Shown piece after piece: positions 1-52,567 of a stretch of DNA of 52,567 bases. Within the stretch, counting starts at the first letter, position 1. Every line of letters starts with the position of its first letter. The position numbers and the translations under genes were made by a program. The notes below the pieces were generated by a model that worked only from the letters and a program-made list of their open reading frames with translations, did not search any database and was not told the DNA's origin. The stretch is from an uncultured Bacilli bacterium (GTDB lineage Bacteria > Bacillota_I > Bacilli_A > RF39 > UBA660), in assembly GCA_944332435.1 (NCBI GenBank), contig CALVJW010000007.1, forward strand, positions 1 through 52,567, read 5' to 3'.

Positions 1-34
1 AAAAAATAAAATATACAAAAAAAAAAAAAAAAAA

Positions 35-60
35 ATTATCTTATTTAAATAAGAGATAAT
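35..60. repeat. Inverted repeat next to a 19-base A tract
   Basis: The arms ATTATC (35-40) and GATAAT (55-60) enclose a TTATTT/AAATAA inner pair with a two-base bulge. An uninterrupted run of 19 A (17-35) lies directly to its left. Read on the minus strand this is a hairpin followed by a long U run, the form of an intrinsic terminator or attenuator for leftward transcription. In Bacillus the gene left of rpmH is a divergent dnaA, which would lie outside this window. I see no DnaA box (TTATNCACA) in 1-180. The role is uncertain. Confidence 0.45.
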
Positions 61-113
61 ATTTATATGTCATAAAATCATATATAATTCTATTTGATTT
101 ATGAAATAAATAT

Positions 114-142
114 TTGACAAACCCTTCTTTTATCTATATAAT
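114..142 (+). promoter_or_regulatory. Consensus sigma-A promoter of rpmH
   Basis: TTGACA (114-119) and TATAAT (137-142) are both perfect matches and are separated by 17 bases. It reads into rpmH, with the GGAGG ribosome binding site about 30 bases downstream. This is the strongest promoter-like sequence in the window, as expected for a ribosomal protein gene. Confidence 0.9.
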
Positions 143-183
143 GTATAAAGCAATGCGAAAATTTAGATAAGTGGAGGTGTAGA

Positions 184-306
184 ATGAAAAGAACTTTTCA
201 ACCAAACAATAGAAAAAGAAGTAAAAAACAAGGTTTTTTTGCACGTATGAAAACGAATGTAATAAGAAACAGAAGAAGAAAAGGACGTAAAGTATTATCT
301 CATTAA
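184..306 (+). CDS. rpmH: Ribosomal protein bL34
   Basis: This is a 40-residue basic protein of the large ribosomal subunit. It begins [15 protein letters not shown] and ends [11 protein letters not shown], which are the two conserved ends of bL34. A GGAGG ribosome binding site precedes the ATG at 184. The B. subtilis protein has 44 residues; this one lacks about four in the middle (after RM, where an NGR-containing stretch is usual), while both ends are intact. It is the first gene of the origin-proximal block rpmH-rnpA-yidC-khpB, and is separated from rnpA by an intrinsic terminator that probably sets a high rpmH to rnpA transcript ratio. Confidence 0.96.
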
Positions 307-310
307 TAGG

Positions 311-336
311 ACACCACTGTGTATAGTGGTGTTTTT
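311..336 (+). terminator. Intrinsic terminator after rpmH
   Basis: A perfect 8-bp stem, ACACCACT (311-318) with AGTGGTGT (325-332), has a 6-base loop and is followed by a short T run. It lies 5 bases after the rpmH stop and before rnpA, so it may act as a partial terminator. Confidence 0.85.
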
Positions 337-376
337 ACTATTACGATTAATATGAAAAAGGAGAAAGGAAAACAAA

Positions 377-718
377 ATGAAAAAAATCAATATATTAAAA
401 GAGAATCGTGAATATAATCGAATTATACAGAAAAAAAAGCCATTTCATTATAAAGATTATATTTTCTATATAGAAAAAGATACAAAAGATGTTTATCATT
501 TTGGTTTTTCCGTTGGAAAAAAAATAGGGAATGCTGTAACAAGAAATAAAATTAAAAGACAAATAAAGAATATTCTTGATCAAAAGAACTATCAAAATAA
601 TTTTAATTGTATTATAATAGTAAAGAAAGGCATTCTTGATAAAACATTTCATGAGATAGAAAAAGATTTATTAGAAGCTATCGATAAACTAAATATAGTA
701 AAAGGAGCTAAAAAATGA
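377..718 (+). CDS. rnpA: Ribonuclease P protein component
   Basis: This is the protein subunit of RNase P, which binds the catalytic RNA and helps to cut 5' leaders from pre-tRNAs. The protein has 113 residues, the normal size. The RNR signature is seen as GNAVTRNKIKRQIK (about 51-64, with R56-N57), and the rest is Lys-rich, as expected. A strong AAAGGAGAAAGG ribosome binding site lies upstream. The stop overlaps the yidC start in an ATGA, so the two are translationally coupled. The order rpmH-rnpA-yidC is conserved in Bacillota. Confidence 0.95.
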   Translation: MKKINILKENREYNRIIQKKKPFHYKDYIFYIEKDTKDVYHFGFSVGKKIGNAVTRNKIKRQIKNILDQKNYQNNFNCIIIVKKGILDKTFHEIEKDLLEAIDKLNIVKGAKK

Positions 719-1650
719 AGAAAAAAGCAACAAAGTTATTAATTTTATTGTTTGTTACATTAAGTTTAACAGGGTGTACGACATTATTAAAGGATAAAAA
801 TAACCACCCTGTAAAAAATCCTGAAACAGGTCAAACTTTAACAAAAAATATTTTATGTCAGCCAACTGCAAAAGAAACGATAGAACAATATGAAAAGAAT
901 GAGATAGATATTAAAGATTTACCAAAATGTAGTGAATTTAATGTTGTATCTGGTGGTTATGAAGGTAAATGGGCAACTTTATTTGTAAAACCATTAGCGT
1001 TTATCATAATTAAATTAGGTGAATTATTAAAAAATTATGGATTGGCAATTATGGTTACAACAATTTTAATTCGTTTAGTAACATTAAAATTGACAAAGAA
1101 GACGGCAATGCAATCAGAAAATATGAAGCTTGCACAACCGGAATTATCTAAATTAGAGAAAAAATATAAAAATCGTAATGATCAAGAAAGTTTAATGATG
1201 AAAAATCAAGAAATGCTTGGAATTTATAAAAAATATAATATCAATCCAATGTCAGGATGTTTATTTTCATTAATTCAAATTCCATTATTCTTTGCTTTCT
1301 ATGAAGCATTAAATAGATTACCAGTGATTTTTGAAGAGACGTTCTTAGGATTCCAAATGGGAACAAATCCATTAACTGCTATTTCAATGGGACAATTTCA
1401 ATATATTATATTTATCGTTTTAGTAATAGGTGCAAGTTATTTGTCATTTAAATTAAATGCAAGTGCTTCGATGAGCAATGAGCAAGCGTTACAAATGAAA
1501 ATGGTTAATAATATGATGTTAGTATTTATTGGAATTGCATCTTTGTCACTATCAACAGGAATTGCAGTCTATTGGATCACCAATAACACTTTTACTATTA
1601 TTCAAAATTTAGTAGTAAAAAGGAGGAAAGAAAATGTTAAAAATGCATAG
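715..1650 (+). CDS. yidC: Membrane protein insertase YidC/SpoIIIJ (lipoprotein)
   Basis: This protein inserts and folds inner-membrane proteins, alone or with SecYEG. Its N-terminal signal peptide ends in a lipobox (L18-T-G-C21), so it should be a lipoprotein processed by Lgt, which is encoded at 13855. The core has the conserved groove arginine (R120 in TTILIRLVT), a charged cytoplasmic hairpin rich in Lys and Gln, and the later hydrophobic segments of the YidC/Oxa1 fold. Its 311 residues fit a Gram-positive YidC. It overlaps rnpA by 4 bases and khpB by 17. In B. subtilis the equivalent SpoIIIJ is also needed for forespore sigma-G activity. Only one copy is in this window. Confidence 0.95.
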   Translation: MKKKATKLLILLFVTLSLTGCTTLLKDKNNHPVKNPETGQTLTKNILCQPTAKETIEQYEKNEIDIKDLPKCSEFNVVSGGYEGKWATLFVKPLAFIIIKLGELLKNYGLAIMVTTILIRLVTLKLTKKTAMQSENMKLAQPELSKLEKKYKNRNDQESLMMKNQEMLGIYKKYNINPMSGCLFSLIQIPLFFAFYEALNRLPVIFEETFLGFQMGTNPLTAISMGQFQYIIFIVLVIGASYLSFKLNASASMSNEQALQMKMVNNMMLVFIGIASLSLSTGIAVYWITNNTFTIIQNLVVKRRKENVKNA

Positions 1651-2254
1651 CTATGAAGATAAAACTTATGAAAATGCATTAAAAAAGTGTTTATCTGAAT
1701 TAAATGTAACAGAAAATGATATTTTTATCAAAAAAACAGAAAAAGAAGGAAAATTATTTCAATCTAAGAAAGTATATTTAACAGTATTAACGAAGGAAGA
1801 AGTAAAAAATTATATTAAAGAATTTATCAAAGAAGTTACGAGTAATATGAATATTAATGTAGAATTAGAAATAAGAGAAGAAGATGGAATCTTTAATGTA
1901 GGTATGATGAGTGATAATAATGCAATTTTAATAGGTAAAGAAGGAAGAACTTTAAATGCATTACAATTATTACTAAGACAATCATTGCAAATAAACGCGA
2001 ATATTGATTCTACAATTAAAGTTAATTTAGATGCTGGAAATTATAAAGCAAAAAAACTTAAGAACTTTGAATATGAAATGCGAAAAATTATCAAAGAAGT
2101 GGAAACTTCTAAAGTAGATGCAAGTTTAGATCCAATGAATTCTTATCAAAGAAGAATTATTCATAACTTAGCAAATGAATTTTCTCATGTAACAACCAAA
2201 AGCGACGGAGAAGGAAAAGAACGTCATGTTGTAATTAAGTATAAGGAAGATTAA
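1634..2254 (+). CDS. khpB: RNA-binding protein KhpB (Jag, SpoIIIJ-associated)
   Basis: This RNA-binding protein sits next to yidC in most Bacillota and acts with KhpA in cell-elongation control in streptococci. Its domains are an N-terminal Jag-N region (about 1-55), a KH domain with GKEG (101-104), and a C-terminal R3H domain with RRIIH (R183, H187). The length of 206 residues is normal. The start at 1634 is chosen because AGGAGG (1621-1626) lies 7 bases upstream; a second ATG at 1643 is possible. The 17-base overlap with yidC implies coupled translation. Confidence 0.93.
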   Translation: MLKMHSYEDKTYENALKKCLSELNVTENDIFIKKTEKEGKLFQSKKVYLTVLTKEEVKNYIKEFIKEVTSNMNINVELEIREEDGIFNVGMMSDNNAILIGKEGRTLNALQLLLRQSLQINANIDSTIKVNLDAGNYKAKKLKNFEYEMRKIIKEVETSKVDASLDPMNSYQRRIIHNLANEFSHVTTKSDGEGKERHVVIKYKED

Positions 2255-2255
2255 T

Positions 2256-2284
2256 AAAAGAAGGTACGAATATCTTCTTTTTGT
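2256..2284 (+). terminator. Probable terminator after khpB
   Basis: AAAGAAG (2257-2263) pairs with CTTCTTT (2274-2280) around a 10-base loop, ending in a T-rich stretch. It is AT-rich and of modest strength, but it sits directly after the khpB stop and before a good promoter. Confidence 0.55.
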
Positions 2285-2288
2285 TTTC

Positions 2289-2317
2289 TTGACTGTTCTT
2301 TGGAAATAAGATAAAAT
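2289..2317 (+). promoter_or_regulatory. Promoter of the HD-domain gene and mnmE
   Basis: TTGACT (2289-2294) and TAAAAT (2312-2317) are separated by 17 bases. The -10 box ends only 7 bases before the AAAGGA ribosome binding site (2325-2330), so the leader would be very short. Confidence 0.8.
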
Positions 2318-2337
2318 CACAATGAAAGGAAATCAAT

Positions 2338-2835
2338 ATGCAAGAAAAAAAATATATGGAAATTGTAAAAGTTATTTTAGAACATCCAGAGTTTATAAAA
2401 AGAAAAGAATTTAAACACCATGAAGAAGAAAGTGTGTATGAACATTGTTTGAAAGTATCTAAATTAGCGTATCTTATTGCAAAAAAATTACATTTGAAAA
2501 ATCCAGAAGAAATCGCCATTGGCGCATTGTTACATGATTTTTACGATAAACCATGGCAAAATAATACTGAAAAAGTACCTTTTTTCCAGCAACACGGATT
2601 TGTCCATGCTAGTCAAGCAGTGAAAAATTCTAAAAAATATTTCCCAGAATTAATGAATGAGAGAATAGAAGACATGATTGAAAAACATATGTTTCCACTA
2701 AATATAAAACCACCAAAGTATATAGGAAGTTGGATTGTCAATATTAGTGATGATATAATTTCTCTCAATGTATTTCTACATCCTACAAAATTACCTAAGT
2801 ATGTAGGAATAAAAAAAACGAAAAGAAAGAAGTGA
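2338..2835 (+). CDS. HD-domain phosphohydrolase
   Basis: This is a small soluble protein of the HD superfamily, whose members are metal-dependent phosphohydrolases. The expected metal ligands are visible: H36 in VYEHC, the HD pair H66-D67 in LLHDFYDKPW, later histidines in the HGFVH and EKHMFPL stretches, and a final Asp in NISDD. The HDFYDKPW form is that of a clostridial-type hydrolase family with unknown substrate. It has its own promoter, and its stop is 4 bases before mnmE, so the two are co-transcribed. It is inserted between khpB and mnmE, which are neighbours in B. subtilis. Confidence 0.8.
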   Translation: MQEKKYMEIVKVILEHPEFIKRKEFKHHEEESVYEHCLKVSKLAYLIAKKLHLKNPEEIAIGALLHDFYDKPWQNNTEKVPFFQQHGFVHASQAVKNSKKYFPELMNERIEDMIEKHMFPLNIKPPKYIGSWIVNISDDIISLNVFLHPTKLPKYVGIKKTKRKK

Positions 2836-2839
2836 TAAA

Positions 2840-4195
2840 ATGGAAGATACAATTGCAGCAATTTCATCTGCTGTTGGAGTAGGAGCGATTTCAATTGTTA
2901 GAACAACAGGGCCTAATGCCATTGAAATAGTAAATAAATTATTTAGAGGAGCTAATTTGGAACAAGTGCCTACACACACCATTCATTATGGTCATATAGT
3001 AGATAATGACTTAATAGTTGATGAGGTACTTGTTATGTTGATGAAAGCTCCTAAAACTTATACAACGGAAGATACAGTTGAAATAAATTGTCATGGTGGT
3101 ATTTCAACAACCAATAAAGTGTTAGAATTATTATTATCAAATGGGTGTAGATTAGCAGAACCTGGAGAATTCACAAAGCGAGCTTTTTTAAATGGTAGAA
3201 TTGATTTAAATCAAGCAGAAGGGGTAATGGATTTAATTAATGCAAAAACAGATCAAGCACGTATGATGGCGATGAATACGGTAAATGGAAAGGTATCATC
3301 ATTGATAAAGAACTTAAGAAATGAAATTATTCAAGTCCTTGCTAATATTGAAGTAAATATTGACTACCCTGAATACGAAGATATAGAAGAGTTAACAATC
3401 GAACAAATTATACCTTTAATGAAACATATTGAAAAAGAAATGGATCATATTTTGAAAGAAAGCAAAAATGGAAAATTATTAAAAGAGGGAATTAGAACTT
3501 CAATTATAGGAAGGCCAAATGTAGGGAAGAGCAGTTTATTAAATACATTATTAGAAGAAGAAAAGGCAATTGTAACCTCGATTGCTGGTACTACTCGAGA
3601 CATTGTAGAAGGAAAAATTAATTTAGATGGTATTATTTTAAATATAATAGATACTGCTGGTATAAGAAAAACAGATGATATTGTAGAAAAAATAGGGGTA
3701 GAAAAAAGTCTTCAATTAATAGAGGATTCAGAATTAGTATTGTTTGTTTTAAATAATAATGAAAAATTAACAGAGGAAGATAGAAATATATTACAGAAAT
3801 TACATGGTAAAAATCATATTATTTTAGTAAACAAAACAGATTTAGACAAAAAATTAGATATAGCAGAATTAAAAGATGAGAAAGTAATTTTTATGAGTAT
3901 GGTAAATCATACTGGGGTAGAAGAAATAAAAGAAGCAATTAGAACAATGTTTCAATTAGAAAAAATTACTACGGGAGATCTTACATATTTAACAAACGCA
4001 AGAGGAATTGCTTTATTAAATCAAGCAAAGGAATCTTTACATGATGTTATGACAGGAATAGAGAATCATATGCCAATTGATATGATTGAAATCGATATTA
4101 AAAATATATGGAATCTTTTAGGAGAAATGATAGGAGAGTCATACGAAGAAGAATTAATTGACCAACTATTCAGTCAATTTTGTTTAGGGAAATAA
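2840..4195 (+). CDS. mnmE: tRNA modification GTPase MnmE
   Basis: With MnmG (5201), MnmE installs the carboxymethylaminomethyl group on U34 of certain tRNAs. The protein has 451 residues. An N-terminal folate-binding domain is followed by a helical domain, a GTPase domain with GRPNVGKS (224-231), the TTRD, DTAG and NKTD motifs, and the catalytic C-terminal CLGK (C448). All key residues are present. The ribosome binding site is weak (GAAAGAAGTGAT) and the gene starts 4 bases after the HD gene, suggesting coupling. Confidence 0.97.
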   Translation: MEDTIAAISSAVGVGAISIVRTTGPNAIEIVNKLFRGANLEQVPTHTIHYGHIVDNDLIVDEVLVMLMKAPKTYTTEDTVEINCHGGISTTNKVLELLLSNGCRLAEPGEFTKRAFLNGRIDLNQAEGVMDLINAKTDQARMMAMNTVNGKVSSLIKNLRNEIIQVLANIEVNIDYPEYEDIEELTIEQIIPLMKHIEKEMDHILKESKNGKLLKEGIRTSIIGRPNVGKSSLLNTLLEEEKAIVTSIAGTTRDIVEGKINLDGIILNIIDTAGIRKTDDIVEKIGVEKSLQLIEDSELVLFVLNNNEKLTEEDRNILQKLHGKNHIILVNKTDLDKKLDIAELKDEKVIFMSMVNHTGVEEIKEAIRTMFQLEKITTGDLTYLTNARGIALLNQAKESLHDVMTGIENHMPIDMIEIDIKNIWNLLGEMIGESYEEELIDQLFSQFCLGK

Positions 4196-4216
4196 ACATC
4201 TAAAAGGGGGAAAAGA

Positions 4217-5029
4217 ATGATTGAATGGTTTAGCAGTATTCCTCATGTATGGCAAGCTTTTATTGCTACCTTATTTACATGGAGTATTACTGCACTTGGA
4301 GCTAGTTTAGTATTCTTATTAAAAAAAGTAAATAAAACTTTTATGGATGGTATGTTAGGATTTGCTGCTGGAGTTATGATTGCTGCTTCATTTTGGTCTT
4401 TAATTATACCGGGAATTGACTTAGCGAATAATTTGGGAATAAATTCTTTAGCAATTGCAACTTTAGGATTTATGACCGGTGGTTTATTTCTATTTATTGG
4501 TGATAATATTTATAAATTTTATATAAAAAATCATCCTAAAAACAAGAAAGAGAGTCAAAATGATAAATTAAAAAGATGTTTAATGTTAATACTTTCGATA
4601 ACTTTACATAATATTCCTGAAGGTTTAGCGATTGGTGTTGCTTTTGGATCATTACAGTATGGATTAGAAGGTTCATCACTAGCGGGAGCAATTGCCTTGG
4701 CATTAGGAATAGGCTTGCAAAATTTTCCAGAGGGAAGTGCAGTTAGTTTTCCATTACGAAGAGAAGGGTATTCGAGGAAAAAAGCTTTTTTCTTAGGGCA
4801 AGCAAGTGGAATTGTGGAACCAATCGCGGGAGTATTAGGCGCACTTTTAGTAATTAAAATTCGTTTTATTTTACCGTTTTTCTTATGTTTAGCGGCAGGT
4901 TGTATGATTTATGTAGTGATTGCTGAATTAGTTCCTGAAAGTCAGACAAATAAGCAGAAAGACTTAATGGCATTATTTACTTTAATTGGATTTGTTGTTA
5001 TGATGATATTAGATATTGCATTGGGATAA
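4217..5029 (+). CDS. ZIP-family metal transporter
   Basis: This polytopic membrane protein of the ZIP family takes up divalent metals, most often zinc, into the cytoplasm. The two metal-site motifs are HNIPEG (131-136) and QNFPEG (168-173), in the helices expected to be TM4 and TM5. A hydrophilic cytoplasmic loop rich in Lys and Asn (about 105-120) precedes them. The protein has 270 residues with roughly eight membrane segments. An AAGGGGG ribosome binding site precedes the start, 21 bases after mnmE, so it is likely the last gene of that operon. Substrate specificity cannot be read from the sequence. Confidence 0.88.
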   Translation: MIEWFSSIPHVWQAFIATLFTWSITALGASLVFLLKKVNKTFMDGMLGFAAGVMIAASFWSLIIPGIDLANNLGINSLAIATLGFMTGGLFLFIGDNIYKFYIKNHPKNKKESQNDKLKRCLMLILSITLHNIPEGLAIGVAFGSLQYGLEGSSLAGAIALALGIGLQNFPEGSAVSFPLRREGYSRKKAFFLGQASGIVEPIAGVLGALLVIKIRFILPFFLCLAAGCMIYVVIAELVPESQTNKQKDLMALFTLIGFVVMMILDIALG

Positions 5030-5045
5030 GAAATTATCTCTTTTT
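5025..5045 (+). terminator. Short terminator after the ZIP gene
   Basis: GATAA (5025-5029, containing the stop) pairs with TTATC (5034-5038) around a GAAA tetraloop, followed by TCTTTTT. The stem is weak, but position and T run fit. Confidence 0.55.
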
Positions 5046-5145
5046 ATGTGAAAAGAAGTTAGATTTATAAAAAACATATTACTAATTTTGTTGAATCAAA
5101 AAGTATAGAATAAAATTTATAAAATCATTTTTTATTCATGAATAA

Positions 5146-5174
5146 TTGTTTTATTTTAGATTTGATAGTATAAT
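5146..5174 (+). promoter_or_regulatory. Promoter of mnmG
   Basis: TTGTTT (5146-5151) and TATAAT (5169-5174) have a 17-base spacer, 26 bases before the mnmG start. Confidence 0.75.
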
Positions 5175-5200
5175 ATGAAAAGCAAAAAGGAAGTGGTCAT

Positions 5201-7075
5201 ATGCATTATGAAATAATTGTTGTAGGTGGAGGTCATGCAGGTTGTGAAGCCTCTTTAGCTGCATCTAGAATGGGTCATAAAACATTGTTAATTACAGCAA
5301 ATATTAAAAATATTGCCGATATGCCTTGTAATCCAAGTATTGGTGGAAGTGCTAAAGGAATAGTTGTTCGTGAAATTGATGCTTTAGGTGGAGAAATGGG
5401 ACGTAATGCTGATAAATCACAAATTCAAATTAAGATGCTGAATAGTAAAAAAGGCCCTGCTGTCCAAGCTTTAAGAGCACAAGCTGATAAATTAGTATAC
5501 CCAAAAGAAATGTTTAAAACATTAGAAAATCAAAAAAATCTAGATATAAAAGAAGCAATGATTGAAGATTTAATGATTGAAAATAATAAAGCAGTAGGTG
5601 TTATAACTTCGGATGGCGAAAAAATTTCTGCACAGGCGGTTATTTTAACAACTGGAACTTATTTAAAGGCGGATATATTGGTAGGAGATACTAGACGCAG
5701 AGAAGGACCACATGGTGAAAAGCCAAGTAATTATTTAAGTGATAAATTAAAAGAATATGGTTTTAAAATATTAAGATTAAAAACAGGAACACCACAGCGA
5801 ATTGACAGAAATACAATTGATTTTAGTAAAGCTAAAATTGAAACTGGGGATGATGTATATAGAACATTCAGTTATGATACAATTCCTTCGTATAAAATAG
5901 AAGACCAAATTCCGTGTCATTTAATATATACAACGAAAGAAACACACGATATTATTAAAAATAATTTAGAGAAGTCAAGTATGTATGGGGGACTAGAAGA
6001 TATTATGGGGATTGGTCCAAGATATTGTCCTTCCATTGAAGATAAAATTGTTCGTTTTGCAGATAAAGAAAAACATCAATTATTTTTAGAACCAGAAAGT
6101 ATTTATTTAGATGATATCTATATTCAAGGTTTTTCAACAAGTATGCCATATGATATTCAAGAAAGGATGGTTCATAGCTTACCAGGATTAGAACACGCTA
6201 AAATTAATAAATATGCATATGCAATAGAATATGATGCAATTTATCCAACACAGCTAAAACAGACATTAGAAACTAAAATAATTGAAAATTTATATACTGC
6301 CGGACAAATTAATGGAACAAGTGGCTATGAAGAAGCTGCTTGTCAAGGATTGATGGCTGGAATCAATGCTTCATTAAAAATTCAAGGAAAAGAGCCTCTT
6401 ATTTTAAAAAGAAATGAAGCGTATATTGGCGTTTTAATTGATGATTTAGTTACAAAAGGCGTTAGAGATCCATATCGATTACTTACTTCACGTGCTGAAT
6501 ATCGTTTATTATTACGACATGACAATGCGGATATTCGCTTAAGAAAATATGGTTATGAAGTAGGATTAATTGATGAAAATAGATGGGAAAAGTTTAATAA
6601 TAAATTACATCAAATTGAACAATTAGAAGAGGAAGCTAAAGAGATTAGAATTACGCCTACAAAAGAGACAAATGCTTATCTAGAAACAATTGGAAGTAAT
6701 CCGATAAAAGATGGAATGTCATTATATGATCTATTAAAAAGACCGGAAATTAATTTTGAAAATATTACTCATTTTTATCAATTTGATTATAGCCAAGAAA
6801 TAAAGGATCAAGTAGAAATTCATATTAAATACGATGGATACATAAAAAAAGCAATTCGTGAAGCCGAAAAAATGTTAAAATTAGAAAATAAAAAAATTCC
6901 GGCTGATATCGACTATACTAAAATTAGAAATTTAGCCAGTGAAGCAAGGCAAAAATTAGATGAAGTACGTCCTACGACTTTAGCACAAGCTCTTCGAATT
7001 AGTGGAGTCAATCCCGCAGATATTTCTATTTTAACGGTATATTTAAAAAAGGAGTATGCAAATGAATCAAACTAA
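5201..7075 (+). CDS. mnmG: tRNA modification enzyme MnmG (GidA)
   Basis: This is the FAD-dependent partner of MnmE in wobble-uridine modification. The 624-residue protein begins with the FAD-binding GGGHAGCEA motif (9-17), has the conserved MPCNPSIGGSAKG region and the C-terminal helical MnmE-binding domain. Its length is normal. It has its own promoter and an AAAAAGG ribosome binding site. Its 3' end overlaps the start of rsmG. In B. subtilis mnmE and mnmG are adjacent; here the ZIP gene lies between them. Confidence 0.97.
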   Translation: MHYEIIVVGGGHAGCEASLAASRMGHKTLLITANIKNIADMPCNPSIGGSAKGIVVREIDALGGEMGRNADKSQIQIKMLNSKKGPAVQALRAQADKLVYPKEMFKTLENQKNLDIKEAMIEDLMIENNKAVGVITSDGEKISAQAVILTTGTYLKADILVGDTRRREGPHGEKPSNYLSDKLKEYGFKILRLKTGTPQRIDRNTIDFSKAKIETGDDVYRTFSYDTIPSYKIEDQIPCHLIYTTKETHDIIKNNLEKSSMYGGLEDIMGIGPRYCPSIEDKIVRFADKEKHQLFLEPESIYLDDIYIQGFSTSMPYDIQERMVHSLPGLEHAKINKYAYAIEYDAIYPTQLKQTLETKIIENLYTAGQINGTSGYEEAACQGLMAGINASLKIQGKEPLILKRNEAYIGVLIDDLVTKGVRDPYRLLTSRAEYRLLLRHDNADIRLRKYGYEVGLIDENRWEKFNNKLHQIEQLEEEAKEIRITPTKETNAYLETIGSNPIKDGMSLYDLLKRPEINFENITHFYQFDYSQEIKDQVEIHIKYDGYIKKAIREAEKMLKLENKKIPADIDYTKIRNLASEARQKLDEVRPTTLAQALRISGVNPADISILTVYLKKEYANESN

Positions 7076-7766
7076 TTTTATTGAAGAGTTAAAAAAAATT
7101 AATATTATATTGACTGAAAAACAATTGATGCAATTAGAACAATATTATGAATTACTAGTGGAATATAATAAAGTAATGAATTTAACAGGGATTACAGAGA
7201 AAGAAGAAGTATATTTAAAACATTTTTATGATAGTGCTACGTTAAATAAAATTATAGATTTAACAAAAGAAAAATCTTTATGTGATATTGGAACAGGTGC
7301 AGGATTTCCAGGATTAGTATTAAAAATAATATTTCCCAACTTACATGTTACACTAGTTGATTCATTAAATAAGCGAATTAAATTTTTAAATATTGTTATC
7401 GAAAAATTAGAATTAGAAAATATTATAACAGTACATGCTAGGGCAGAAGAATATGCCAAAGAGCATCGAGAAGAGTTTGACATTGTAACAGCTAGAGCAG
7501 TAGCATTTCTTCCAACTTTAATGGAATATTGTGTACCGCTTGTAAAAGTTGGGAAATATTTTATTCCAATGAAAGCCAATCTAAAAGAAGAACTAAAAGC
7601 ATCATATAATGCTATGAAATTATTAAATTTAGAAATAAAAGAGGAAGTAGAATTTTTCCTTCCATTTGAAAAAAGTAAACGTACTTTAGTAAAATTTTAT
7701 AAGAAACAAAAGACTAACAGACATTTCCCAAGAAAATTTAGTGAAATTAAGAAAAAATCATTGTAA
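7062..7766 (+). CDS. rsmG: 16S rRNA (guanine527-N7) methyltransferase RsmG
   Basis: RsmG methylates G527 of 16S rRNA using S-adenosylmethionine. Motif I is D-I-G-T-G-A-G-F (from D75), followed by FPGLVLKI, and the C-terminus is basic, as in the family. The start at 7062 is preferred over the in-frame ATG at 7056 because AAGGAG (7049-7054) is 7 bases from 7062 but only one base from 7056. The gene gives 234 residues and overlaps mnmG by 14 bases. It is the usual partner of mnmG (gidA-gidB). Confidence 0.94.
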   Translation: MNQTNFIEELKKINIILTEKQLMQLEQYYELLVEYNKVMNLTGITEKEEVYLKHFYDSATLNKIIDLTKEKSLCDIGTGAGFPGLVLKIIFPNLHVTLVDSLNKRIKFLNIVIEKLELENIITVHARAEEYAKEHREEFDIVTARAVAFLPTLMEYCVPLVKVGKYFIPMKANLKEELKASYNAMKLLNLEIKEEVEFFLPFEKSKRTLVKFYKKQKTNRHFPRKFSEIKKKSL

Positions 7767-7796
7767 CTTTCTAGAATAAGAAAGTTACTTTTTTAT
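7763..7796 (+). terminator. Intrinsic terminator after rsmG
   Basis: A perfect 10-bp stem, GTAACTTTCT (7763-7772) with AGAAAGTTAC (7779-7788), has a 6-base loop and is followed by a T run. It overlaps the rsmG stop codon. Confidence 0.88.
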
Positions 7797-7814
7797 ATGA
7801 TAAAAAATAAAAAA

Positions 7815-7854
7815 AATATTTCCCAAAATATATTGTAATATTTCCCAAAATATA
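7815..7854. repeat. Two identical 18-bp operator-like direct repeats before noc
   Basis: AATATTTCCCAAAATATA occurs at 7815-7832 and again, without mismatch, at 7837-7854, a 22-bp period (about two helical turns). Each copy contains TATTT and AAATA arms around a CCCA centre. Its left half, ATTTCCC, equals the half-site of the known Bacillus Noc-binding sequence ATTTCCCGGGAAAT. The second copy fills the promoter spacer. I infer binding sites for the encoded protein or another regulator. Confidence 0.7.
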
Positions 7855-7861
7855 GTATGAT
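7833..7861 (+). promoter_or_regulatory. Promoter of the noc-like gene
   Basis: TTGTAA (7833-7838) and TATGAT (7856-7861) are separated by 17 bases. The spacer is almost entirely the second operator-like repeat, so a bound protein would block RNA polymerase. Confidence 0.7.
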
Positions 7862-7897
7862 AGAATCAATAAGAATAAAAGTAGGAAGGAGTTATAT

Positions 7898-9841
7898 ATG
7901 AAGTTAGATGATAGAAAAGTTGTGGAGTTGCCATTAGATGATATTTTGCCAAACCGTTTTCAACCACGAATTACCTTTAATGAAGATGCAATTAATGAAC
8001 TTGCAGAGTCAATTAAAGAACATGGAGTAATTCAACCAATTGTCGTTAGAAAAATTAATGATAAATATGAAATAATTGCCGGGGAAAGAAGATACAAAGC
8101 AAGTACGATGGCCGGAAAAAGTACAATTCCAGCAATTGTAACAGATTTAAATGATAAAGAAAGTGCAGAGATAGCATTAATTGAAAATGTCCAAAGAGAA
8201 GATTTGACGGCAATTGAAGAAGCTGTATCTTATAAAAAGATTTTAGATATGGGGTATTTAACACAAGAAGAATTATCCGGTAAATTAGGAAAAAAACAAT
8301 CGACAATTTCTAATAAATTAAGACTATTAAATTTAGATGAAGAAGTGCAAGAAGCTTTATTAGAAAAAAAAATATCCGAAAGACATGCACGCTCTTTATT
8401 AAAGCTTAACACCAAAGATCAAAGAAAAATGTTAAATCGTATAATTACTGAACGTTTAACAGTAAGAAAAACAGATGCTGAAATAGAAAAAATATTGCAT
8501 CCTGATATGAAAGTTGAAGAAAAAAAGATAACTGAATCAACAGGATCATTAGAAGTATTGGATTTAGATGATGATACGAACGAAGGAGGAAAAAATAAAA
8601 TGAATAATGAATTTAATAATAACTTTAATATACCTACACAGTCAATTATGACTGATAATTTACAAAATAATACAGGAAGTTTTGTAGAAGAGGTAGTGCC
8701 ACAAAGCAACAATGCTAATATTCCGGTTTCTCCAATTATAGAAGATGTGAAACCAGTAGAGCCAATATTTAATAATCCTGGATTTATGGATGTTAATAAA
8801 ATTGAGGAAACAGCAACTGATATTAATGTAGAAAAACCAGTTGCTAATATGCAAGACTTATTGCAACCAACACCAAAACCAACAGAAGCACCAATTCCAA
8901 ATGTTGATGCATCAATTTTCAGTTTTGATCCACAAGCGACATCTAGTTATGTAGGAAAACCATCATTACAACCAACAGAGCAAAATGAATCTGATGAATC
9001 TGATGAATCTGATGAATCTAATTTGCTAAAACCTGGAAAATTTTTCAATCTTAATAGTGATGGAGAGATTGCGGAACCAGCAGCTCCTTATCAATCAACT
9101 GAAACAACTCCAGAAAGTATTTCAGCTATGTTAAATAGTGCGACTATAAAAGAAGAACCAGTCGTAGAAGCTCCAAAACCAGTAGAAGAAGTAAAACCTA
9201 ATACAAGTAGTATGTTTGGAATTAATTTAGAACCTAAAAATCCTGACTATGTTAAAAATGTAGAAGAAAAAGAAGCAAATGTTGATTTTGGTATTCCTAC
9301 ACCAACAATTGACAATAACACATTAAACTTTGATAGCTTTTTTCAAGATAATACAACTCAAACTTCAACAGTTAACATGCCAGAACAACCAAGTGTTCCA
9401 GAGCCAGCTTCAACAGTTAATATTACTCCAGCTGAACCTAATTTTGTAGCTAATCAAACTCAAGCTACACCAAGTATGCAATCTGAAGTACCAAGCGTAC
9501 CAGACTCAGTAATGCCAACTGCTCCAGTTACACCTTCTGTACAACCGATGACACAAACACCAAATTATAGTGTTCCATCAACAGAAGAATTAGATGCATT
9601 TTTAAACAATTTAGATTCTAGCACCCCACTTTCACAACCGATGCCAGAATCATCAATGCCACAACCAAGTATGACAGTACCAGGGAATAATACAATTGTT
9701 GATGTACAAGGAAAAATGGGACAAGTAAAAGCAATTATGGCAGAAGCAAAACAGAAAGTAGAAGCACTAGGAATTAAAATTGATTTAGATGAATTTGATT
9801 TTGAAGATATGTATCAAGCAATCTTTAAAATTGATAAATAA
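7898..9841 (+). CDS. noc: Noc/ParB-family DNA-binding protein with a long disordered tail
   Basis: The first 200 residues are a ParB/Noc CTPase and DNA-binding module: an N-terminal domain with GERRYKA (62-68), the CTP-binding motif, and a helix-turn-helix around 131-152. Recognition-helix residues read GKKQSTISNKLRLL, closer to Noc than to Spo0J. The position after rsmG is that of noc in B. subtilis, and no parA follows. Noc occludes division over the nucleoid. Unlike Bacillus Noc there is no short N-terminal membrane helix. Instead residues 210-600 are low-complexity, rich in Pro, Gln, Ser, Thr and Asn, and end in a helical Lys/Glu segment. At 647 residues it is more than twice the family length. 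A ribosome binding site lies inside the gene at 8583. Confidence 0.85.
   Translation: MKLDDRKVVELPLDDILPNRFQPRITFNEDAINELAESIKEHGVIQPIVVRKINDKYEIIAGERRYKASTMAGKSTIPAIVTDLNDKESAEIALIENVQREDLTAIEEAVSYKKILDMGYLTQEELSGKLGKKQSTISNKLRLLNLDEEVQEALLEKKISERHARSLLKLNTKDQRKMLNRIITERLTVRKTDAEIEKILHPDMKVEEKKITESTGSLEVLDLDDDTNEGGKNKMNNEFNNNFNIPTQSIMTDNLQNNTGSFVEEVVPQSNNANIPVSPIIEDVKPVEPIFNNPGFMDVNKIEETATDINVEKPVANMQDLLQPTPKPTEAPIPNVDASIFSFDPQATSSYVGKPSLQPTEQNESDESDESDESNLLKPGKFFNLNSDGEIAEPAAPYQSTETTPESISAMLNSATIKEEPVVEAPKPVEEVKPNTSSMFGINLEPKNPDYVKNVEEKEANVDFGIPTPTIDNNTLNFDSFFQDNTTQTSTVNMPEQPSVPEPASTVNITPAEPNFVANQTQATPSMQSEVPSVPDSVMPTAPVTPSVQPMTQTPNYSVPSTEELDAFLNNLDSSTPLSQPMPESSMPQPSMTVPGNNTIVDVQGKMGQVKAIMAEAKQKVEALGIKIDLDEFDFEDMYQAIFKIDK
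8583..8602 (+). promoter_or_regulatory. Internal ribosome binding site and start codon within noc
   Basis: AAGGAGG (8583-8589) lies 10 bases before an in-frame ATG (8600-8602, Met235), exactly where the DNA-binding module ends and the disordered region begins. It could start a separate 413-residue product, or mark the start of a formerly separate gene. Confidence 0.5.
8987..9019 (+). repeat. 9-bp coding tandem repeat (ESD)
   Basis: The unit GAATCTGAT is repeated about 3.7 times inside noc, encoding repeated Glu-Ser-Asp from residue 364. It keeps the reading frame when copy number changes. Confidence 0.85.
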
Positions 9842-9846
9842 GATAA

Positions 9847-9876
9847 AAGAGAACTATAATTCGTTCTCTTTTTTTT
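9847..9876 (+). terminator. Intrinsic terminator after noc
   Basis: AAGAGAAC (9847-9854) pairs with GTTCTCTT (9863-9870) around an 8-base loop and is followed by a long T run. Confidence 0.9.
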
Positions 9877-10014
9877 GTATTTTCTTATCCAATGCTTCAT
9901 GCTCCAGTTGTTTTCCTCTTCTGCGCACGTTATAATATGATTTTTTACTTTTTAATAAATGAATTTATTATTCATAACCTTATAGTAAAAATCTATACAA
10001 TGTAGGTGATGATA

Positions 10015-10525
10015 ATGTGACAAGATTAGAAAAATGGATCATACTTGTGCGGTAACAAAAAAGGAAAAATAAATCTTAACAAGAAAATGAATAATCATTT
10101 ATATCAAATATTAAATGATACATTTGAATTGAGTTATTATGAATTTACTAAATGAAAAAGTAGCATATACAAGATAACACTGTTGATCAATTTGAGGTAT
10201 TAATGAAAGAAAAAAAGGTAGTTATTTCTAATCCTAAGAAAAAACATTATTTAAGCTGACGAAGAGAAACATGCATATGAATATTTCTAAATTAAAATTT
10301 TAAGAATGACTTGCATAAAAGAAAAATTTCAATTTCTAAAATATTTAAAAGTGAATCCAGGAAAGTTGTTAGTGATTCCTTGTTTTATTGTAAAATAAAT
10401 GTTAGAATAGGGTATCAAGATAATTTCGTATGTATATGATTTAATCAATTTGTAGCTGAAATTGATTTTGATATATTTTTGGCTAAAAACAGAAGGAATC
10501 AAAATATATATTTTAATATACAGAA
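10015..10525 (+). pseudogene. Decayed protein-coding gene of unknown family
   Basis: The stretch 9877-10569 has no intact gene. An old gene start is still visible: TACAAT (9996-10001), AGGTGAT (10004-10010) and ATG (10015), but the next codon is TGA. Downstream, protein-like pieces occur in shifting frames: a TRLEKWIILVR stretch, then MNNHLYQILNDTFELSYYEF (from about 10087), then DQFEVLMKEKKVVISNPKKK, then NPGKLLVIPCFIVK, each closed by stops. This pattern indicates a gene broken by several frameshifts and nonsense changes. I cannot name the family. The 3' limit is approximate. Confidence 0.55.
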
Positions 10526-10569
10526 TATGAATTTTAAGGTTGGCATTAGTCATAGTAAGGAGGGTAATC

Positions 10570-12528
10570 ATGTTTGAACTAGTATCAAAATATACACCGA
10601 GTGGTGATCAACCAGAAGCAATAAGGAAATTAGTAGATGGTATTAATCAGGGGACAAAATATCAAGTATTACTTGGAGCAACAGGAACTGGTAAAACATT
10701 TACCATTGCAAATGTGATTAAAGAAGTTAATAAACCGACTCTTGTTTTAGCACATAATAAAACTTTAGCAGGACAACTTTATTCAGAATTAAAAGAATTA
10801 TTTCCTAATAATCATGTTTCTTATTTTGTTAGTTATTATGATTATTATCAACCAGAAGCCTATGTTGCTAAAACAGATACATATATTGAAAAAGATGCTT
10901 CTATTAACGATGAAATTGATGAATTACGACATGAAGCAACTTCTAATTTATTAAAATATCGAGATGTAATTGTAGTAGCAAGTGTATCGTGTATTTATGG
11001 AATTGGAGAAGTTGAAGAATATAAGCGTAAAATGCTAACATTATCAATTGGTGATACCATAGACCGCGATGAAGTCATTTTAAAATTAATTGATATGCTT
11101 TATGAACGAAATAATATAGATTTAAAACGTGGTACATTTCGGGTACGAGGGGATGTATTAGAAATTATTCCTATTAGTCAGCATGGAAAAGGAATTCGTA
11201 TTGAATTTTTTGGTGATGAGATTGATCGAATTGTTGAATTTGATACTTTAACTGGAGCAATCACTTTAGAAAAAAAATCAGTTAGTATTTTTCCAGCGAG
11301 TCACTTTGTAACGAGCGAAGATAAATTAAAACTAGCAGTTAAGAATATCAAGCAAGAGTTAGAACAACAATTAGAAAAATTCAAAAAAGAAAATAAGTTA
11401 TTAGAATATCAACGATTAATGGAGCGAACGAATTATGATATGGAAATGTTATTAGAAACAGGATTTTGTAGAGGAGTAGAAAATTATTCAAGACATATCG
11501 CTTTGAGAGGTCCTGGAGAAACACCTACCACCTTAATTAATTTCTTTCCCGATGATTTTTTATTGGTAGTTGATGAATCTCATGTTACATTACCACAAGT
11601 AAGAGGAATGTTTAATGGAGATCAAGCAAGAAAACAAGTATTAGTAGACTATGGATTTCGCTTGCCAAGTGCAATGGATAATCGCCCATTAAAATTTGAT
11701 GAATTTACGAAATTAATTAATCAAGCTATTTATGTTTCTGCAACTCCAGGAGATTATGAATTAGAATTAACAAACCATAAAGTAGTAGAACAAATTATTC
11801 GACCAACAGGGTTATTAGATCCAACAATTGAAGTAAAACCATCAAAAGGACAAATTGATGATTTAGTAAGTGAAATTAATAAACGTCGAGAAAAGAATGA
11901 ACGTGTGCTAATTACTACTTTAACAATACGTATGGCTGAAGAGTTAACAAAATATTTAAAGGATTTGGATATCAAAGTGGCATATCTTCACTCGGAAATT
12001 AAAACATTAGAAAGAATGAAGATTATTCGTGATTTACGCCTGGGAAAATATGAAGTGGTAGTTGGAATCAATTTATTGCGTGAAGGAATTGATATTCCTG
12101 AAGTTAGTTTAATAGCAATTATGGATGCTGATAAACAAGGATTCTTAAGAAGTGAAAGAAGCTTGATTCAAACAATCGGTCGTGCTGCTAGAAATGCCAG
12201 TGGACATGTTATTATGTATGCAGATAAAATAAGTGAAGCGATGGATTACGCGATAAAAGAGACAAATAGACGTCGTGAGATTCAGATGAAATATAATGAA
12301 GAACATGGTATTGTTCCAAAAACGATTATTAAAGAAATCCATGAAATTATTAGTAATAATAAAGAATTAGAAGAAAAAGAACCAATTAAAATGAGTAAGA
12401 AAGAAAAAATGAATTTAATGATGAGTGTGGAACAAGAAATGAAAGAAGCAGCGAAAAATTTGGATTTCGAAAGAGCAATGGAATTAAGAGATATCTTATA
12501 TGAATTAAAAGTAGAAACGAATGAGTAA
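10570..12528 (+). CDS. uvrB: Excinuclease ABC subunit B
   Basis: UvrB is the damage-verifying helicase-like subunit of nucleotide excision repair. The Walker A motif GATGTGKT is at 36-43, the DEAD-like box reads DESH, the beta-hairpin region is present, and a C-terminal UVR motif (about 615-650) binds UvrC. With the start at 10570 it has 652 residues, the usual size; AAGGAGGG (10557-10564) supports this ATG over an upstream TTG at 10540. In B. subtilis uvrA follows directly; here it does not. I see no clear LexA box upstream. Confidence 0.96.
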
Positions 12529-12539
12529 GAAGTGGTAAA

Positions 12540-13403
12540 ATGAAAAAATTAAAAAAAATTTATATTGAAATAACGAATATATGTAATAAAAATTGTAGTT
12601 TTTGCTCTATTGATAATAGAACAAAAGAATTTATGTCAATAGAAAAATTTGAACATATTCTAAAAGAAATTAAACCATATACGAATTATATTTATCTTCA
12701 TGTAAAAGGAGAACCACTTCTTCATCCACATTTATCTGAAATTTTCAAACTATGTAATCAATATCAAATCTATGTTAATATTACAACTAACGGGACATTA
12801 TTATTGAAACAATCAGAAATATTAATGAAATACTCATGTGTAAGACAAATAAATGTTTCTCTTCATAGTTTTGAAAATGAATCGAATCAACAATATATTA
12901 ATCAAGTAATAGAGGCAACAAAGAAAATTCAAAATCAAACTAATATTATTGTTGTTTATCGTTTTTGGGCATTAAAGAATAATCAACTGACAAAAGAGAA
13001 TCAATTTTTATTAAAGAAAATTATTGCTTCATACCAATTAAATCAAAAAGTAATGGACAAAATCATGCAGGAAATGAATATTAAGATTGGAAAAGACTTA
13101 TATATTAATAAGGCCCCATTATTTGAGTGGCCAGATCTAAAAAGTATTTTTGTTAGTGATACAGGATTTTGCTATGGAATGAGTAGGCATGTAGCTATTT
13201 TAGTAGATGGTACTGTTGTACCTTGCTGTCTAGATAGTAAAGGAATCATTAACTTGGGAAATATTTTTACCACATCTTTTTCTTCTGTTATGGAAGGAGA
13301 TAGAGCACAGAATTTATTAAAGGGATTTCGTAATCATAAGTTAACAGAGGAATTATGTAAGCATTGTGAGTATAGAATGCGTTTTAAAAGAAATATGATA
13401 TAA
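12540..13403 (+). CDS. Radical SAM/SPASM-domain protein
   Basis: This is an iron-sulphur enzyme that cleaves S-adenosylmethionine to make a radical. The cluster cysteines are C15, C19 and C22 in the form CxxxCxxC. A C-terminal SPASM-like region, with GFCYG, VVPCCLD and LCKHC, should bind further clusters. The length is 287 residues. It begins 11 bases after uvrB and so is likely co-transcribed. No small peptide substrate gene was found next to it, so a role in peptide or protein modification is only possible. Reaction and substrate are unknown. Confidence 0.8.
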   Translation: MKKLKKIYIEITNICNKNCSFCSIDNRTKEFMSIEKFEHILKEIKPYTNYIYLHVKGEPLLHPHLSEIFKLCNQYQIYVNITTNGTLLLKQSEILMKYSCVRQINVSLHSFENESNQQYINQVIEATKKIQNQTNIIVVYRFWALKNNQLTKENQFLLKKIIASYQLNQKVMDKIMQEMNIKIGKDLYINKAPLFEWPDLKSIFVSDTGFCYGMSRHVAILVDGTVVPCCLDSKGIINLGNIFTTSFSSVMEGDRAQNLLKGFRNHKLTEELCKHCEYRMRFKRNMI

Positions 13404-13426
13404 TAAAAATAGGTGAGGTGGCTCAT

Positions 13427-13858
13427 ATGAAAGTTATGATTATAGATAAAAATACCCATAAAGTACGTATTAATCATATGATTGACTGGCTAATTTATAT
13501 GCTAGGTTATAGTATCGTTTTAATTCTAGTTAGTTTAATATTTAAGAAAACGATTATGATTGATCAACAATATTTTGGTATGTGGGTACTGATAACTTCT
13601 GTTATTGTTTATATTTTAAACAAGACAATCAAGCCAATTTTAGTATGGTTAACAATTCCTTTAACTGGTATGACTTTGGGCTTATTTTATCCATTTATTA
13701 ATGTATTTATTTTAAATATTGCTGATTTTATTTTAGGTTCGCATTTTAATATTCATGGTTTATTTATGTCGTTTCTTGTAGCAGTTTTAATATCAATTAT
13801 GAATGCCATTATGGATACTTTAATAATTGAACCAATTATTAGGAGGTACAAATCATGA
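13427..13858 (+). CDS. yvlD: YvlD-like membrane protein (phage holin 4 superfamily)
   Basis: This small integral membrane protein has about four hydrophobic segments (about residues 22-40, 46-64, 70-97 and 106-130). The IKPILVWLTIPLTGMTLGL and NAIMDTLI stretches match the YvlD-type holin-like family, whose function is unknown. ATG 13427 is preferred over GTG 13418 because the GAGGTG sequence (13415-13420) is then at normal spacing, giving 143 residues. The stop overlaps lgt in an ATGA. In B. subtilis yvlD and lgt are close, separated by hprK, which is missing here. Confidence 0.75.
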   Translation: MKVMIIDKNTHKVRINHMIDWLIYMLGYSIVLILVSLIFKKTIMIDQQYFGMWVLITSVIVYILNKTIKPILVWLTIPLTGMTLGLFYPFINVFILNIADFILGSHFNIHGLFMSFLVAVLISIMNAIMDTLIIEPIIRRYKS

Positions 13859-14652
13859 ATCCTATTTTTATACAGTTTGGTCCATTTAGTATTTATTGGT
13901 ATTCTATATTTATTTTAATTGCTTTAATTATAGGAATTTATTTAGTAATAAAAGAAGGAAAAAAACATAATTTAAAAGCAGATATGATTACTGATTTAGC
14001 CTTTTTTATGATACCGATTGCTCTTGTATGTGCTCGCCTTTATTTTGTTATTTTTCATTGGGATTATTATAGTGCTAATTTAATAGAGATATTTTATGTT
14101 TGGGAAGGTGGACTTGCTATTCATGGCGGAATCATTGGTGGATTATTATATTTACTTTATTTTTCTAAAAAATATCATATAAACCCATTATTATTAACCG
14201 ACATGATTGTCATCAGTTTATTTTTAGGCCAAGCAATCGGGCGATGGGGAAACTTTATGAATGGTGAAGCATTTGGTCCAGCTACTACGTTAGAACATCT
14301 AGAATCTCTTCATTTACCGTCTTTTGTTATAGAAGGAATGAATATTAATAATGTTTACCATATTCCAACCTTTTTTTATGAATCAACAGCCTGTTTTATT
14401 GGCTTTATCGTATTATTATTATATCGTAGAAGAAAAAAATTAAAATTAGGAGAATTAACTAGTTTTTATTTGATATGGTATGGAATGATTCGTTTCTTTA
14501 TTGAAGGACTTAGAACAGATAGTCTTATGCTTGGTCCAATAAAAATGGCCCAATTAGTATCGATTATTATGGTAATATTAGGAATTATTTTATTGCTATA
14601 TAGTTATCAAAAGAAAAAACTGTATCATAAGGAGGAATATCATGAAATTTGA
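13855..14652 (+). CDS. lgt: Prolipoprotein diacylglyceryl transferase
   Basis: Lgt transfers a diacylglyceryl group from phosphatidylglycerol to the lipobox cysteine of prolipoproteins, at the outer face of the membrane. The family signatures GGLAIHGGIIGG and GRWGNFMNGEAFG are clear, with seven or so membrane segments in 265 residues. Likely substrates in this window are YidC and the lipoprotein at 50565. It overlaps yvlD by 4 bases and trxB by 11, where AAGGAGG for trxB lies inside lgt. Confidence 0.96.
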   Translation: MNPIFIQFGPFSIYWYSIFILIALIIGIYLVIKEGKKHNLKADMITDLAFFMIPIALVCARLYFVIFHWDYYSANLIEIFYVWEGGLAIHGGIIGGLLYLLYFSKKYHINPLLLTDMIVISLFLGQAIGRWGNFMNGEAFGPATTLEHLESLHLPSFVIEGMNINNVYHIPTFFYESTACFIGFIVLLLYRRRKKLKLGELTSFYLIWYGMIRFFIEGLRTDSLMLGPIKMAQLVSIIMVILGIILLLYSYQKKKLYHKEEYHEI

Positions 14653-15553
14653 TTATGAGTGTGTTGTAATCGGAGCAGGAGTAAGTGGAATGAGTGCAGC
14701 AATTTACTTAAAAAGAGCGGAAATGAATGTTTGTCTTCTTGAAAAAAGTGCTCCAGGTGGCCAAATCAATAAAACAAGTACCATTGAGAATTATCCTGGA
14801 TTCACAGGAATTGGCCCGGATCTTGCCATGAAAATATTTGAGCAAGTTACAACTTTAAATATTCCATACGAATATGCTGATGTAATAGATATTAAAAAGT
14901 TGGAAAGCGGATTTGAAATTATAGCAACAAACAAAACAATTACATCAAAAAAAATTATTTTAGCAACCGGAAGAGAACCAAATAAATTAAATGTTCCAAA
15001 TGAAGATGAATTAACTGGGCGTGGCGTTAGTTGGTGTGCTATCTGCGATGGGCCACTTTATAAAGATAAAGTAGTTGCAGTTGTAGGTAGTGGGAATAGT
15101 GCTTTAGAAGAAGGAATTTACTTATCGAATATTTGTAAAAAAGTAATTATGCTAAATCGCAGTAAGCGATTTAAAGGTTCAAAAATGTTACAAAGTAAAT
15201 TATTTGAAAAAGGGAATGTTGAAGTAATGTACGAAACCAATATACAAGAACTAATAGAGAAAGATAATAGATTAGATAAAATAATAATCAAACAGCAAAA
15301 TCAACAAGAAGAATTAAAAGTAGAAGGTTTGTTTATCTATATTGGCTTTACCCCAGATACGCAATATCTAGAAAATATTGGTGTATTAAGAGAATATAAT
15401 TATGTAATAGTAAATAGTAAATTGGAAACCAATATTTCTGGAATTTATGCTTGTGGTGATATTATAAAGAAGAATTATTACCAAATATCGAATGCAGTTG
15501 GTGAAGGTGCGGAAGCAGCATTAGCAGTGATTGCAGAATTAGAAAATAACTAA
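14642..15553 (+). CDS. trxB: Thioredoxin-disulfide reductase
   Basis: This flavoenzyme passes electrons from NADPH to thioredoxin. It has an N-terminal FAD site (GAGVSGMSAA), the redox pair C132-A-I-C135, an NADPH site (GSGNSALEE) and a C-terminal FAD motif (YACGDI). Its 303 residues fit the low-molecular-weight bacterial type. Its ribosome binding site is inside lgt, so lgt and trxB are coupled. Confidence 0.95.
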   Translation: MKFDYECVVIGAGVSGMSAAIYLKRAEMNVCLLEKSAPGGQINKTSTIENYPGFTGIGPDLAMKIFEQVTTLNIPYEYADVIDIKKLESGFEIIATNKTITSKKIILATGREPNKLNVPNEDELTGRGVSWCAICDGPLYKDKVVAVVGSGNSALEEGIYLSNICKKVIMLNRSKRFKGSKMLQSKLFEKGNVEVMYETNIQELIEKDNRLDKIIIKQQNQQEELKVEGLFIYIGFTPDTQYLENIGVLREYNYVIVNSKLETNISGIYACGDIIKKNYYQISNAVGEGAEAALAVIAELENN

Positions 15554-15572
15554 ATAATAGAATATATTAAAT

Positions 15573-15607
15573 AAAAAGAATTATTAAAAAACTATTAATT
15601 CTTTTTT
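15573..15607 (+). terminator. Intrinsic terminator after trxB
   Basis: AAAAAGAATTA (15573-15583) pairs with TAATTCTTTTT (15596-15606) around a 12-base loop, with the T run forming part of the right arm. It ends the uvrB-to-trxB transcription unit. Confidence 0.75.
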
Positions 15608-15690
15608 GCTATTTAACTTTAACAAATGTGTGCAAATATGAATGAATCGAATACGATATAATAGTTAGTATGGAATAAATATGGAACAAG

Positions 15691-15699
15691 TGATATAAT
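15691..15699 (+). promoter_or_regulatory. Extended -10 promoter of yvcK-whiA
   Basis: TGATATAAT (15691-15699) is a perfect extended -10. A weak -35 (TGGAAT, 15671-15676) lies 17 bases upstream of the TATAAT. Confidence 0.65.
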
Positions 15700-15722
15700 G
15701 GTAAAGAAATGGGGACGATTAA

Positions 15723-16676
15723 ATGAATAGAGAAAAAGTAGTGATTTTAGGTGGGGGGACAGGAATGTCTACTTTACTTCGAGGTTTAAAACAATTTCCA
15801 TTAGATATTACTGCAGTCGTGTCAGTATGTGATGATGGAAAAAGTACTGGGAGATTACGTGAAGAATTCAATATGCCAGCAGTAGGTGATATTAGAAGAG
15901 TTTTAGTAGCGTTATCAGAAGTAGAACCTTTAGTGGAGAAATTAGTAAACTATCGTTTTCAAACAACAAGCGATTTAAATGGACATACGGTAGGAAATTT
16001 ATTGTTAACGGCTATGACCAATATTAATGGGAATATGTCAGATGGAATTGAAGCACTTAGTAAAGTATTTAATTTAAAAGGATCAGTATTGCCATTAACA
16101 GAAGACAATGTTATTTTAATGGGTGAGATGACCGATGGAAAAATTGTCGAAGGTGAGCATAATATTACGGAATCAGAAAGTAATATTATGCGTGTCTTTT
16201 ATAAAGAAGTACCAACGATTAATCCAAAAGTATTAGAAGAAATCAGAAATGCTGATTTGATTATTTTTAGTATGGGAAGCTTATATACAAGTATTATTCC
16301 TAATTTACTATCAGAACAAATGATTGAACAACTTGATAAAACAAATGCTAAATTGATGTATGTTTCTAATATGATGACACAACCCGGTGAAACCGACGAT
16401 TATAAAGTATCAGATCATGTAAAAGCATTAAATGAGTATTTAGGAAAACATAAAATTGATATTGTTATTGCAAACAATGGGGAAATTAGCAATGAATTAA
16501 TTGAAAAATATTCCGACTTAGAGCAGAAAGATCCAGTAGAATTAGACTATCAAGAATTAAAAAATATGAAAGTAGAAATTATTGAAGATAACTTTGTTAT
16601 GGTTGAACCAGAATCAAATTATTTACGCCATAATGTTATTAAATTGGCATTTCATATTTTTTCATACTTATTATAA
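15723..16676 (+). CDS. yvcK: Gluconeogenesis factor YvcK (CofD-like)
   Basis: YvcK belongs to the 2-phospho-L-lactate transferase (CofD) fold family, but in Bacillota it acts in central carbon use and cell shape and binds UDP-sugars. The N-terminal nucleotide-binding loop is GGGTGMST (from G10), and VSVCDDGKSTGRLR and VGDIRR are conserved. Its 317 residues are normal. It is followed 12 bases later by whiA. The rapZ (yvcJ) gene that normally precedes yvcK is absent; only 169 bases separate yvcK from trxB. Confidence 0.93.
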   Translation: MNREKVVILGGGTGMSTLLRGLKQFPLDITAVVSVCDDGKSTGRLREEFNMPAVGDIRRVLVALSEVEPLVEKLVNYRFQTTSDLNGHTVGNLLLTAMTNINGNMSDGIEALSKVFNLKGSVLPLTEDNVILMGEMTDGKIVEGEHNITESESNIMRVFYKEVPTINPKVLEEIRNADLIIFSMGSLYTSIIPNLLSEQMIEQLDKTNAKLMYVSNMMTQPGETDDYKVSDHVKALNEYLGKHKIDIVIANNGEISNELIEKYSDLEQKDPVELDYQELKNMKVEIIEDNFVMVEPESNYLRHNVIKLAFHIFSYLL

Positions 16677-16688
16677 GGAGGAAAAAAC

Positions 16689-17636
16689 ATGTCTTTTACT
16701 AGTACTGTAAAGAATGAAATTAGTACCATATTTTTAAATGAAACCAATCATATTTCTGAATTATCTGCACTAGTAAAGACGATTGGTAATTTTGAACAGG
16801 ACAAAATTTTATTATCAACAGAAAATGTAAGCGTTGCTAATAGAATTTTCCAATTATTTAAAAATATCTACGATATTCAAGCAAAAATTACGGTTCGTAA
16901 TGGATATAATTTTAACAAAAATTATCTTTATATTTTAGAAGTTACCAATAAAGTAAGTTTTATATTGAATGATTTATCCATTTTAAAAGATAGTAAAACG
17001 TTATCATATCCGGAAGAATACATATATGCGGATGATGATTTAATACGTTCATATTTACGAGGGGTATTTTTAGGAATTGGTAGTGTTAACGATCCGGAAA
17101 AATCACGGTATCATTTAGAATTTCTAGTTGAAAATAAAGAATATGCAGAATTTCTCTCTCGCTTATTAAATCAATATTATTTAAATAGTAAAGTATTAAA
17201 AAGAGAAAATAAATATATGATTTATATGAAAGAAGCAGAAAAAATTAGTGATTTTTTAAAATTACTAGGGGCCTCGAAAGCAGTCATGTATTATGAGAAT
17301 ATTCGTATATATCGTGAAAGTAAAAATATGGCTAATCGTTTAAATAATTGTGAACAGGCAAATGTTGATAAATCAATTCAATCGGCATCGGCACTTGTTC
17401 ATGATATAGAATTATTAGAAGAAGTAGGAGCTTTAGAATTGTTAGATGAAAAAGTATTAGAAGTAGCTAATTATCGACGTCGATATCCTGAATCTTCTCT
17501 TACAGAATTAAGTGAAATCATTAGTATTGAAACTGGTACAAAAATTACCAAATCAGGTTTACATCATCGATTAAATAAGATAAAGTTATTAGCAGAAAAA
17601 ATAAAAAAAAAAAAAAAGAAAAAAAATAAAAAATAA
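16689..17636 (+). CDS. whiA: DNA-binding protein WhiA
   Basis: WhiA combines two LAGLIDADG-like domains with a C-terminal helix-turn-helix and acts in cell division and nucleoid organisation in Bacillus. The conserved YLRGVFLGIGSVNDPEK region (from about residue 119) and the C-terminal TELSEIISIETGTKITKSGLHHRL helix-turn-helix region are present. A strong AAGGAGG precedes it. The 315 residues end in a Lys-rich tail encoded by a run of 15 A and more, so the exact C-terminus is open to sequencing or polymerase slippage. crh, which follows whiA in B. subtilis, is not here. Confidence 0.93.
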   Translation: MSFTSTVKNEISTIFLNETNHISELSALVKTIGNFEQDKILLSTENVSVANRIFQLFKNIYDIQAKITVRNGYNFNKNYLYILEVTNKVSFILNDLSILKDSKTLSYPEEYIYADDDLIRSYLRGVFLGIGSVNDPEKSRYHLEFLVENKEYAEFLSRLLNQYYLNSKVLKRENKYMIYMKEAEKISDFLKLLGASKAVMYYENIRIYRESKNMANRLNNCEQANVDKSIQSASALVHDIELLEEVGALELLDEKVLEVANYRRRYPESSLTELSEIISIETGTKITKSGLHHRLNKIKLLAEKIKKKKKKKNKK

Positions 17637-17691
17637 AAGGAGAAATAGAATAAAAAAAATAAAATTATTAGAAAAAAAAAAAAAAAAAAAA
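17603..17691. repeat. Long A homopolymers at the end of whiA
   Basis: Runs of 15 A (17603-17617), 8 A (17619-17626) and 20 A (17672-17691) lie within 90 bases. Such tracts are prone to slippage and assembly error. The AAGGAG at 17638 is not followed by any open frame. Confidence 0.9.
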
Positions 17692-17728
17692 CAAAAGGAA
17701 AATAATAATATATAGTAGGGGGAATAAC

Positions 17729-18382
17729 ATGGAAAGTAAAATATTACAAACAAAAAAAGAAGAACAAACAGTAAGGGAAGGAAATAAAGAATATCGTCAA
17801 ATTCAAATAACAAAAAAAATATCTCATAATTCCAATATAGAATATGCAACAATGAAAATGAACTATGATTTAGATAATCAGTTAACAAAAGTAACTTTTA
17901 ATTTAGATAGTTCTAATAGAGGGGTAAATTGGCTTGTAACAAAGAATTTATATGAAGCATCGTATTATATAGAAGAAGAGCAAAAGAAAATACAAGAACA
18001 TTCTATTTCTTATCAATGTTCTGATCCTATCAAGTTTGAACAATATGAATTAAAAAATAATGTTATTATTTCTAAAATAATAGATGGAACGAAACCAAGT
18101 CCAACGATAGAATATATAGAAAAAGAGCAAGGAGAATTATATTCTGATGCTTTTAGAACACAGGTTCTTGCTAAAGAACATATTAAGTATTTCTGTGATA
18201 AAGAATTTATGAGTGAATCGTCTATTAAAACAATTGAGACTATATTAGACATTATTTTTGAAATATATCCTGAATTAGAATTAGATTTACGAAATATAGG
18301 ATATTATGGAACAATTTATGATGAAGTAAAAAAGTATAATGAAGCAATCAATCATCAAGGTGTTGTGAAGGTAAAAAAATAA
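17729..18382 (+). CDS. Hypothetical protein
   Basis: This is a 217-residue soluble, Lys/Glu/Ile-rich protein with no signal peptide, membrane segment or motif that I recognise. The first half has alternating charged and hydrophobic residues suggestive of beta strands, and the second half is predicted helical. A good ribosome binding site (TAGGGGG) precedes it, and a hairpin with T run follows, so it looks like a real gene. It lies between whiA and the GdpP-like gene and could be read from the whiA transcript. Function unknown. Confidence 0.7.
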   Translation: MESKILQTKKEEQTVREGNKEYRQIQITKKISHNSNIEYATMKMNYDLDNQLTKVTFNLDSSNRGVNWLVTKNLYEASYYIEEEQKKIQEHSISYQCSDPIKFEQYELKNNVIISKIIDGTKPSPTIEYIEKEQGELYSDAFRTQVLAKEHIKYFCDKEFMSESSIKTIETILDIIFEIYPELELDLRNIGYYGTIYDEVKKYNEAINHQGVVKVKK

Positions 18383-18392
18383 AAAAATGTAT

Positions 18393-18430
18393 AAAAAAGA
18401 AAATGCCAATTTAGATGTGTTTTCTTTTTT
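18393..18430 (+). terminator. AT-rich terminator
   Basis: AAAAAAGAAAA (18393-18403) pairs with TTTTCTTTTTT (18420-18430) around a 16-base loop. The stem is long but mostly A-T. Confidence 0.55.
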
Positions 18431-18447
18431 ATTTCGAATACTATGAA

Positions 18448-18477
18448 TGGACAAAACAACGTGATTTATAGTATAAT
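18448..18477 (+). promoter_or_regulatory. Promoter of the gdpP-like/rplI/dnaB operon
   Basis: TGGACA (18448-18453) and TATAAT (18472-18477) have an 18-base spacer. The -10 ends about 7 bases before the AGGTGAT ribosome binding site. Confidence 0.75.
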
Positions 18478-18494
18478 AATAGACAGGTGATTTT

Positions 18495-19490
18495 ATGAGT
18501 GATGTATATAAAAAATTAACGGAAGAAATCAAGAAACACAATCATATTTTTATTATGGCTCATAAAAATATTGATTTAGACGCATTGGGATCTTCTATCT
18601 GTCTTTATCAAATTATTTCTTCTTTTAAAAAAGACTGTTATATTTTGTTAAATAAAAATGAAACGAATACATCTATTGTAAAAGCATTAAATAGTTTAGA
18701 AAAAGAACATATATCCATTTCATTTATTGATAGAGAACAATGTAGTCAATATGTTTCAGATGATTCTTTACTTATCGTATTAGATACTCATAAAAAAAAT
18801 ATGCTAGAAGTTCCCTTTTTATTAGATGAAATAAAAGATGTTATTGTATTAGATCATCATGTTAAAAGTGGTGATTATATTGAAAATACGATATTTTCTT
18901 ATATTCGCGCAACATTATCTAGTATGAATGAATTCATGGTAAGTTATTTAAAATATTTAAATAAAGAAATTCAACCGGTTATTGCTACTATTATGCTTGC
19001 TGGAATACAAATTGATACGAATTCATTTAATGTGAAAACATCTGCTTCCACTTATGATGCAGCAAGTAAATTAGCTTGGCTTGGTGCCGATAACATCGTT
19101 AAACAGGAATTATTGCAAGAAAATAAAGAAATTTATATGCAACGCCAATCATTGATACAAAATAGTTTTAATGTGAATGATGTTTTTGAAGTATGTGTAT
19201 TAGATGATAACATTTATGAGAGAAAGGATTTAGCTCTTATTTCAGAAGAGTTATTAAAATTTGAAGATGTAGAAGCATCTTTTACCATTGGTAAAACAAG
19301 TAAAAGTAAACTTGGTATTAGTGCAAGATCATTAGGAAGAATCAATGTTGAAATTGTAATGTCAAAGTTAGGTGGTGGAGGTCATATGACTGATGCCGCT
19401 GCTCAGATATTAACAACTGATATAGAAGAAGGAAAAAGTTTATTATTAGGAGCAATCAAGGAGGCAATCGATGAAGGTAATATTTATTAA
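18495..19490 (+). CDS. gdpP: DHH/DHHA1 phosphodiesterase, a GdpP reduced to its catalytic half
   Basis: GdpP breaks down cyclic di-AMP to pApA. The position directly before rplI and dnaB is that of gdpP (yybT) in B. subtilis. The 331 residues match only the DHH and DHHA1 domains: the [11 protein letters not shown] metal motif, LDTHK, D120-H-H, GIQIDT, and GGGGH (293-297) in DHHA1. All metal ligands are present. The two membrane helices, the PAS domain and the degenerate GGDEF domain of full GdpP (about 650 residues) are absent, and the upstream sequence is a promoter, not a lost 5' end. It should be soluble. A DhhP or NrnA-type role is the alternative. It overlaps rplI by 20 bases. Confidence 0.82.
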
Positions 19491-19914
19491 AGATTTAAAA
19501 GGTCAAGGAAAAAAAGGCGAAATTAAAGAAGTAAAAGATGGTTATGGAATGAATTATTTAATTAAGAATGGATATGCCATAAAAGCAACAGATGGTAGCA
19601 TGAATCGTCTAAATAGAGAAAACCAAGAACATGAGTTAGCAGAGAATTTATTAATAAAAGAAAAGAAAAGCGAAAAGGAACAGCTTGCCAAAGAAAAATT
19701 AATTTTTTCAATGAAAGCTGGTAAGGATGGAAAAGTATTTGGGCAAGTGTCTACCAAACAAATTAAAGAAGAATTGGATAAATTAGGTTACAAAATAGAT
19801 AAGAAGACAATTCATTTAGATCATCCAATAGATACATTAGGAGAACATATAGTAACAATTTTACTTCATAAACAAGTAACAGCAGAAGTAAAAGTAAAAG
19901 TAGTTGAAAAATAA
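19471..19914 (+). CDS. rplI: Ribosomal protein bL9
   Basis: This large-subunit protein has 147 residues, near the usual 149. The N-terminal RNA-binding domain has [20 protein letters not shown] and the conserved NYLIKNGYA, then a long charged connecting helix and a C-terminal domain with HTIHLDHPI-type sequence. AAGGAGG lies within the end of the gdpP-like gene. The gdpP-rplI-dnaB order is conserved in Bacillota. Confidence 0.95.
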
Positions 19915-19931
19915 AAAAAGTAGGTGATAGG

Positions 19932-21275
19932 ATGTTAGAAAAAGTGATGCCTCACAATATTGAAGCAGAACGTTCTGTATTAGGATCAATGTTTTTGAGT
20001 AAATATGCAGCTCAAAAATGTGTTGAAAATTTAAATAAAGATTTATTTTATTTAGATTCACATAGTAAAATATTTGAAGTTTTAAGCAAATTTGTTGATC
20101 AAAGAATACCAATCGATTTAACAACTGTCACTGCTGAATTAGATAAACAAAAATTATTAAAACAAGTTGGTGATGTAGAGTATTTAACAGAAATTATTAA
20201 TACTGTACCAACCGCTGCAAATGTAGATGAATATATTAAAATTGTTGAAAATTGTGCTATCAAAAGGAGACTTATTACAGAATCAACAGAAATTGTAAAT
20301 TCGGTATATGAGTCTTCTGATGACTTAGCTGAATTATTGGAATCAGCAGAAAAAAAGATTTTAAATGTTGTAAAAACACGAAAAGGAACTGAATTTAGAA
20401 CTATTCAAGACGTTTTATATAAAACACAACAGGATTTAGAAAAATTATCACAAAACAAAGGAGAAATTACTGGTATCGCAACAGGGTTTTATGATATTGA
20501 TAAATTAACATCAGGACTTCATCCAAATGAATTAATTATTATTGCAGCACGTCCTGCAATGGGAAAAACTGTAATTGCTTTAAATATAGCAATTAATGTA
20601 GCGTCTAATAGTGATAAAGCAGTAGCACTATTTAATATGGAAATGGGTGCAGAACAATTAGCGATGCGTATGCTTGCTAGTGTGGGTCAAATTAGTCAAA
20701 ATAAGTTAAAAACAGGAAGATTAGAACACGATGATTGGAAGAGAGTAAATGAGGCAATTAGTCGCCTTGCAGAAACCAATCTATTTATTGATGATACTCC
20801 TGGTATGACAATTGGTGAAATTAGGGCTAAATGTCGTAGACTTGCTAGTAGTGAAAAAGGATTAGGACTTGTTGTAATTGACTACTTACAGTTAATTAGT
20901 GGTGGAAGTAAGTATGGTAATAATCGTCAACAAGAAATTTCTGACATTTCTCGTGGACTTAAAACTATGGCGATGGAATTAGAAGTACCAGTTATTGCTC
21001 TTGCTCAATTATCTCGTAGCGTCGAATCTAGGGATGATAAGAGACCAATTTTAAGTGATTTAAGAGAGTCTGGTTCTATCGAGCAAGATGCGGATATTGT
21101 AGCATTCTTATATCGTGATGATTATTATAACAAAGAGAGTGCCATTGATGAATTTACTTCGAAAAGTGAATTTTTAATTAGAAAACATCGTAGTGGACCA
21201 ACGGCAGAAATTCCACTTATATTTAAACGTGACACAGCAACATTTGTAAATTTCATTGACCAACAGGAAAGTTAG
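19932..21275 (+). CDS. dnaB: Replicative DNA helicase DnaB (DnaC of Bacillus)
   Basis: This hexameric helicase unwinds DNA at the replication fork. The N-terminal primase-interacting domain (about 1-110, starting with PHNIEAERSVLGSM) is joined by a linker to a RecA-like motor with Walker A ARPAMGKT, the Walker B-like VIDYLQL, and the LSDLRESGSIEQDAD arginine-finger region. The protein has 447 residues with no intein. It starts 17 bases after rplI. Confidence 0.96.
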   Translation: MLEKVMPHNIEAERSVLGSMFLSKYAAQKCVENLNKDLFYLDSHSKIFEVLSKFVDQRIPIDLTTVTAELDKQKLLKQVGDVEYLTEIINTVPTAANVDEYIKIVENCAIKRRLITESTEIVNSVYESSDDLAELLESAEKKILNVVKTRKGTEFRTIQDVLYKTQQDLEKLSQNKGEITGIATGFYDIDKLTSGLHPNELIIIAARPAMGKTVIALNIAINVASNSDKAVALFNMEMGAEQLAMRMLASVGQISQNKLKTGRLEHDDWKRVNEAISRLAETNLFIDDTPGMTIGEIRAKCRRLASSEKGLGLVVIDYLQLISGGSKYGNNRQQEISDISRGLKTMAMELEVPVIALAQLSRSVESRDDKRPILSDLRESGSIEQDADIVAFLYRDDYYNKESAIDEFTSKSEFLIRKHRSGPTAEIPLIFKRDTATFVNFIDQQES

Positions 21276-21282
21276 GTGAAAC

Positions 21283-22728
21283 ATGAAAAAATATAGTATT
21301 TTGATATGTTTGATTATAGTCGTACTATCTATTTTTGCACTTGGTTTTCATACTAAAACTAATGAAGAACCTAATTTGTTTTATCAAGTATATTTAGATG
21401 ATGAGTTACTTGGAACAATTAAATCCAAGGATAAATTACTTCGCATGATTGACAAACAGGGGACTTACATTAAAAATAAATACAAAACAAAACAAGTACT
21501 AGCGCCAAATGGGTTAGAAATAAAAAAAGTGGTAACTTACAAAGATAAATTAGATAGCCCAGAAGAAATTTATAAAAAAATAGAAGATAAGAAGCCATTT
21601 ACAATTCCTGGATATCGACTTACATTGAAAGATGGAGATAAAACAAATAAAATTTATGTAACAAATAAAGGTATTATTGATAATGCATTAAAAAGTACCG
21701 TAAAAACATTTGTTGGAGAAGAAGCATATCAAGCATATCAAGATGGAACACAAGAAAAAATTACAACTACTGGTAGTGAAATAGAAAATATTTATATTCA
21801 AACACACATGACAATTAAGAAGATGAATATACCAGTTACAAACCGAATCTTTATTGAAGAATCAGAATTATCAAAATATTTATTGTATGGGGATAATACA
21901 ACTGATTCTAAATATACAGTACAGTTAGGTGATACAATTGAACAAGTGGCTTATAAAAATAAAATTAGTCCAGAAGAATTTTTAATTTATAATCCACAAT
22001 TTACAAGCCGATCTAATTTATTATTTCCTGGGCAAGTTGTTACAATTGGTATGATTGATCCTAAAGTTCAAGTTGTTGTAGAATCTAAAGTAGTAAAAGA
22101 TGTTGAAACAAAATTTAAAACAGAAGAACGATATGATGCCGATCGTTTAGTAGGTGACGACGAAGTAATTCAAAAAGGAGAAAATGGTTTAGTACGTACA
22201 ACACAACGTGTGTTTTATATGAATGGCTCATTAGTTTCTGCTGAAACTCAAGCAACGGAAGAATTAAAACCAACGATAAATGCAATTATTGTTCGTGGGG
22301 AAAAAGAAATTCCAAGTGTTGGTAGTGGAGCATGGTATTGGCCTGTTAATAGTTATAGTTTCCTTCGTGGAATTGAATATTGGGTAGATCCTGATGATGG
22401 AGTGCGTAAAGCTCATACTGGAATCGACATTGCAGATAACTGCGGAAAACCTATTTATGCAGGAAATAATGGAGTTGTTGTACAAGCAACATCATATTAC
22501 CCAAACGGAATATTTGTTACAATCAATCATAATAATGGTTATTATTCATTATATGCTCATATGTCAAGATTTGTAGTGTCAGTAGGACAGGTTGTTTCAA
22601 AAGGTCAAATTATTGGTTATGTAGGACAAACTGGACAAGCATATGGATGCCACTTACATTATGAAATATTTACTGGTGGATTATCTTATTACAGTAGAAA
22701 TTTCTTAGATGCAAGGAACTTTTACTAA
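21283..22728 (+). CDS. Secreted or anchored M23 endopeptidase with LysM and G5 domains
   Basis: The N-terminus has one membrane or signal helix (about 5-23). It is followed by a long extracytoplasmic region, a LysM domain (about 208-255, beginning YTVQLGDTIEQVA), a G5-type domain (about 262-345) and an M23 (LytM) zinc peptidase domain. The zinc ligands H378 and D382 (HTGID) and H457/H459 (HLHYE) are intact, so it should be an active peptidoglycan endopeptidase. It starts 7 bases after dnaB, and its stop overlaps walJ by one base. In B. subtilis the walRK-yycHI genes precede walJ; here this enzyme occupies that place. Confidence 0.88.
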   Translation: MKKYSILICLIIVVLSIFALGFHTKTNEEPNLFYQVYLDDELLGTIKSKDKLLRMIDKQGTYIKNKYKTKQVLAPNGLEIKKVVTYKDKLDSPEEIYKKIEDKKPFTIPGYRLTLKDGDKTNKIYVTNKGIIDNALKSTVKTFVGEEAYQAYQDGTQEKITTTGSEIENIYIQTHMTIKKMNIPVTNRIFIEESELSKYLLYGDNTTDSKYTVQLGDTIEQVAYKNKISPEEFLIYNPQFTSRSNLLFPGQVVTIGMIDPKVQVVVESKVVKDVETKFKTEERYDADRLVGDDEVIQKGENGLVRTTQRVFYMNGSLVSAETQATEELKPTINAIIVRGEKEIPSVGSGAWYWPVNSYSFLRGIEYWVDPDDGVRKAHTGIDIADNCGKPIYAGNNGVVVQATSYYPNGIFVTINHNNGYYSLYAHMSRFVVSVGQVVSKGQIIGYVGQTGQAYGCHLHYEIFTGGLSYYSRNFLDARNFY

Positions 22729-23495
22729 TGAAAGTATCTGTTTTAGCAAGTGGCAGCAAAGGTAATTCTACCTATATAGAAACAGACCAAGTAAAAATTT
22801 TAGTAGATCTAGGGACCTCTTCTTTATATGTAGAGAAACAATTAAAATCAATTGGGGTTGATCCTAGTTCAATTGATGCCATCTTACTTACACATACCCA
22901 TGTTGATCATGTTAGTGGATTAAAGGTGTTTACAAAGAAATATCATACTAAAGTATATATGACGCCCCCGATGTATGAAGAATTAAGCAAAAATAATTTA
23001 GCTTTACCTTGTATTGAATATATATTAAATGCAGTTATATTAATAAAGGATTTACACATTTTGGTAGTGAAAACCTCTCACGATACCGATGATTCAAATG
23101 CTTATATCTTCGACAGTCTAGGACATACATTAGCCTATATTACAGATACAGGATATATTAACATCAAAAATCACAAGTATTTAAAAAATATGAATACTTA
23201 TATAATCGAAAGTAACCATGATGTTAACCTGCTTATGGATGGACATTATCCATTTCATATTAAACAGAGAATTTTAGGTGATAGGGGGCATTTATCTAAT
23301 AAACAATGTGCTTATTACCTATCAAAATTGATAGGTGATAAGACACATCAAGTTATTTTAATTCACTTAAGTCAAGATAATAACAACGAAGAATTAGCAA
23401 GGAAAGAAACAGAAGATATGCTAAAAGAACATGATTATCAGGTGCAGGTAAAGATATCAAGACAAAAAGAAAAAACGGAATTGGTGGAAGTATGA
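22728..23495 (+). CDS. walJ: Metallo-beta-lactamase-fold protein WalJ (YycJ)
   Basis: This is a soluble metallohydrolase of the beta-lactamase fold, linked in Gram-positives to the WalRK cell-wall regulon and to DNA repair or replication. The metal motif is THTHVDHVSG, and the later ESNHD, PFHIKQRILGDRGHLS and ILIHLSQDNN stretches match the YycJ family. Its 255 residues are normal. The start overlaps the preceding stop (TAATG), and the end overlaps rlmH in ATGA, giving a tightly coupled trio. Confidence 0.92.
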   Translation: MKVSVLASGSKGNSTYIETDQVKILVDLGTSSLYVEKQLKSIGVDPSSIDAILLTHTHVDHVSGLKVFTKKYHTKVYMTPPMYEELSKNNLALPCIEYILNAVILIKDLHILVVKTSHDTDDSNAYIFDSLGHTLAYITDTGYINIKNHKYLKNMNTYIIESNHDVNLLMDGHYPFHIKQRILGDRGHLSNKQCAYYLSKLIGDKTHQVILIHLSQDNNNEELARKETEDMLKEHDYQVQVKISRQKEKTELVEV

Positions 23496-23947
23496 TTAAG
23501 ATTATATGTGTAGGAAAAATAAAAGAAAAATTTTATCGTGATGCAATTTTAGAATATCAAAAAAGATTAAGCAAATATACAAAATTAGAATTAATCGAAG
23601 TACCAGATTCTAGTTTTTCCAACCCAGAGTTAAATCGTCAAAAAGAAAAAGAACAGATTTTAAAACATATCAAACCAAAAGAATATATTATTACGATGGA
23701 AATAGAAGGAAAAGAGTACAATAGTATAGGATTAGCTAGACATATTGATCAAGTGTTTCAATCTAACTCTACTATTACATTTATTATTGGTGGTAGTGAT
23801 GGATTAGATGACGAAATAAAGAGTATGAAGAGTGAATCGATTTCTTTTTCTCAATTAACATTTCCTCATCAACTATTCCGAATTCTTTTGTTAGAACAAA
23901 TTTACCGTACATATAAAATAAATCATAATGAAAGTTATCATAAATAA
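23492..23947 (+). CDS. rlmH: 23S rRNA pseudouridine1915-N3 methyltransferase RlmH
   Basis: RlmH is a SPOUT-class methyltransferase that acts on the 70S ribosome at pseudouridine 1915 of 23S rRNA. The 151 residues contain the SAM-binding FIIGGSDGLD knot and the conserved C-terminus LLLEQIYRTYKINHNESYHK. It overlaps walJ by 4 bases and is the last gene of the operon that starts at 18495. Confidence 0.95.
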   Translation: MIKIICVGKIKEKFYRDAILEYQKRLSKYTKLELIEVPDSSFSNPELNRQKEKEQILKHIKPKEYIITMEIEGKEYNSIGLARHIDQVFQSNSTITFIIGGSDGLDDEIKSMKSESISFSQLTFPHQLFRILLLEQIYRTYKINHNESYHK

Positions 23948-23948
23948 T

Positions 23949-23977
23949 GTATAAAATAAAAAAAAATCATTCACTAT
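23949..23977 (+). promoter_or_regulatory. Candidate forespore (sigma-F type) promoter of spoIIR
   Basis: GTATA (23949-23953) is followed after 16 bases by TTCACTAT (23970-23977). A very similar pair, GTATA then TTCACACT at 15 bases, precedes spoIIQ (35529-35556). Both genes are sigma-F dependent in B. subtilis, whose sigma-F -35 is GYATA. The -10 part is inferred from this comparison only. Confidence 0.45.
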
Positions 23978-23996
23978 GTAATAGGGGATGATTTTT
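23962..23996 (+). promoter_or_regulatory. Hairpin covering the spoIIR ribosome binding site
   Basis: AAAAATCATTC (23962-23972) pairs with GGATGATTTTT (23986-23996), 11 bp with one G-U pair and a 13-base loop. The right arm and loop contain the GGGG ribosome binding site (23984-23987), and the structure ends 2 bases before the ATG. It can serve as the rlmH terminator and also mask the spoIIR start in read-through RNA. Confidence 0.65.
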
Positions 23997-23998
23997 AT

Positions 23999-24520
23999 AT
24001 GAGAAAATTTTTAATTGTAGCAATAATTTGTTTTGGTTGTTATTTTATGATTGGTGCTAGAGCAAAAGAACTATTAATACCAGATGAAGCAATTCGTATG
24101 CGTGTTCTTGCAAATAGTAATTCTGAATATGACCAAAAAATAAAAAAAGAAGTTAGCAAAGATTTACAGAAAAGTATGTATCATTTACTAAAAAATACGA
24201 AGGGAATTGATGATGCTAGAACTGTCATTCAAAATCATATGAGTGATTTAAATGATACAGTAAATAAAACTTTAACGAGATTAGATTATGATTTGGGATA
24301 TCAAATCAACTATGGTATGAATTATTTTCCCAATAAAGAATTCCATGGCGTAACTTATAAAGAAGGATACTATGAATCAGTATTGGTAACATTGGGAAGT
24401 GGTAAAGGAAATAATTGGTGGTGTGTTTTATTTCCACCTTTATGTTTAATGGAAGCAGAAGAAAGTGATGATGTTGAATATAAATTTTTTGTACAAGAGA
24501 TGTTAGAAAAATATTTATAG
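23999..24520 (+). CDS. spoIIR: Stage II sporulation protein R
   Basis: SpoIIR is made in the forespore and exported to the space between the membranes, where it triggers SpoIIGA to activate sigma-E in the mother cell. The 173-residue protein has an N-terminal signal or membrane helix (about 3-20), the conserved IPDEAIRMRVLANSNS region (from about 27), and the WWCVLFPPLC signature (about 140-149). The start at 23999 is forced, since the upstream ATG at 23988 is soon closed. Its presence shows that this organism is a spore former or recently was. Confidence 0.93.
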   Translation: MRKFLIVAIICFGCYFMIGARAKELLIPDEAIRMRVLANSNSEYDQKIKKEVSKDLQKSMYHLLKNTKGIDDARTVIQNHMSDLNDTVNKTLTRLDYDLGYQINYGMNYFPNKEFHGVTYKEGYYESVLVTLGSGKGNNWWCVLFPPLCLMEAEESDDVEYKFFVQEMLEKYL

Positions 24521-24530
24521 TATAAATTAT

Positions 24531-24565
24531 CCTCTTATAAATAAAATTTTATAGGAGGCTTTTTT
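24531..24565 (+). terminator. spoIIR terminator whose right arm is the mntP ribosome binding site
   Basis: CCTCTTATAAA (24531-24541) pairs with TTTATAGGAGG (24548-24558), with one G-U pair and a 6-base loop, followed by CTTTTTT that runs directly into the mntP ATG (24566). The AGGAGG in the right arm is the only ribosome binding site for mntP, so the hairpin can both end spoIIR transcripts and mask mntP translation. Confidence 0.75.
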
Positions 24566-25105
24566 ATGCACGCTCTAATCATTATTATAATAGCAATAAG
24601 TTTAAGTATGGATGCATTTAGTTTGTCATTAGCATATGGAACGTTAAACATTAATAAAAAAGATATTCGATTACTATCGTTTGTTGTTGGTATGTATCAT
24701 TTTTTTATGCCATTATTAGGAATGTTTATTGGTAGCATCATATTAAGTTTACTACCGATTAGTCCTAATATCATTGTATTTATTGTTTTATTATTTATTG
24801 GAATTGAAATGATAGGTGAAAGTAGAAATAATCATACTCGAGAAGATATGCAAGTAATGAATATAAGAGATTTATTTTTATTTGCTTTTGCAGTGAGTCT
24901 TGATAGTTTTTCTGTTGGCATCGGTTTAAAATCTATCTCACAGCATTTTGTATTAAGTGCTATAACTTTTTCTTTTACAAGTTTCTTTTTTACGTATATA
25001 GGGTTAATATTAGGAAAAAAAATTAATAATAAGCTTGGAAGTATTTCGACATTTATTGGGGGAATGGTATTAATCTTGATTGGTGTAATTACATTGCTTA
25101 CTTAG
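24566..25105 (+). CDS. mntP: Manganese efflux pump MntP
   Basis: This small membrane transporter expels Mn2+. The 179 residues form six predicted helices in two repeats, with the acidic motifs SMDAFSLSLAYG (about 14-25) and SLDSFSVGIGL (about 112-122), typical of the MntP/YtaF (DUF204) family. spoIIR and mntP (ywlD) are also near neighbours in B. subtilis, which supports MntP over YtaF. Its AGGAGG is buried in the upstream hairpin. I see no yybP-ykoY manganese riboswitch. Confidence 0.85.
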   Translation: MHALIIIIIAISLSMDAFSLSLAYGTLNINKKDIRLLSFVVGMYHFFMPLLGMFIGSIILSLLPISPNIIVFIVLLFIGIEMIGESRNNHTREDMQVMNIRDLFLFAFAVSLDSFSVGIGLKSISQHFVLSAITFSFTSFFFTYIGLILGKKINNKLGSISTFIGGMVLILIGVITLLT

Positions 25106-25132
25106 TATTGTGTAAAGAAGTGTCGTAAATAT

Positions 25133-25161
25133 TTGCGAAAAAAGCAAATTCATATTATAAT
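25133..25161 (+). promoter_or_regulatory. Promoter of fba
   Basis: TTGCGA (25133-25138) and TATAAT (25156-25161) have a 17-base spacer. Only 4 bases separate the -10 from the AAGGTGAT ribosome binding site (25166-25173). Confidence 0.7.
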
Positions 25162-25176
25162 AGTTAAGGTGATAAT

Positions 25177-26028
25177 ATGATAGTAAATACAAAAGAAATG
25201 TTAGAAAAAGCTAAGATAGGAAAATATGCAGTACCACACTTTAATATCAATAATTTAGAGTGGACTCGTTATATTTTAGAAGAATGTCAGAAGAAAAATA
25301 CACCTGTTATTATTGGTGTGAGTGAAGGAGCTATTACTTACATGGGAGGATACCACACTGTTGTTGGAATTGTAAGAAATTTGGTAACAGATTTAAATAT
25401 TACAATTCCTGTAGCCATTCATTTAGATCATGGTAGCAGCGTAGAATCTTGTAGAAGATGTATTGATGCAGGATTTACTTCTGTTATGATTGATGCTTCA
25501 AAATATGACTTAGAAACGAATATTCAAATGGTAAAAGAAGTTGTAGAATATGCTCATCTTAGAAATGTCACGGTAGAAGCAGAAATTGGACATGTAGGTG
25601 GAGCAGAAGATGGAATTCAATCAGACATTGCTTATGCAAAATTAGAGGATGCAATTAAATTAGTAAAAGAAACGAATATTGATTCTTTAGCTCCTGCAGT
25701 AGGTAGTGCTCATGGAATTTATAAAGGAATTCCTAAAATTAATTATGAATTAATTGAAACGATTCAAAAAGAAACACAGTTACCACTTGTATTACATGGT
25801 GGAAGCGGAATTCCTGATGAAATTATTAAAGAAAGTATTCAAAGAGGAATTAATAAGTTAAATATCAATACAGATTTACAAATTGTATGGAGTAAGGCAG
25901 TTAGAACTTTTTTACAAGAAAATGATGAAGTATATGATCCAAGAAAAGTAATTAAAGCTGGTGAATTAAATATAAAAGAAATAATAGATAAAAAAATTGC
26001 ATTATTAGGAAGTGAGAATCAGGCTTAA
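25177..26028 (+). CDS. fba: Class II fructose-bisphosphate aldolase
   Basis: This zinc-dependent enzyme cleaves fructose-1,6-bisphosphate in glycolysis, or works in reverse. The metal and substrate motifs are visible: VPHFNINNLEW near the N-terminus, HLDHGSS (zinc His), EAEIGHVGG, and the later VLHGGSGIP and NINTDLQ. It has 283 residues, typical of the Bacillus FbaA type. It is followed by murA, as fbaA and murAB are near each other in B. subtilis. A related tagatose-bisphosphate aldolase activity cannot be excluded. Confidence 0.93.
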   Translation: MIVNTKEMLEKAKIGKYAVPHFNINNLEWTRYILEECQKKNTPVIIGVSEGAITYMGGYHTVVGIVRNLVTDLNITIPVAIHLDHGSSVESCRRCIDAGFTSVMIDASKYDLETNIQMVKEVVEYAHLRNVTVEAEIGHVGGAEDGIQSDIAYAKLEDAIKLVKETNIDSLAPAVGSAHGIYKGIPKINYELIETIQKETQLPLVLHGGSGIPDEIIKESIQRGINKLNINTDLQIVWSKAVRTFLQENDEVYDPRKVIKAGELNIKEIIDKKIALLGSENQA

Positions 26029-26081
26029 CATAGCACGTATTATATGAAAATACATATAGTATAAATAGTTTGGGGGAATTT

Positions 26082-27332
26082 ATGAAAAAAATAAAAATTG
26101 AAGGCGGACATCCAATACATGGTAAAATTGTTGTAAGTGGAGCAAAGAATAGTGCTGTTGCATTATTACCAGCCGCTATTTTATGTAATGGGATTGTTAC
26201 TATTGATAATGTGCCAAAAATTTCTGATATTGATGCAATTAAAGAAATTTTAACGTATTTAGGAGCAAAAATAGAGTGCGAAAAAGATAAAATAACGATA
26301 GATAGTAGAACAATCCAAAATCGAGCAATTCCTGAATCTTTAGCAAAAAAATTGAGAGCTTCCTATTACTTTATGGGAGCATTGTTAGGTAAATTTCGAA
26401 AAACAGAGATGTCTTTTCCTGGTGGGTGCTCCATTGGTGCTCGACCAATCGACTTACATTTAAAAGGTTTTGAAAATTTAGGAGCAACTGTTTCCTCTAA
26501 TGAAAATCAATATTTAGTTGAAACACCTAAATTGATGGGAGCAGATTTATATGTCAGACATAGCGTTGGTGCTACAGTAAATTTATTATTATCTTCCGTA
26601 TTTGCAGAGGGAACGACAACGATACATGATGCTGCCAAGGAACCAGAAATTACCAATGTAGTTGAATTATTACAAAATATGGGAGCTAATATTCGTGGAA
26701 AGGGAACCGATACTTTAATTATTGATGGTGTAACAAAATTACATAGTGCAAGTATTTCAGTTATTCCAGATCGAATTGAGGCGGGCACTTATGTAATTGC
26801 AGGTGTATTGTGTGGAAATCAATTAGAAATTACTAATATTATTCCAGAACACTTAAATTCATTAATTGAAATTTTACAAAAGATGGAAGCTGATATTACA
26901 ATATTAAAAAATTCTATTATTGTAAGCAAAAAAGAAAATTTATTACCAGCAAATATTAAAACGGAAGTATATCCTGGTTTTCCAACAGATTTACAACAAC
27001 CAATGACAACATTATTAACAACAGTATCTGGTAGTTCAACTTTGGAAGAAACAATTTATGAAAATCGTTTTAAACATGTTTCCTATTTAAATCAAATGGG
27101 GGCCTCTATAACGATACAAGATAAGAAATTAACTATCGCTGCTCCAACAGAATTAATAGGAAGGGAAGTTGTAGCAACCGATTTAAGAGCAGGTGCCAGT
27201 CTGGTATTGGCTGGATTGACGGCGATGGGTGAGACATCCATAACAGAGGTAGAACACATTTTACGAGGGTATGAAAATATCATTGAAAAATTAAAAAATG
27301 TTGGTGCTAAAATAAAATTAGAAGAAATATAA
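26082..27332 (+). CDS. murA: UDP-N-acetylglucosamine 1-carboxyvinyltransferase
   Basis: MurA catalyses the first committed step of peptidoglycan synthesis, adding enolpyruvate from PEP to UDP-GlcNAc. The catalytic cysteine is C116 in GGCSIGARPIDLH, the residue attacked by fosfomycin. The KNSAVALLPAA and RAGASLVLAGL stretches are conserved. The ATG at 26082, with GGGGGA upstream, is preferred over TTG at 26070, giving 416 residues. Synteny matches murAB; the murAA that precedes spoIID in B. subtilis is absent from its place here. A short palindrome (TATATG, 26041-26046, and CATATA, 26053-26058) lies upstream. Confidence 0.95.
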   Translation: MKKIKIEGGHPIHGKIVVSGAKNSAVALLPAAILCNGIVTIDNVPKISDIDAIKEILTYLGAKIECEKDKITIDSRTIQNRAIPESLAKKLRASYYFMGALLGKFRKTEMSFPGGCSIGARPIDLHLKGFENLGATVSSNENQYLVETPKLMGADLYVRHSVGATVNLLLSSVFAEGTTTIHDAAKEPEITNVVELLQNMGANIRGKGTDTLIIDGVTKLHSASISVIPDRIEAGTYVIAGVLCGNQLEITNIIPEHLNSLIEILQKMEADITILKNSIIVSKKENLLPANIKTEVYPGFPTDLQQPMTTLLTTVSGSSTLEETIYENRFKHVSYLNQMGASITIQDKKLTIAAPTELIGREVVATDLRAGASLVLAGLTAMGETSITEVEHILRGYENIIEKLKNVGAKIKLEEI

Positions 27333-27334
27333 TG

Positions 27335-27360
27335 AAAGTAGAGGAAACTCTACTTTTTAT
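27335..27360 (+). terminator. Intrinsic terminator after murA
   Basis: AAAGTAGAG (27335-27343) and CTCTACTTT (27348-27356) form a perfect 9-bp stem with a GAAA tetraloop, followed by T residues. Confidence 0.88.
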
Positions 27361-27372
27361 TAGGAGGATTTT

Positions 27373-28065
27373 ATGAAATTAAAAATCTTATTTATTTTAG
27401 CACTTATATCTTTTATTGTTTTTGTTATTTATTTAAATTCAAAAGATACCAAAGTATATTATTTAACATTAGGTGACTATTTAGTAGAAGAAAATTCAAA
27501 TGGCTATGCAGAAATGGTAAAAGAAGAATTAGAAAAAAGGAAAAAGTTAGAATTATATTTATCAGAATTTAATATTGAAGATGCTAGAGTAACAGACATG
27601 ATTAATCAAATTGAAGAAAATAGATCAATAAAAATTGGAGAAAAAGAAAGGACAATTAAGAATGCTTTAATTAAAGCTGACTTGGTATTATTATCTGTAG
27701 GCTCTAATGACTTATTTTATAAATTAGATCATGAACCTGCTGTTACAGAGGAATTGTATGATCGAGTAGACCAAATATTAGAAGATAGTGAAAAACTATA
27801 TAAATTGCTACGGGAGTATAGTAAAGAAGATATTTTTGTAACAGGATTTTATAATCCGTATTCTAGTGATTATGATGAATTAATAGATTATGCAAATGAA
27901 AGATTAAAAAAAATATTAAATACTTGTGATATGTCATATATAGAAGTAAATAAATGTATAAACACTATACCAGAAAGATTAGAGGAAAAATTGACAAAAT
28001 CAGAAAATCAGTGTGTTTATCAAAATATAGAAAGAGAAATGGAAAAGAAACTGTTTGAATCTTAG
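27373..28065 (+). CDS. SGNH/GDSL-like protein lacking the catalytic serine
   Basis: One N-terminal membrane helix (about 4-21) anchors an outward-facing domain. The domain resembles SGNH hydrolases: a block I-like LTLGDYLVEE and a block III-like SVGSND (N112, D113), followed by FVTGFYNP. The nucleophile serine of block I (GDS) is replaced by Tyr (G34-D35-Y36), and no DxxH block V is evident, so it is probably not an esterase. It follows the murA terminator with its own AGGAGG; no clear promoter was seen. Possible roles are binding of cell-wall acyl groups or loss of function. Confidence 0.65.
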   Translation: MKLKILFILALISFIVFVIYLNSKDTKVYYLTLGDYLVEENSNGYAEMVKEELEKRKKLELYLSEFNIEDARVTDMINQIEENRSIKIGEKERTIKNALIKADLVLLSVGSNDLFYKLDHEPAVTEELYDRVDQILEDSEKLYKLLREYSKEDIFVTGFYNPYSSDYDELIDYANERLKKILNTCDMSYIEVNKCINTIPERLEEKLTKSENQCVYQNIEREMEKKLFES

Positions 28066-28094
28066 TTGTAAGAAAGTTAAAATTATGTTAGAAT
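28066..28094 (+). promoter_or_regulatory. Promoter of the BAX inhibitor family gene
   Basis: TTGTAA (28066-28071) and TAGAAT (28089-28094) have a 17-base spacer, with an extended TG at 28086. Confidence 0.65.
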
Positions 28095-28111
28095 GGAAGT
28101 AGGGTGATAAA

Positions 28112-28759
28112 ATGGAAGAAAATAAATTATTTTCTAAAGTATTTATGTGGATGTTTTTAGGATTATTAACCACAGGTCTTACAAGCTATTATGTTGTATC
28201 AAATCCTAATATTTTAATTAATATATTGGGTGGTAGTACTTACTTAATTTTAATTTTATTAGAACTTGGAGTGGTACTATTTTTATCCAGTAGAATAAGA
28301 AAAATGAGTTTTATGACTGCTTGGATATCATTTATCTTTTATTCTTTGTTAAATGGTATTACTCTCGCGGCAATTTTAATTGTATATGAATTAAGTTCAA
28401 TTATCTTGATGTTTGGACTTACCGCTTTCTTGTTTTTAATTTTTGGATTAATTGGTTATTTCACAAACATTGATTTATCAAAATTTGGAAATATTCTTCT
28501 TATGATGTTAATTGGAATTTTAATTACATCATTAATAAATATTTTCTTAGGAAATGAAACAATTGATATTATTATTTGTGCAATAGGTGTTCTTGTTTTC
28601 TTAGGACTTGTTGCTTATGATGTTCAAAAAATAAAACAATTAACTTATGTTATGGAAGATAATAATAAAATAGCAATTTTAGGAGCCCTAGAATTGTACT
28701 TGGATTTTATCAATATATTCTTATATTTATTACGACTTTTTGGAAATAGTAGGGATTAA
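28112..28759 (+). CDS. BAX inhibitor-1 (TMBIM) family membrane protein
   Basis: This is a 215-residue membrane protein with seven predicted hydrophobic helices. The GILVFLGLVAYDVQKIK-like end of helix 6 (VLVFLGLVAYDVQKIKQL, about 177-194) and LGALELYLDFINIFLYLLRLFG (near the C-terminus) are the family signature. The B. subtilis relative YetJ is a pH-sensitive calcium leak channel; that function is inferred here only by family. It is a single-gene unit with its own promoter. Confidence 0.85.
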   Translation: MEENKLFSKVFMWMFLGLLTTGLTSYYVVSNPNILINILGGSTYLILILLELGVVLFLSSRIRKMSFMTAWISFIFYSLLNGITLAAILIVYELSSIILMFGLTAFLFLIFGLIGYFTNIDLSKFGNILLMMLIGILITSLINIFLGNETIDIIICAIGVLVFLGLVAYDVQKIKQLTYVMEDNNKIAILGALELYLDFINIFLYLLRLFGNSRD

Positions 28760-28771
28760 ATAAAAAAAGAG

Positions 28772-28801
28772 TTGACAATTATATTCTTTTCTTGCTATAC
28801 T
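28772..28801 (+). promoter_or_regulatory. Strong promoter of rpmE
   Basis: A perfect TTGACA (28772-28777) is followed, after 18 bases, by TATACT (28796-28801) with an extended TG at 28793. Confidence 0.85.
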
Positions 28802-28820
28802 ATATGAGTATAAAATTACT

Positions 28821-28839
28821 ATGACTTTGTATAAGTCAT
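28821..28839 (+). promoter_or_regulatory. Hairpin in the rpmE 5' leader
   Basis: ATGACTT (28821-28827) and AAGTCAT (28833-28839) form a perfect 7-bp stem with a 5-base loop, about 5 bases before the GGAAGGAG ribosome binding site. Ribosomal protein leaders often carry such structures for autoregulation; the role here is inferred. Confidence 0.5.
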
Positions 28840-28857
28840 GGCGGAAGGAGAAAGAGT

Positions 28858-29073
28858 ATGAAAAAAGGAATTCATCCAGAAACACAAGAAGCAAAAGTTA
28901 AATGTGCTTGTGGAAATGAATTTACGGTAATTTCAAACCAACCAGAAATTCATTTAGAAGTATGTGATAAATGTCATCCATTTTATGTAGGAAATGGAAG
29001 TGTAACAACACGTAAAGCTGGAAATGTAGAAAAATTCAACCGTAAATATGGGTTAGATAAAGAAGCAAAATAA
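28858..29073 (+). CDS. rpmE: Ribosomal protein bL31, zinc-binding form
   Basis: This large-subunit protein bridges the two ribosomal subunits. The 71-residue protein begins MKKGIHPE and has four cysteines (CACG and CDKCHPFYVG) that bind zinc, so it is the RpmE rather than the zinc-free YtiA form. rho, which precedes rpmE in B. subtilis, is absent here. Translation starts behind GGAAGGAG. Confidence 0.95.
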   Translation: MKKGIHPETQEAKVKCACGNEFTVISNQPEIHLEVCDKCHPFYVGNGSVTTRKAGNVEKFNRKYGLDKEAK

Positions 29074-29088
29074 TTGCTTCTTTTCTTT
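29062..29088 (+). terminator. Intrinsic terminator of rpmE
   Basis: GAAGCAA (29062-29068) pairs with TTGCTTC (29074-29080), with the stop codon in the loop, followed by a T-rich run. Confidence 0.88.
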
Positions 29089-29091
29089 TTC

Positions 29092-29119
29092 TTGACAAAT
29101 TTAAATAAAATGTTAAAAT
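29092..29119 (+). promoter_or_regulatory. Promoter of the hypothetical gene at 29146
   Basis: TTGACA (29092-29097) and TAAAAT (29114-29119) have a 16-base spacer and an extended TG. Confidence 0.75.
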
Positions 29120-29145
29120 ATAAATAATTTACAGGAGATGATAGT

Positions 29146-29946
29146 ATGGAAATGAGTACGTATGTATTTGAATCAAATTATATGGAAGAGGAAATGAAAA
29201 AAATTAATTCAGAAATACATGATGATCATTTTAACGAAAAAATTCAAGAATTATATCATAAAAAAATAAATATTACGGGAAATTCAAATTTACAGTATGT
29301 TATTGGCCAAATTGATGAATATTATTCGGTAGGTAGTTATGAAAAATTCTTTTTAGACTATATTCATAACACTTTACCAAATGGTGAAACTACTCCAAGA
29401 AATTATTTATTAGAATGCTATATTATTGAAAAATTAATGGAAGTTGGTAAACTAGCATCAATCAACGGGTATAAAAATAACAGTCCAATTTTAAAAGAAA
29501 TAGTAGAGACTGTTACAAATTTTGGACCTTATCATTTAATACAGATGTTTCATGATTCTGAAAAAGAATATGAAATGATTAAACTTTTTGTAGATTATGA
29601 ATTTAGAAATACAAATTTAAAAGGAGAAGATCTATTAGAATCTTTAGAAGATACAAAAAGAAATATTGAAAGGTATTATGCAACAGAAATTTATAAGAGT
29701 GAGATTCATCAAAAAAGAGATTATTTATTGAATCAATTAAAATGTTTTTTAGAAAATAAACCAGTTTGGGATACTTTAAAATTTATTAATTTTTTAGAAT
29801 ATAGAGCGATAATCGCAGAATTAAAAGAATTCAATAAATTAGGGATTGATGATGTTGTTGTTCCATTTGAAAGTGTTAAAAATCTATTGAATGTTTTGAA
29901 AGAAAATCGAATGTACTATGCGAATCAATTAACAAAAAAGAGATAA
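29146..29946 (+). CDS. Hypothetical helical protein
   Basis: This is a 266-residue acidic, mostly helical soluble protein with no signal peptide or recognised motif. Many Glu/Lys/Leu patterns suggest helical repeats or coiled coils (especially about 160-215). It has its own consensus-like promoter and a good ribosome binding site (CAGGAGATGAT), and ends in a terminator shared with the convergent fem operon. A second in-frame Met at residue 3 could be the start. Function unknown. Confidence 0.7.
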   Translation: MEMSTYVFESNYMEEEMKKINSEIHDDHFNEKIQELYHKKINITGNSNLQYVIGQIDEYYSVGSYEKFFLDYIHNTLPNGETTPRNYLLECYIIEKLMEVGKLASINGYKNNSPILKEIVETVTNFGPYHLIQMFHDSEKEYEMIKLFVDYEFRNTNLKGEDLLESLEDTKRNIERYYATEIYKSEIHQKRDYLLNQLKCFLENKPVWDTLKFINFLEYRAIIAELKEFNKLGIDDVVVPFESVKNLLNVLKENRMYYANQLTKKR

Positions 29947-29968
29947 GGTGAATGCCTTATTTCTTTAT
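29938..29968. terminator. Bidirectional terminator between convergent genes
   Basis: ATAAGG (29943-29948) and CCTTAT (29955-29960), extended by A-rich and T-rich flanks, form a stem usable from both strands. It lies at the 3' ends of the plus-strand hypothetical gene and the minus-strand fem operon. Confidence 0.75.
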
Positions 29969-31168
29969 TTTGCGATAAACTTTCTTAGCAATTGGTAAGA
30001 ATTTTTCAATTGGGTAATAAGTAAATTTATTAATGATTAAGTCATATTCTCCAGCATATTCCCATACAATAGCATTAAATTTTGATTTAAAACTTGTAAG
30101 ATGATCATCAAGTGTTCCTTCAACTCCACCAAGATTACAATAATGACATTTTTGCTCTAACGAAAATTTACAAATATCGTAAACTAGGCCATAAGATACA
30201 TTTAATTTTGCAAATTTTAAATCATTCCCAGCGTATAAATACTCACTTGTTCGTACACCGTTTTCATTTTGTGGTAAAATGACTAACGCGGCTGATAAAT
30301 TTATAATTTTATTACCTTTTTCTATTAAATTTTCTACTTCTTTTATTTCGCTTTCTTTTCCTTTTTCTTTAAGAAATGTCAAATATTGACATAAATCTAA
30401 CTTTCCAAAGAAAAGATAAGCGTTAAATTTTTTCATGATATGTGTAAAGTATTCTTTATTTCGTAAAACAATATTTTGTCTTGCTTCTGTTTTTTCAATA
30501 ATTTCCATAAATTCATCTAATCTAGAAATATCATTCGTATGTTCAAAAAATACCCCACGATTCGTATGATAATTTCCTAAGTAATCACGTACTCGCTTTT
30601 TAAAACTAGTTTTAATTTCTTGTTCAGTACAAAAAGTGCCATCTAAATGAATGAGTGGAATACTCATATTAAATCTAGGTTGCTGTGATTGTTCTATTTT
30701 CATGGTAAATCCATGATGACGAAATCCTGCTTGTAATAAATTTCTATGTTTTTTCTGATAGTCATTCGAATAATAGGTAGGAACATTAAATGTTTCTTTT
30801 TTTTCTATTTCTTTAATGCTATATTCATTAATACAAAAATATGGGTCAATTTTAACAGAATAAGCATGATGTTTTTTTGCTAGTTTTTTAAGTTCTTGTG
30901 TAAAAGTTGATACCAATTCTTGATTTGTAAAATCAGTAACAAATCCACGAGGAATATAAAATAATTTAATACCCATAGGGAAGGTTCTAATTAGAATCAG
31001 ACAAACTCCTACTAATTTTTTATCTTGGTATAATCCACAGTGAAGATGTTCCCAATCTACTTTTATGTCACCCCAATTATATTCTTGCATAAAAGAAACA
31101 GAATTATTATTTTTAATAAATTCTGTATATTCTTTTTGTGATAAGTTTGTTTTAAAAGTGTATTTCAT
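29957..31168 (-). CDS. FemABX-family peptidoglycan-bridge aminoacyltransferase (third in operon)
   Basis: Enzymes of this family move amino acids from aminoacyl-tRNA to the peptidoglycan stem peptide, building the interbridge. The 403 residues show two GNAT-like halves with the conserved VKIDPYF and, near the C-terminus, CNLGGVEG and DDHLTSFKSKFN, which correspond to the Fem signature near the substrate site. The tRNA-binding coiled-coil arm is much shorter than in the two sister proteins (only about 250-275). It starts 3 bases after the second gene. The amino acid used is unknown. Confidence 0.82.
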   Translation of the reverse strand: MKYTFKTNLSQKEYTEFIKNNNSVSFMQEYNWGDIKVDWEHLHCGLYQDKKLVGVCLILIRTFPMGIKLFYIPRGFVTDFTNQELVSTFTQELKKLAKKHHAYSVKIDPYFCINEYSIKEIEKKETFNVPTYYSNDYQKKHRNLLQAGFRHHGFTMKIEQSQQPRFNMSIPLIHLDGTFCTEQEIKTSFKKRVRDYLGNYHTNRGVFFEHTNDISRLDEFMEIIEKTEARQNIVLRNKEYFTHIMKKFNAYLFFGKLDLCQYLTFLKEKGKESEIKEVENLIEKGNKIINLSAALVILPQNENGVRTSEYLYAGNDLKFAKLNVSYGLVYDICKFSLEQKCHYCNLGGVEGTLDDHLTSFKSKFNAIVWEYAGEYDLIINKFTYYPIEKFLPIAKKVYRKIKK

Positions 31169-31171
31169 AAA

Positions 31172-32416
31172 TCACTTCCTTACTAATTTTTTGATTGCTC
31201 GTTTTAACTTTGTAGTTCGTTTAAATGCTTTATAATGCTTTCCAATAGGTAACTCATATTCACCAATTGTTTCTTCTACATAGCCATTAAATCCTTTTTT
31301 AAATTCATAAATACCATACTCTGGATGATGTTTATCAAAGTTGCCACTAATACCATAAAAATTATATTTTTTATAACCATGTTCAATTCCATATTGAATC
31401 ATATCCCATTGAATCGCGTATTGACCATTAAACATCATATATTCACCTTTTGTACCGCTGAATAAGTAAATAATTTCATCACCAACAGTCATAAACATAG
31501 CCCCAGATAAAACAAGAATATCATTTTTATTTTCTTCGTGCATTTTTTTCGCATCAATTAATCTTTTTTCTAAACTTTGTGATAAAATTTTTAAATCTTT
31601 TAATTTTCCACGATTGCTAGGTGAATCAGGTAATTCTTTTATTTTTTTTGTTGTGTCCTCTAATTCATCATTCAATTTTTTTGTATAATCTGCTAAATTA
31701 ATTTCGGCAAGTAAATAACGAATCTCTTGTTTATCATGAAATAAACGATACATATCTTCATAGTAATGAAGCGGTTTATCCATAAAACTTCTTCTTTCAC
31801 TAGTAGATTCTGTAATATCTTTGAACTTATTTAATTCGTCTAATCCTAATTCTCTAACGGTAACACCAAATTCATGTGTTTTTTTAATTCTACTACGAGT
31901 ATTTGCTTTCATTTCTTTTAGAATTTGTTCTGTACTTTTACCATCTAAATCTAAGGAAAAAGCCCATACAATTTGTTCATTATGTTCGGATTTAATAAAT
32001 CCAAGACTTTCTAATTCTGTTATAATGTTACGATTATCAATTCCATTTTTTACAATATCGCCATTGATATCACGTTGTTGTTTGATTAAATAGGGATCAA
32101 TTCGAAGAATATAACCATCTCGTTGTTGAATATATTTTTTTAATTCTGTAACAAAAAATTGTAATAATTTTGCATTTTGATAATTTAGTAATAATCCACG
32201 TGGTGCATAAAATTCTAGATGCCCTCTAAATTCAGGTTTACTAAGTAACATGGAAGCTGCAATTACTTCATCATTTTCTATTACTCCAACAAAATGAGTA
32301 GACCATCCATTGGATTGTCTTAATTTTCCAATTTCTGGAGTTTGTAAAAAAGTTTTTAATGGACTAATATTAAAATAATTTCTAAATTGTTCTTCTGATA
32401 GTTCTGTAAATTTCAT
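31172..32416 (-). CDS. FemABX-family peptidoglycan-bridge aminoacyltransferase (second in operon)
   Basis: This 414-residue member has VGVIENDEVIAASMLL and LRIDPY in the first half, KANTRSRIKKTHEFGVTV (about 175-190), a coiled-coil arm rich in Lys, Leu and Asp (about 245-295), and the C-terminal KKYNFYGISGNF and YEFKKGFNGYVEE signatures. The coiled coil is the arm that contacts tRNA in Staphylococcus FemA. Only one base separates it from the upstream gene, so the three are a tight operon. Paralogy with its neighbours indicates local duplication and division of labour at successive bridge positions. Confidence 0.88.
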   Translation of the reverse strand: MKFTELSEEQFRNYFNISPLKTFLQTPEIGKLRQSNGWSTHFVGVIENDEVIAASMLLSKPEFRGHLEFYAPRGLLLNYQNAKLLQFFVTELKKYIQQRDGYILRIDPYLIKQQRDINGDIVKNGIDNRNIITELESLGFIKSEHNEQIVWAFSLDLDGKSTEQILKEMKANTRSRIKKTHEFGVTVRELGLDELNKFKDITESTSERRSFMDKPLHYYEDMYRLFHDKQEIRYLLAEINLADYTKKLNDELEDTTKKIKELPDSPSNRGKLKDLKILSQSLEKRLIDAKKMHEENKNDILVLSGAMFMTVGDEIIYLFSGTKGEYMMFNGQYAIQWDMIQYGIEHGYKKYNFYGISGNFDKHHPEYGIYEFKKGFNGYVEETIGEYELPIGKHYKAFKRTTKLKRAIKKLVRK

Positions 32417-32417
32417 A

Positions 32418-33704
32418 TTATCCCTTTCTAATACTTTTTAGTTTTCCATAAACGGCAAATGCTAAATGATAGAAATGATACATTGGTTTTGAAATGATAA
32501 GATCAAATTCTCCAATATATTCATCTACCACGCCACCAAATCCTCTTTTAAAATCGTATAGTCCATACATTTCATCTTTCTTATTAGAAAAATTACCACT
32601 AATACCATAGAAATTATATTTTTTATAACCATGTTTAATTGCGTAACGAATCATGTTCCAATTGGTAGTATATGGACTTAAGAAATCCATAAATTCTTTA
32701 TAAGCACCACCAAATAAAGATAAAATTTCACTTCCATGAATCATAAAAATAATTCCACCTAAAGTAATTACTTCTCCGTGCTTTTCTAATAATGATTCTA
32801 CTTCTTCTTTCTTTTTTTCTAATCTTTTAATATTATTTTCACATTCTGTTATTTTTTTATTTGTCTTATCTAAATTTAAATTTGGTTTCTTGTTTTGAAT
32901 ATCTTGTTTCTTGTTTTTTATCGTTGTTTCATTTTCTTTTATCTCTTTAATGATTCCTTCTAAATGCTCTTTTAAATTGAGTTCAGCTACTAATATTTTT
33001 GCATTTTCACCAAGACATTCCAACATACTTTCATAGTATTCTAATGGTCTATCGATAAAATTTCTTCTATCGGCTGTATGCTGCATAATTTTTTTAAAAA
33101 CATCCACTTCATCAAGTTTTATTTCTCTAGTAGTAATTCCAGTTTTAATATTTTTACGAATAATTTGTCTTGTTTTAGACTCCATATTTTTTAGTACTTC
33201 ATCTTCCGTTTTTCCATCTAGATAAAGAGCAAAAGCCCACCTAGGTTGTAAATCTTCCATTCCAAGAGTTAAACCATTATGATGGTATCCCAATTTTTTT
33301 AATTCTTCAATCACTTGTGAGTGGTTCGTTCCACCTTCAACAATGTCTCCATTAATATCTCGTTCATGATTAATCACATAAGGATCAATTTTTACAAAAA
33401 TAGCTTTTCTACTTTTGGCAAATTGTTTTATTTCTTTTGTAAATCGTGTTAATATTTTTTTGTCTTCAAAATCGAGTAAATATCCTCTAGGAGAATATAA
33501 TAGAAAATATGGTCCAAATAAATGCTTCTCTAATAATAAAGCAGCCGCATAAATTTTTTTATCATCTTTTAATCCTACAATATGATAGTTCCACCCATAG
33601 CGTTTTTTTAATTCTCCCCATCCAACCATTTGGTGAAAAGTCCCACATGGATGTGTTAATGAAAATTGTTCAAATTCTTCTTTTGTTAAGTTGGTAAATT
33701 TCAT
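32418..33704 (-). CDS. FemABX-family peptidoglycan-bridge aminoacyltransferase (first in operon)
   Basis: This is the promoter-proximal paralogue, 428 residues. It has FVKIDPYV, ESKTRQIIRKNIKTGITTRE, a long coiled-coil arm (about 245-310, rich in Lys, Asn and Glu), and KKYNFYGISGNFSNKK with YDFKRGFGGVVDEYIGEFD near the end. By analogy with staphylococcal FemX or streptococcal MurM it may add the first bridge residue; this order is inference. A minus-strand promoter lies upstream, and the ribosome binding site is GAAAGGG. Confidence 0.88.
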   Translation of the reverse strand: MKFTNLTKEEFEQFSLTHPCGTFHQMVGWGELKKRYGWNYHIVGLKDDKKIYAAALLLEKHLFGPYFLLYSPRGYLLDFEDKKILTRFTKEIKQFAKSRKAIFVKIDPYVINHERDINGDIVEGGTNHSQVIEELKKLGYHHNGLTLGMEDLQPRWAFALYLDGKTEDEVLKNMESKTRQIIRKNIKTGITTREIKLDEVDVFKKIMQHTADRRNFIDRPLEYYESMLECLGENAKILVAELNLKEHLEGIIKEIKENETTIKNKKQDIQNKKPNLNLDKTNKKITECENNIKRLEKKKEEVESLLEKHGEVITLGGIIFMIHGSEILSLFGGAYKEFMDFLSPYTTNWNMIRYAIKHGYKKYNFYGISGNFSNKKDEMYGLYDFKRGFGGVVDEYIGEFDLIISKPMYHFYHLAFAVYGKLKSIRKG

Positions 33705-33740
33705 AAATATTACCCTTTCTATATAATTTCCTACATATAT

Positions 33741-33769
33741 AGTATAGCGATTATCCCTAGTTTAGTCAA
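33741..33769 (-). promoter_or_regulatory. Promoter of the fem operon
   Basis: On the minus strand TTGACT (33769-33764) and TATACT (33746-33741) are separated by 17 bases. It is a near-consensus sigma-A promoter. Confidence 0.85.
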
Positions 33770-33844
33770 TGAAGTAAAGGGAATATGACGAATCAATTAT
33801 TTACTTTTATTATAATACAGTAATATGAAAAAACTGTCGAATAC

Positions 33845-33873
33845 TTTCCTTTTTAATTAGAATGTAGTATACT
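33845..33873 (+). promoter_or_regulatory. Promoter of rpiB
   Basis: TATACT (33868-33873) lies 6 bases before the GAGGTGAT ribosome binding site. The -35 (TTTCCT, 33845-33850) is weak at 17 bases. Confidence 0.55.
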
Positions 33874-33890
33874 TAACACGAGGTGATAGG

Positions 33891-34322
33891 ATGAAAATTT
33901 TTATCGCAAGTGATCATGCTGGATATGAATTGAAAGAAGAAGTAAAAAATGAATTAATGAAATCGTATGAAGTAGTCGATTTAGGAACAAATTCGGTTAC
34001 ATCTGTTGATTATCCTAATTATGCGATTCCATTAGGAGAACAAGTTGTAAAAGAAAATGGAAAAGGAATTTTAATTTGTGGAACTGGAATTGGAATGAGT
34101 ATTGCATGTAATAAGGTAAAAGGTATTCGTTGTGCTAAAGTAGATAACATAGAAGAGGCTAAATTAACAAGATTACATAATAATGCAAATGTCATCGCAT
34201 TATCTTCTCATACGAATTATGAGGATGCTATTCGTTATATTGATACTTTTTTAACAACTCCATTCTCTATGGAAGAACGCCATCAAAGAAGAATTCACGA
34301 AATAGAGGAATACGAAAGATAA
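33891..34322 (+). CDS. rpiB: Ribose-5-phosphate isomerase B
   Basis: RpiB interconverts ribose-5-phosphate and ribulose-5-phosphate in the pentose phosphate pathway. The 143 residues have ASDHAGYELK at the start, the catalytic cysteine C63 in CGTGIGMS, and NKVKGIRCA. In B. subtilis rpiB (ywlF) lies near spoIIR and mntP and is followed by ywlG, glyA, upp and the ATP synthase operon; here DUF1146 follows at once. Confidence 0.93.
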   Translation: MKIFIASDHAGYELKEEVKNELMKSYEVVDLGTNSVTSVDYPNYAIPLGEQVVKENGKGILICGTGIGMSIACNKVKGIRCAKVDNIEEAKLTRLHNNANVIALSSHTNYEDAIRYIDTFLTTPFSMEERHQRRIHEIEEYER

Positions 34323-34323
34323 T

Positions 34324-34521
34324 ATGAATGTGAAACTGTTGTTATATTTTATTGCGTTACCATTATCAATATGGGGATTAGAAAGTGTCAATTTTGAAAA
34401 ATTTCTTAAAAAAAATCGTATCATTCAGGTCCAAATATTGTATTTTTTATGTAGTTTAGCACTCTCTTATTTGGCTGTTAATTTTTGTTATGATGTATTT
34501 TTAAATTCAACATTAATCTAA
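34324..34521 (+). CDS. DUF1146 (YwzB-like) membrane protein
   Basis: This is a 65-residue protein with two membrane helices (about 3-17 and 36-57). The pattern SIWGLESVNFEKFLKK matches the DUF1146 family, of unknown function. In B. subtilis the homologue ywzB sits after the atp operon and upstream of spoIID, as here. It has no good ribosome binding site of its own and starts one base after rpiB, so translation is probably coupled. Confidence 0.8.
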   Translation: MNVKLLLYFIALPLSIWGLESVNFEKFLKKNRIIQVQILYFLCSLALSYLAVNFCYDVFLNSTLI

Positions 34522-34547
34522 ATAGGAATTTTACTTCCTATTTTTTA
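34521..34547 (+). terminator. Intrinsic terminator after DUF1146
   Basis: AATAGGAA (34521-34528) and TTCCTATT (34535-34542) form a perfect 8-bp stem with a 6-base loop and following T run. Confidence 0.9.
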
Positions 34548-34572
34548 TTGGACAAAAATCGACTAAAATACT

Positions 34573-34581
34573 TGCTATAAT
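34573..34581 (+). promoter_or_regulatory. Possible extended -10 before spoIID
   Basis: TGCTATAAT (34573-34581) is an extended -10 of sigma-A type. A sigma-E box, expected for spoIID, is not clear; CATATTAA at 34583 is only a partial match. Confidence 0.4.
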
Positions 34582-34605
34582 CATATTAAGATTGTAGGTG
34601 ATAAA

Positions 34606-35520
34606 ATGAAAAAAATAGTTATCATAACCATTGCTATTTTACTTATTCCATATCTTGTAATTACTCTCTTTAAGAAAGAAGAAGAAATAAAATTTTATTA
34701 TAACGAAAATCAAATTGTTAGAGTAAAACGAGAAAAAACAGGTAAGATAGAGCATGTTCCTTTTGAAGTATATATAAGAGGTGTTCTGTCATCTGAAATG
34801 CCTACAAGTTTTCACATTGAAGCTTTAAAAGCTCAAGCAGTAGCTGCAAGAAGTTATGTTTTAACAAAAATGGAACAAAATAAAAATAATACCTATGATG
34901 TAGTGGATACAGTAAGTAATCAGGTGTATTTATCGGATGAAGAATTAAAAGAAAAATGGGGAAAAGACTATGTAAAAAAAATAAATAAAGTAACGACGGC
35001 AGTTAGTGAGACAACTGGTGAATATTTAGAATATAATGGTGAAGTTGCTGAAGCCTTTTTCTTTTCTACTAGTACAGGAAAGACCGAAAATGTAGAAGAA
35101 GTATTTAGTGAAAAATTACCATATCTTAGAAGTGTTGATTCTACTTGGGATAAGGAAGTATCACCTGTTTATGAGGTAGAAAAAAATTTTTCATTACAAG
35201 AATTTTATCAGTTACTTGGTTTAAAATATCAGGATAATTTAGAAGTGAAAATTACGAAGACTACGTCAACTGGTAGAGTAAAAGAACTACAAATTAATGG
35301 AACTATTTTTAGTGGCAATGTTGTTTATCAAAAATTAAAATTACGTTCTACCTTTTTTAAAATTGAAAAAAAAGCAAATGAAGTACTTATCACAACGAGA
35401 GGATATGGCCATGGAGTTGGTATGAGCCAGTATGGAGCAGAAGGAATGGCCAAGGAAGGGTATACATATGATCAAATCTTAAAACATTATTATCAAGGAA
35501 TAAATATTAAAAAAATGTAA
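34606..35520 (+). CDS. spoIID: Stage II sporulation protein D (lytic transglycosylase)
   Basis: SpoIID cuts glycan strands and, with SpoIIP and SpoIIM, drives engulfment of the forespore. The 304-residue protein has an N-terminal anchor helix (about 4-22), FEVYIRGVLSSEMP with the catalytic glutamate E64, the LKAQAVAARSYVL region, and GYGHGVGMSQYGAEGMA near the C-terminus. It is followed by spoIIQ with 54 bases between, as in B. subtilis, where spoIID and spoIIQ are also adjacent. Confidence 0.94.
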   Translation: MKKIVIITIAILLIPYLVITLFKKEEEIKFYYNENQIVRVKREKTGKIEHVPFEVYIRGVLSSEMPTSFHIEALKAQAVAARSYVLTKMEQNKNNTYDVVDTVSNQVYLSDEELKEKWGKDYVKKINKVTTAVSETTGEYLEYNGEVAEAFFFSTSTGKTENVEEVFSEKLPYLRSVDSTWDKEVSPVYEVEKNFSLQEFYQLLGLKYQDNLEVKITKTTSTGRVKELQINGTIFSGNVVYQKLKLRSTFFKIEKKANEVLITTRGYGHGVGMSQYGAEGMAKEGYTYDQILKHYYQGINIKKM

Positions 35521-35528
35521 TTTTATTG

Positions 35529-35556
35529 GTATAAATCCTAAAAATTCGTTCACACT
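35529..35556 (+). promoter_or_regulatory. Candidate forespore promoter of spoIIQ
   Basis: GTATA (35529-35533) and TTCACACT (35549-35556) are separated by 15 bases. G-TTCACACT fits most of the B. subtilis sigma-F -10 pattern GGnnAnAnT. A similar pair precedes spoIIR. Six bases separate it from the AGAGGTGA ribosome binding site. Confidence 0.5.
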
Positions 35557-35574
35557 CTTAATAGAGGTGAAAAA

Positions 35575-36207
35575 ATGGTAAAAAGAAGATTAAAAAAATC
35601 AGTAATTCCACTATTTTATGCGTTGGCAATTGTGGCAGTATTAGGGTGTACTTATTTAATAGAACGAGCAATGAATACAGAGCAATTTAAAGACGAAGAT
35701 CATTATGGATATGTTAATAAAACTGTTTTTGATGATAGTGCACCAGTTGTTGATGAGCAACAAACAATCATTCGCCCTTATAAAGATGCAGATATTAAAA
35801 TTGTAAAAAATTATTATGACTATAAGGGAACAAGTGAAGAACAACAAAATTCCTTAATTTATCATGATAACACATATATTCAAAATAGCGGTGTTGCATA
35901 TGGAGGAAAAGATAATTTTGAAGTAATTAGTATTTTAGATGGTACTGTAGTAGATGTAAAAGAAGATAAATTGCTTGGTAACATTGTACAAGTGAAACAC
36001 GCCAATGAATTCATTAGTGTTTATCAAAGCTTAGGGAAAGTAAATGTTAGTAAAGGTGATACAATTAAGCAAGGAGATGTTATTGGAACGAGTGGAACAT
36101 CCAATATCTCTAAAGAACTAAATAGTCATCTTAATTTTGAATTAATCAAAGATGGACAAATTGTTAACCCTGAAGAATATTATGATAAATTGCCAAGTGA
36201 AAAATAG
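35575..36207 (+). CDS. spoIIQ: Stage II sporulation protein Q (LytM-like, catalytically degenerate)
   Basis: SpoIIQ is the forespore partner of SpoIIIAH in the channel that joins forespore and mother cell. The 210 residues have one N-terminal helix (about 10-28) and a C-terminal LytM (M23) domain (about 100-200). The second metal motif is intact (HLNFEL), but the first is SGVAYGG where active enzymes have HxxxD, so zinc peptidase activity is unlikely, as for B. subtilis SpoIIQ. Position between spoIID and spoIIID supports the name. Confidence 0.88.
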   Translation: MVKRRLKKSVIPLFYALAIVAVLGCTYLIERAMNTEQFKDEDHYGYVNKTVFDDSAPVVDEQQTIIRPYKDADIKIVKNYYDYKGTSEEQQNSLIYHDNTYIQNSGVAYGGKDNFEVISILDGTVVDVKEDKLLGNIVQVKHANEFISVYQSLGKVNVSKGDTIKQGDVIGTSGTSNISKELNSHLNFELIKDGQIVNPEEYYDKLPSEK

Positions 36208-36228
36208 AGCGTGATTGCTCTATTTTTT
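36201..36228 (+). terminator. Intrinsic terminator of spoIIQ
   Basis: AAAATAGAGC (36201-36210) and GCTCTATTTT (36217-36226) form a perfect 10-bp stem with a 6-base loop; the stop codon lies in the left arm. Confidence 0.9.
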
Positions 36229-36230
36229 AG

Positions 36231-36258
36231 GTATAAATATCTTTCTAATCCGTAAACT
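36231..36258 (+). promoter_or_regulatory. Candidate sporulation promoter of spoIIID
   Basis: GGTATAAAT (from 36230) repeats the upstream box of spoIIQ. CGTAAACT (36251-36258) partly fits the sigma-E -10 (CATACAnT) and ends 5 bases before AGAGGTG. spoIIID is sigma-E dependent in B. subtilis. The evidence is weak. Confidence 0.35.
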
Positions 36259-36275
36259 GTATTAGAGGTGTTTAT

Positions 36276-36545
36276 ATGAACTTTATTATACAAGAAAGAG
36301 TGTTAAAAGAGGCAAATTATATGATAGAAACAGAAAAAACAGTTAGAGAAATTGCGACATTTTTTCAAGTATCTAAAAGTACAGTACATAAAGATTTACA
36401 TGATAGACTAAAAAAAATAGATCAACTAATTTATAAAAAAGTAGATAAAATAATGAAATATCACTTAAATATTCGACATATAAGAGGAGGAGAATCAACG
36501 AAAAAAAAGTATTTAAAAAAAGAAGAAATAACTACAAAAAGATAG
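36276..36545 (+). CDS. spoIIID: Sporulation transcription factor SpoIIID
   Basis: SpoIIID is a small DNA-binding regulator of the mother-cell programme. The 89 residues contain the helix-turn-helix TVREIATFFQVSKSTVHKDL (about 23-42) and the basic KYHLNIRHIRGGESTKKKY C-terminal part that contacts flanking DNA. It is followed by mbl, exactly as in B. subtilis. It has its own short leader after the spoIIQ terminator. Confidence 0.95.
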   Translation: MNFIIQERVLKEANYMIETEKTVREIATFFQVSKSTVHKDLHDRLKKIDQLIYKKVDKIMKYHLNIRHIRGGESTKKKYLKKEEITTKR

Positions 36546-36552
36546 CCAGTTA

Positions 36553-36561
36553 TGATATAAT
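36553..36561 (+). promoter_or_regulatory. Extended -10 promoter of mbl
   Basis: TGATATAAT (36553-36561) is a perfect extended -10 located just after the spoIIID stop. No good -35 is seen. Confidence 0.6.
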
Positions 36562-36590
36562 AATATGACAGAAGAAATGAGGGTGAAAGA

Positions 36591-37580
36591 ATGTTTGCAA
36601 AGGATATCGGAATAGATTTAGGAACGGCTAACGTATTAATATATATCAAAGGACAAGGGATTGTTTTAAATGAACCTAGTGTTGTGGCAATTGATTCGGA
36701 AACAAAAAGAGTTTTAGCAGTAGGAACAGAAGCAAGAGAAATGTTAGGAAGAACTCCTGGAAGAGTGAAGGCAATTAGACCAATGAAAGATGGAGTAATT
36801 GCTGATTTTAATGTTACAGAAGAATTACTTTCAAACTTTATCCGTAAAGTAAATGGAAAGAGTTTATTTTCTAGACCAAGAATTTTAATTTGTTGTCCTT
36901 CTAATATTACCCAAGTAGAAAAAAATGCGATTAAAGAAGCTGCAGAGAGAATTGGTGCCAAAAAAGTATTTTTAGAAGAAGAACCAAAAGTAGCTGCTGT
37001 CGGAGCTGGATTAGATATTTCTAAACCAAGTGGAAATATGGTAATTGATATCGGAGGAGGAACAACTGATATTGCTGTATTATCATTAGGAGGAATTGTA
37101 AATAGTGCTTCTGTAAAAGTAGCTGGTAATAAGTTTGATAGTGATATTGTAAAATATATAAAGGATAAATATAAATTATTAATCGGAGATCGAACTGCAG
37201 AAGAAATAAAACTTACGATAGGAAATGTATACCCTACTGAACAAGAAGAAAAAATGGAAGTAAGGGGAAGAGATTTAGTTACAGGACTTCCACATACAAT
37301 TACATTAAGTTCAAATGAAGTAGAAGAAGCGTTAAGAGAAAGTATTTATATTTTAATTCATCAAACGAAGAGTGTTCTAGAACAAACACCGCCAGAATTA
37401 TCAGCAGATATTATTGATAAAGGAATTGTAATTACTGGTGGAGGTGCATTAATTAAAGGATTTGATCAATTACTTGCACATGAATTAAAAGTACCAGTAT
37501 TTATTGCAGAAAGTCCACTTACTTGTGTAGCCGAAGGAACTGGAGTACTATTAGATAATATTCATTTAATTGAACGATAA
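36591..37580 (+). CDS. mbl: MreB-family cell-shape protein Mbl
   Basis: This actin-like ATPase organises lateral cell-wall synthesis. The 329 residues show the actin-fold phosphate loops DIGIDLGTANVLIY and MVIDIGGGTTDIAVLS, and ITGGGALIKGFDQLL. The position after spoIIID identifies it as Mbl rather than MreB or MreBH. No mreCD genes follow, and no other MreB paralogue is in the window. It implies a rod-like or at least elongated cell. Confidence 0.93.
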   Translation: MFAKDIGIDLGTANVLIYIKGQGIVLNEPSVVAIDSETKRVLAVGTEAREMLGRTPGRVKAIRPMKDGVIADFNVTEELLSNFIRKVNGKSLFSRPRILICCPSNITQVEKNAIKEAAERIGAKKVFLEEEPKVAAVGAGLDISKPSGNMVIDIGGGTTDIAVLSLGGIVNSASVKVAGNKFDSDIVKYIKDKYKLLIGDRTAEEIKLTIGNVYPTEQEEKMEVRGRDLVTGLPHTITLSSNEVEEALRESIYILIHQTKSVLEQTPPELSADIIDKGIVITGGGALIKGFDQLLAHELKVPVFIAESPLTCVAEGTGVLLDNIHLIER

Positions 37581-37604
37581 AAAATAGCAATAATTTATTT
37601 AATT

Positions 37605-37643
37605 AGACTGTTGAAAATAATATTTTGTCAACAGTCTTTTTTT
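37605..37643 (+). terminator. Intrinsic terminator after mbl
   Basis: AGACTGTTGA (37605-37614) and TCAACAGTCT (37628-37637) form a perfect 10-bp stem with a 13-base loop and a following run of T. Confidence 0.92.
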
Positions 37644-37798
37644 AACACTAAATGAAGAGGTCAATTGTATCATTAAACAAATTGCAATGTAACAAATTCT
37701 GTCAACCATATCATGTTGCGTAATAAAAAGGACTGTAGTTATGGTATGATTATAATAGACGTTAAAAATAATATAATAAGATTAAAAGGAAGTGCAAA

Positions 37799-38707
37799 AT
37801 GAAAATATGTACAAATATAAATGCTGGAAGTAAAAGAACTGCAACAGGGCGTACAATTAATGAAGACGGGTTAAAAGTAATAGACATTCCAGATACCAAT
37901 ATTAAGATTATAATGATGATGGATGGAGCAACTGGATTAGGAAGAAAATATGAAATTGAACCAGGTATGACTCCAGCTGAATGGTACGTAAAAGAAATGC
38001 TAAAAGAATTAACTAATGAATTTTTATATGATCCAACAATCTCGTTAGAGAGTGCTGTGGAAAATGGTATTAAAATCTTAAAAAATAAAATAGCACAATA
38101 CGAGCAAAATAATGATATAAAATTATTAAAATATGAAGAACCATCGGCAGGTATAAGTATAGTAAGAATAGATGATAAAATAACAGAAATATATAACCTA
38201 GGGGATACGACAACAATTGTTGGATATAAGAATGGTGAAATTCAAAAAATAAAGAATCCTAATGAAGAAAAATTAAAAGCATATGACAAACGTGTAATAG
38301 AAGAAATGGTTATAAGAGCGAAAATAACCAAAAGAAATGTAGTAGAAACAAGAGATGATAACGAAATACAAATGTTATTAAAACAAAATAGAGAACAGAA
38401 GAATGGTGGCGAAGCAGAAAGTTATTATGTATGTGGAACAGATATAGAAGCGGTAAAACATGGAATACATTATTTATTTCCTAATAACAAGTTAAAAAGA
38501 GTGATAAATATAACTGATGGAGTAGAATATAATATGTTAGGCGAAGATGAAGTAATGTTATATAATAGACTGAATGTAGATAAACCAGAAGATATTATAA
38601 AAGAAATAAGAGAAGTACAAGAAGAAGATTCTTTATGCAATAAATATCCAAGATTAAAGAAAAGTGATGATATTACTTTTGTAGTAGTGGATTATGATAA
38701 GGAATAA
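37799..38707 (+). CDS. PP2C-like protein phosphatase
   Basis: This soluble 302-residue protein carries the metal-binding skeleton of PPM/PP2C Ser/Thr phosphatases: NEDG (21-24), MDGATG (D42-G43), NLGDTTT, ITDGV, and DDIT near the C-terminus (D290-D291). A Lys/Glu-rich helical insertion (about 155-205) separates the two halves. It is not the PrpC type usually paired with a PrkC kinase, and no kinase is nearby. A TATAAT (37751-37756) may be its -10, and AAGGAAG its ribosome binding site. Codon choice seems richer in ATA than neighbours, a hint of transfer. The substrate is unknown. Confidence 0.7.
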   Translation: MKICTNINAGSKRTATGRTINEDGLKVIDIPDTNIKIIMMMDGATGLGRKYEIEPGMTPAEWYVKEMLKELTNEFLYDPTISLESAVENGIKILKNKIAQYEQNNDIKLLKYEEPSAGISIVRIDDKITEIYNLGDTTTIVGYKNGEIQKIKNPNEEKLKAYDKRVIEEMVIRAKITKRNVVETRDDNEIQMLLKQNREQKNGGEAESYYVCGTDIEAVKHGIHYLFPNNKLKRVINITDGVEYNMLGEDEVMLYNRLNVDKPEDIIKEIREVQEEDSLCNKYPRLKKSDDITFVVVDYDKE

Positions 38708-39061
38708 TTAGCTATAGCGCACTTACGATAGAAAAATGAATCATATAAAAATTAATACGCCAGTTATTGTTAATGGAGAATATTAGGCATCATAGCACGA
38801 TTTTTATTTTTTATATGAAAAAATTAAAATATACTAATAAAAATAAAGTATGGATAATGAAACAATAAATGTAGACACCAAAGGTAGTAAATCCTGTTTT
38901 GGATATTTCAAAAAAGTGTTTACATTTTTATTTTGATACAATTATGATAAAAAGAGAAAATATGACAAAGCAATTTGCTTTAAGTAGTAAAGTAATAAAT
39001 AATTGATTTGAAAATAGATAGATGTAATATGGTAACAGTTAGTATGATAAACAACAATTTA
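38708..39061. other. Gene-free stretch with traces of decay
   Basis: No gene longer than about 20 codons is seen. A 16-codon frame at 38736 (beginning MNHIKINTPVIVNGEY) ends in a stop and resembles the start of a longer protein, possibly a Toprim-type nuclease, but the likeness is too short to trust. A nested inverted repeat lies at 38868-38930. The rest is AT-rich with many stops. Confidence 0.4.
38868..38930 (+). repeat. Nested inverted repeat followed by T run
   Basis: AATGTAGACAC (38868-38878) pairs with GTGTTTACATT (38916-38926) with one G-U, and inside it AAATCC and GGATATTT form a second small hairpin. Five T follow. The form fits a terminator, a small structured RNA or a relic transposon end. 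No gene is directly upstream except the phosphatase gene 160 bases away. Confidence 0.5.
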
Positions 39062-39091
39062 TTGATATTTTTTTTTATATTGTGTTATAAT
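39062..39091 (+). promoter_or_regulatory. Promoter of tagO
   Basis: TTGATA (39062-39067) and TATAAT (39086-39091) have an 18-base spacer, with an extended TG at 39083. Confidence 0.8.
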
Positions 39092-39114
39092 AATAATAGA
39101 TTTGTGGTGAAGTT

Positions 39115-40311
39115 ATGATAGAACAAGATTTATTAATTAGAATTATATGTATGGTATTGACAACTTTTGTATTTGTATTATTTATTACGCCATATATTAA
39201 AAAGATTGCTGTTCATGTTGGAGCACTAGATATGCCAAACGCAAGAAAAATTCATAAGGAACCAATGCCTAGACTTGGTGGTCTTGGAATTTTCTTTGGA
39301 TTTTTACTAGGATACATGATATTTGGAACGCATAGTGCGATTATGAATTCTATTTTAATTAGTAGTTTCATCGTTGTATTAGCAGGAGCAGTTGATGATA
39401 TTAAACCATTAAAAGCTAGTGTAAAATTTATTGCACAATTAGTTGCAGCTTGTATCATTGTTTTTTACGGTAATATTTTATTAAAAGATATCAGTGCTTT
39501 TGGAATTTATATTGATTTTGGAATTCTATCTATTCCGCTTACAATCTTCTTTATTTTAGGATGTATCAATTGTATGAATTTAATTGATGGAATGGATGGA
39601 TTAGCAGCAGGAATTAGTTCAATTTATTTTTTAACAATCGGTATTATTGCGGTTATTCAAAGTAAATTTGGCTTAGATTTTGTTTTAACGTTTGTAATGC
39701 TAGGATCTACATTAGGATTTTTAGTTCATAATTTTAATCCAGCCAGTATCTTTATGGGAGATTCTGGATCCATGTTTCTGGGACTTATTATTTCCGTAAT
39801 TGCTTTACTAGGATTTAAAAACGTAACAATGACTTCTATTATTATTCCATTGTTATTACTAGCAATTCCAATTTTAGATACTTTATTTGCAATTTTACGT
39901 AGATGGTTAAAAGGTGAAAGTTTATCAAAACCAGATAAATTCCATATTCATCATCAACTATTAAAAAGAAATTTATCACAACGAGCTACCGTAATTTGTA
40001 TTTATATTATTAATTTATTATTTGCATTAGCTTCAATTTTGTATATTTTAAAAGATAGAACACTTGGTTATATTGTGTATACAATTTTGTTTATAATTGT
40101 TGCACTATTTGTTATTAAGACGAATGTGGTATTTGAAAATGAAGTGGTAAAGAAAAAAATTAAGGATAAAATATTTAAGAAAAAAGAAGATCATGTAGAA
40201 AAAAAAGAACAACAAAAAAATGAAAAGGTAAAAGAAGTGGGAGAAAAAACAAAGGAAAAGAAAAAAACAGCTACTTCAAAAAATAAAAAAAGTAATAAAA
40301 AGAAAAAATAG
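39115..40311 (+). CDS. tagO: Undecaprenyl-phosphate GlcNAc-1-phosphate transferase (TagO/WecA family)
   Basis: This membrane enzyme starts wall teichoic acid or related glycan synthesis by linking GlcNAc-1-P to undecaprenyl phosphate. About eleven helices are seen, with the catalytic motifs GAVDDIKPL, NCMNLIDGMDGLAAG, MGDSGSMFLG and HIHHQLLKR. The C-terminus has a long Lys/Glu-rich cytoplasmic tail (about 345-398) that is not part of the core enzyme. The only other enzymes of the class, MraY type, lack the HIHH motif. No teichoic acid genes follow directly, so the final polymer is unknown. Confidence 0.9.
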   Translation: MIEQDLLIRIICMVLTTFVFVLFITPYIKKIAVHVGALDMPNARKIHKEPMPRLGGLGIFFGFLLGYMIFGTHSAIMNSILISSFIVVLAGAVDDIKPLKASVKFIAQLVAACIIVFYGNILLKDISAFGIYIDFGILSIPLTIFFILGCINCMNLIDGMDGLAAGISSIYFLTIGIIAVIQSKFGLDFVLTFVMLGSTLGFLVHNFNPASIFMGDSGSMFLGLIISVIALLGFKNVTMTSIIIPLLLLAIPILDTLFAILRRWLKGESLSKPDKFHIHHQLLKRNLSQRATVICIYIINLLFALASILYILKDRTLGYIVYTILFIIVALFVIKTNVVFENEVVKKKIKDKIFKKKEDHVEKKEQQKNEKVKEVGEKTKEKKKTATSKNKKSNKKKK

Positions 40312-40341
40312 AACTTTGATTTAATTATCAAAGTTCTTTTT
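40310..40341 (+). terminator. Intrinsic terminator of tagO
   Basis: AGAACTTTGAT (40310-40320) and ATCAAAGTTCT (40327-40337) form a perfect 11-bp stem with a 6-base loop and T run. Confidence 0.93.
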
Positions 40342-40370
40342 GTATAAATTGTTTTTTTTCACGCATACTA
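40342..40370 (+). promoter_or_regulatory. Candidate sigma-G type promoter of the DUF421 gene
   Basis: GTATA (40342-40346) and CATACTA (40364-40370) are separated by 17 bases. Both match the B. subtilis sigma-G consensus (GnATA, CAnnnTA). It lies only 2 bases before the ribosome binding site, which is close, and T-rich chance matches are possible. Confidence 0.4.
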
Positions 40371-40385
40371 ATGGTGGTGATAACG

Positions 40386-41132
40386 ATGCAAGAAATAGTA
40401 TCAGATATTGTAAATACAAATTGGATAGAAGTAATGGATGTGGTTGTAAGAAGTATCATATCACTGGTAACTTTATTTTTAGTAACAAAAATGCTTGGTA
40501 AAAAACAAGTATCGCAATTGAGTTTATTTGATTATGTAATTGGTATTTCCATTGGTAATTTTGCAGCAGAAATGACTTTTAATGTTGATTCTCAATATAT
40601 GAATGGGATTGTTTCCGTACTAATTTTTGGTGTAGTTGCATATTTAGTATCAATATGGACAATGAAGAGTATTTGGTTGCGTAGATATTTTATGGGAACA
40701 CCAACGGTAATTATTCAAGATGGAAAGTTATTAGAAACAAATATGAAAAAGGTACATATTGATGTAAATGATTTATTAGAAGAATGTCGTGGAAATGGAT
40801 ATTTTGATTTAAATGAAATAGAATATGCGATTATGGAAGCAAATGGAAAACTTAGCATTTTACCAAAACCAGAATATAAACCTTTGACAGTAAAAGATAT
40901 GAAGTTAAAAGGTGAAAATCAAGGGTTGTGTGCTAATGTTGTAATTGACGGAAAATTGATGTTGAATAATTTAGAAAATATGAATAAAGATAAAAAATGG
41001 CTTATGCATGAATTGAAAATCAAAGGATATCGTAATGTGAAAGATATTTTACTTGCAACTTTAGATGTTAATAACAAAGTTACAATATATGAACGAAATA
41101 AAGAAGAAAAGATAAAAGATGTTTTAGAGTAG
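40386..41132 (+). CDS. DUF421 (YetF-like) membrane protein
   Basis: The N-terminal half has three membrane helices (about 20-90) with the family pattern RSIISLVTLFLVTKMLGKKQVSQLSLFDYVIGISIGN. The C-terminal half is the soluble YetF domain with LLEECRGNGYFDLNEIEYAIMEANGKLS. In Bacillus several DUF421 proteins are in the spore inner membrane and help germination or wet-heat resistance. The start at 40386, behind GGTGGTGAT, is preferred over 40371; length 248 residues. A sigma-G-like promoter supports a spore role, which is inference. Confidence 0.8.
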   Translation: MQEIVSDIVNTNWIEVMDVVVRSIISLVTLFLVTKMLGKKQVSQLSLFDYVIGISIGNFAAEMTFNVDSQYMNGIVSVLIFGVVAYLVSIWTMKSIWLRRYFMGTPTVIIQDGKLLETNMKKVHIDVNDLLEECRGNGYFDLNEIEYAIMEANGKLSILPKPEYKPLTVKDMKLKGENQGLCANVVIDGKLMLNNLENMNKDKKWLMHELKIKGYRNVKDILLATLDVNNKVTIYERNKEEKIKDVLE

Positions 41133-41152
41133 ATTTCTTTTCTTTTTTTTGA

Positions 41153-41158
41153 TATACT
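41153..41158 (+). promoter_or_regulatory. -10 box before the Nudix gene
   Basis: TATACT lies 4 bases before AAGGTGAT and 15 bases before the ATG. No good -35 is seen. Confidence 0.45.
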
Positions 41159-41173
41159 CATTAAGGTGATAAT

Positions 41174-41608
41174 ATGACAACACATTTTTGTGCATCAGCA
41201 ATTTTAATTGATCCAACATCTAAAAAGATTTTGTTGGTTCATCATAAAAAATTAAAAAAATGGGTACAACCAGGAGGACATATTGAAGCTGGCGAAAATC
41301 CGGAAGATGCTACATTGCGTGAAATATATGAGGAAACTGGATTGCATGCAGAATTACTAGGTGAAAGATTTCCAACAGAGCAAGATTTTATTAGACCACT
41401 TGGAATTCAAAGAACGGTAAAATCAAATGGTGATATCTATATTAGTATTATTTATCCGGCAATTCCATTAGAACGAAAAATAGTAGAATTAAATTGGGAA
41501 GAATCTAATAGTATTGGTTGGTTTACAAGAGAAGAGTTAAATCATATTGATGTTTTTGATGACATCTTAATAAGTTATGATTATGTAATAGACCATTATT
41601 TCCATTAA
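41174..41608 (+). CDS. Nudix hydrolase
   Basis: This enzyme hydrolyses a nucleoside diphosphate linked to another group, but the substrate cannot be told. The 144 residues contain a complete Nudix box from G35 to L57 (GHIEAGE, then REIYEETGL), in which R49, E50, E53 and E54 are the conserved metal-binding set. The QPGGH before it and the C-terminal helix are typical of small house-cleaning Nudix proteins. It ends in a terminator shared with the convergent nuclease gene. Confidence 0.88.
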   Translation: MTTHFCASAILIDPTSKKILLVHHKKLKKWVQPGGHIEAGENPEDATLREIYEETGLHAELLGERFPTEQDFIRPLGIQRTVKSNGDIYISIIYPAIPLERKIVELNWEESNSIGWFTREELNHIDVFDDILISYDYVIDHYFH

Positions 41609-41644
41609 AAAATATCCACCTATACAAGGTTGGATATTTTTTTT
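41607..41644. terminator. Bidirectional terminator between Nudix and nuclease genes
   Basis: AATATCCA (41611-41618) and TGGATATT (41631-41638) form the stem, flanked by A and T runs that work in either direction. Confidence 0.85.
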
Positions 41645-42243
41645 CTTACTTTTCGTTTCATTTTATTCATCGCTTTTTTTCGGTATTTTTTATTAAAAAT
41701 AAATAGAAGAACAACAATAATAATAGTAATAATAAGACATGCTATTTTTATATACTCTTTTGTTTGAATCAAAGAATCATTCCATTTTCCTTTTTTTTCT
41801 AATTTTGCTAAACTTTCTTCTTTTTGCAGTATTGCTGTATATTTATAATCATCATATAAATATGCTACCTCGGCATATCCTTTTTGAATTAATTCTTTTT
41901 GCAAAAGCGAGTCATCAACAAAAACCCAGGCAAGATGTCGATCATATTTATCTATTTTTTCTTTTCCATCATATTCTAATTCAATTTTATTTGCTTTTTT
42001 TAATTTGTTACAAGTATAGTTACTAGCTTCTTTTCCAAAAGGTTCTTCTCCTTTTTGTGGATGTTTTGTCTCAGGTGTATCAATCGCTAAAAAACGAACA
42101 GTAATTTCTTTTTGATTTAGTATTACTTTTGCCGTATCTCCATCAACACACTTTGAAAAGGTAACAGGTATTTTATCGGTAGTTGCATAAATCATTGGTG
42201 TATACAAGAAGAAAAAAAGAACGAAAATTAATATTTTTTTCAT
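41620..42243 (-). CDS. Membrane-anchored thermonuclease (staphylococcal nuclease fold)
   Basis: This is an SNase-family endonuclease, outside the cell or on the surface. With the start at 42243 (GGTGATGAT upstream) it has 207 residues; an upstream in-frame Met at 42324 is less likely. It has an N-terminal signal helix (about 3-20), the catalytic motifs VDGDTAKV, RFLAIDTPET and KYDRHLAWVF, and a C-terminal membrane helix with a Lys/Arg-rich tail (about 168-207). The added C-terminal anchor distinguishes it from secreted Nuc. A possible minus-strand -10, TATAAT (42264-42259), lies upstream. Confidence 0.87.
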   Translation of the reverse strand: MKKILIFVLFFFLYTPMIYATTDKIPVTFSKCVDGDTAKVILNQKEITVRFLAIDTPETKHPQKGEEPFGKEASNYTCNKLKKANKIELEYDGKEKIDKYDRHLAWVFVDDSLLQKELIQKGYAEVAYLYDDYKYTAILQKEESLAKLEKKGKWNDSLIQTKEYIKIACLIITIIIVVLLFIFNKKYRKKAMNKMKRKVRKKISNLV

Positions 42244-42356
42244 ATCATCACCATTTTCATTATATAACAAATAAAAATGAAACAAAATAGTATTTTGTAA
42301 ATAGATTGTTAAGTGAAGAAACAAACATAATTTATAAAAATATTACCTTTTTGCTA

Positions 42357-42362
42357 TATAAT
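42357..42362 (+). promoter_or_regulatory. -10 box before the hypothetical gene at 42389
   Basis: TATAAT (42357-42362) is preceded by TTTTTGC and is about 10 bases from a G-rich ribosome binding site. No clear -35 is seen. Confidence 0.45.
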
Positions 42363-42388
42363 AATTGGAAAACGGGGCGGGAAATAAC

Positions 42389-43564
42389 ATGATATTAAAT
42401 AATTCGATTGAATCTTTAAATAAGGAAACAGAAAATTTTATAGCTATCTATGAATATTTCGCAAAACAAAAAATTGATAAAGCACATTTATTTTCTAATA
42501 TGAAACATATTCAAACTTTTTATATAAAATTAACAGATTTATTAGAAGAAAATGAAACTGTTTTTGATGACAAAGAAATATATAATGATATATTAAATAG
42601 AATATTGCAGACAATTTTAATTTTTAATAAATTGGAGGATTATACGCGGTTAGCTATTGCAAAAGAAAAAGAAAATAATAATATGTTAATTGTGACACCA
42701 CAAATATTAAGAAATGCCAAAGCAGGAAGTAAATATAAAACAAGTTCTAATTATCCCATGAATCGAAAAAAACTTATTTTAAGTAATATTAGATTATCTT
42801 ATTATACTTTTCAAGCCAATTTTAAAAATTTAGAATGGGTTTTAGTGGATGAAACAACAAAATCACATTCATTTCAAATTGCAGAATATATGTTGCCTCA
42901 TTTATTAGAGATTGAATTATCAGATGAGTTATTAAAGTATTTTTCTTTAAAAAATAAAAATTTTCCAAGAAAGACAGGAAAAATAAATCATAATTTAATA
43001 TTAAGAATTATGACAGAAAAACAAAATTATTCAAAGTTGGCAGAAGTAAATCCAAAAACTAAAAAATGTCATTTCAATTTTGATAAGTTGAGTGCTAAAA
43101 ATTATATTTTTCAACAATTTTGTGATTTTAATCAACCAAAACAAATTGTCGTAGGAGGTCATAAAAAAAATAGTACATTAAAATCTGACTTTTTTGTTTT
43201 GAAACCATCAATGTTGAGAGAACATTACTGTTGTATGGGATTTGCTAAATCAAAGGGTAGTAGATATGCGGAATCATCATTGTTAGTAAAAAATCATGAT
43301 TTAGAGGGAGAAAATCATCTGATTACTTCTATTTATAAAAAAACAAAACGAGAAGAAGAACAGTATAAACCTGTTGCTATCTACTCTGTATCAGAACAAT
43401 TAAATTTATTATCGGAAATGTTTGGCGATGATAGTTTTGGAGCACATGACGATGGAAGTTTACTTCACTATTACTATGACACAATGGAAATATCTGAAAA
43501 ATTTAAAAAATTACCAACAAAAATCGAAAATTTAACGATGGATGCAGATAAAAAGATAGTGTAA
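42389..43564 (+). CDS. Hypothetical protein
   Basis: This is a 391-residue soluble protein, Lys/Asn/Leu-rich, with no membrane segment or signal peptide, and no family that I recognise. The C-terminal part has a Cys-Cys (EHYCCMGFAKSKGSRYAESSL region) and an acidic stretch (MFGDDSFGAHDDGS) that might bind metal. ATG 42389 is chosen over TTG 42365 because of the G-rich GGGGCGGG ribosome binding site, which is unusual in this AT-rich DNA. It has its own -10 box and stands alone before typA. Confidence 0.65.
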   Translation: MILNNSIESLNKETENFIAIYEYFAKQKIDKAHLFSNMKHIQTFYIKLTDLLEENETVFDDKEIYNDILNRILQTILIFNKLEDYTRLAIAKEKENNNMLIVTPQILRNAKAGSKYKTSSNYPMNRKKLILSNIRLSYYTFQANFKNLEWVLVDETTKSHSFQIAEYMLPHLLEIELSDELLKYFSLKNKNFPRKTGKINHNLILRIMTEKQNYSKLAEVNPKTKKCHFNFDKLSAKNYIFQQFCDFNQPKQIVVGGHKKNSTLKSDFFVLKPSMLREHYCCMGFAKSKGSRYAESSLLVKNHDLEGENHLITSIYKKTKREEEQYKPVAIYSVSEQLNLLSEMFGDDSFGAHDDGSLLHYYYDTMEISEKFKKLPTKIENLTMDADKKIV

Positions 43565-43568
43565 AATA

Positions 43569-43598
43569 TTTACACAAATTATAAAAATATGATATAAT
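43569..43598 (+). promoter_or_regulatory. Promoter of typA
   Basis: TTTACA (43569-43574) and TATAAT (43593-43598) have an 18-base spacer, with an extended TG at 43590. Confidence 0.82.
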
Positions 43599-43630
43599 AG
43601 TCCAGTTATTAAGGACGAGGGAAGTGTTTT

Positions 43631-45448
43631 ATGAGAAAAATTAGAAATATTGCTATTATAGCCCATGTAGACCACGGAAAAACGACATTAGTAGATAAGA
43701 TGCTTAAAATGTCAGGAACTTTTAGAGAAAATGAAGATCTTAGTGATTTATCAATGGATTCTAATGCGATTGAGCGTGAAAGAGGAATTACGATTCTTGC
43801 TAAGACGACAGCAATTGATTATAAAGATTACCATATTAATATTTTAGATACCCCAGGACATGCTGACTTTGGTGGAGAAGTAGAACGTATTATGAATATG
43901 GTAGATGGTGTATTATTAGTTGTTGATGCATATGAGGGAACAATGCCACAAACAAGATTTGTATTAAAGAAAGCTTTAGAAGCAGGAGTGGTACCAATTG
44001 TTGTAGTCAATAAAATTGATAAACCTGCAGCTAGACCTAGTGAAGTAGTAGATGAAGTGATGGATTTATTCATTGAACTAGGAGCTGATTTAGAACAATT
44101 GGAATTCCCAGTAGTATATGCTTCAGCATTAGCTGGAACAACGAGCTTAGATCCAGATGTTACAACACAAAAAGAAACAATGGATCCAATTTTAGATATG
44201 ATAGTAGAACATATTCCAGCACCAGATACTGAAACAGAGGGTGGATTACAATTTCAACCAGCATTATTAGATTATAATGATTTTGTTGGAAGAATTGGAA
44301 TTGGTCGCATTAAAAGAGGAAAAATTAAAGTAAATGAAATGGTATCTTGTGTTAGATTAGATGGAAGTATTAAACAGTTCCGTGTACAAAAGATGTTTGG
44401 TTATGTTGGATATAAAAGAGTAGAAATTACGGAAGCAGAAGCAGGAGATATTATTGCTATTGCGGGACTTCCAGATATTGAAGTAGGAGAGACTGTTTGT
44501 ACAGTGGGTCAAGAAGAAGCTTTACCATTACTTCGTATCGATGAACCAACATTACAAATGACATTTGGTGTTAATACTTCTCCTTTTGTTGGACGTGAAG
44601 GAAAATTACTAACAGCTCGTAAGATAGAAGAAAGATTATTAAAAGAAGCAGAACGCGATGTAAGTTTAAAAGTGGAACCAAATGATTTAGAGTCTTTTAC
44701 TGTATCAGGACGTGGAGAATTACATTTATCAATTTTAATTGAAAATATGCGTCGTGAAGGTTTCGAACTTCAAGTATCAAAACCAGAAGTTATTGTAAAA
44801 GAAATTAATGGGGAACAATGTGAACCTTATGAAGATGTTCAAATCGATGTACCAGAAGAATATGTTGGAAGTGTTATAGAAGCATTAGGAAATCGTGAAG
44901 GAATTATGGAAAACATGGCACATCATGAAAATCAAGTACGATTAAATTATACAATTCCATCACGTGGTTTAATTGGTTTCTCAACAGAATTTATGACAAT
45001 GACAAAAGGATATGGTTTAATCAATCATACATTCAAAGATTATCGTAAAATGGCTTCAAAAATGGTTGGAGAAAGAAAACTTGGAGTTCTTGTCTCTATG
45101 GAAAATGGAAAAGCAACTGCTTATGCATTAGGTCAATTAGAAGATCGTGGAGTTATGTTTATTGAACCAGGTACTGAAGTATATGAAGGTATGATTGTTG
45201 GTGAACATTCTCATGATAACGATTTAGCAGTTAATGTTGTAAAAGGAAAAAAATTAACCAATACACGTGCATCAGGAAGTGACCATACAGTCGTATTAAA
45301 AAGACCAAGATTAATGTCTCTAGAAACTTGCCTAGATTATATTAATAGTGATGAGCTAGTAGAAGTTACTCCGGCAGGATTCCGATTAAGAAAAAAAATA
45401 TTGAATACAGCAGAACGTAAAAAGAAAGAAGGAAAAAAACAAGCTTAG
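43631..45448 (+). CDS. typA: Translational GTPase TypA/BipA
   Basis: TypA is a ribosome-binding GTPase related to EF-G, with roles in 50S assembly and stress or cold response. The 605 residues include the G1 HVDHGKTT, G2 RGITI, G3 DTPGHADF and G4 NKIDKPAARP motifs, a beta-barrel domain, EF-G-like domains III and V, and the TypA-specific C-terminal domain (SRGLIGFSTEFMT onward). The full family length is present. It is a single-gene unit that ends in a strong terminator. Confidence 0.96.
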   Translation: MRKIRNIAIIAHVDHGKTTLVDKMLKMSGTFRENEDLSDLSMDSNAIERERGITILAKTTAIDYKDYHINILDTPGHADFGGEVERIMNMVDGVLLVVDAYEGTMPQTRFVLKKALEAGVVPIVVVNKIDKPAARPSEVVDEVMDLFIELGADLEQLEFPVVYASALAGTTSLDPDVTTQKETMDPILDMIVEHIPAPDTETEGGLQFQPALLDYNDFVGRIGIGRIKRGKIKVNEMVSCVRLDGSIKQFRVQKMFGYVGYKRVEITEAEAGDIIAIAGLPDIEVGETVCTVGQEEALPLLRIDEPTLQMTFGVNTSPFVGREGKLLTARKIEERLLKEAERDVSLKVEPNDLESFTVSGRGELHLSILIENMRREGFELQVSKPEVIVKEINGEQCEPYEDVQIDVPEEYVGSVIEALGNREGIMENMAHHENQVRLNYTIPSRGLIGFSTEFMTMTKGYGLINHTFKDYRKMASKMVGERKLGVLVSMENGKATAYALGQLEDRGVMFIEPGTEVYEGMIVGEHSHDNDLAVNVVKGKKLTNTRASGSDHTVVLKRPRLMSLETCLDYINSDELVEVTPAGFRLRKKILNTAERKKKEGKKQA

Positions 45449-45460
45449 GCTTGTTTTTTG
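45437..45460 (+). terminator. Intrinsic terminator of typA
   Basis: AAACAAGC (45437-45444) and GCTTGTTT (45449-45456) form a perfect 8-bp stem with a TTAG loop that includes the stop codon, followed by T residues. Confidence 0.9.
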
Positions 45461-45469
45461 TATATAAAA

Positions 45470-45703
45470 TTATGATGATTCTTCGTCAAAAAAGTTGGCA
45501 ATTGGTACTTCCAATTGATCTGCAATTTGTTTTAGTGTATCAATTGAAATAGATTGATAAGTAGTTGATTCTAATTTTGCAATAAAACTTTCACTTAATA
45601 ATAAACTTTCCGCTAATTCTCTTTGTGTAATTCTTTTTTTCTTTCGATATTTTTTAATGTTTTTTCCAATTACATTATAAATGTCATATTGCTTTTCCTT
45701 CAT
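45470..45703 (-). CDS. XRE-family transcriptional regulator
   Basis: This small one-domain regulator (77 residues) has a Cro/C1-type helix-turn-helix: TQRELAESLLLSESFIAKLES, with a preceding basic KKYRKKKRI stretch. It lacks any ligand-binding part. ATG 45703 is chosen because AGGTG lies 6-7 bases before it; GTG 45712 and ATG 45709 are in frame but too close. It is divergent from the SDR gene at 45865, with a palindrome between them, so it may regulate that gene and itself. Confidence 0.85.
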   Translation of the reverse strand: MKEKQYDIYNVIGKNIKKYRKKKRITQRELAESLLLSESFIAKLESTTYQSISIDTLKQIADQLEVPIANFFDEESS

Positions 45704-45749
45704 ATCCATCACCTACTTCTATTTTCTCATATAGGACACTTTTAAATGA

Positions 45750-45764
45750 TAGACGATTAGTCTA
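45750..45764. promoter_or_regulatory. Palindrome between the XRE and SDR genes
   Basis: TAGAC (45750-45754) and GTCTA (45760-45764) are perfect inverted 5-base arms around 5 bases, a typical operator for a small helix-turn-helix dimer. It lies about 45 bases from the XRE start and upstream of the SDR promoter. Confidence 0.4.
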
Positions 45765-45811
45765 ACTGTAATATGGTAAAAACTTAAATTTTTATAGTTT
45801 TATATTTTGAT

Positions 45812-45840
45812 TTGAAAATAATAAAGAGTTGTGATATGAT
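45812..45840 (+). promoter_or_regulatory. Promoter of the SDR gene
   Basis: TTGAAA (45812-45817) and TATGAT (45835-45840) have a 17-base spacer with an extended TG. Confidence 0.75.
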
Positions 45841-45864
45841 AGAAACATAATAGGAGTTGGTAAG

Positions 45865-46653
45865 ATGAAACTAGAAGGAAAAGTTGCTGTTGTTACAGGT
45901 GGAGCAATGGGAAATGGAAAAGGAATTGTCGATGTATTTTTAAAATATGGAGCCAAAGTAATTATTTTAGATTATTCTGATAATTTACGTGATATTATTG
46001 CTGAATATCGTGAAAAACAATTACCAGTAGGAGCTTACAAAGTTGATATCCGTGATAAAAAATTAATTTTTTCATGTATTAATGATATTGTAAAACGCTT
46101 TGGTAAAATTGATATTTTAGTAAATAATGCCGGAGTAGCAAAATTAGTTCCATTTGTGGATATGACAGACGAAGTAAGAGATTTTCACTTTGATGTTAAT
46201 ATCAAAGGTACTTGGAATGTAACACAAGCAGTAGTACCACATATGAAAAATCAAAAGTATGGTAAAATTGTTAACTTATCGAGTGTAACTGGGCCTATGG
46301 TAGCAGATGCTGGTGAAGTTGCGTATGCGACTACAAAGGCAGCTTTAATTGGTTTTACAAAAGGTCTTGCTATGGAAGTAGTAAAAGATGGAATTACAGT
46401 AAATGCAATTTGTCCTGGATATATCATGACACCGATGGTAGAAGGAATTGCAAAGGATACTAACGCTCAAAATCCAGAAGAAGTAGTAAAAGGAATTGCC
46501 GCCGGAATTCCAATGGGAAGACTTGGTACAATAGAGGAACTTGGAGAACTTGCGGCATTCTTAGCTAGTGATGAGTCAAGTTATATCACAGGAACAAGTG
46601 TTGTAATTGATGGAGCAAGTACGCTACCAGAAACAATGAGTGTTGGTGTATAA
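45865..46653 (+). CDS. Short-chain dehydrogenase/reductase
   Basis: This is an NAD(P)-dependent oxidoreductase of the classical SDR family. The 262 residues have the cofactor motif TGGAMGNGKGI, NNAGVA, a catalytic serine in NLSSVTGP, YATTK (Tyr and Lys), and CPGYIMTP. The substrate is unknown; sugar alcohols or hydroxyacids are possible. The next gene is a zinc alcohol dehydrogenase with its own promoter, so the pair may act in one polyol or sugar-acid pathway, but this is inference. Confidence 0.85.
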   Translation: MKLEGKVAVVTGGAMGNGKGIVDVFLKYGAKVIILDYSDNLRDIIAEYREKQLPVGAYKVDIRDKKLIFSCINDIVKRFGKIDILVNNAGVAKLVPFVDMTDEVRDFHFDVNIKGTWNVTQAVVPHMKNQKYGKIVNLSSVTGPMVADAGEVAYATTKAALIGFTKGLAMEVVKDGITVNAICPGYIMTPMVEGIAKDTNAQNPEEVVKGIAAGIPMGRLGTIEELGELAAFLASDESSYITGTSVVIDGASTLPETMSVGV

Positions 46654-46680
46654 AATAACAGAGATTCTGTTATTTTTTAT
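46652..46680 (+). terminator. Intrinsic terminator after the SDR gene
   Basis: AAAATAACAGA (46652-46662) and TCTGTTATTTT (46666-46676) form an 11-bp stem with a 3-base loop; the T run continues. Confidence 0.88.
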
Positions 46681-46786
46681 TTATGTGAAAGTAATAATAA
46701 TAGTAATTTTATAAAATATTTTTTGAAAAATTTATGTCAATTATAGTAAAGAACATATAGTTTAATTAATTACCATAGAAAAAGTG

Positions 46787-46795
46787 TGTTACAAT
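46787..46795 (+). promoter_or_regulatory. Extended -10 of the zinc dehydrogenase gene
   Basis: TGTTACAAT (46787-46795) ends 6 bases before the AGAGGTGAT ribosome binding site. No good -35 is seen. Confidence 0.45.
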
Positions 46796-46813
46796 GAAAT
46801 TAGAGGTGATAGA

Positions 46814-47839
46814 ATGCGAGCAGCAACATTAGTAGATAAAAGAAAAATTGAATTAAAAGAAATAGAAGAAACAACTGCTAAATCAGGTGAGGTTTTAATC
46901 CATGTATTGAAATCAGGAATCTGTGGTTCTGATTTACATGCTTTTGAAATGGGTCAACCATCTGGAGTAATATTAGGTCATGAATTTTGTGGAACTGTAC
47001 TAGATCCAGGAAATCGTACTGATTTAAAAGAAGGAGATATGGTAACAGCATTACCAATTTCACCATGTGGACATTGTCCAGCTTGTACAAGTGGAAATCC
47101 ACAATATTGTAAAGAAACATGGAAAGAAGCAGTAGGATTATCGTTGAGTCATCCGGGAGGATTAACGAATAAAATTAGTGTAAGAGAAGATATGGTTATA
47201 AAAGTACCAGAAAATGTTCTTCCAGAAGAAATGGCAATGGTAGAACCAACTGCCGTAGCATTACATGGTGTACACTTAGCTGATATAAAATTGGGTCAAA
47301 AAGTGCTAGTTATAGGTGGAGGAATTATCGGATTAATTAGTGCAATGTTAGCCAAAAAAGAAGGTGCAAGTTTTGTCGCTGTTAGTGAAACAAATCCATA
47401 TCGTGGTGAAAAAGCACTATCGCTTGGTGTAGCCGATAAATATTATGATGCAACGAAAGAAGATATGATGGTTGAAGTAATGAAAGATACAGGTTCTGGA
47501 TTTGACGTTGTAATCGAATGTTGTGGGAATGCAAATGCAGTAACAAGCTCTCTTTTAACGGTAAGACCAGGAGGAACAGTGGTGTTAGTGGGAGTAGCAA
47601 CAGGACCAATATCTATTCCAACTGTAATTGCTGTTATGAACGAGTTAACTGTAAAAGGAGCAATTGCTTATACCAAAGAAGAATTTGAAACTTGTATGCA
47701 ACTAATTGCATCAAAACAAATTGAAGTAATGAAATTTGTTGATGATATCATTTCATTAGAAAATGTACAGTCAGCATATGAAAGATTATTAAGTGGAAAA
47801 GATGATGCAGTAAAAATCTTAGTAGATCCAAACAAATAA
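46814..47839 (+). CDS. Zinc-dependent medium-chain alcohol dehydrogenase
   Basis: This NAD(P)-dependent MDR enzyme has 341 residues. The catalytic zinc site is seen in GICGSD and GHEFCG. The four-cysteine structural zinc loop is CGHCPACTSGNPQYC, and the cofactor motif is VIGGGIIGL. It resembles sorbitol, threonine and butanediol dehydrogenases, but the substrate cannot be fixed. ATG 46814, behind AGAGGTGAT, is preferred over GTG 46784. Confidence 0.87.
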   Translation: MRAATLVDKRKIELKEIEETTAKSGEVLIHVLKSGICGSDLHAFEMGQPSGVILGHEFCGTVLDPGNRTDLKEGDMVTALPISPCGHCPACTSGNPQYCKETWKEAVGLSLSHPGGLTNKISVREDMVIKVPENVLPEEMAMVEPTAVALHGVHLADIKLGQKVLVIGGGIIGLISAMLAKKEGASFVAVSETNPYRGEKALSLGVADKYYDATKEDMMVEVMKDTGSGFDVVIECCGNANAVTSSLLTVRPGGTVVLVGVATGPISIPTVIAVMNELTVKGAIAYTKEEFETCMQLIASKQIEVMKFVDDIISLENVQSAYERLLSGKDDAVKILVDPNK

Positions 47840-47849
47840 AAGTAATAAT

Positions 47850-47888
47850 AGTTATTTTGAAGGAAAATCTTTAGAATAACTTTTTTTT
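47850..47888 (+). terminator. Terminator after the zinc dehydrogenase gene
   Basis: AGTTATT (47850-47856) and AATAACT (47875-47881) pair around an 18-base loop that itself can form a small AAG/CTT stem; a run of T follows. Confidence 0.7.
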
Positions 47889-47889
47889 A

Positions 47890-47898
47890 TGATACAAT
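47890..47898 (+). promoter_or_regulatory. Extended -10 of the ABC-F gene
   Basis: TGATACAAT (47890-47898) lies about 10 bases before TTAGGAGGTGA. No strong -35 is seen. Confidence 0.5.
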
Positions 47899-47921
47899 AA
47901 TAGAGTTTAGGAGGTGAGAAA

Positions 47922-49547
47922 ATGCGAGGAGAACATTTATATTTAAATTTTAATAATGAAGTGATATATGATGATGCTAATTTTTTTATTAATGATCAAG
48001 ATAAAGTAGGAATTGTTGGTGTTAACGGAGCTGGAAAAACTACACTATTAAAAGTAATATTAAAAGAGCAAGAATTATCTAGTGGAAAAGTGATGATTAG
48101 TAAAAATAAACGAATTGGTTATCTACCACAGGAAATTAAAGTAGAAGAAAATATTTCCGTTTTAGATTACTTGTTACAAGCACGACCAATTGAAAAATTA
48201 CAAACAAAATTACATCAATTATACGAAGATGTTGCGATTGAAGAAAGTGAAACGAAACAGAGAAAAATATTAAAACAGATTGGTGATGTACAAGAACAAT
48301 TAGAATATTATGATTGTTATAATGCAGAGAATATTTTATTTGAAATGATTGCAAAAATGGAGATTGATGACAGTCTTCTTGATAAAAATATGATGGAGTT
48401 GTCTGGAGGTCAAAAATCAAAAATCGCATTTGCTCATTTACTATATTCTAATCCTGAAATTATGCTTTTAGATGAACCAACGAACCATTTAGATCAAGAT
48501 ACAAGGGAATATATTACAAATTATTTAAAAAATTATAAGGGAATGGTTCTAATTATTTCTCATGATATTGAATTTTTAAATGCAATCATTAATAAAGTAA
48601 TGCATATTGATAAGGTTGAACATAAAATTAAAATGTATGATGGAAATTATTATGATTACCAGAAGAAAGCAAAGCAGGCAAAAGATTTAAAAGCGCGATT
48701 AATAGAAAAACAAGAAAGAGAAGAAAAAAAATTACGTGATATCGTTCTTTTGTATTCTAATTCTTCAGGAAAGAGAAAAAGGATGGCACAAAGTAGAGAA
48801 AAACAATTAGATAAAATGAGGAAGAATAAACTTACAATGGAAAAAGAATATAAACGTGTTAAATTAAATCTGAAACCAAATCGTGAAGGTTCAAAGATAC
48901 CAGTTAAAGTTAATAATGTTTCCTTTCATTATCCAGAACAACAAGATATTATTAGAGATTTATCGTTTGTAATTCAAAATAGAGAACGGTTTTTAATTGT
49001 TGGACATAATGGAGTTGGAAAAAGTACACTATTAAAATTATTGGTAAATCAATTGACTCCTCAAGAAGGAAATATTTGGTTTGGTAGTAAAACTGATATT
49101 GCTTATTATGCACAAGAGCAAGAATTATTAGATCCAGATAAAACAATTTTAGAAAATATTGATAGTAAAGAATACAGTGAAAAAGAACTGCGAACAGTTC
49201 TTGGTAGTTTTTTATTCTATGGTGATGATGTTTTTAAAAAAATATCAGTTTTATCACCTGGTGAAAAAGCGCGTGTTAGTCTTTGTAAAATAATGTTAAA
49301 AAAAGCAAATTTATTATTGTTGGATGAACCAACAAATCATTTGGATCCAGAAACACAAAGTTTAATTGCAGAAAATTTTAAACATTATGAGGGAACCATT
49401 ATTGTTGTCAGCCATAACCCCGCATTTGTTGATGCAATTGATGTAGATCGTATGCTGTTACTTCCAAGTGGAAAAATTGTGAATTATAATATTGATACAG
49501 TAAAAAAATATTATTTAGAAAATACTAGTGAAGATGCTTACGAATAA
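47922..49547 (+). CDS. ABC-F family ATPase
   Basis: This soluble tandem ATPase binds ribosomes; members act in translation, some in antibiotic resistance. The 541 residues contain two ABC domains: Walker A GVNGAGKTT with signature LSGGQKSK and DEPTNHLD, then GHNGVGKST with the variant signature LSPGEKAR and DEPTNHLD. Between them is a Lys/Arg-rich helical linker (about 245-325), the P-site tRNA interaction motif. No membrane domain gene is adjacent. It is a housekeeping type rather than an obvious resistance type, which is inference. Its 3' end overlaps the convergent ddl gene by 23 bases. Confidence 0.9.
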   Translation: MRGEHLYLNFNNEVIYDDANFFINDQDKVGIVGVNGAGKTTLLKVILKEQELSSGKVMISKNKRIGYLPQEIKVEENISVLDYLLQARPIEKLQTKLHQLYEDVAIEESETKQRKILKQIGDVQEQLEYYDCYNAENILFEMIAKMEIDDSLLDKNMMELSGGQKSKIAFAHLLYSNPEIMLLDEPTNHLDQDTREYITNYLKNYKGMVLIISHDIEFLNAIINKVMHIDKVEHKIKMYDGNYYDYQKKAKQAKDLKARLIEKQEREEKKLRDIVLLYSNSSGKRKRMAQSREKQLDKMRKNKLTMEKEYKRVKLNLKPNREGSKIPVKVNNVSFHYPEQQDIIRDLSFVIQNRERFLIVGHNGVGKSTLLKLLVNQLTPQEGNIWFGSKTDIAYYAQEQELLDPDKTILENIDSKEYSEKELRTVLGSFLFYGDDVFKKISVLSPGEKARVSLCKIMLKKANLLLLDEPTNHLDPETQSLIAENFKHYEGTIIVVSHNPAFVDAIDVDRMLLLPSGKIVNYNIDTVKKYYLENTSEDAYE

Positions 49548-50520
49548 GCGTTGTAAGTAAAGATGGATAAGATATACCATTTGATTCTAATAACTTTGGA
49601 TACATACTAATTGTTGTGAATCCAGGTAACGTATTAATTTCATTTAGGTATATTTTTTTTGTTTCTTTTTCATAGAAAAAATCGACTCTGGCTAAATTTT
49701 TACATCCTAAAGTTTGAAATGCTTTTTTCGCATATTCTTGAATTTTAAGTTTAACATCATTAGAAATATTTGCTGGAATTAAGGTAATAGATTCTTTATT
49801 TTCATATTTTGCATTATAATCATAAAATTCATTAGCTGGAATAATTTCTCCAATGTCAGATGTAGTAATATGATCTGTTTCCAATATTGCACATTCTAGT
49901 TCTTGACCAGTAATAAAGGGTTCTATTAATATTTTATTATCATAAATACTAGCTTTTTTAATTTTATCATCTAACTCTGCTACATTTTTTGCAACACTAA
50001 TACCAATCGAAGAACCTCCGTTTGCCGGCTTTACAATCATAGGAAAATCAATTTGATAGATAACATCTTCAATCATATAATCATTTGCGTCAATACTAAC
50101 ATACGGAAGTACAGGTATCCCTGATTGTTCTAATAAAATTTTAGAATATACTTTATCCATAGCAATCGCACTTGCTAGTGGTGGACATCCTATATAAGGA
50201 ATATGGAATAATTCTAACATTCCCTGTAATTTTCCGTCTTCCCCATCTTTTCCATGTAAAATTGGTAGTACAACATCAAAATAAGATAAATATTTTATAA
50301 TATTAAAAATATCGTCCTGTTCATGTTTTTCTATCCAATTATTTTGAGTTAATAAATCAAAGTCACCGTCAAATTTATACCAAGTATTATCTTTTGAAAT
50401 ATATACTAAAGATACATCATATAAAGATTTTTCAATATGTTCATAAACTGATTTTGCAGATTGAATGGAAACATCATGTTCACTTGAAGTCCCACCAAAT
50501 AATATTACAACTTGTTTCAT
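49525..50520 (-). CDS. ddl: D-alanine--D-alanine ligase
   Basis: Ddl makes the D-Ala-D-Ala end of the peptidoglycan stem peptide in an ATP-dependent ATP-grasp reaction. The 331 residues have VVILFGGTSSEHDVS, LHGKDGEDGKLQG, MIVKPANGGSSIGIS and LNEINTLPGFTTISMYP. In the omega loop the residue after NAK is Tyr (YNAKY), the form usual for D-Ala specificity, so vancomycin susceptibility of this step is inferred; Phe would suggest D-Ala-D-Lac. The GGGGG ribosome binding site precedes the ATG. It overlaps the ABC-F gene tail-to-tail. Confidence 0.94.
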   Translation of the reverse strand: MKQVVILFGGTSSEHDVSIQSAKSVYEHIEKSLYDVSLVYISKDNTWYKFDGDFDLLTQNNWIEKHEQDDIFNIIKYLSYFDVVLPILHGKDGEDGKLQGMLELFHIPYIGCPPLASAIAMDKVYSKILLEQSGIPVLPYVSIDANDYMIEDVIYQIDFPMIVKPANGGSSIGISVAKNVAELDDKIKKASIYDNKILIEPFITGQELECAILETDHITTSDIGEIIPANEFYDYNAKYENKESITLIPANISNDVKLKIQEYAKKAFQTLGCKNLARVDFFYEKETKKIYLNEINTLPGFTTISMYPKLLESNGISYPSLLTTLIRKHLH

Positions 50521-50564
50521 TTTATACCCCCATATTAGTATATGATGATCGTGTATAAAATAGT

Positions 50565-51296
50565 CTATGGTTTTTTATAATCGATAATATATTTTATTTT
50601 TCCTGTTTCTTTTTCAATATCATAAGTAGGAATAATAGAAGTAATAAGTCCATATTTATTGGTAAAAGTAATTCGATAGCGGAAGTAATCTTTTCGCGGG
50701 TTTAATCGAATCATCATTGATTTTTCAATGTTAATTTTATTGGTTTGATAGATTAAATCAATATCTTGGTAAGTAGACCCATGTTGTTCTACTTTATGAA
50801 TTTTTAAATCTGTAATTGGAAACTTAAATTTTAACTGAAAATACTCATTTACATGATCAATTTTTATAATTGTATCTGTACTTTTTTCTTTATAATTAGT
50901 AACATATTTTATTTGATAAAAATCTTTGTTTTGATATTTTTTTTGTAATTTTTTAAGTTCGTCAACAAATTTTTTGTTGCTTTTTTTATTGCGAGAATAA
51001 TAGTATTTATTTCCGTCTTGCAATTTTAACTCATAGTCAGGAGACATAGAAAAGTAATATAATTTATCCTTTGTTGTAATTGTTAGAATCGGTGTAAAAT
51101 TAGAATTTACTTTTCTTTTTGAGAAATGTATTTTTTTAAAAAAGGGTAGGATGCTATCATAATCTTCTTTTAATATAGCTGTATTGTGATATGTGATATT
51201 AATAATTTCTTTTTTGTTTAATGATAAATTATTACTGCAACCAGTTATTATAGCAAGAAAAATGAGAATAAATAGGTATGTAAAATGTTTCTTCAT
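50565..51296 (-). CDS. Putative lipoprotein of unknown function
   Basis: The N-terminus is a lipoprotein signal peptide ending in the lipobox A-I-I-T-G-C (cysteine at about residue 20), so the protein should be anchored on the outer face of the membrane. The mature part, about 220 residues, is Lys/Tyr-rich with alternating pattern of beta strands, and no family that I recognise. The second of two adjacent ATGs (51296) is chosen because GAGGTGAT then lies 3 bases away, the usual spacing in this genome. It lies between ddl and the cotJ genes on the same strand. Confidence 0.7.
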   Translation of the reverse strand: MKKHFTYLFILIFLAIITGCSNNLSLNKKEIINITYHNTAILKEDYDSILPFFKKIHFSKRKVNSNFTPILTITTKDKLYYFSMSPDYELKLQDGNKYYYSRNKKSNKKFVDELKKLQKKYQNKDFYQIKYVTNYKEKSTDTIIKIDHVNEYFQLKFKFPITDLKIHKVEQHGSTYQDIDLIYQTNKINIEKSMMIRLNPRKDYFRYRITFTNKYGLITSIIPTYDIEKETGKIKYIIDYKKP

Positions 51297-51356
51297 CATA
51301 TCACCTCATAGTATATTATGGGGATAATAAAAGAAAAAAATACTTATGAAAAGTAT

Positions 51357-51914
51357 TTATTTCAGATTTTCTAAATAATAATTTCTAAGTTCTTTAAATC
51401 TTTGATAGTGAATAATTTCTCTTTGTCGTAAAAAGGCAAGGGGCGCTAAAATATCGGGGTCGTTTGTTAAATCCATAAGGTGTTCATAAGTGTCTCTTGC
51501 TCTTTGCTCAGCAGCCATATCACTTTCTAAGTTTGAAATAGCATTTCCACTTGTTTTTATATAGGACATAGAAAATGGAACACCGTTAGCATCAGATGGA
51601 AATAAATCATGACCAAATTGAGCATAATTAGCTCCTAAACCATTTTCTTCTAATTCTTCTATTGTCGCATCTTTTGTTAATTGATAAAGCATACTAGATA
51701 TAATTTCTACGTGTGCTAGTTCTTCTGTTCCAATATCAGTAAGTAATGCTTTTCCTCGGTCATCAGGCATAGTATAACGTTGATTAAAATATTGCCATGA
51801 AGCTGCTAATTCCCCGGCTGGTCCACCATATTGCGTTACAATATATTTAGCCATTTTAACATTTTTTCTTCTGATGTTAACGGGATATTGTAATTTTTTT
51901 TCATATACCCACAT
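51357..51914 (-). CDS. cotJC: Spore coat protein CotJC (manganese catalase family)
   Basis: CotJC is an inner-coat protein of the di-manganese catalase family. The 185 residues begin MWVYEKKLQYPV and have ELAASWQYFNQRYTMPDDRGKALLTDIGTEELAHVE, in which the Glu/His pattern supplies metal ligands, and later MAAEQRARDTYEHL and LRQREIIHYQRFKE with the remaining ligands. The order cotJAB-cotJC matches B. subtilis cotJABC, an operon made in the mother cell. AAGGAGTT precedes the start. Confidence 0.93.
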   Translation of the reverse strand: MWVYEKKLQYPVNIRRKNVKMAKYIVTQYGGPAGELAASWQYFNQRYTMPDDRGKALLTDIGTEELAHVEIISSMLYQLTKDATIEELEENGLGANYAQFGHDLFPSDANGVPFSMSYIKTSGNAISNLESDMAAEQRARDTYEHLMDLTNDPDILAPLAFLRQREIIHYQRFKELRNYYLENLK

Positions 51915-51929
51915 AGTCTAACTCCTTTC

Positions 51930-52391
51930 TTAATTTTCCCATGGCCATGGTAATGAATTCCAACTCCATGGACATTTGTTTGTTGCATTACTCGTTACAT
52001 AAAGAGGCCCAAAATGATTTTCATATTCTTTGATAGCGCGCTCTGCCTCAGTACGATAATGATTATATAGTTGAATCATTGCATGGTCATCTGGAAAATT
52101 ATCCAAGTATAAATTAATATCATGAGCAGCAAATGATAAAGCATCTACATAAGTAAGTAGTTGTGCTTGCTCATTCATTGGTTCTACATCAAATGGCTTA
52201 GAAACTTTATATTGGTTATATAAATCGGGAAACATATTTCCACGAATAAATCCTTCATAAGCTTCATATAAATCCTCAGGTCTTTCTTTTGGCGTATACA
52301 TACATTTATTGAAGTTCATATTATGATTTGGATTAGGATTCGTATTAGGTTGGTTAAAATAATTTTGATAATTCATTATTTTTTGATTCAT
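51930..52391 (-). CDS. cotJB: CotJA-CotJB fusion spore coat protein
   Basis: With ATG 52391 (behind AAGGAGGG) the protein has 153 residues. Residues 1-35 are Asn/Pro-rich. Residues about 40-73 (DLYEAYEGFIRGNMFPDL) resemble the CotJA core of a repeated PEEALRRGTLFPEL type. Residues 80-153 are CotJB, with LTYVDALSFAAHDINLYLDNFPDD and the Trp-rich end WSWNSLPWPWEN. In B. subtilis CotJA and CotJB are separate proteins; here they are one frame with no stop or ribosome binding site between them. It is followed by cotJC after 15 bases. Confidence 0.82.
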   Translation of the reverse strand: MNQKIMNYQNYFNQPNTNPNPNHNMNFNKCMYTPKERPEDLYEAYEGFIRGNMFPDLYNQYKVSKPFDVEPMNEQAQLLTYVDALSFAAHDINLYLDNFPDDHAMIQLYNHYRTEAERAIKEYENHFGPLYVTSNATNKCPWSWNSLPWPWEN

Positions 52392-52409
52392 ATTACCCTC
52401 CTTCAACAG

Positions 52410-52440
52410 TATAGTATGAGATTAGAAAAAAGTGGTATGG
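52410..52440 (-). promoter_or_regulatory. Candidate mother-cell (sigma-E/sigma-K) promoter of cotJ
   Basis: On the minus strand CATACTATA (52418-52410) matches sigma-K (CATAnnnTA) and nearly sigma-E (CATACAnT) -10 boxes. CCATACC (52440-52434) lies 15 bases upstream as a possible -35. It is 6 bases before the AAGGAGGG ribosome binding site. Confidence 0.5.
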
Positions 52441-52567
52441 GTAATAGACTAGATTATTTTTAGAAAAAATAGGACAATTTCATAGGAATATCGTGAATTT
52501 TTAGACTAAATGCAGGTTTATGAAGAAACAATTAATTTACAAGACTTATTGCTGCTTTAGAATATAA

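Follow-up and report, generated by a model that had tools for sequence, protein, structure and literature searches.

A hairpin nested in the spoIIR promoter of a family of Bacilli that probably shields the gene from read-through transcription

In the uncultured Bacilli bacterium studied here, the sporulation gene spoIIR is located directly behind a housekeeping gene, which raises the question of how RNA reading through from that gene would be kept from yielding SpoIIR. The window, by which we mean the whole stretch of 52,567 nucleotides that was analysed (GenBank assembly GCA_944332435.1, contig CALVJW010000007.1; GTDB lineage RF39; UBA660), is contig C7 of an incomplete bacterial genome of 0.94 Mb that is 66% complete. 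All features of the window described below are on the forward strand unless stated otherwise. The housekeeping gene rlmH (23492..23947) was recognized with NCBIfam RlmH NF000985 at 176.8 bits, with a cut-off of 172, and is followed by a gap of 51 nt, the spoIIR coding sequence (23999..24520) and a gene for a ytaF/mntP-like membrane protein (24566..25105). The match of SpoIIR to TIGR02837 covers profile positions 31-165 of 168, with a score of 130.6 bits that is below the curated cut-off of 151.9, and the matches of the membrane protein to TIGR02840 (61.6 bits) and NF008546 (53.1 bits) are both below their cut-offs. SpoIIGA, the partner of SpoIIR, was sought in 16 family genomes and found in 15, among them one from the same genus, and the sole miss was the 66% complete assembly that contains the window.

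Only 1 nt separates the stop codon of rlmH from a forespore-type (sigma-F/G-like) -35 box, GTATAA (23949..23954), which is followed by a -10 box, CACTATG, at 23972..23978. The promoter may be read by sigma-F. The segment 23949-24001 folds into one hairpin with a free energy of -11.7 kcal/mol (shuffle mean -3.32, z -4.66, 0 of 200 shuffles as stable), in which positions 23962-23972 pair with 23986-23996 and an inner stem joins 23974-23977 to 23981-23984. The hairpin in the spoIIR leader is thus confirmed as a real observation. Its left arm (23962..23972) is located in the promoter spacer, between the candidate -35 and -10 boxes, as the first-pass annotation had described, while the -10 box is located in the loop. 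The right arm (23986..23996) is overlapped by the Shine-Dalgarno sequence AGGGGA (23983..23988) and carries on the 3' side of the stem a terminator-like T run (23992..23996) directly before the ATG. The left arm is upstream of the -10 box, which recurs in relatives, and the expected start region of the gene's own transcript (23982..23987) is placed by the -10 position only. For RNA begun at 23982 or 23985, folding gave only -1.8 kcal/mol and the spoIIR hairpin was absent. The predicted mean unpaired probability of AGGGGA is 0.19 in read-through RNA and increases to 0.61 if the RNA begins at the assumed +1 position.

The explanation that we favor, with a probability of about 0.8, is that a read-through shield is nested in the spoIIR promoter and terminates and/or masks read-through RNA only. 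A polymerase coming from rlmH would copy the promoter spacer, and the read-through RNA would therefore carry both arms. The hairpin, which holds the Shine-Dalgarno sequence in its 3' arm and is followed by a U run, would form in this RNA and would end transcription and/or conceal the ribosome binding site. RNA made with the forespore sigma factor would begin past the -10 box, and would consequently have no left arm, be open and be translated, such that the start point of the RNA would decide whether spoIIR is made. We infer the transcription start site, the read-through, the termination efficiency and the effect on sigma-E in this scheme. The benefit would presumably be the avoidance of untimely SpoIIR. 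One should not take for granted that leaked SpoIIR is harmful, since an uncompartmentalized SpoIIR without its N-terminus complemented a spoIIR deletion, according to a 2026 paper (PMC13174948).

We compared the window to the spoIIR leaders of its relatives. SpoIIR was detected in 256 of the 291 genomes of the window's family, from which we drew 110 leaders with the SpoIIR proteins most similar to that of the window, 30 of them as loci from the search and 80 as fetched stretches. To place the promoter boxes and start codons we used our own scoring, which was set after viewing the sequences; the start codons of six leaders (L022, L061, L084, L081, L106 and L074) were reassigned from the -10 position, and leaders L033 and L028 are limited by short contigs. 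Nearly all of the 110 leaders contain a G(T/A)ATAA-like box at the place of the -35 box, a spacer of 17-19 nt, a CANTAT-like box, a Shine-Dalgarno sequence and a start codon, which in this working assignment is located 19-38 nt past the first base of the -10 box. The two boxes resemble the sigma-F/G promoter consensus.

We anchored each leader on its promoter boxes and scored the best stem that the spacer can form with the stretch before the ATG. The leaders' own arms reached a stem score of at least 17 in 72 of 110 cases, as compared to 16.6% of cross-genome pairs and 4.6% of shuffled right parts, and a score of at least 20 in 59 cases, as compared to 7.6% and 0.9%, respectively. The stems of the 72 hairpin leaders have 7-16 pairs (median 11) and contain 44 different 6-nt cores. 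Covariation was analyzed in 20 leaders with one loop length and a stem score of at least 19. In this set, 93.2% of the cells pair, a percentage that is inflated by the selection on stem score, a bias from which the cross-pairing test on the 110 leaders is free. Both partners have changed in nine of the 11 pairs. The covariation score was 0.631 versus 0.212 for shuffles, of which 0 of 500 reached this value, and at most 0.234 when slid. The first-pass annotation had called for a check of compensatory base changes in relatives, and such changes, as expected of a conserved RNA structure, are present in the spoIIR leader hairpin throughout the family. The proposal thereby passed its own refutation test, a lack of conserved pairing. 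This pattern indicates that selection keeps the pairing of the hairpin, not its sequence.

It is very improbable that the complementarity is a product of chance or composition, through a pyrimidine-rich spacer that happens to match a purine-rich Shine-Dalgarno sequence. Such matches do occur, as seen from the 16.6% of cross-genome pairs that reach score 17 and from the 45% of cross-genome pairings that reach score 16 in the distant set of loci described below, but inside the window's family this explanation is contradicted by the excess of own pairings over the shuffles and by the compensatory changes at nine of 11 pairs. Inverted repeats may serve as operator sites, and the element could in principle be a protein site in the DNA or act in the gene's own RNA as a thermometer or riboswitch. 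We found no supporting evidence for these options in this analysis and give them very little credence: the 44 different stem cores in 72 leaders speak against a sequence-specific site, and RNA started after the -10 box has no left arm.

We also compared the presence of the hairpin to the exposure of the promoter to transcription from upstream. An upstream stop was called tight if a co-directional frame ended at most 5 nt from the -35 box, or inside it. A tight upstream stop was found in 65 of the 72 hairpin leaders, as compared to 10 of the 38 leaders without hairpin (p = 1.2e-11), while upstream of the -35 box two and 14 of these leaders, respectively, have a separate hairpin that resembles a terminator (p = 3.7e-6). 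Both contrasts hold with one vote for each of the 66 genera (p = 1.6e-7 for the tight stop and 1.3e-4 for the terminator). The expected switch was observed in three of the four genera with both states, with the hairpin-less member having room and a terminator of its own. Counter-cases among the 38 leaders without hairpin are the 10 with a tight stop and 15 that, by our criteria, are neither tight nor have a detected terminator. These results support the view that the presence of the spoIIR hairpin follows the exposure to read-through, and they suggest that hairpins and upstream terminators trade off in the spoIIR leaders of the family. Together with the conserved pairing and the promoter boxes on both sides of the left arm, the link to exposure supports the first-pass proposal that read-through RNA, and only this RNA, would be silenced.

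No Rho protein scored above the curated cut-off in 16 family genomes, with weak partial matches in three of them, and read-through would therefore have to be stopped by hairpins. Matches to the N-terminus of Rho of 42-48 residues were seen in genomes G017 and G098, with a stop inside the frame. In B. subtilis, the loss of Rho accompanies raised expression of the SigK and SigG regulons, as described in PMC5540618.

Given these patterns, could the hairpin be a plain intrinsic terminator of the rlmH operon, which overlaps the next promoter because of genome compactness and hides the ribosome binding site incidentally? A run of at least four T in the last 12 nt before the start codon was found in 67 of the 72 hairpin leaders versus four of the 38 others, and the hairpin is mostly present where a terminator has no other room, both of which fit this explanation. 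We nevertheless consider it unlikely, since the hairpin also accompanies spoIIR behind upstream genes that were not recognized as rlmH (45 of the 72 hairpin leaders), the layout is hardly carried by ordinary packed genes (four of 119; see below), and several copies from outside the family have no T run yet pair with the Shine-Dalgarno sequence. In the window, the hairpin has a T run, but its stem is AU-rich with G-C in only two of 11 pairs (class median 3.5), and a simple terminator scan of the window did not flag the spoIIR leader hairpin. Because of the low number of G-C pairs and the missing flag, the copy in the window would be weak as a terminator.

The first-pass annotation had offered termination and hiding of the ribosome binding site as alternatives. 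The T run beside the ATG points to termination besides masking in the window's family, and both are likely at work in its spoIIR leaders. The median distance from the Shine-Dalgarno sequence to the start codon is 9 in the hairpin class and 5 in the others, which fits a U tract that is retained at the expense of the spacing. Part of the T run may serve pairing, since the facing bases in the hairpin class are mostly A; T is also found in 43 of the 79 stem positions 7-11 whose facing base is not A. The hiding of the site, as the other half of the proposal, is predicted to be partial. In the hairpin class, the predicted unpaired probability of the Shine-Dalgarno sequence has a median of 0.33 in read-through RNA and increases to 0.72 if the RNA begins at the assumed start, as compared to 0.42 and 0.95 in the class without hairpin. 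By these values, masking through folding alone is incomplete.

These data also bear on the idea that the hairpin masks the ribosome binding site without any termination, as proposed for B. subtilis sigG. The stem in the window, which is weak as a terminator, the distant spoIIR copies that mostly are without a T run, and the sigG leaders of the family, which have long stems over AAAGGAGAT, are all in line with a mask of this kind. For the spoIIR leaders of the family we find it doubtful, because the T run is tied to the hairpin class and extends to stem positions that do not face an A, and because the predicted masking is only partial. Termination combined with masking is thus the action that we prefer inside the family.

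Outside the family, the picture is more varied. A search at the order level gave matches from the window's family only, and a search of the phylum gave one additional weak match, which was left out. In a class-wide draw, SpoIIR was found in 19 of 60 genomes, of which 14 are from outside the family. Inspection of these 14 loci by eye identified a clear layout in L188-L192 and L203-L205 and a short one in L201 and L202, while it was not evident in L197, L198, L200 and L206. In one outside family, five genomes have arms of the type CACCTAC...GTAGGTG around CATAATG, mostly without a T run. From a collection of named genomes, 80 loci were fetched and 47 examined, of which 41 passed the promoter filter; B. 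subtilis spoIIR was not among these loci. A score of at least 20 was obtained for the own arms in 18 of the 41 loci versus 16.6% of the cross pairs, and a score of at least 24 in 11 loci versus 4.7%, a contrast that is weaker than inside the family. The strong loci include those of a Haloplasmataceae MAG, Lihuaxuella thermophila DSM 46701 and Halobacillus karajensis DSM 14948, and six of the 11 loci with a score of at least 24 belong to Halobacillus, which limits the independence of the species. The T run is absent from most copies outside the family, where masking alone is the likelier action.

We searched 16 family genomes with a covariance model built from the spoIIR leader. The model identified the spoIIR leader in 14 genomes and missed it in G049 and G138, which belong to the class without hairpin. 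The best match in the window was the spoIIR leader itself, with 51.6 bits. A second match in the window, at 41600-41654 on the minus strand, was rejected, since in appearance it is a common hairpin of the terminator type that follows a reading frame. The next match, in the same genome and in several relatives, is located between genes named by eye as era-like and recO-like, and precedes a gene for a YqzL-like protein of 28-35 residues. With the Pfam model for YqzL, which has a cut-off of 27, the copy from this genome scored 27.9 bits, while two others scored 23.8 and 25.5, below the cut-off. The yqzL hairpin would also separate recO from era transcription. A tiny YqzL-like gene with what looks like a shielded promoter of its own was observed at L304 (G000:C6:4465-4519, minus strand), L305, L308, L311 and L312.

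Within the window, a second hairpin with the same layout is located before the ytaF-like gene (24531..24558), with a stem of 11 pairs that is followed by CTTTTTT and ATG; the segment 24515-24580 folds with -19.0 kcal/mol. A comparable hairpin was found in 24 of 40 leaders of ytaF-like genes in the family. By eye, the -10 box at the ytaF leader hairpin looks different, TAAAAT. The layout was also identified in 11 of the 17 sigG leaders of the family, with 10 of the 11 leaders that have a close co-directional upstream frame, as compared to one of the six leaders without such a frame. Both arms are conserved at sigG, which makes the cross-pairing control uninformative for this gene. In G017 and G129, among others, sigG is located behind spoIIGA and another sigma factor gene, as in B. 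subtilis, where the spoIIGA-sigE operon is upstream of sigG according to PMC5942855. The sigG gene of the window's own genome (L120) has a terminator-like hairpin with a T run immediately before the -35 box and no hairpin inside the promoter.

With the same detector, the layout was found in 0 of 12 gpr leaders, 0 of 12 rlmH leaders, 0 of eight leaders of other sigma factor genes and four of 119 ordinary neighboring genes, of which L313 had been fetched by the covariance model itself and the other three are located in an overlapping upstream frame. By these counts, the layout distinguishes certain sporulation genes and is not shared by packed genes generally. A generic trait of packed genes was rejected on the basis of the four of 119 ordinary neighbors, and a generic trait of forespore genes on the basis of gpr, which is without the layout and has a different -10 box. 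The gpr leaders (L141-L163) have -10 boxes like GGTAAAAATA and the -35 box GCAATA, as opposed to the CANTAT type of spoIIR and sigG. This difference may reflect a split between two forespore sigma factors in the window's family.

The first-pass annotation had drawn a parallel to phage T4, in which early transcripts of late genes, from an upstream start, fold over the ribosome binding site. That case concerns the timing of phage genes and is not known to involve a terminator, whereas spoIIR belongs to cell development, and we have replaced it with another system as the closest one. By analogy, the closest parallel to the spoIIR hairpin is the large hairpin at B. subtilis sigG (spoIIIG), for which PMC5942855 credits Sun 1991 and Masuda 1988. 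According to the same paper, this hairpin of more than 20 pairs, which RNA from PsigG cannot form, is proposed to block the translation of RNA that reads through from PspoIIG, and the abstract states that misexpressed sigG leads to inappropriate activity during vegetative growth. Both cases involve a sporulation gene with a forespore promoter behind another gene, a hairpin that is proposed to act on read-through RNA with the own-promoter RNA excluded (by prediction for spoIIR), and a ribosome binding site within the hairpin, which at spoIIR is the AGGGGA that overlaps the 3' arm. They differ in the genes, which here are spoIIR, ytaF and yqzL, in the T run, which suggests termination, and in the conservation through compensatory changes, which was measured at spoIIR. 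A small hairpin at B. subtilis sigG likewise covers the ribosome binding site of a gene for a forespore regulator, but as described in PMC5942855 its formation takes place in the gene's own RNA and reduces all translation, whereas the spoIIR hairpin is predicted not to form there.

In the leader of the IS200 transposase, one stem-loop terminates impinging transcripts and another hides the ribosome binding site, as summarized in PMC3196728. This gene is thus also guarded from outside transcription by termination and masking, but with two separate stem-loops and in a mobile element, as compared to a single promoter-nested hairpin at a developmental gene. From what these sources describe for sigG and IS200, the principle of read-through shielding is already known. 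A literature search that was largely limited to openly accessible texts found no description of a hairpin at spoIIR. As far as the literature was searched, the following appear to be new: a hairpin at spoIIR that is nested in the promoter and has the -10 box in its loop, the terminator component, the compensatory evolution as measured here, the trade-off between hairpins and upstream terminators, and the additional occurrence of the layout at ytaF and yqzL.

A broader hypothesis, for and against which we see equal weight, is that Bacilli make general use of origin-sensing. Forespore-only genes would write the complement of the ribosome binding site into the promoter spacer such that the -10 box forms the loop, each RNA thus proving its promoter. 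In a gut lineage without detectable Rho, the hairpin would also have come to serve as terminator for the housekeeping gene before it, and the arrangement would have spread to spoIIR, sigG, ytaF and yqzL. If the reading for spoIIR is true, its shield depends on the start site and is maintained by compensatory change across many genera, and it would provide a compact design of an insulated promoter that is easily checked with reporters. It would also provide a sequence signature with which to find further genes in which leaky expression has been selected against, and it would explain how sporulation genes can be seated directly behind housekeeping genes in small genomes.
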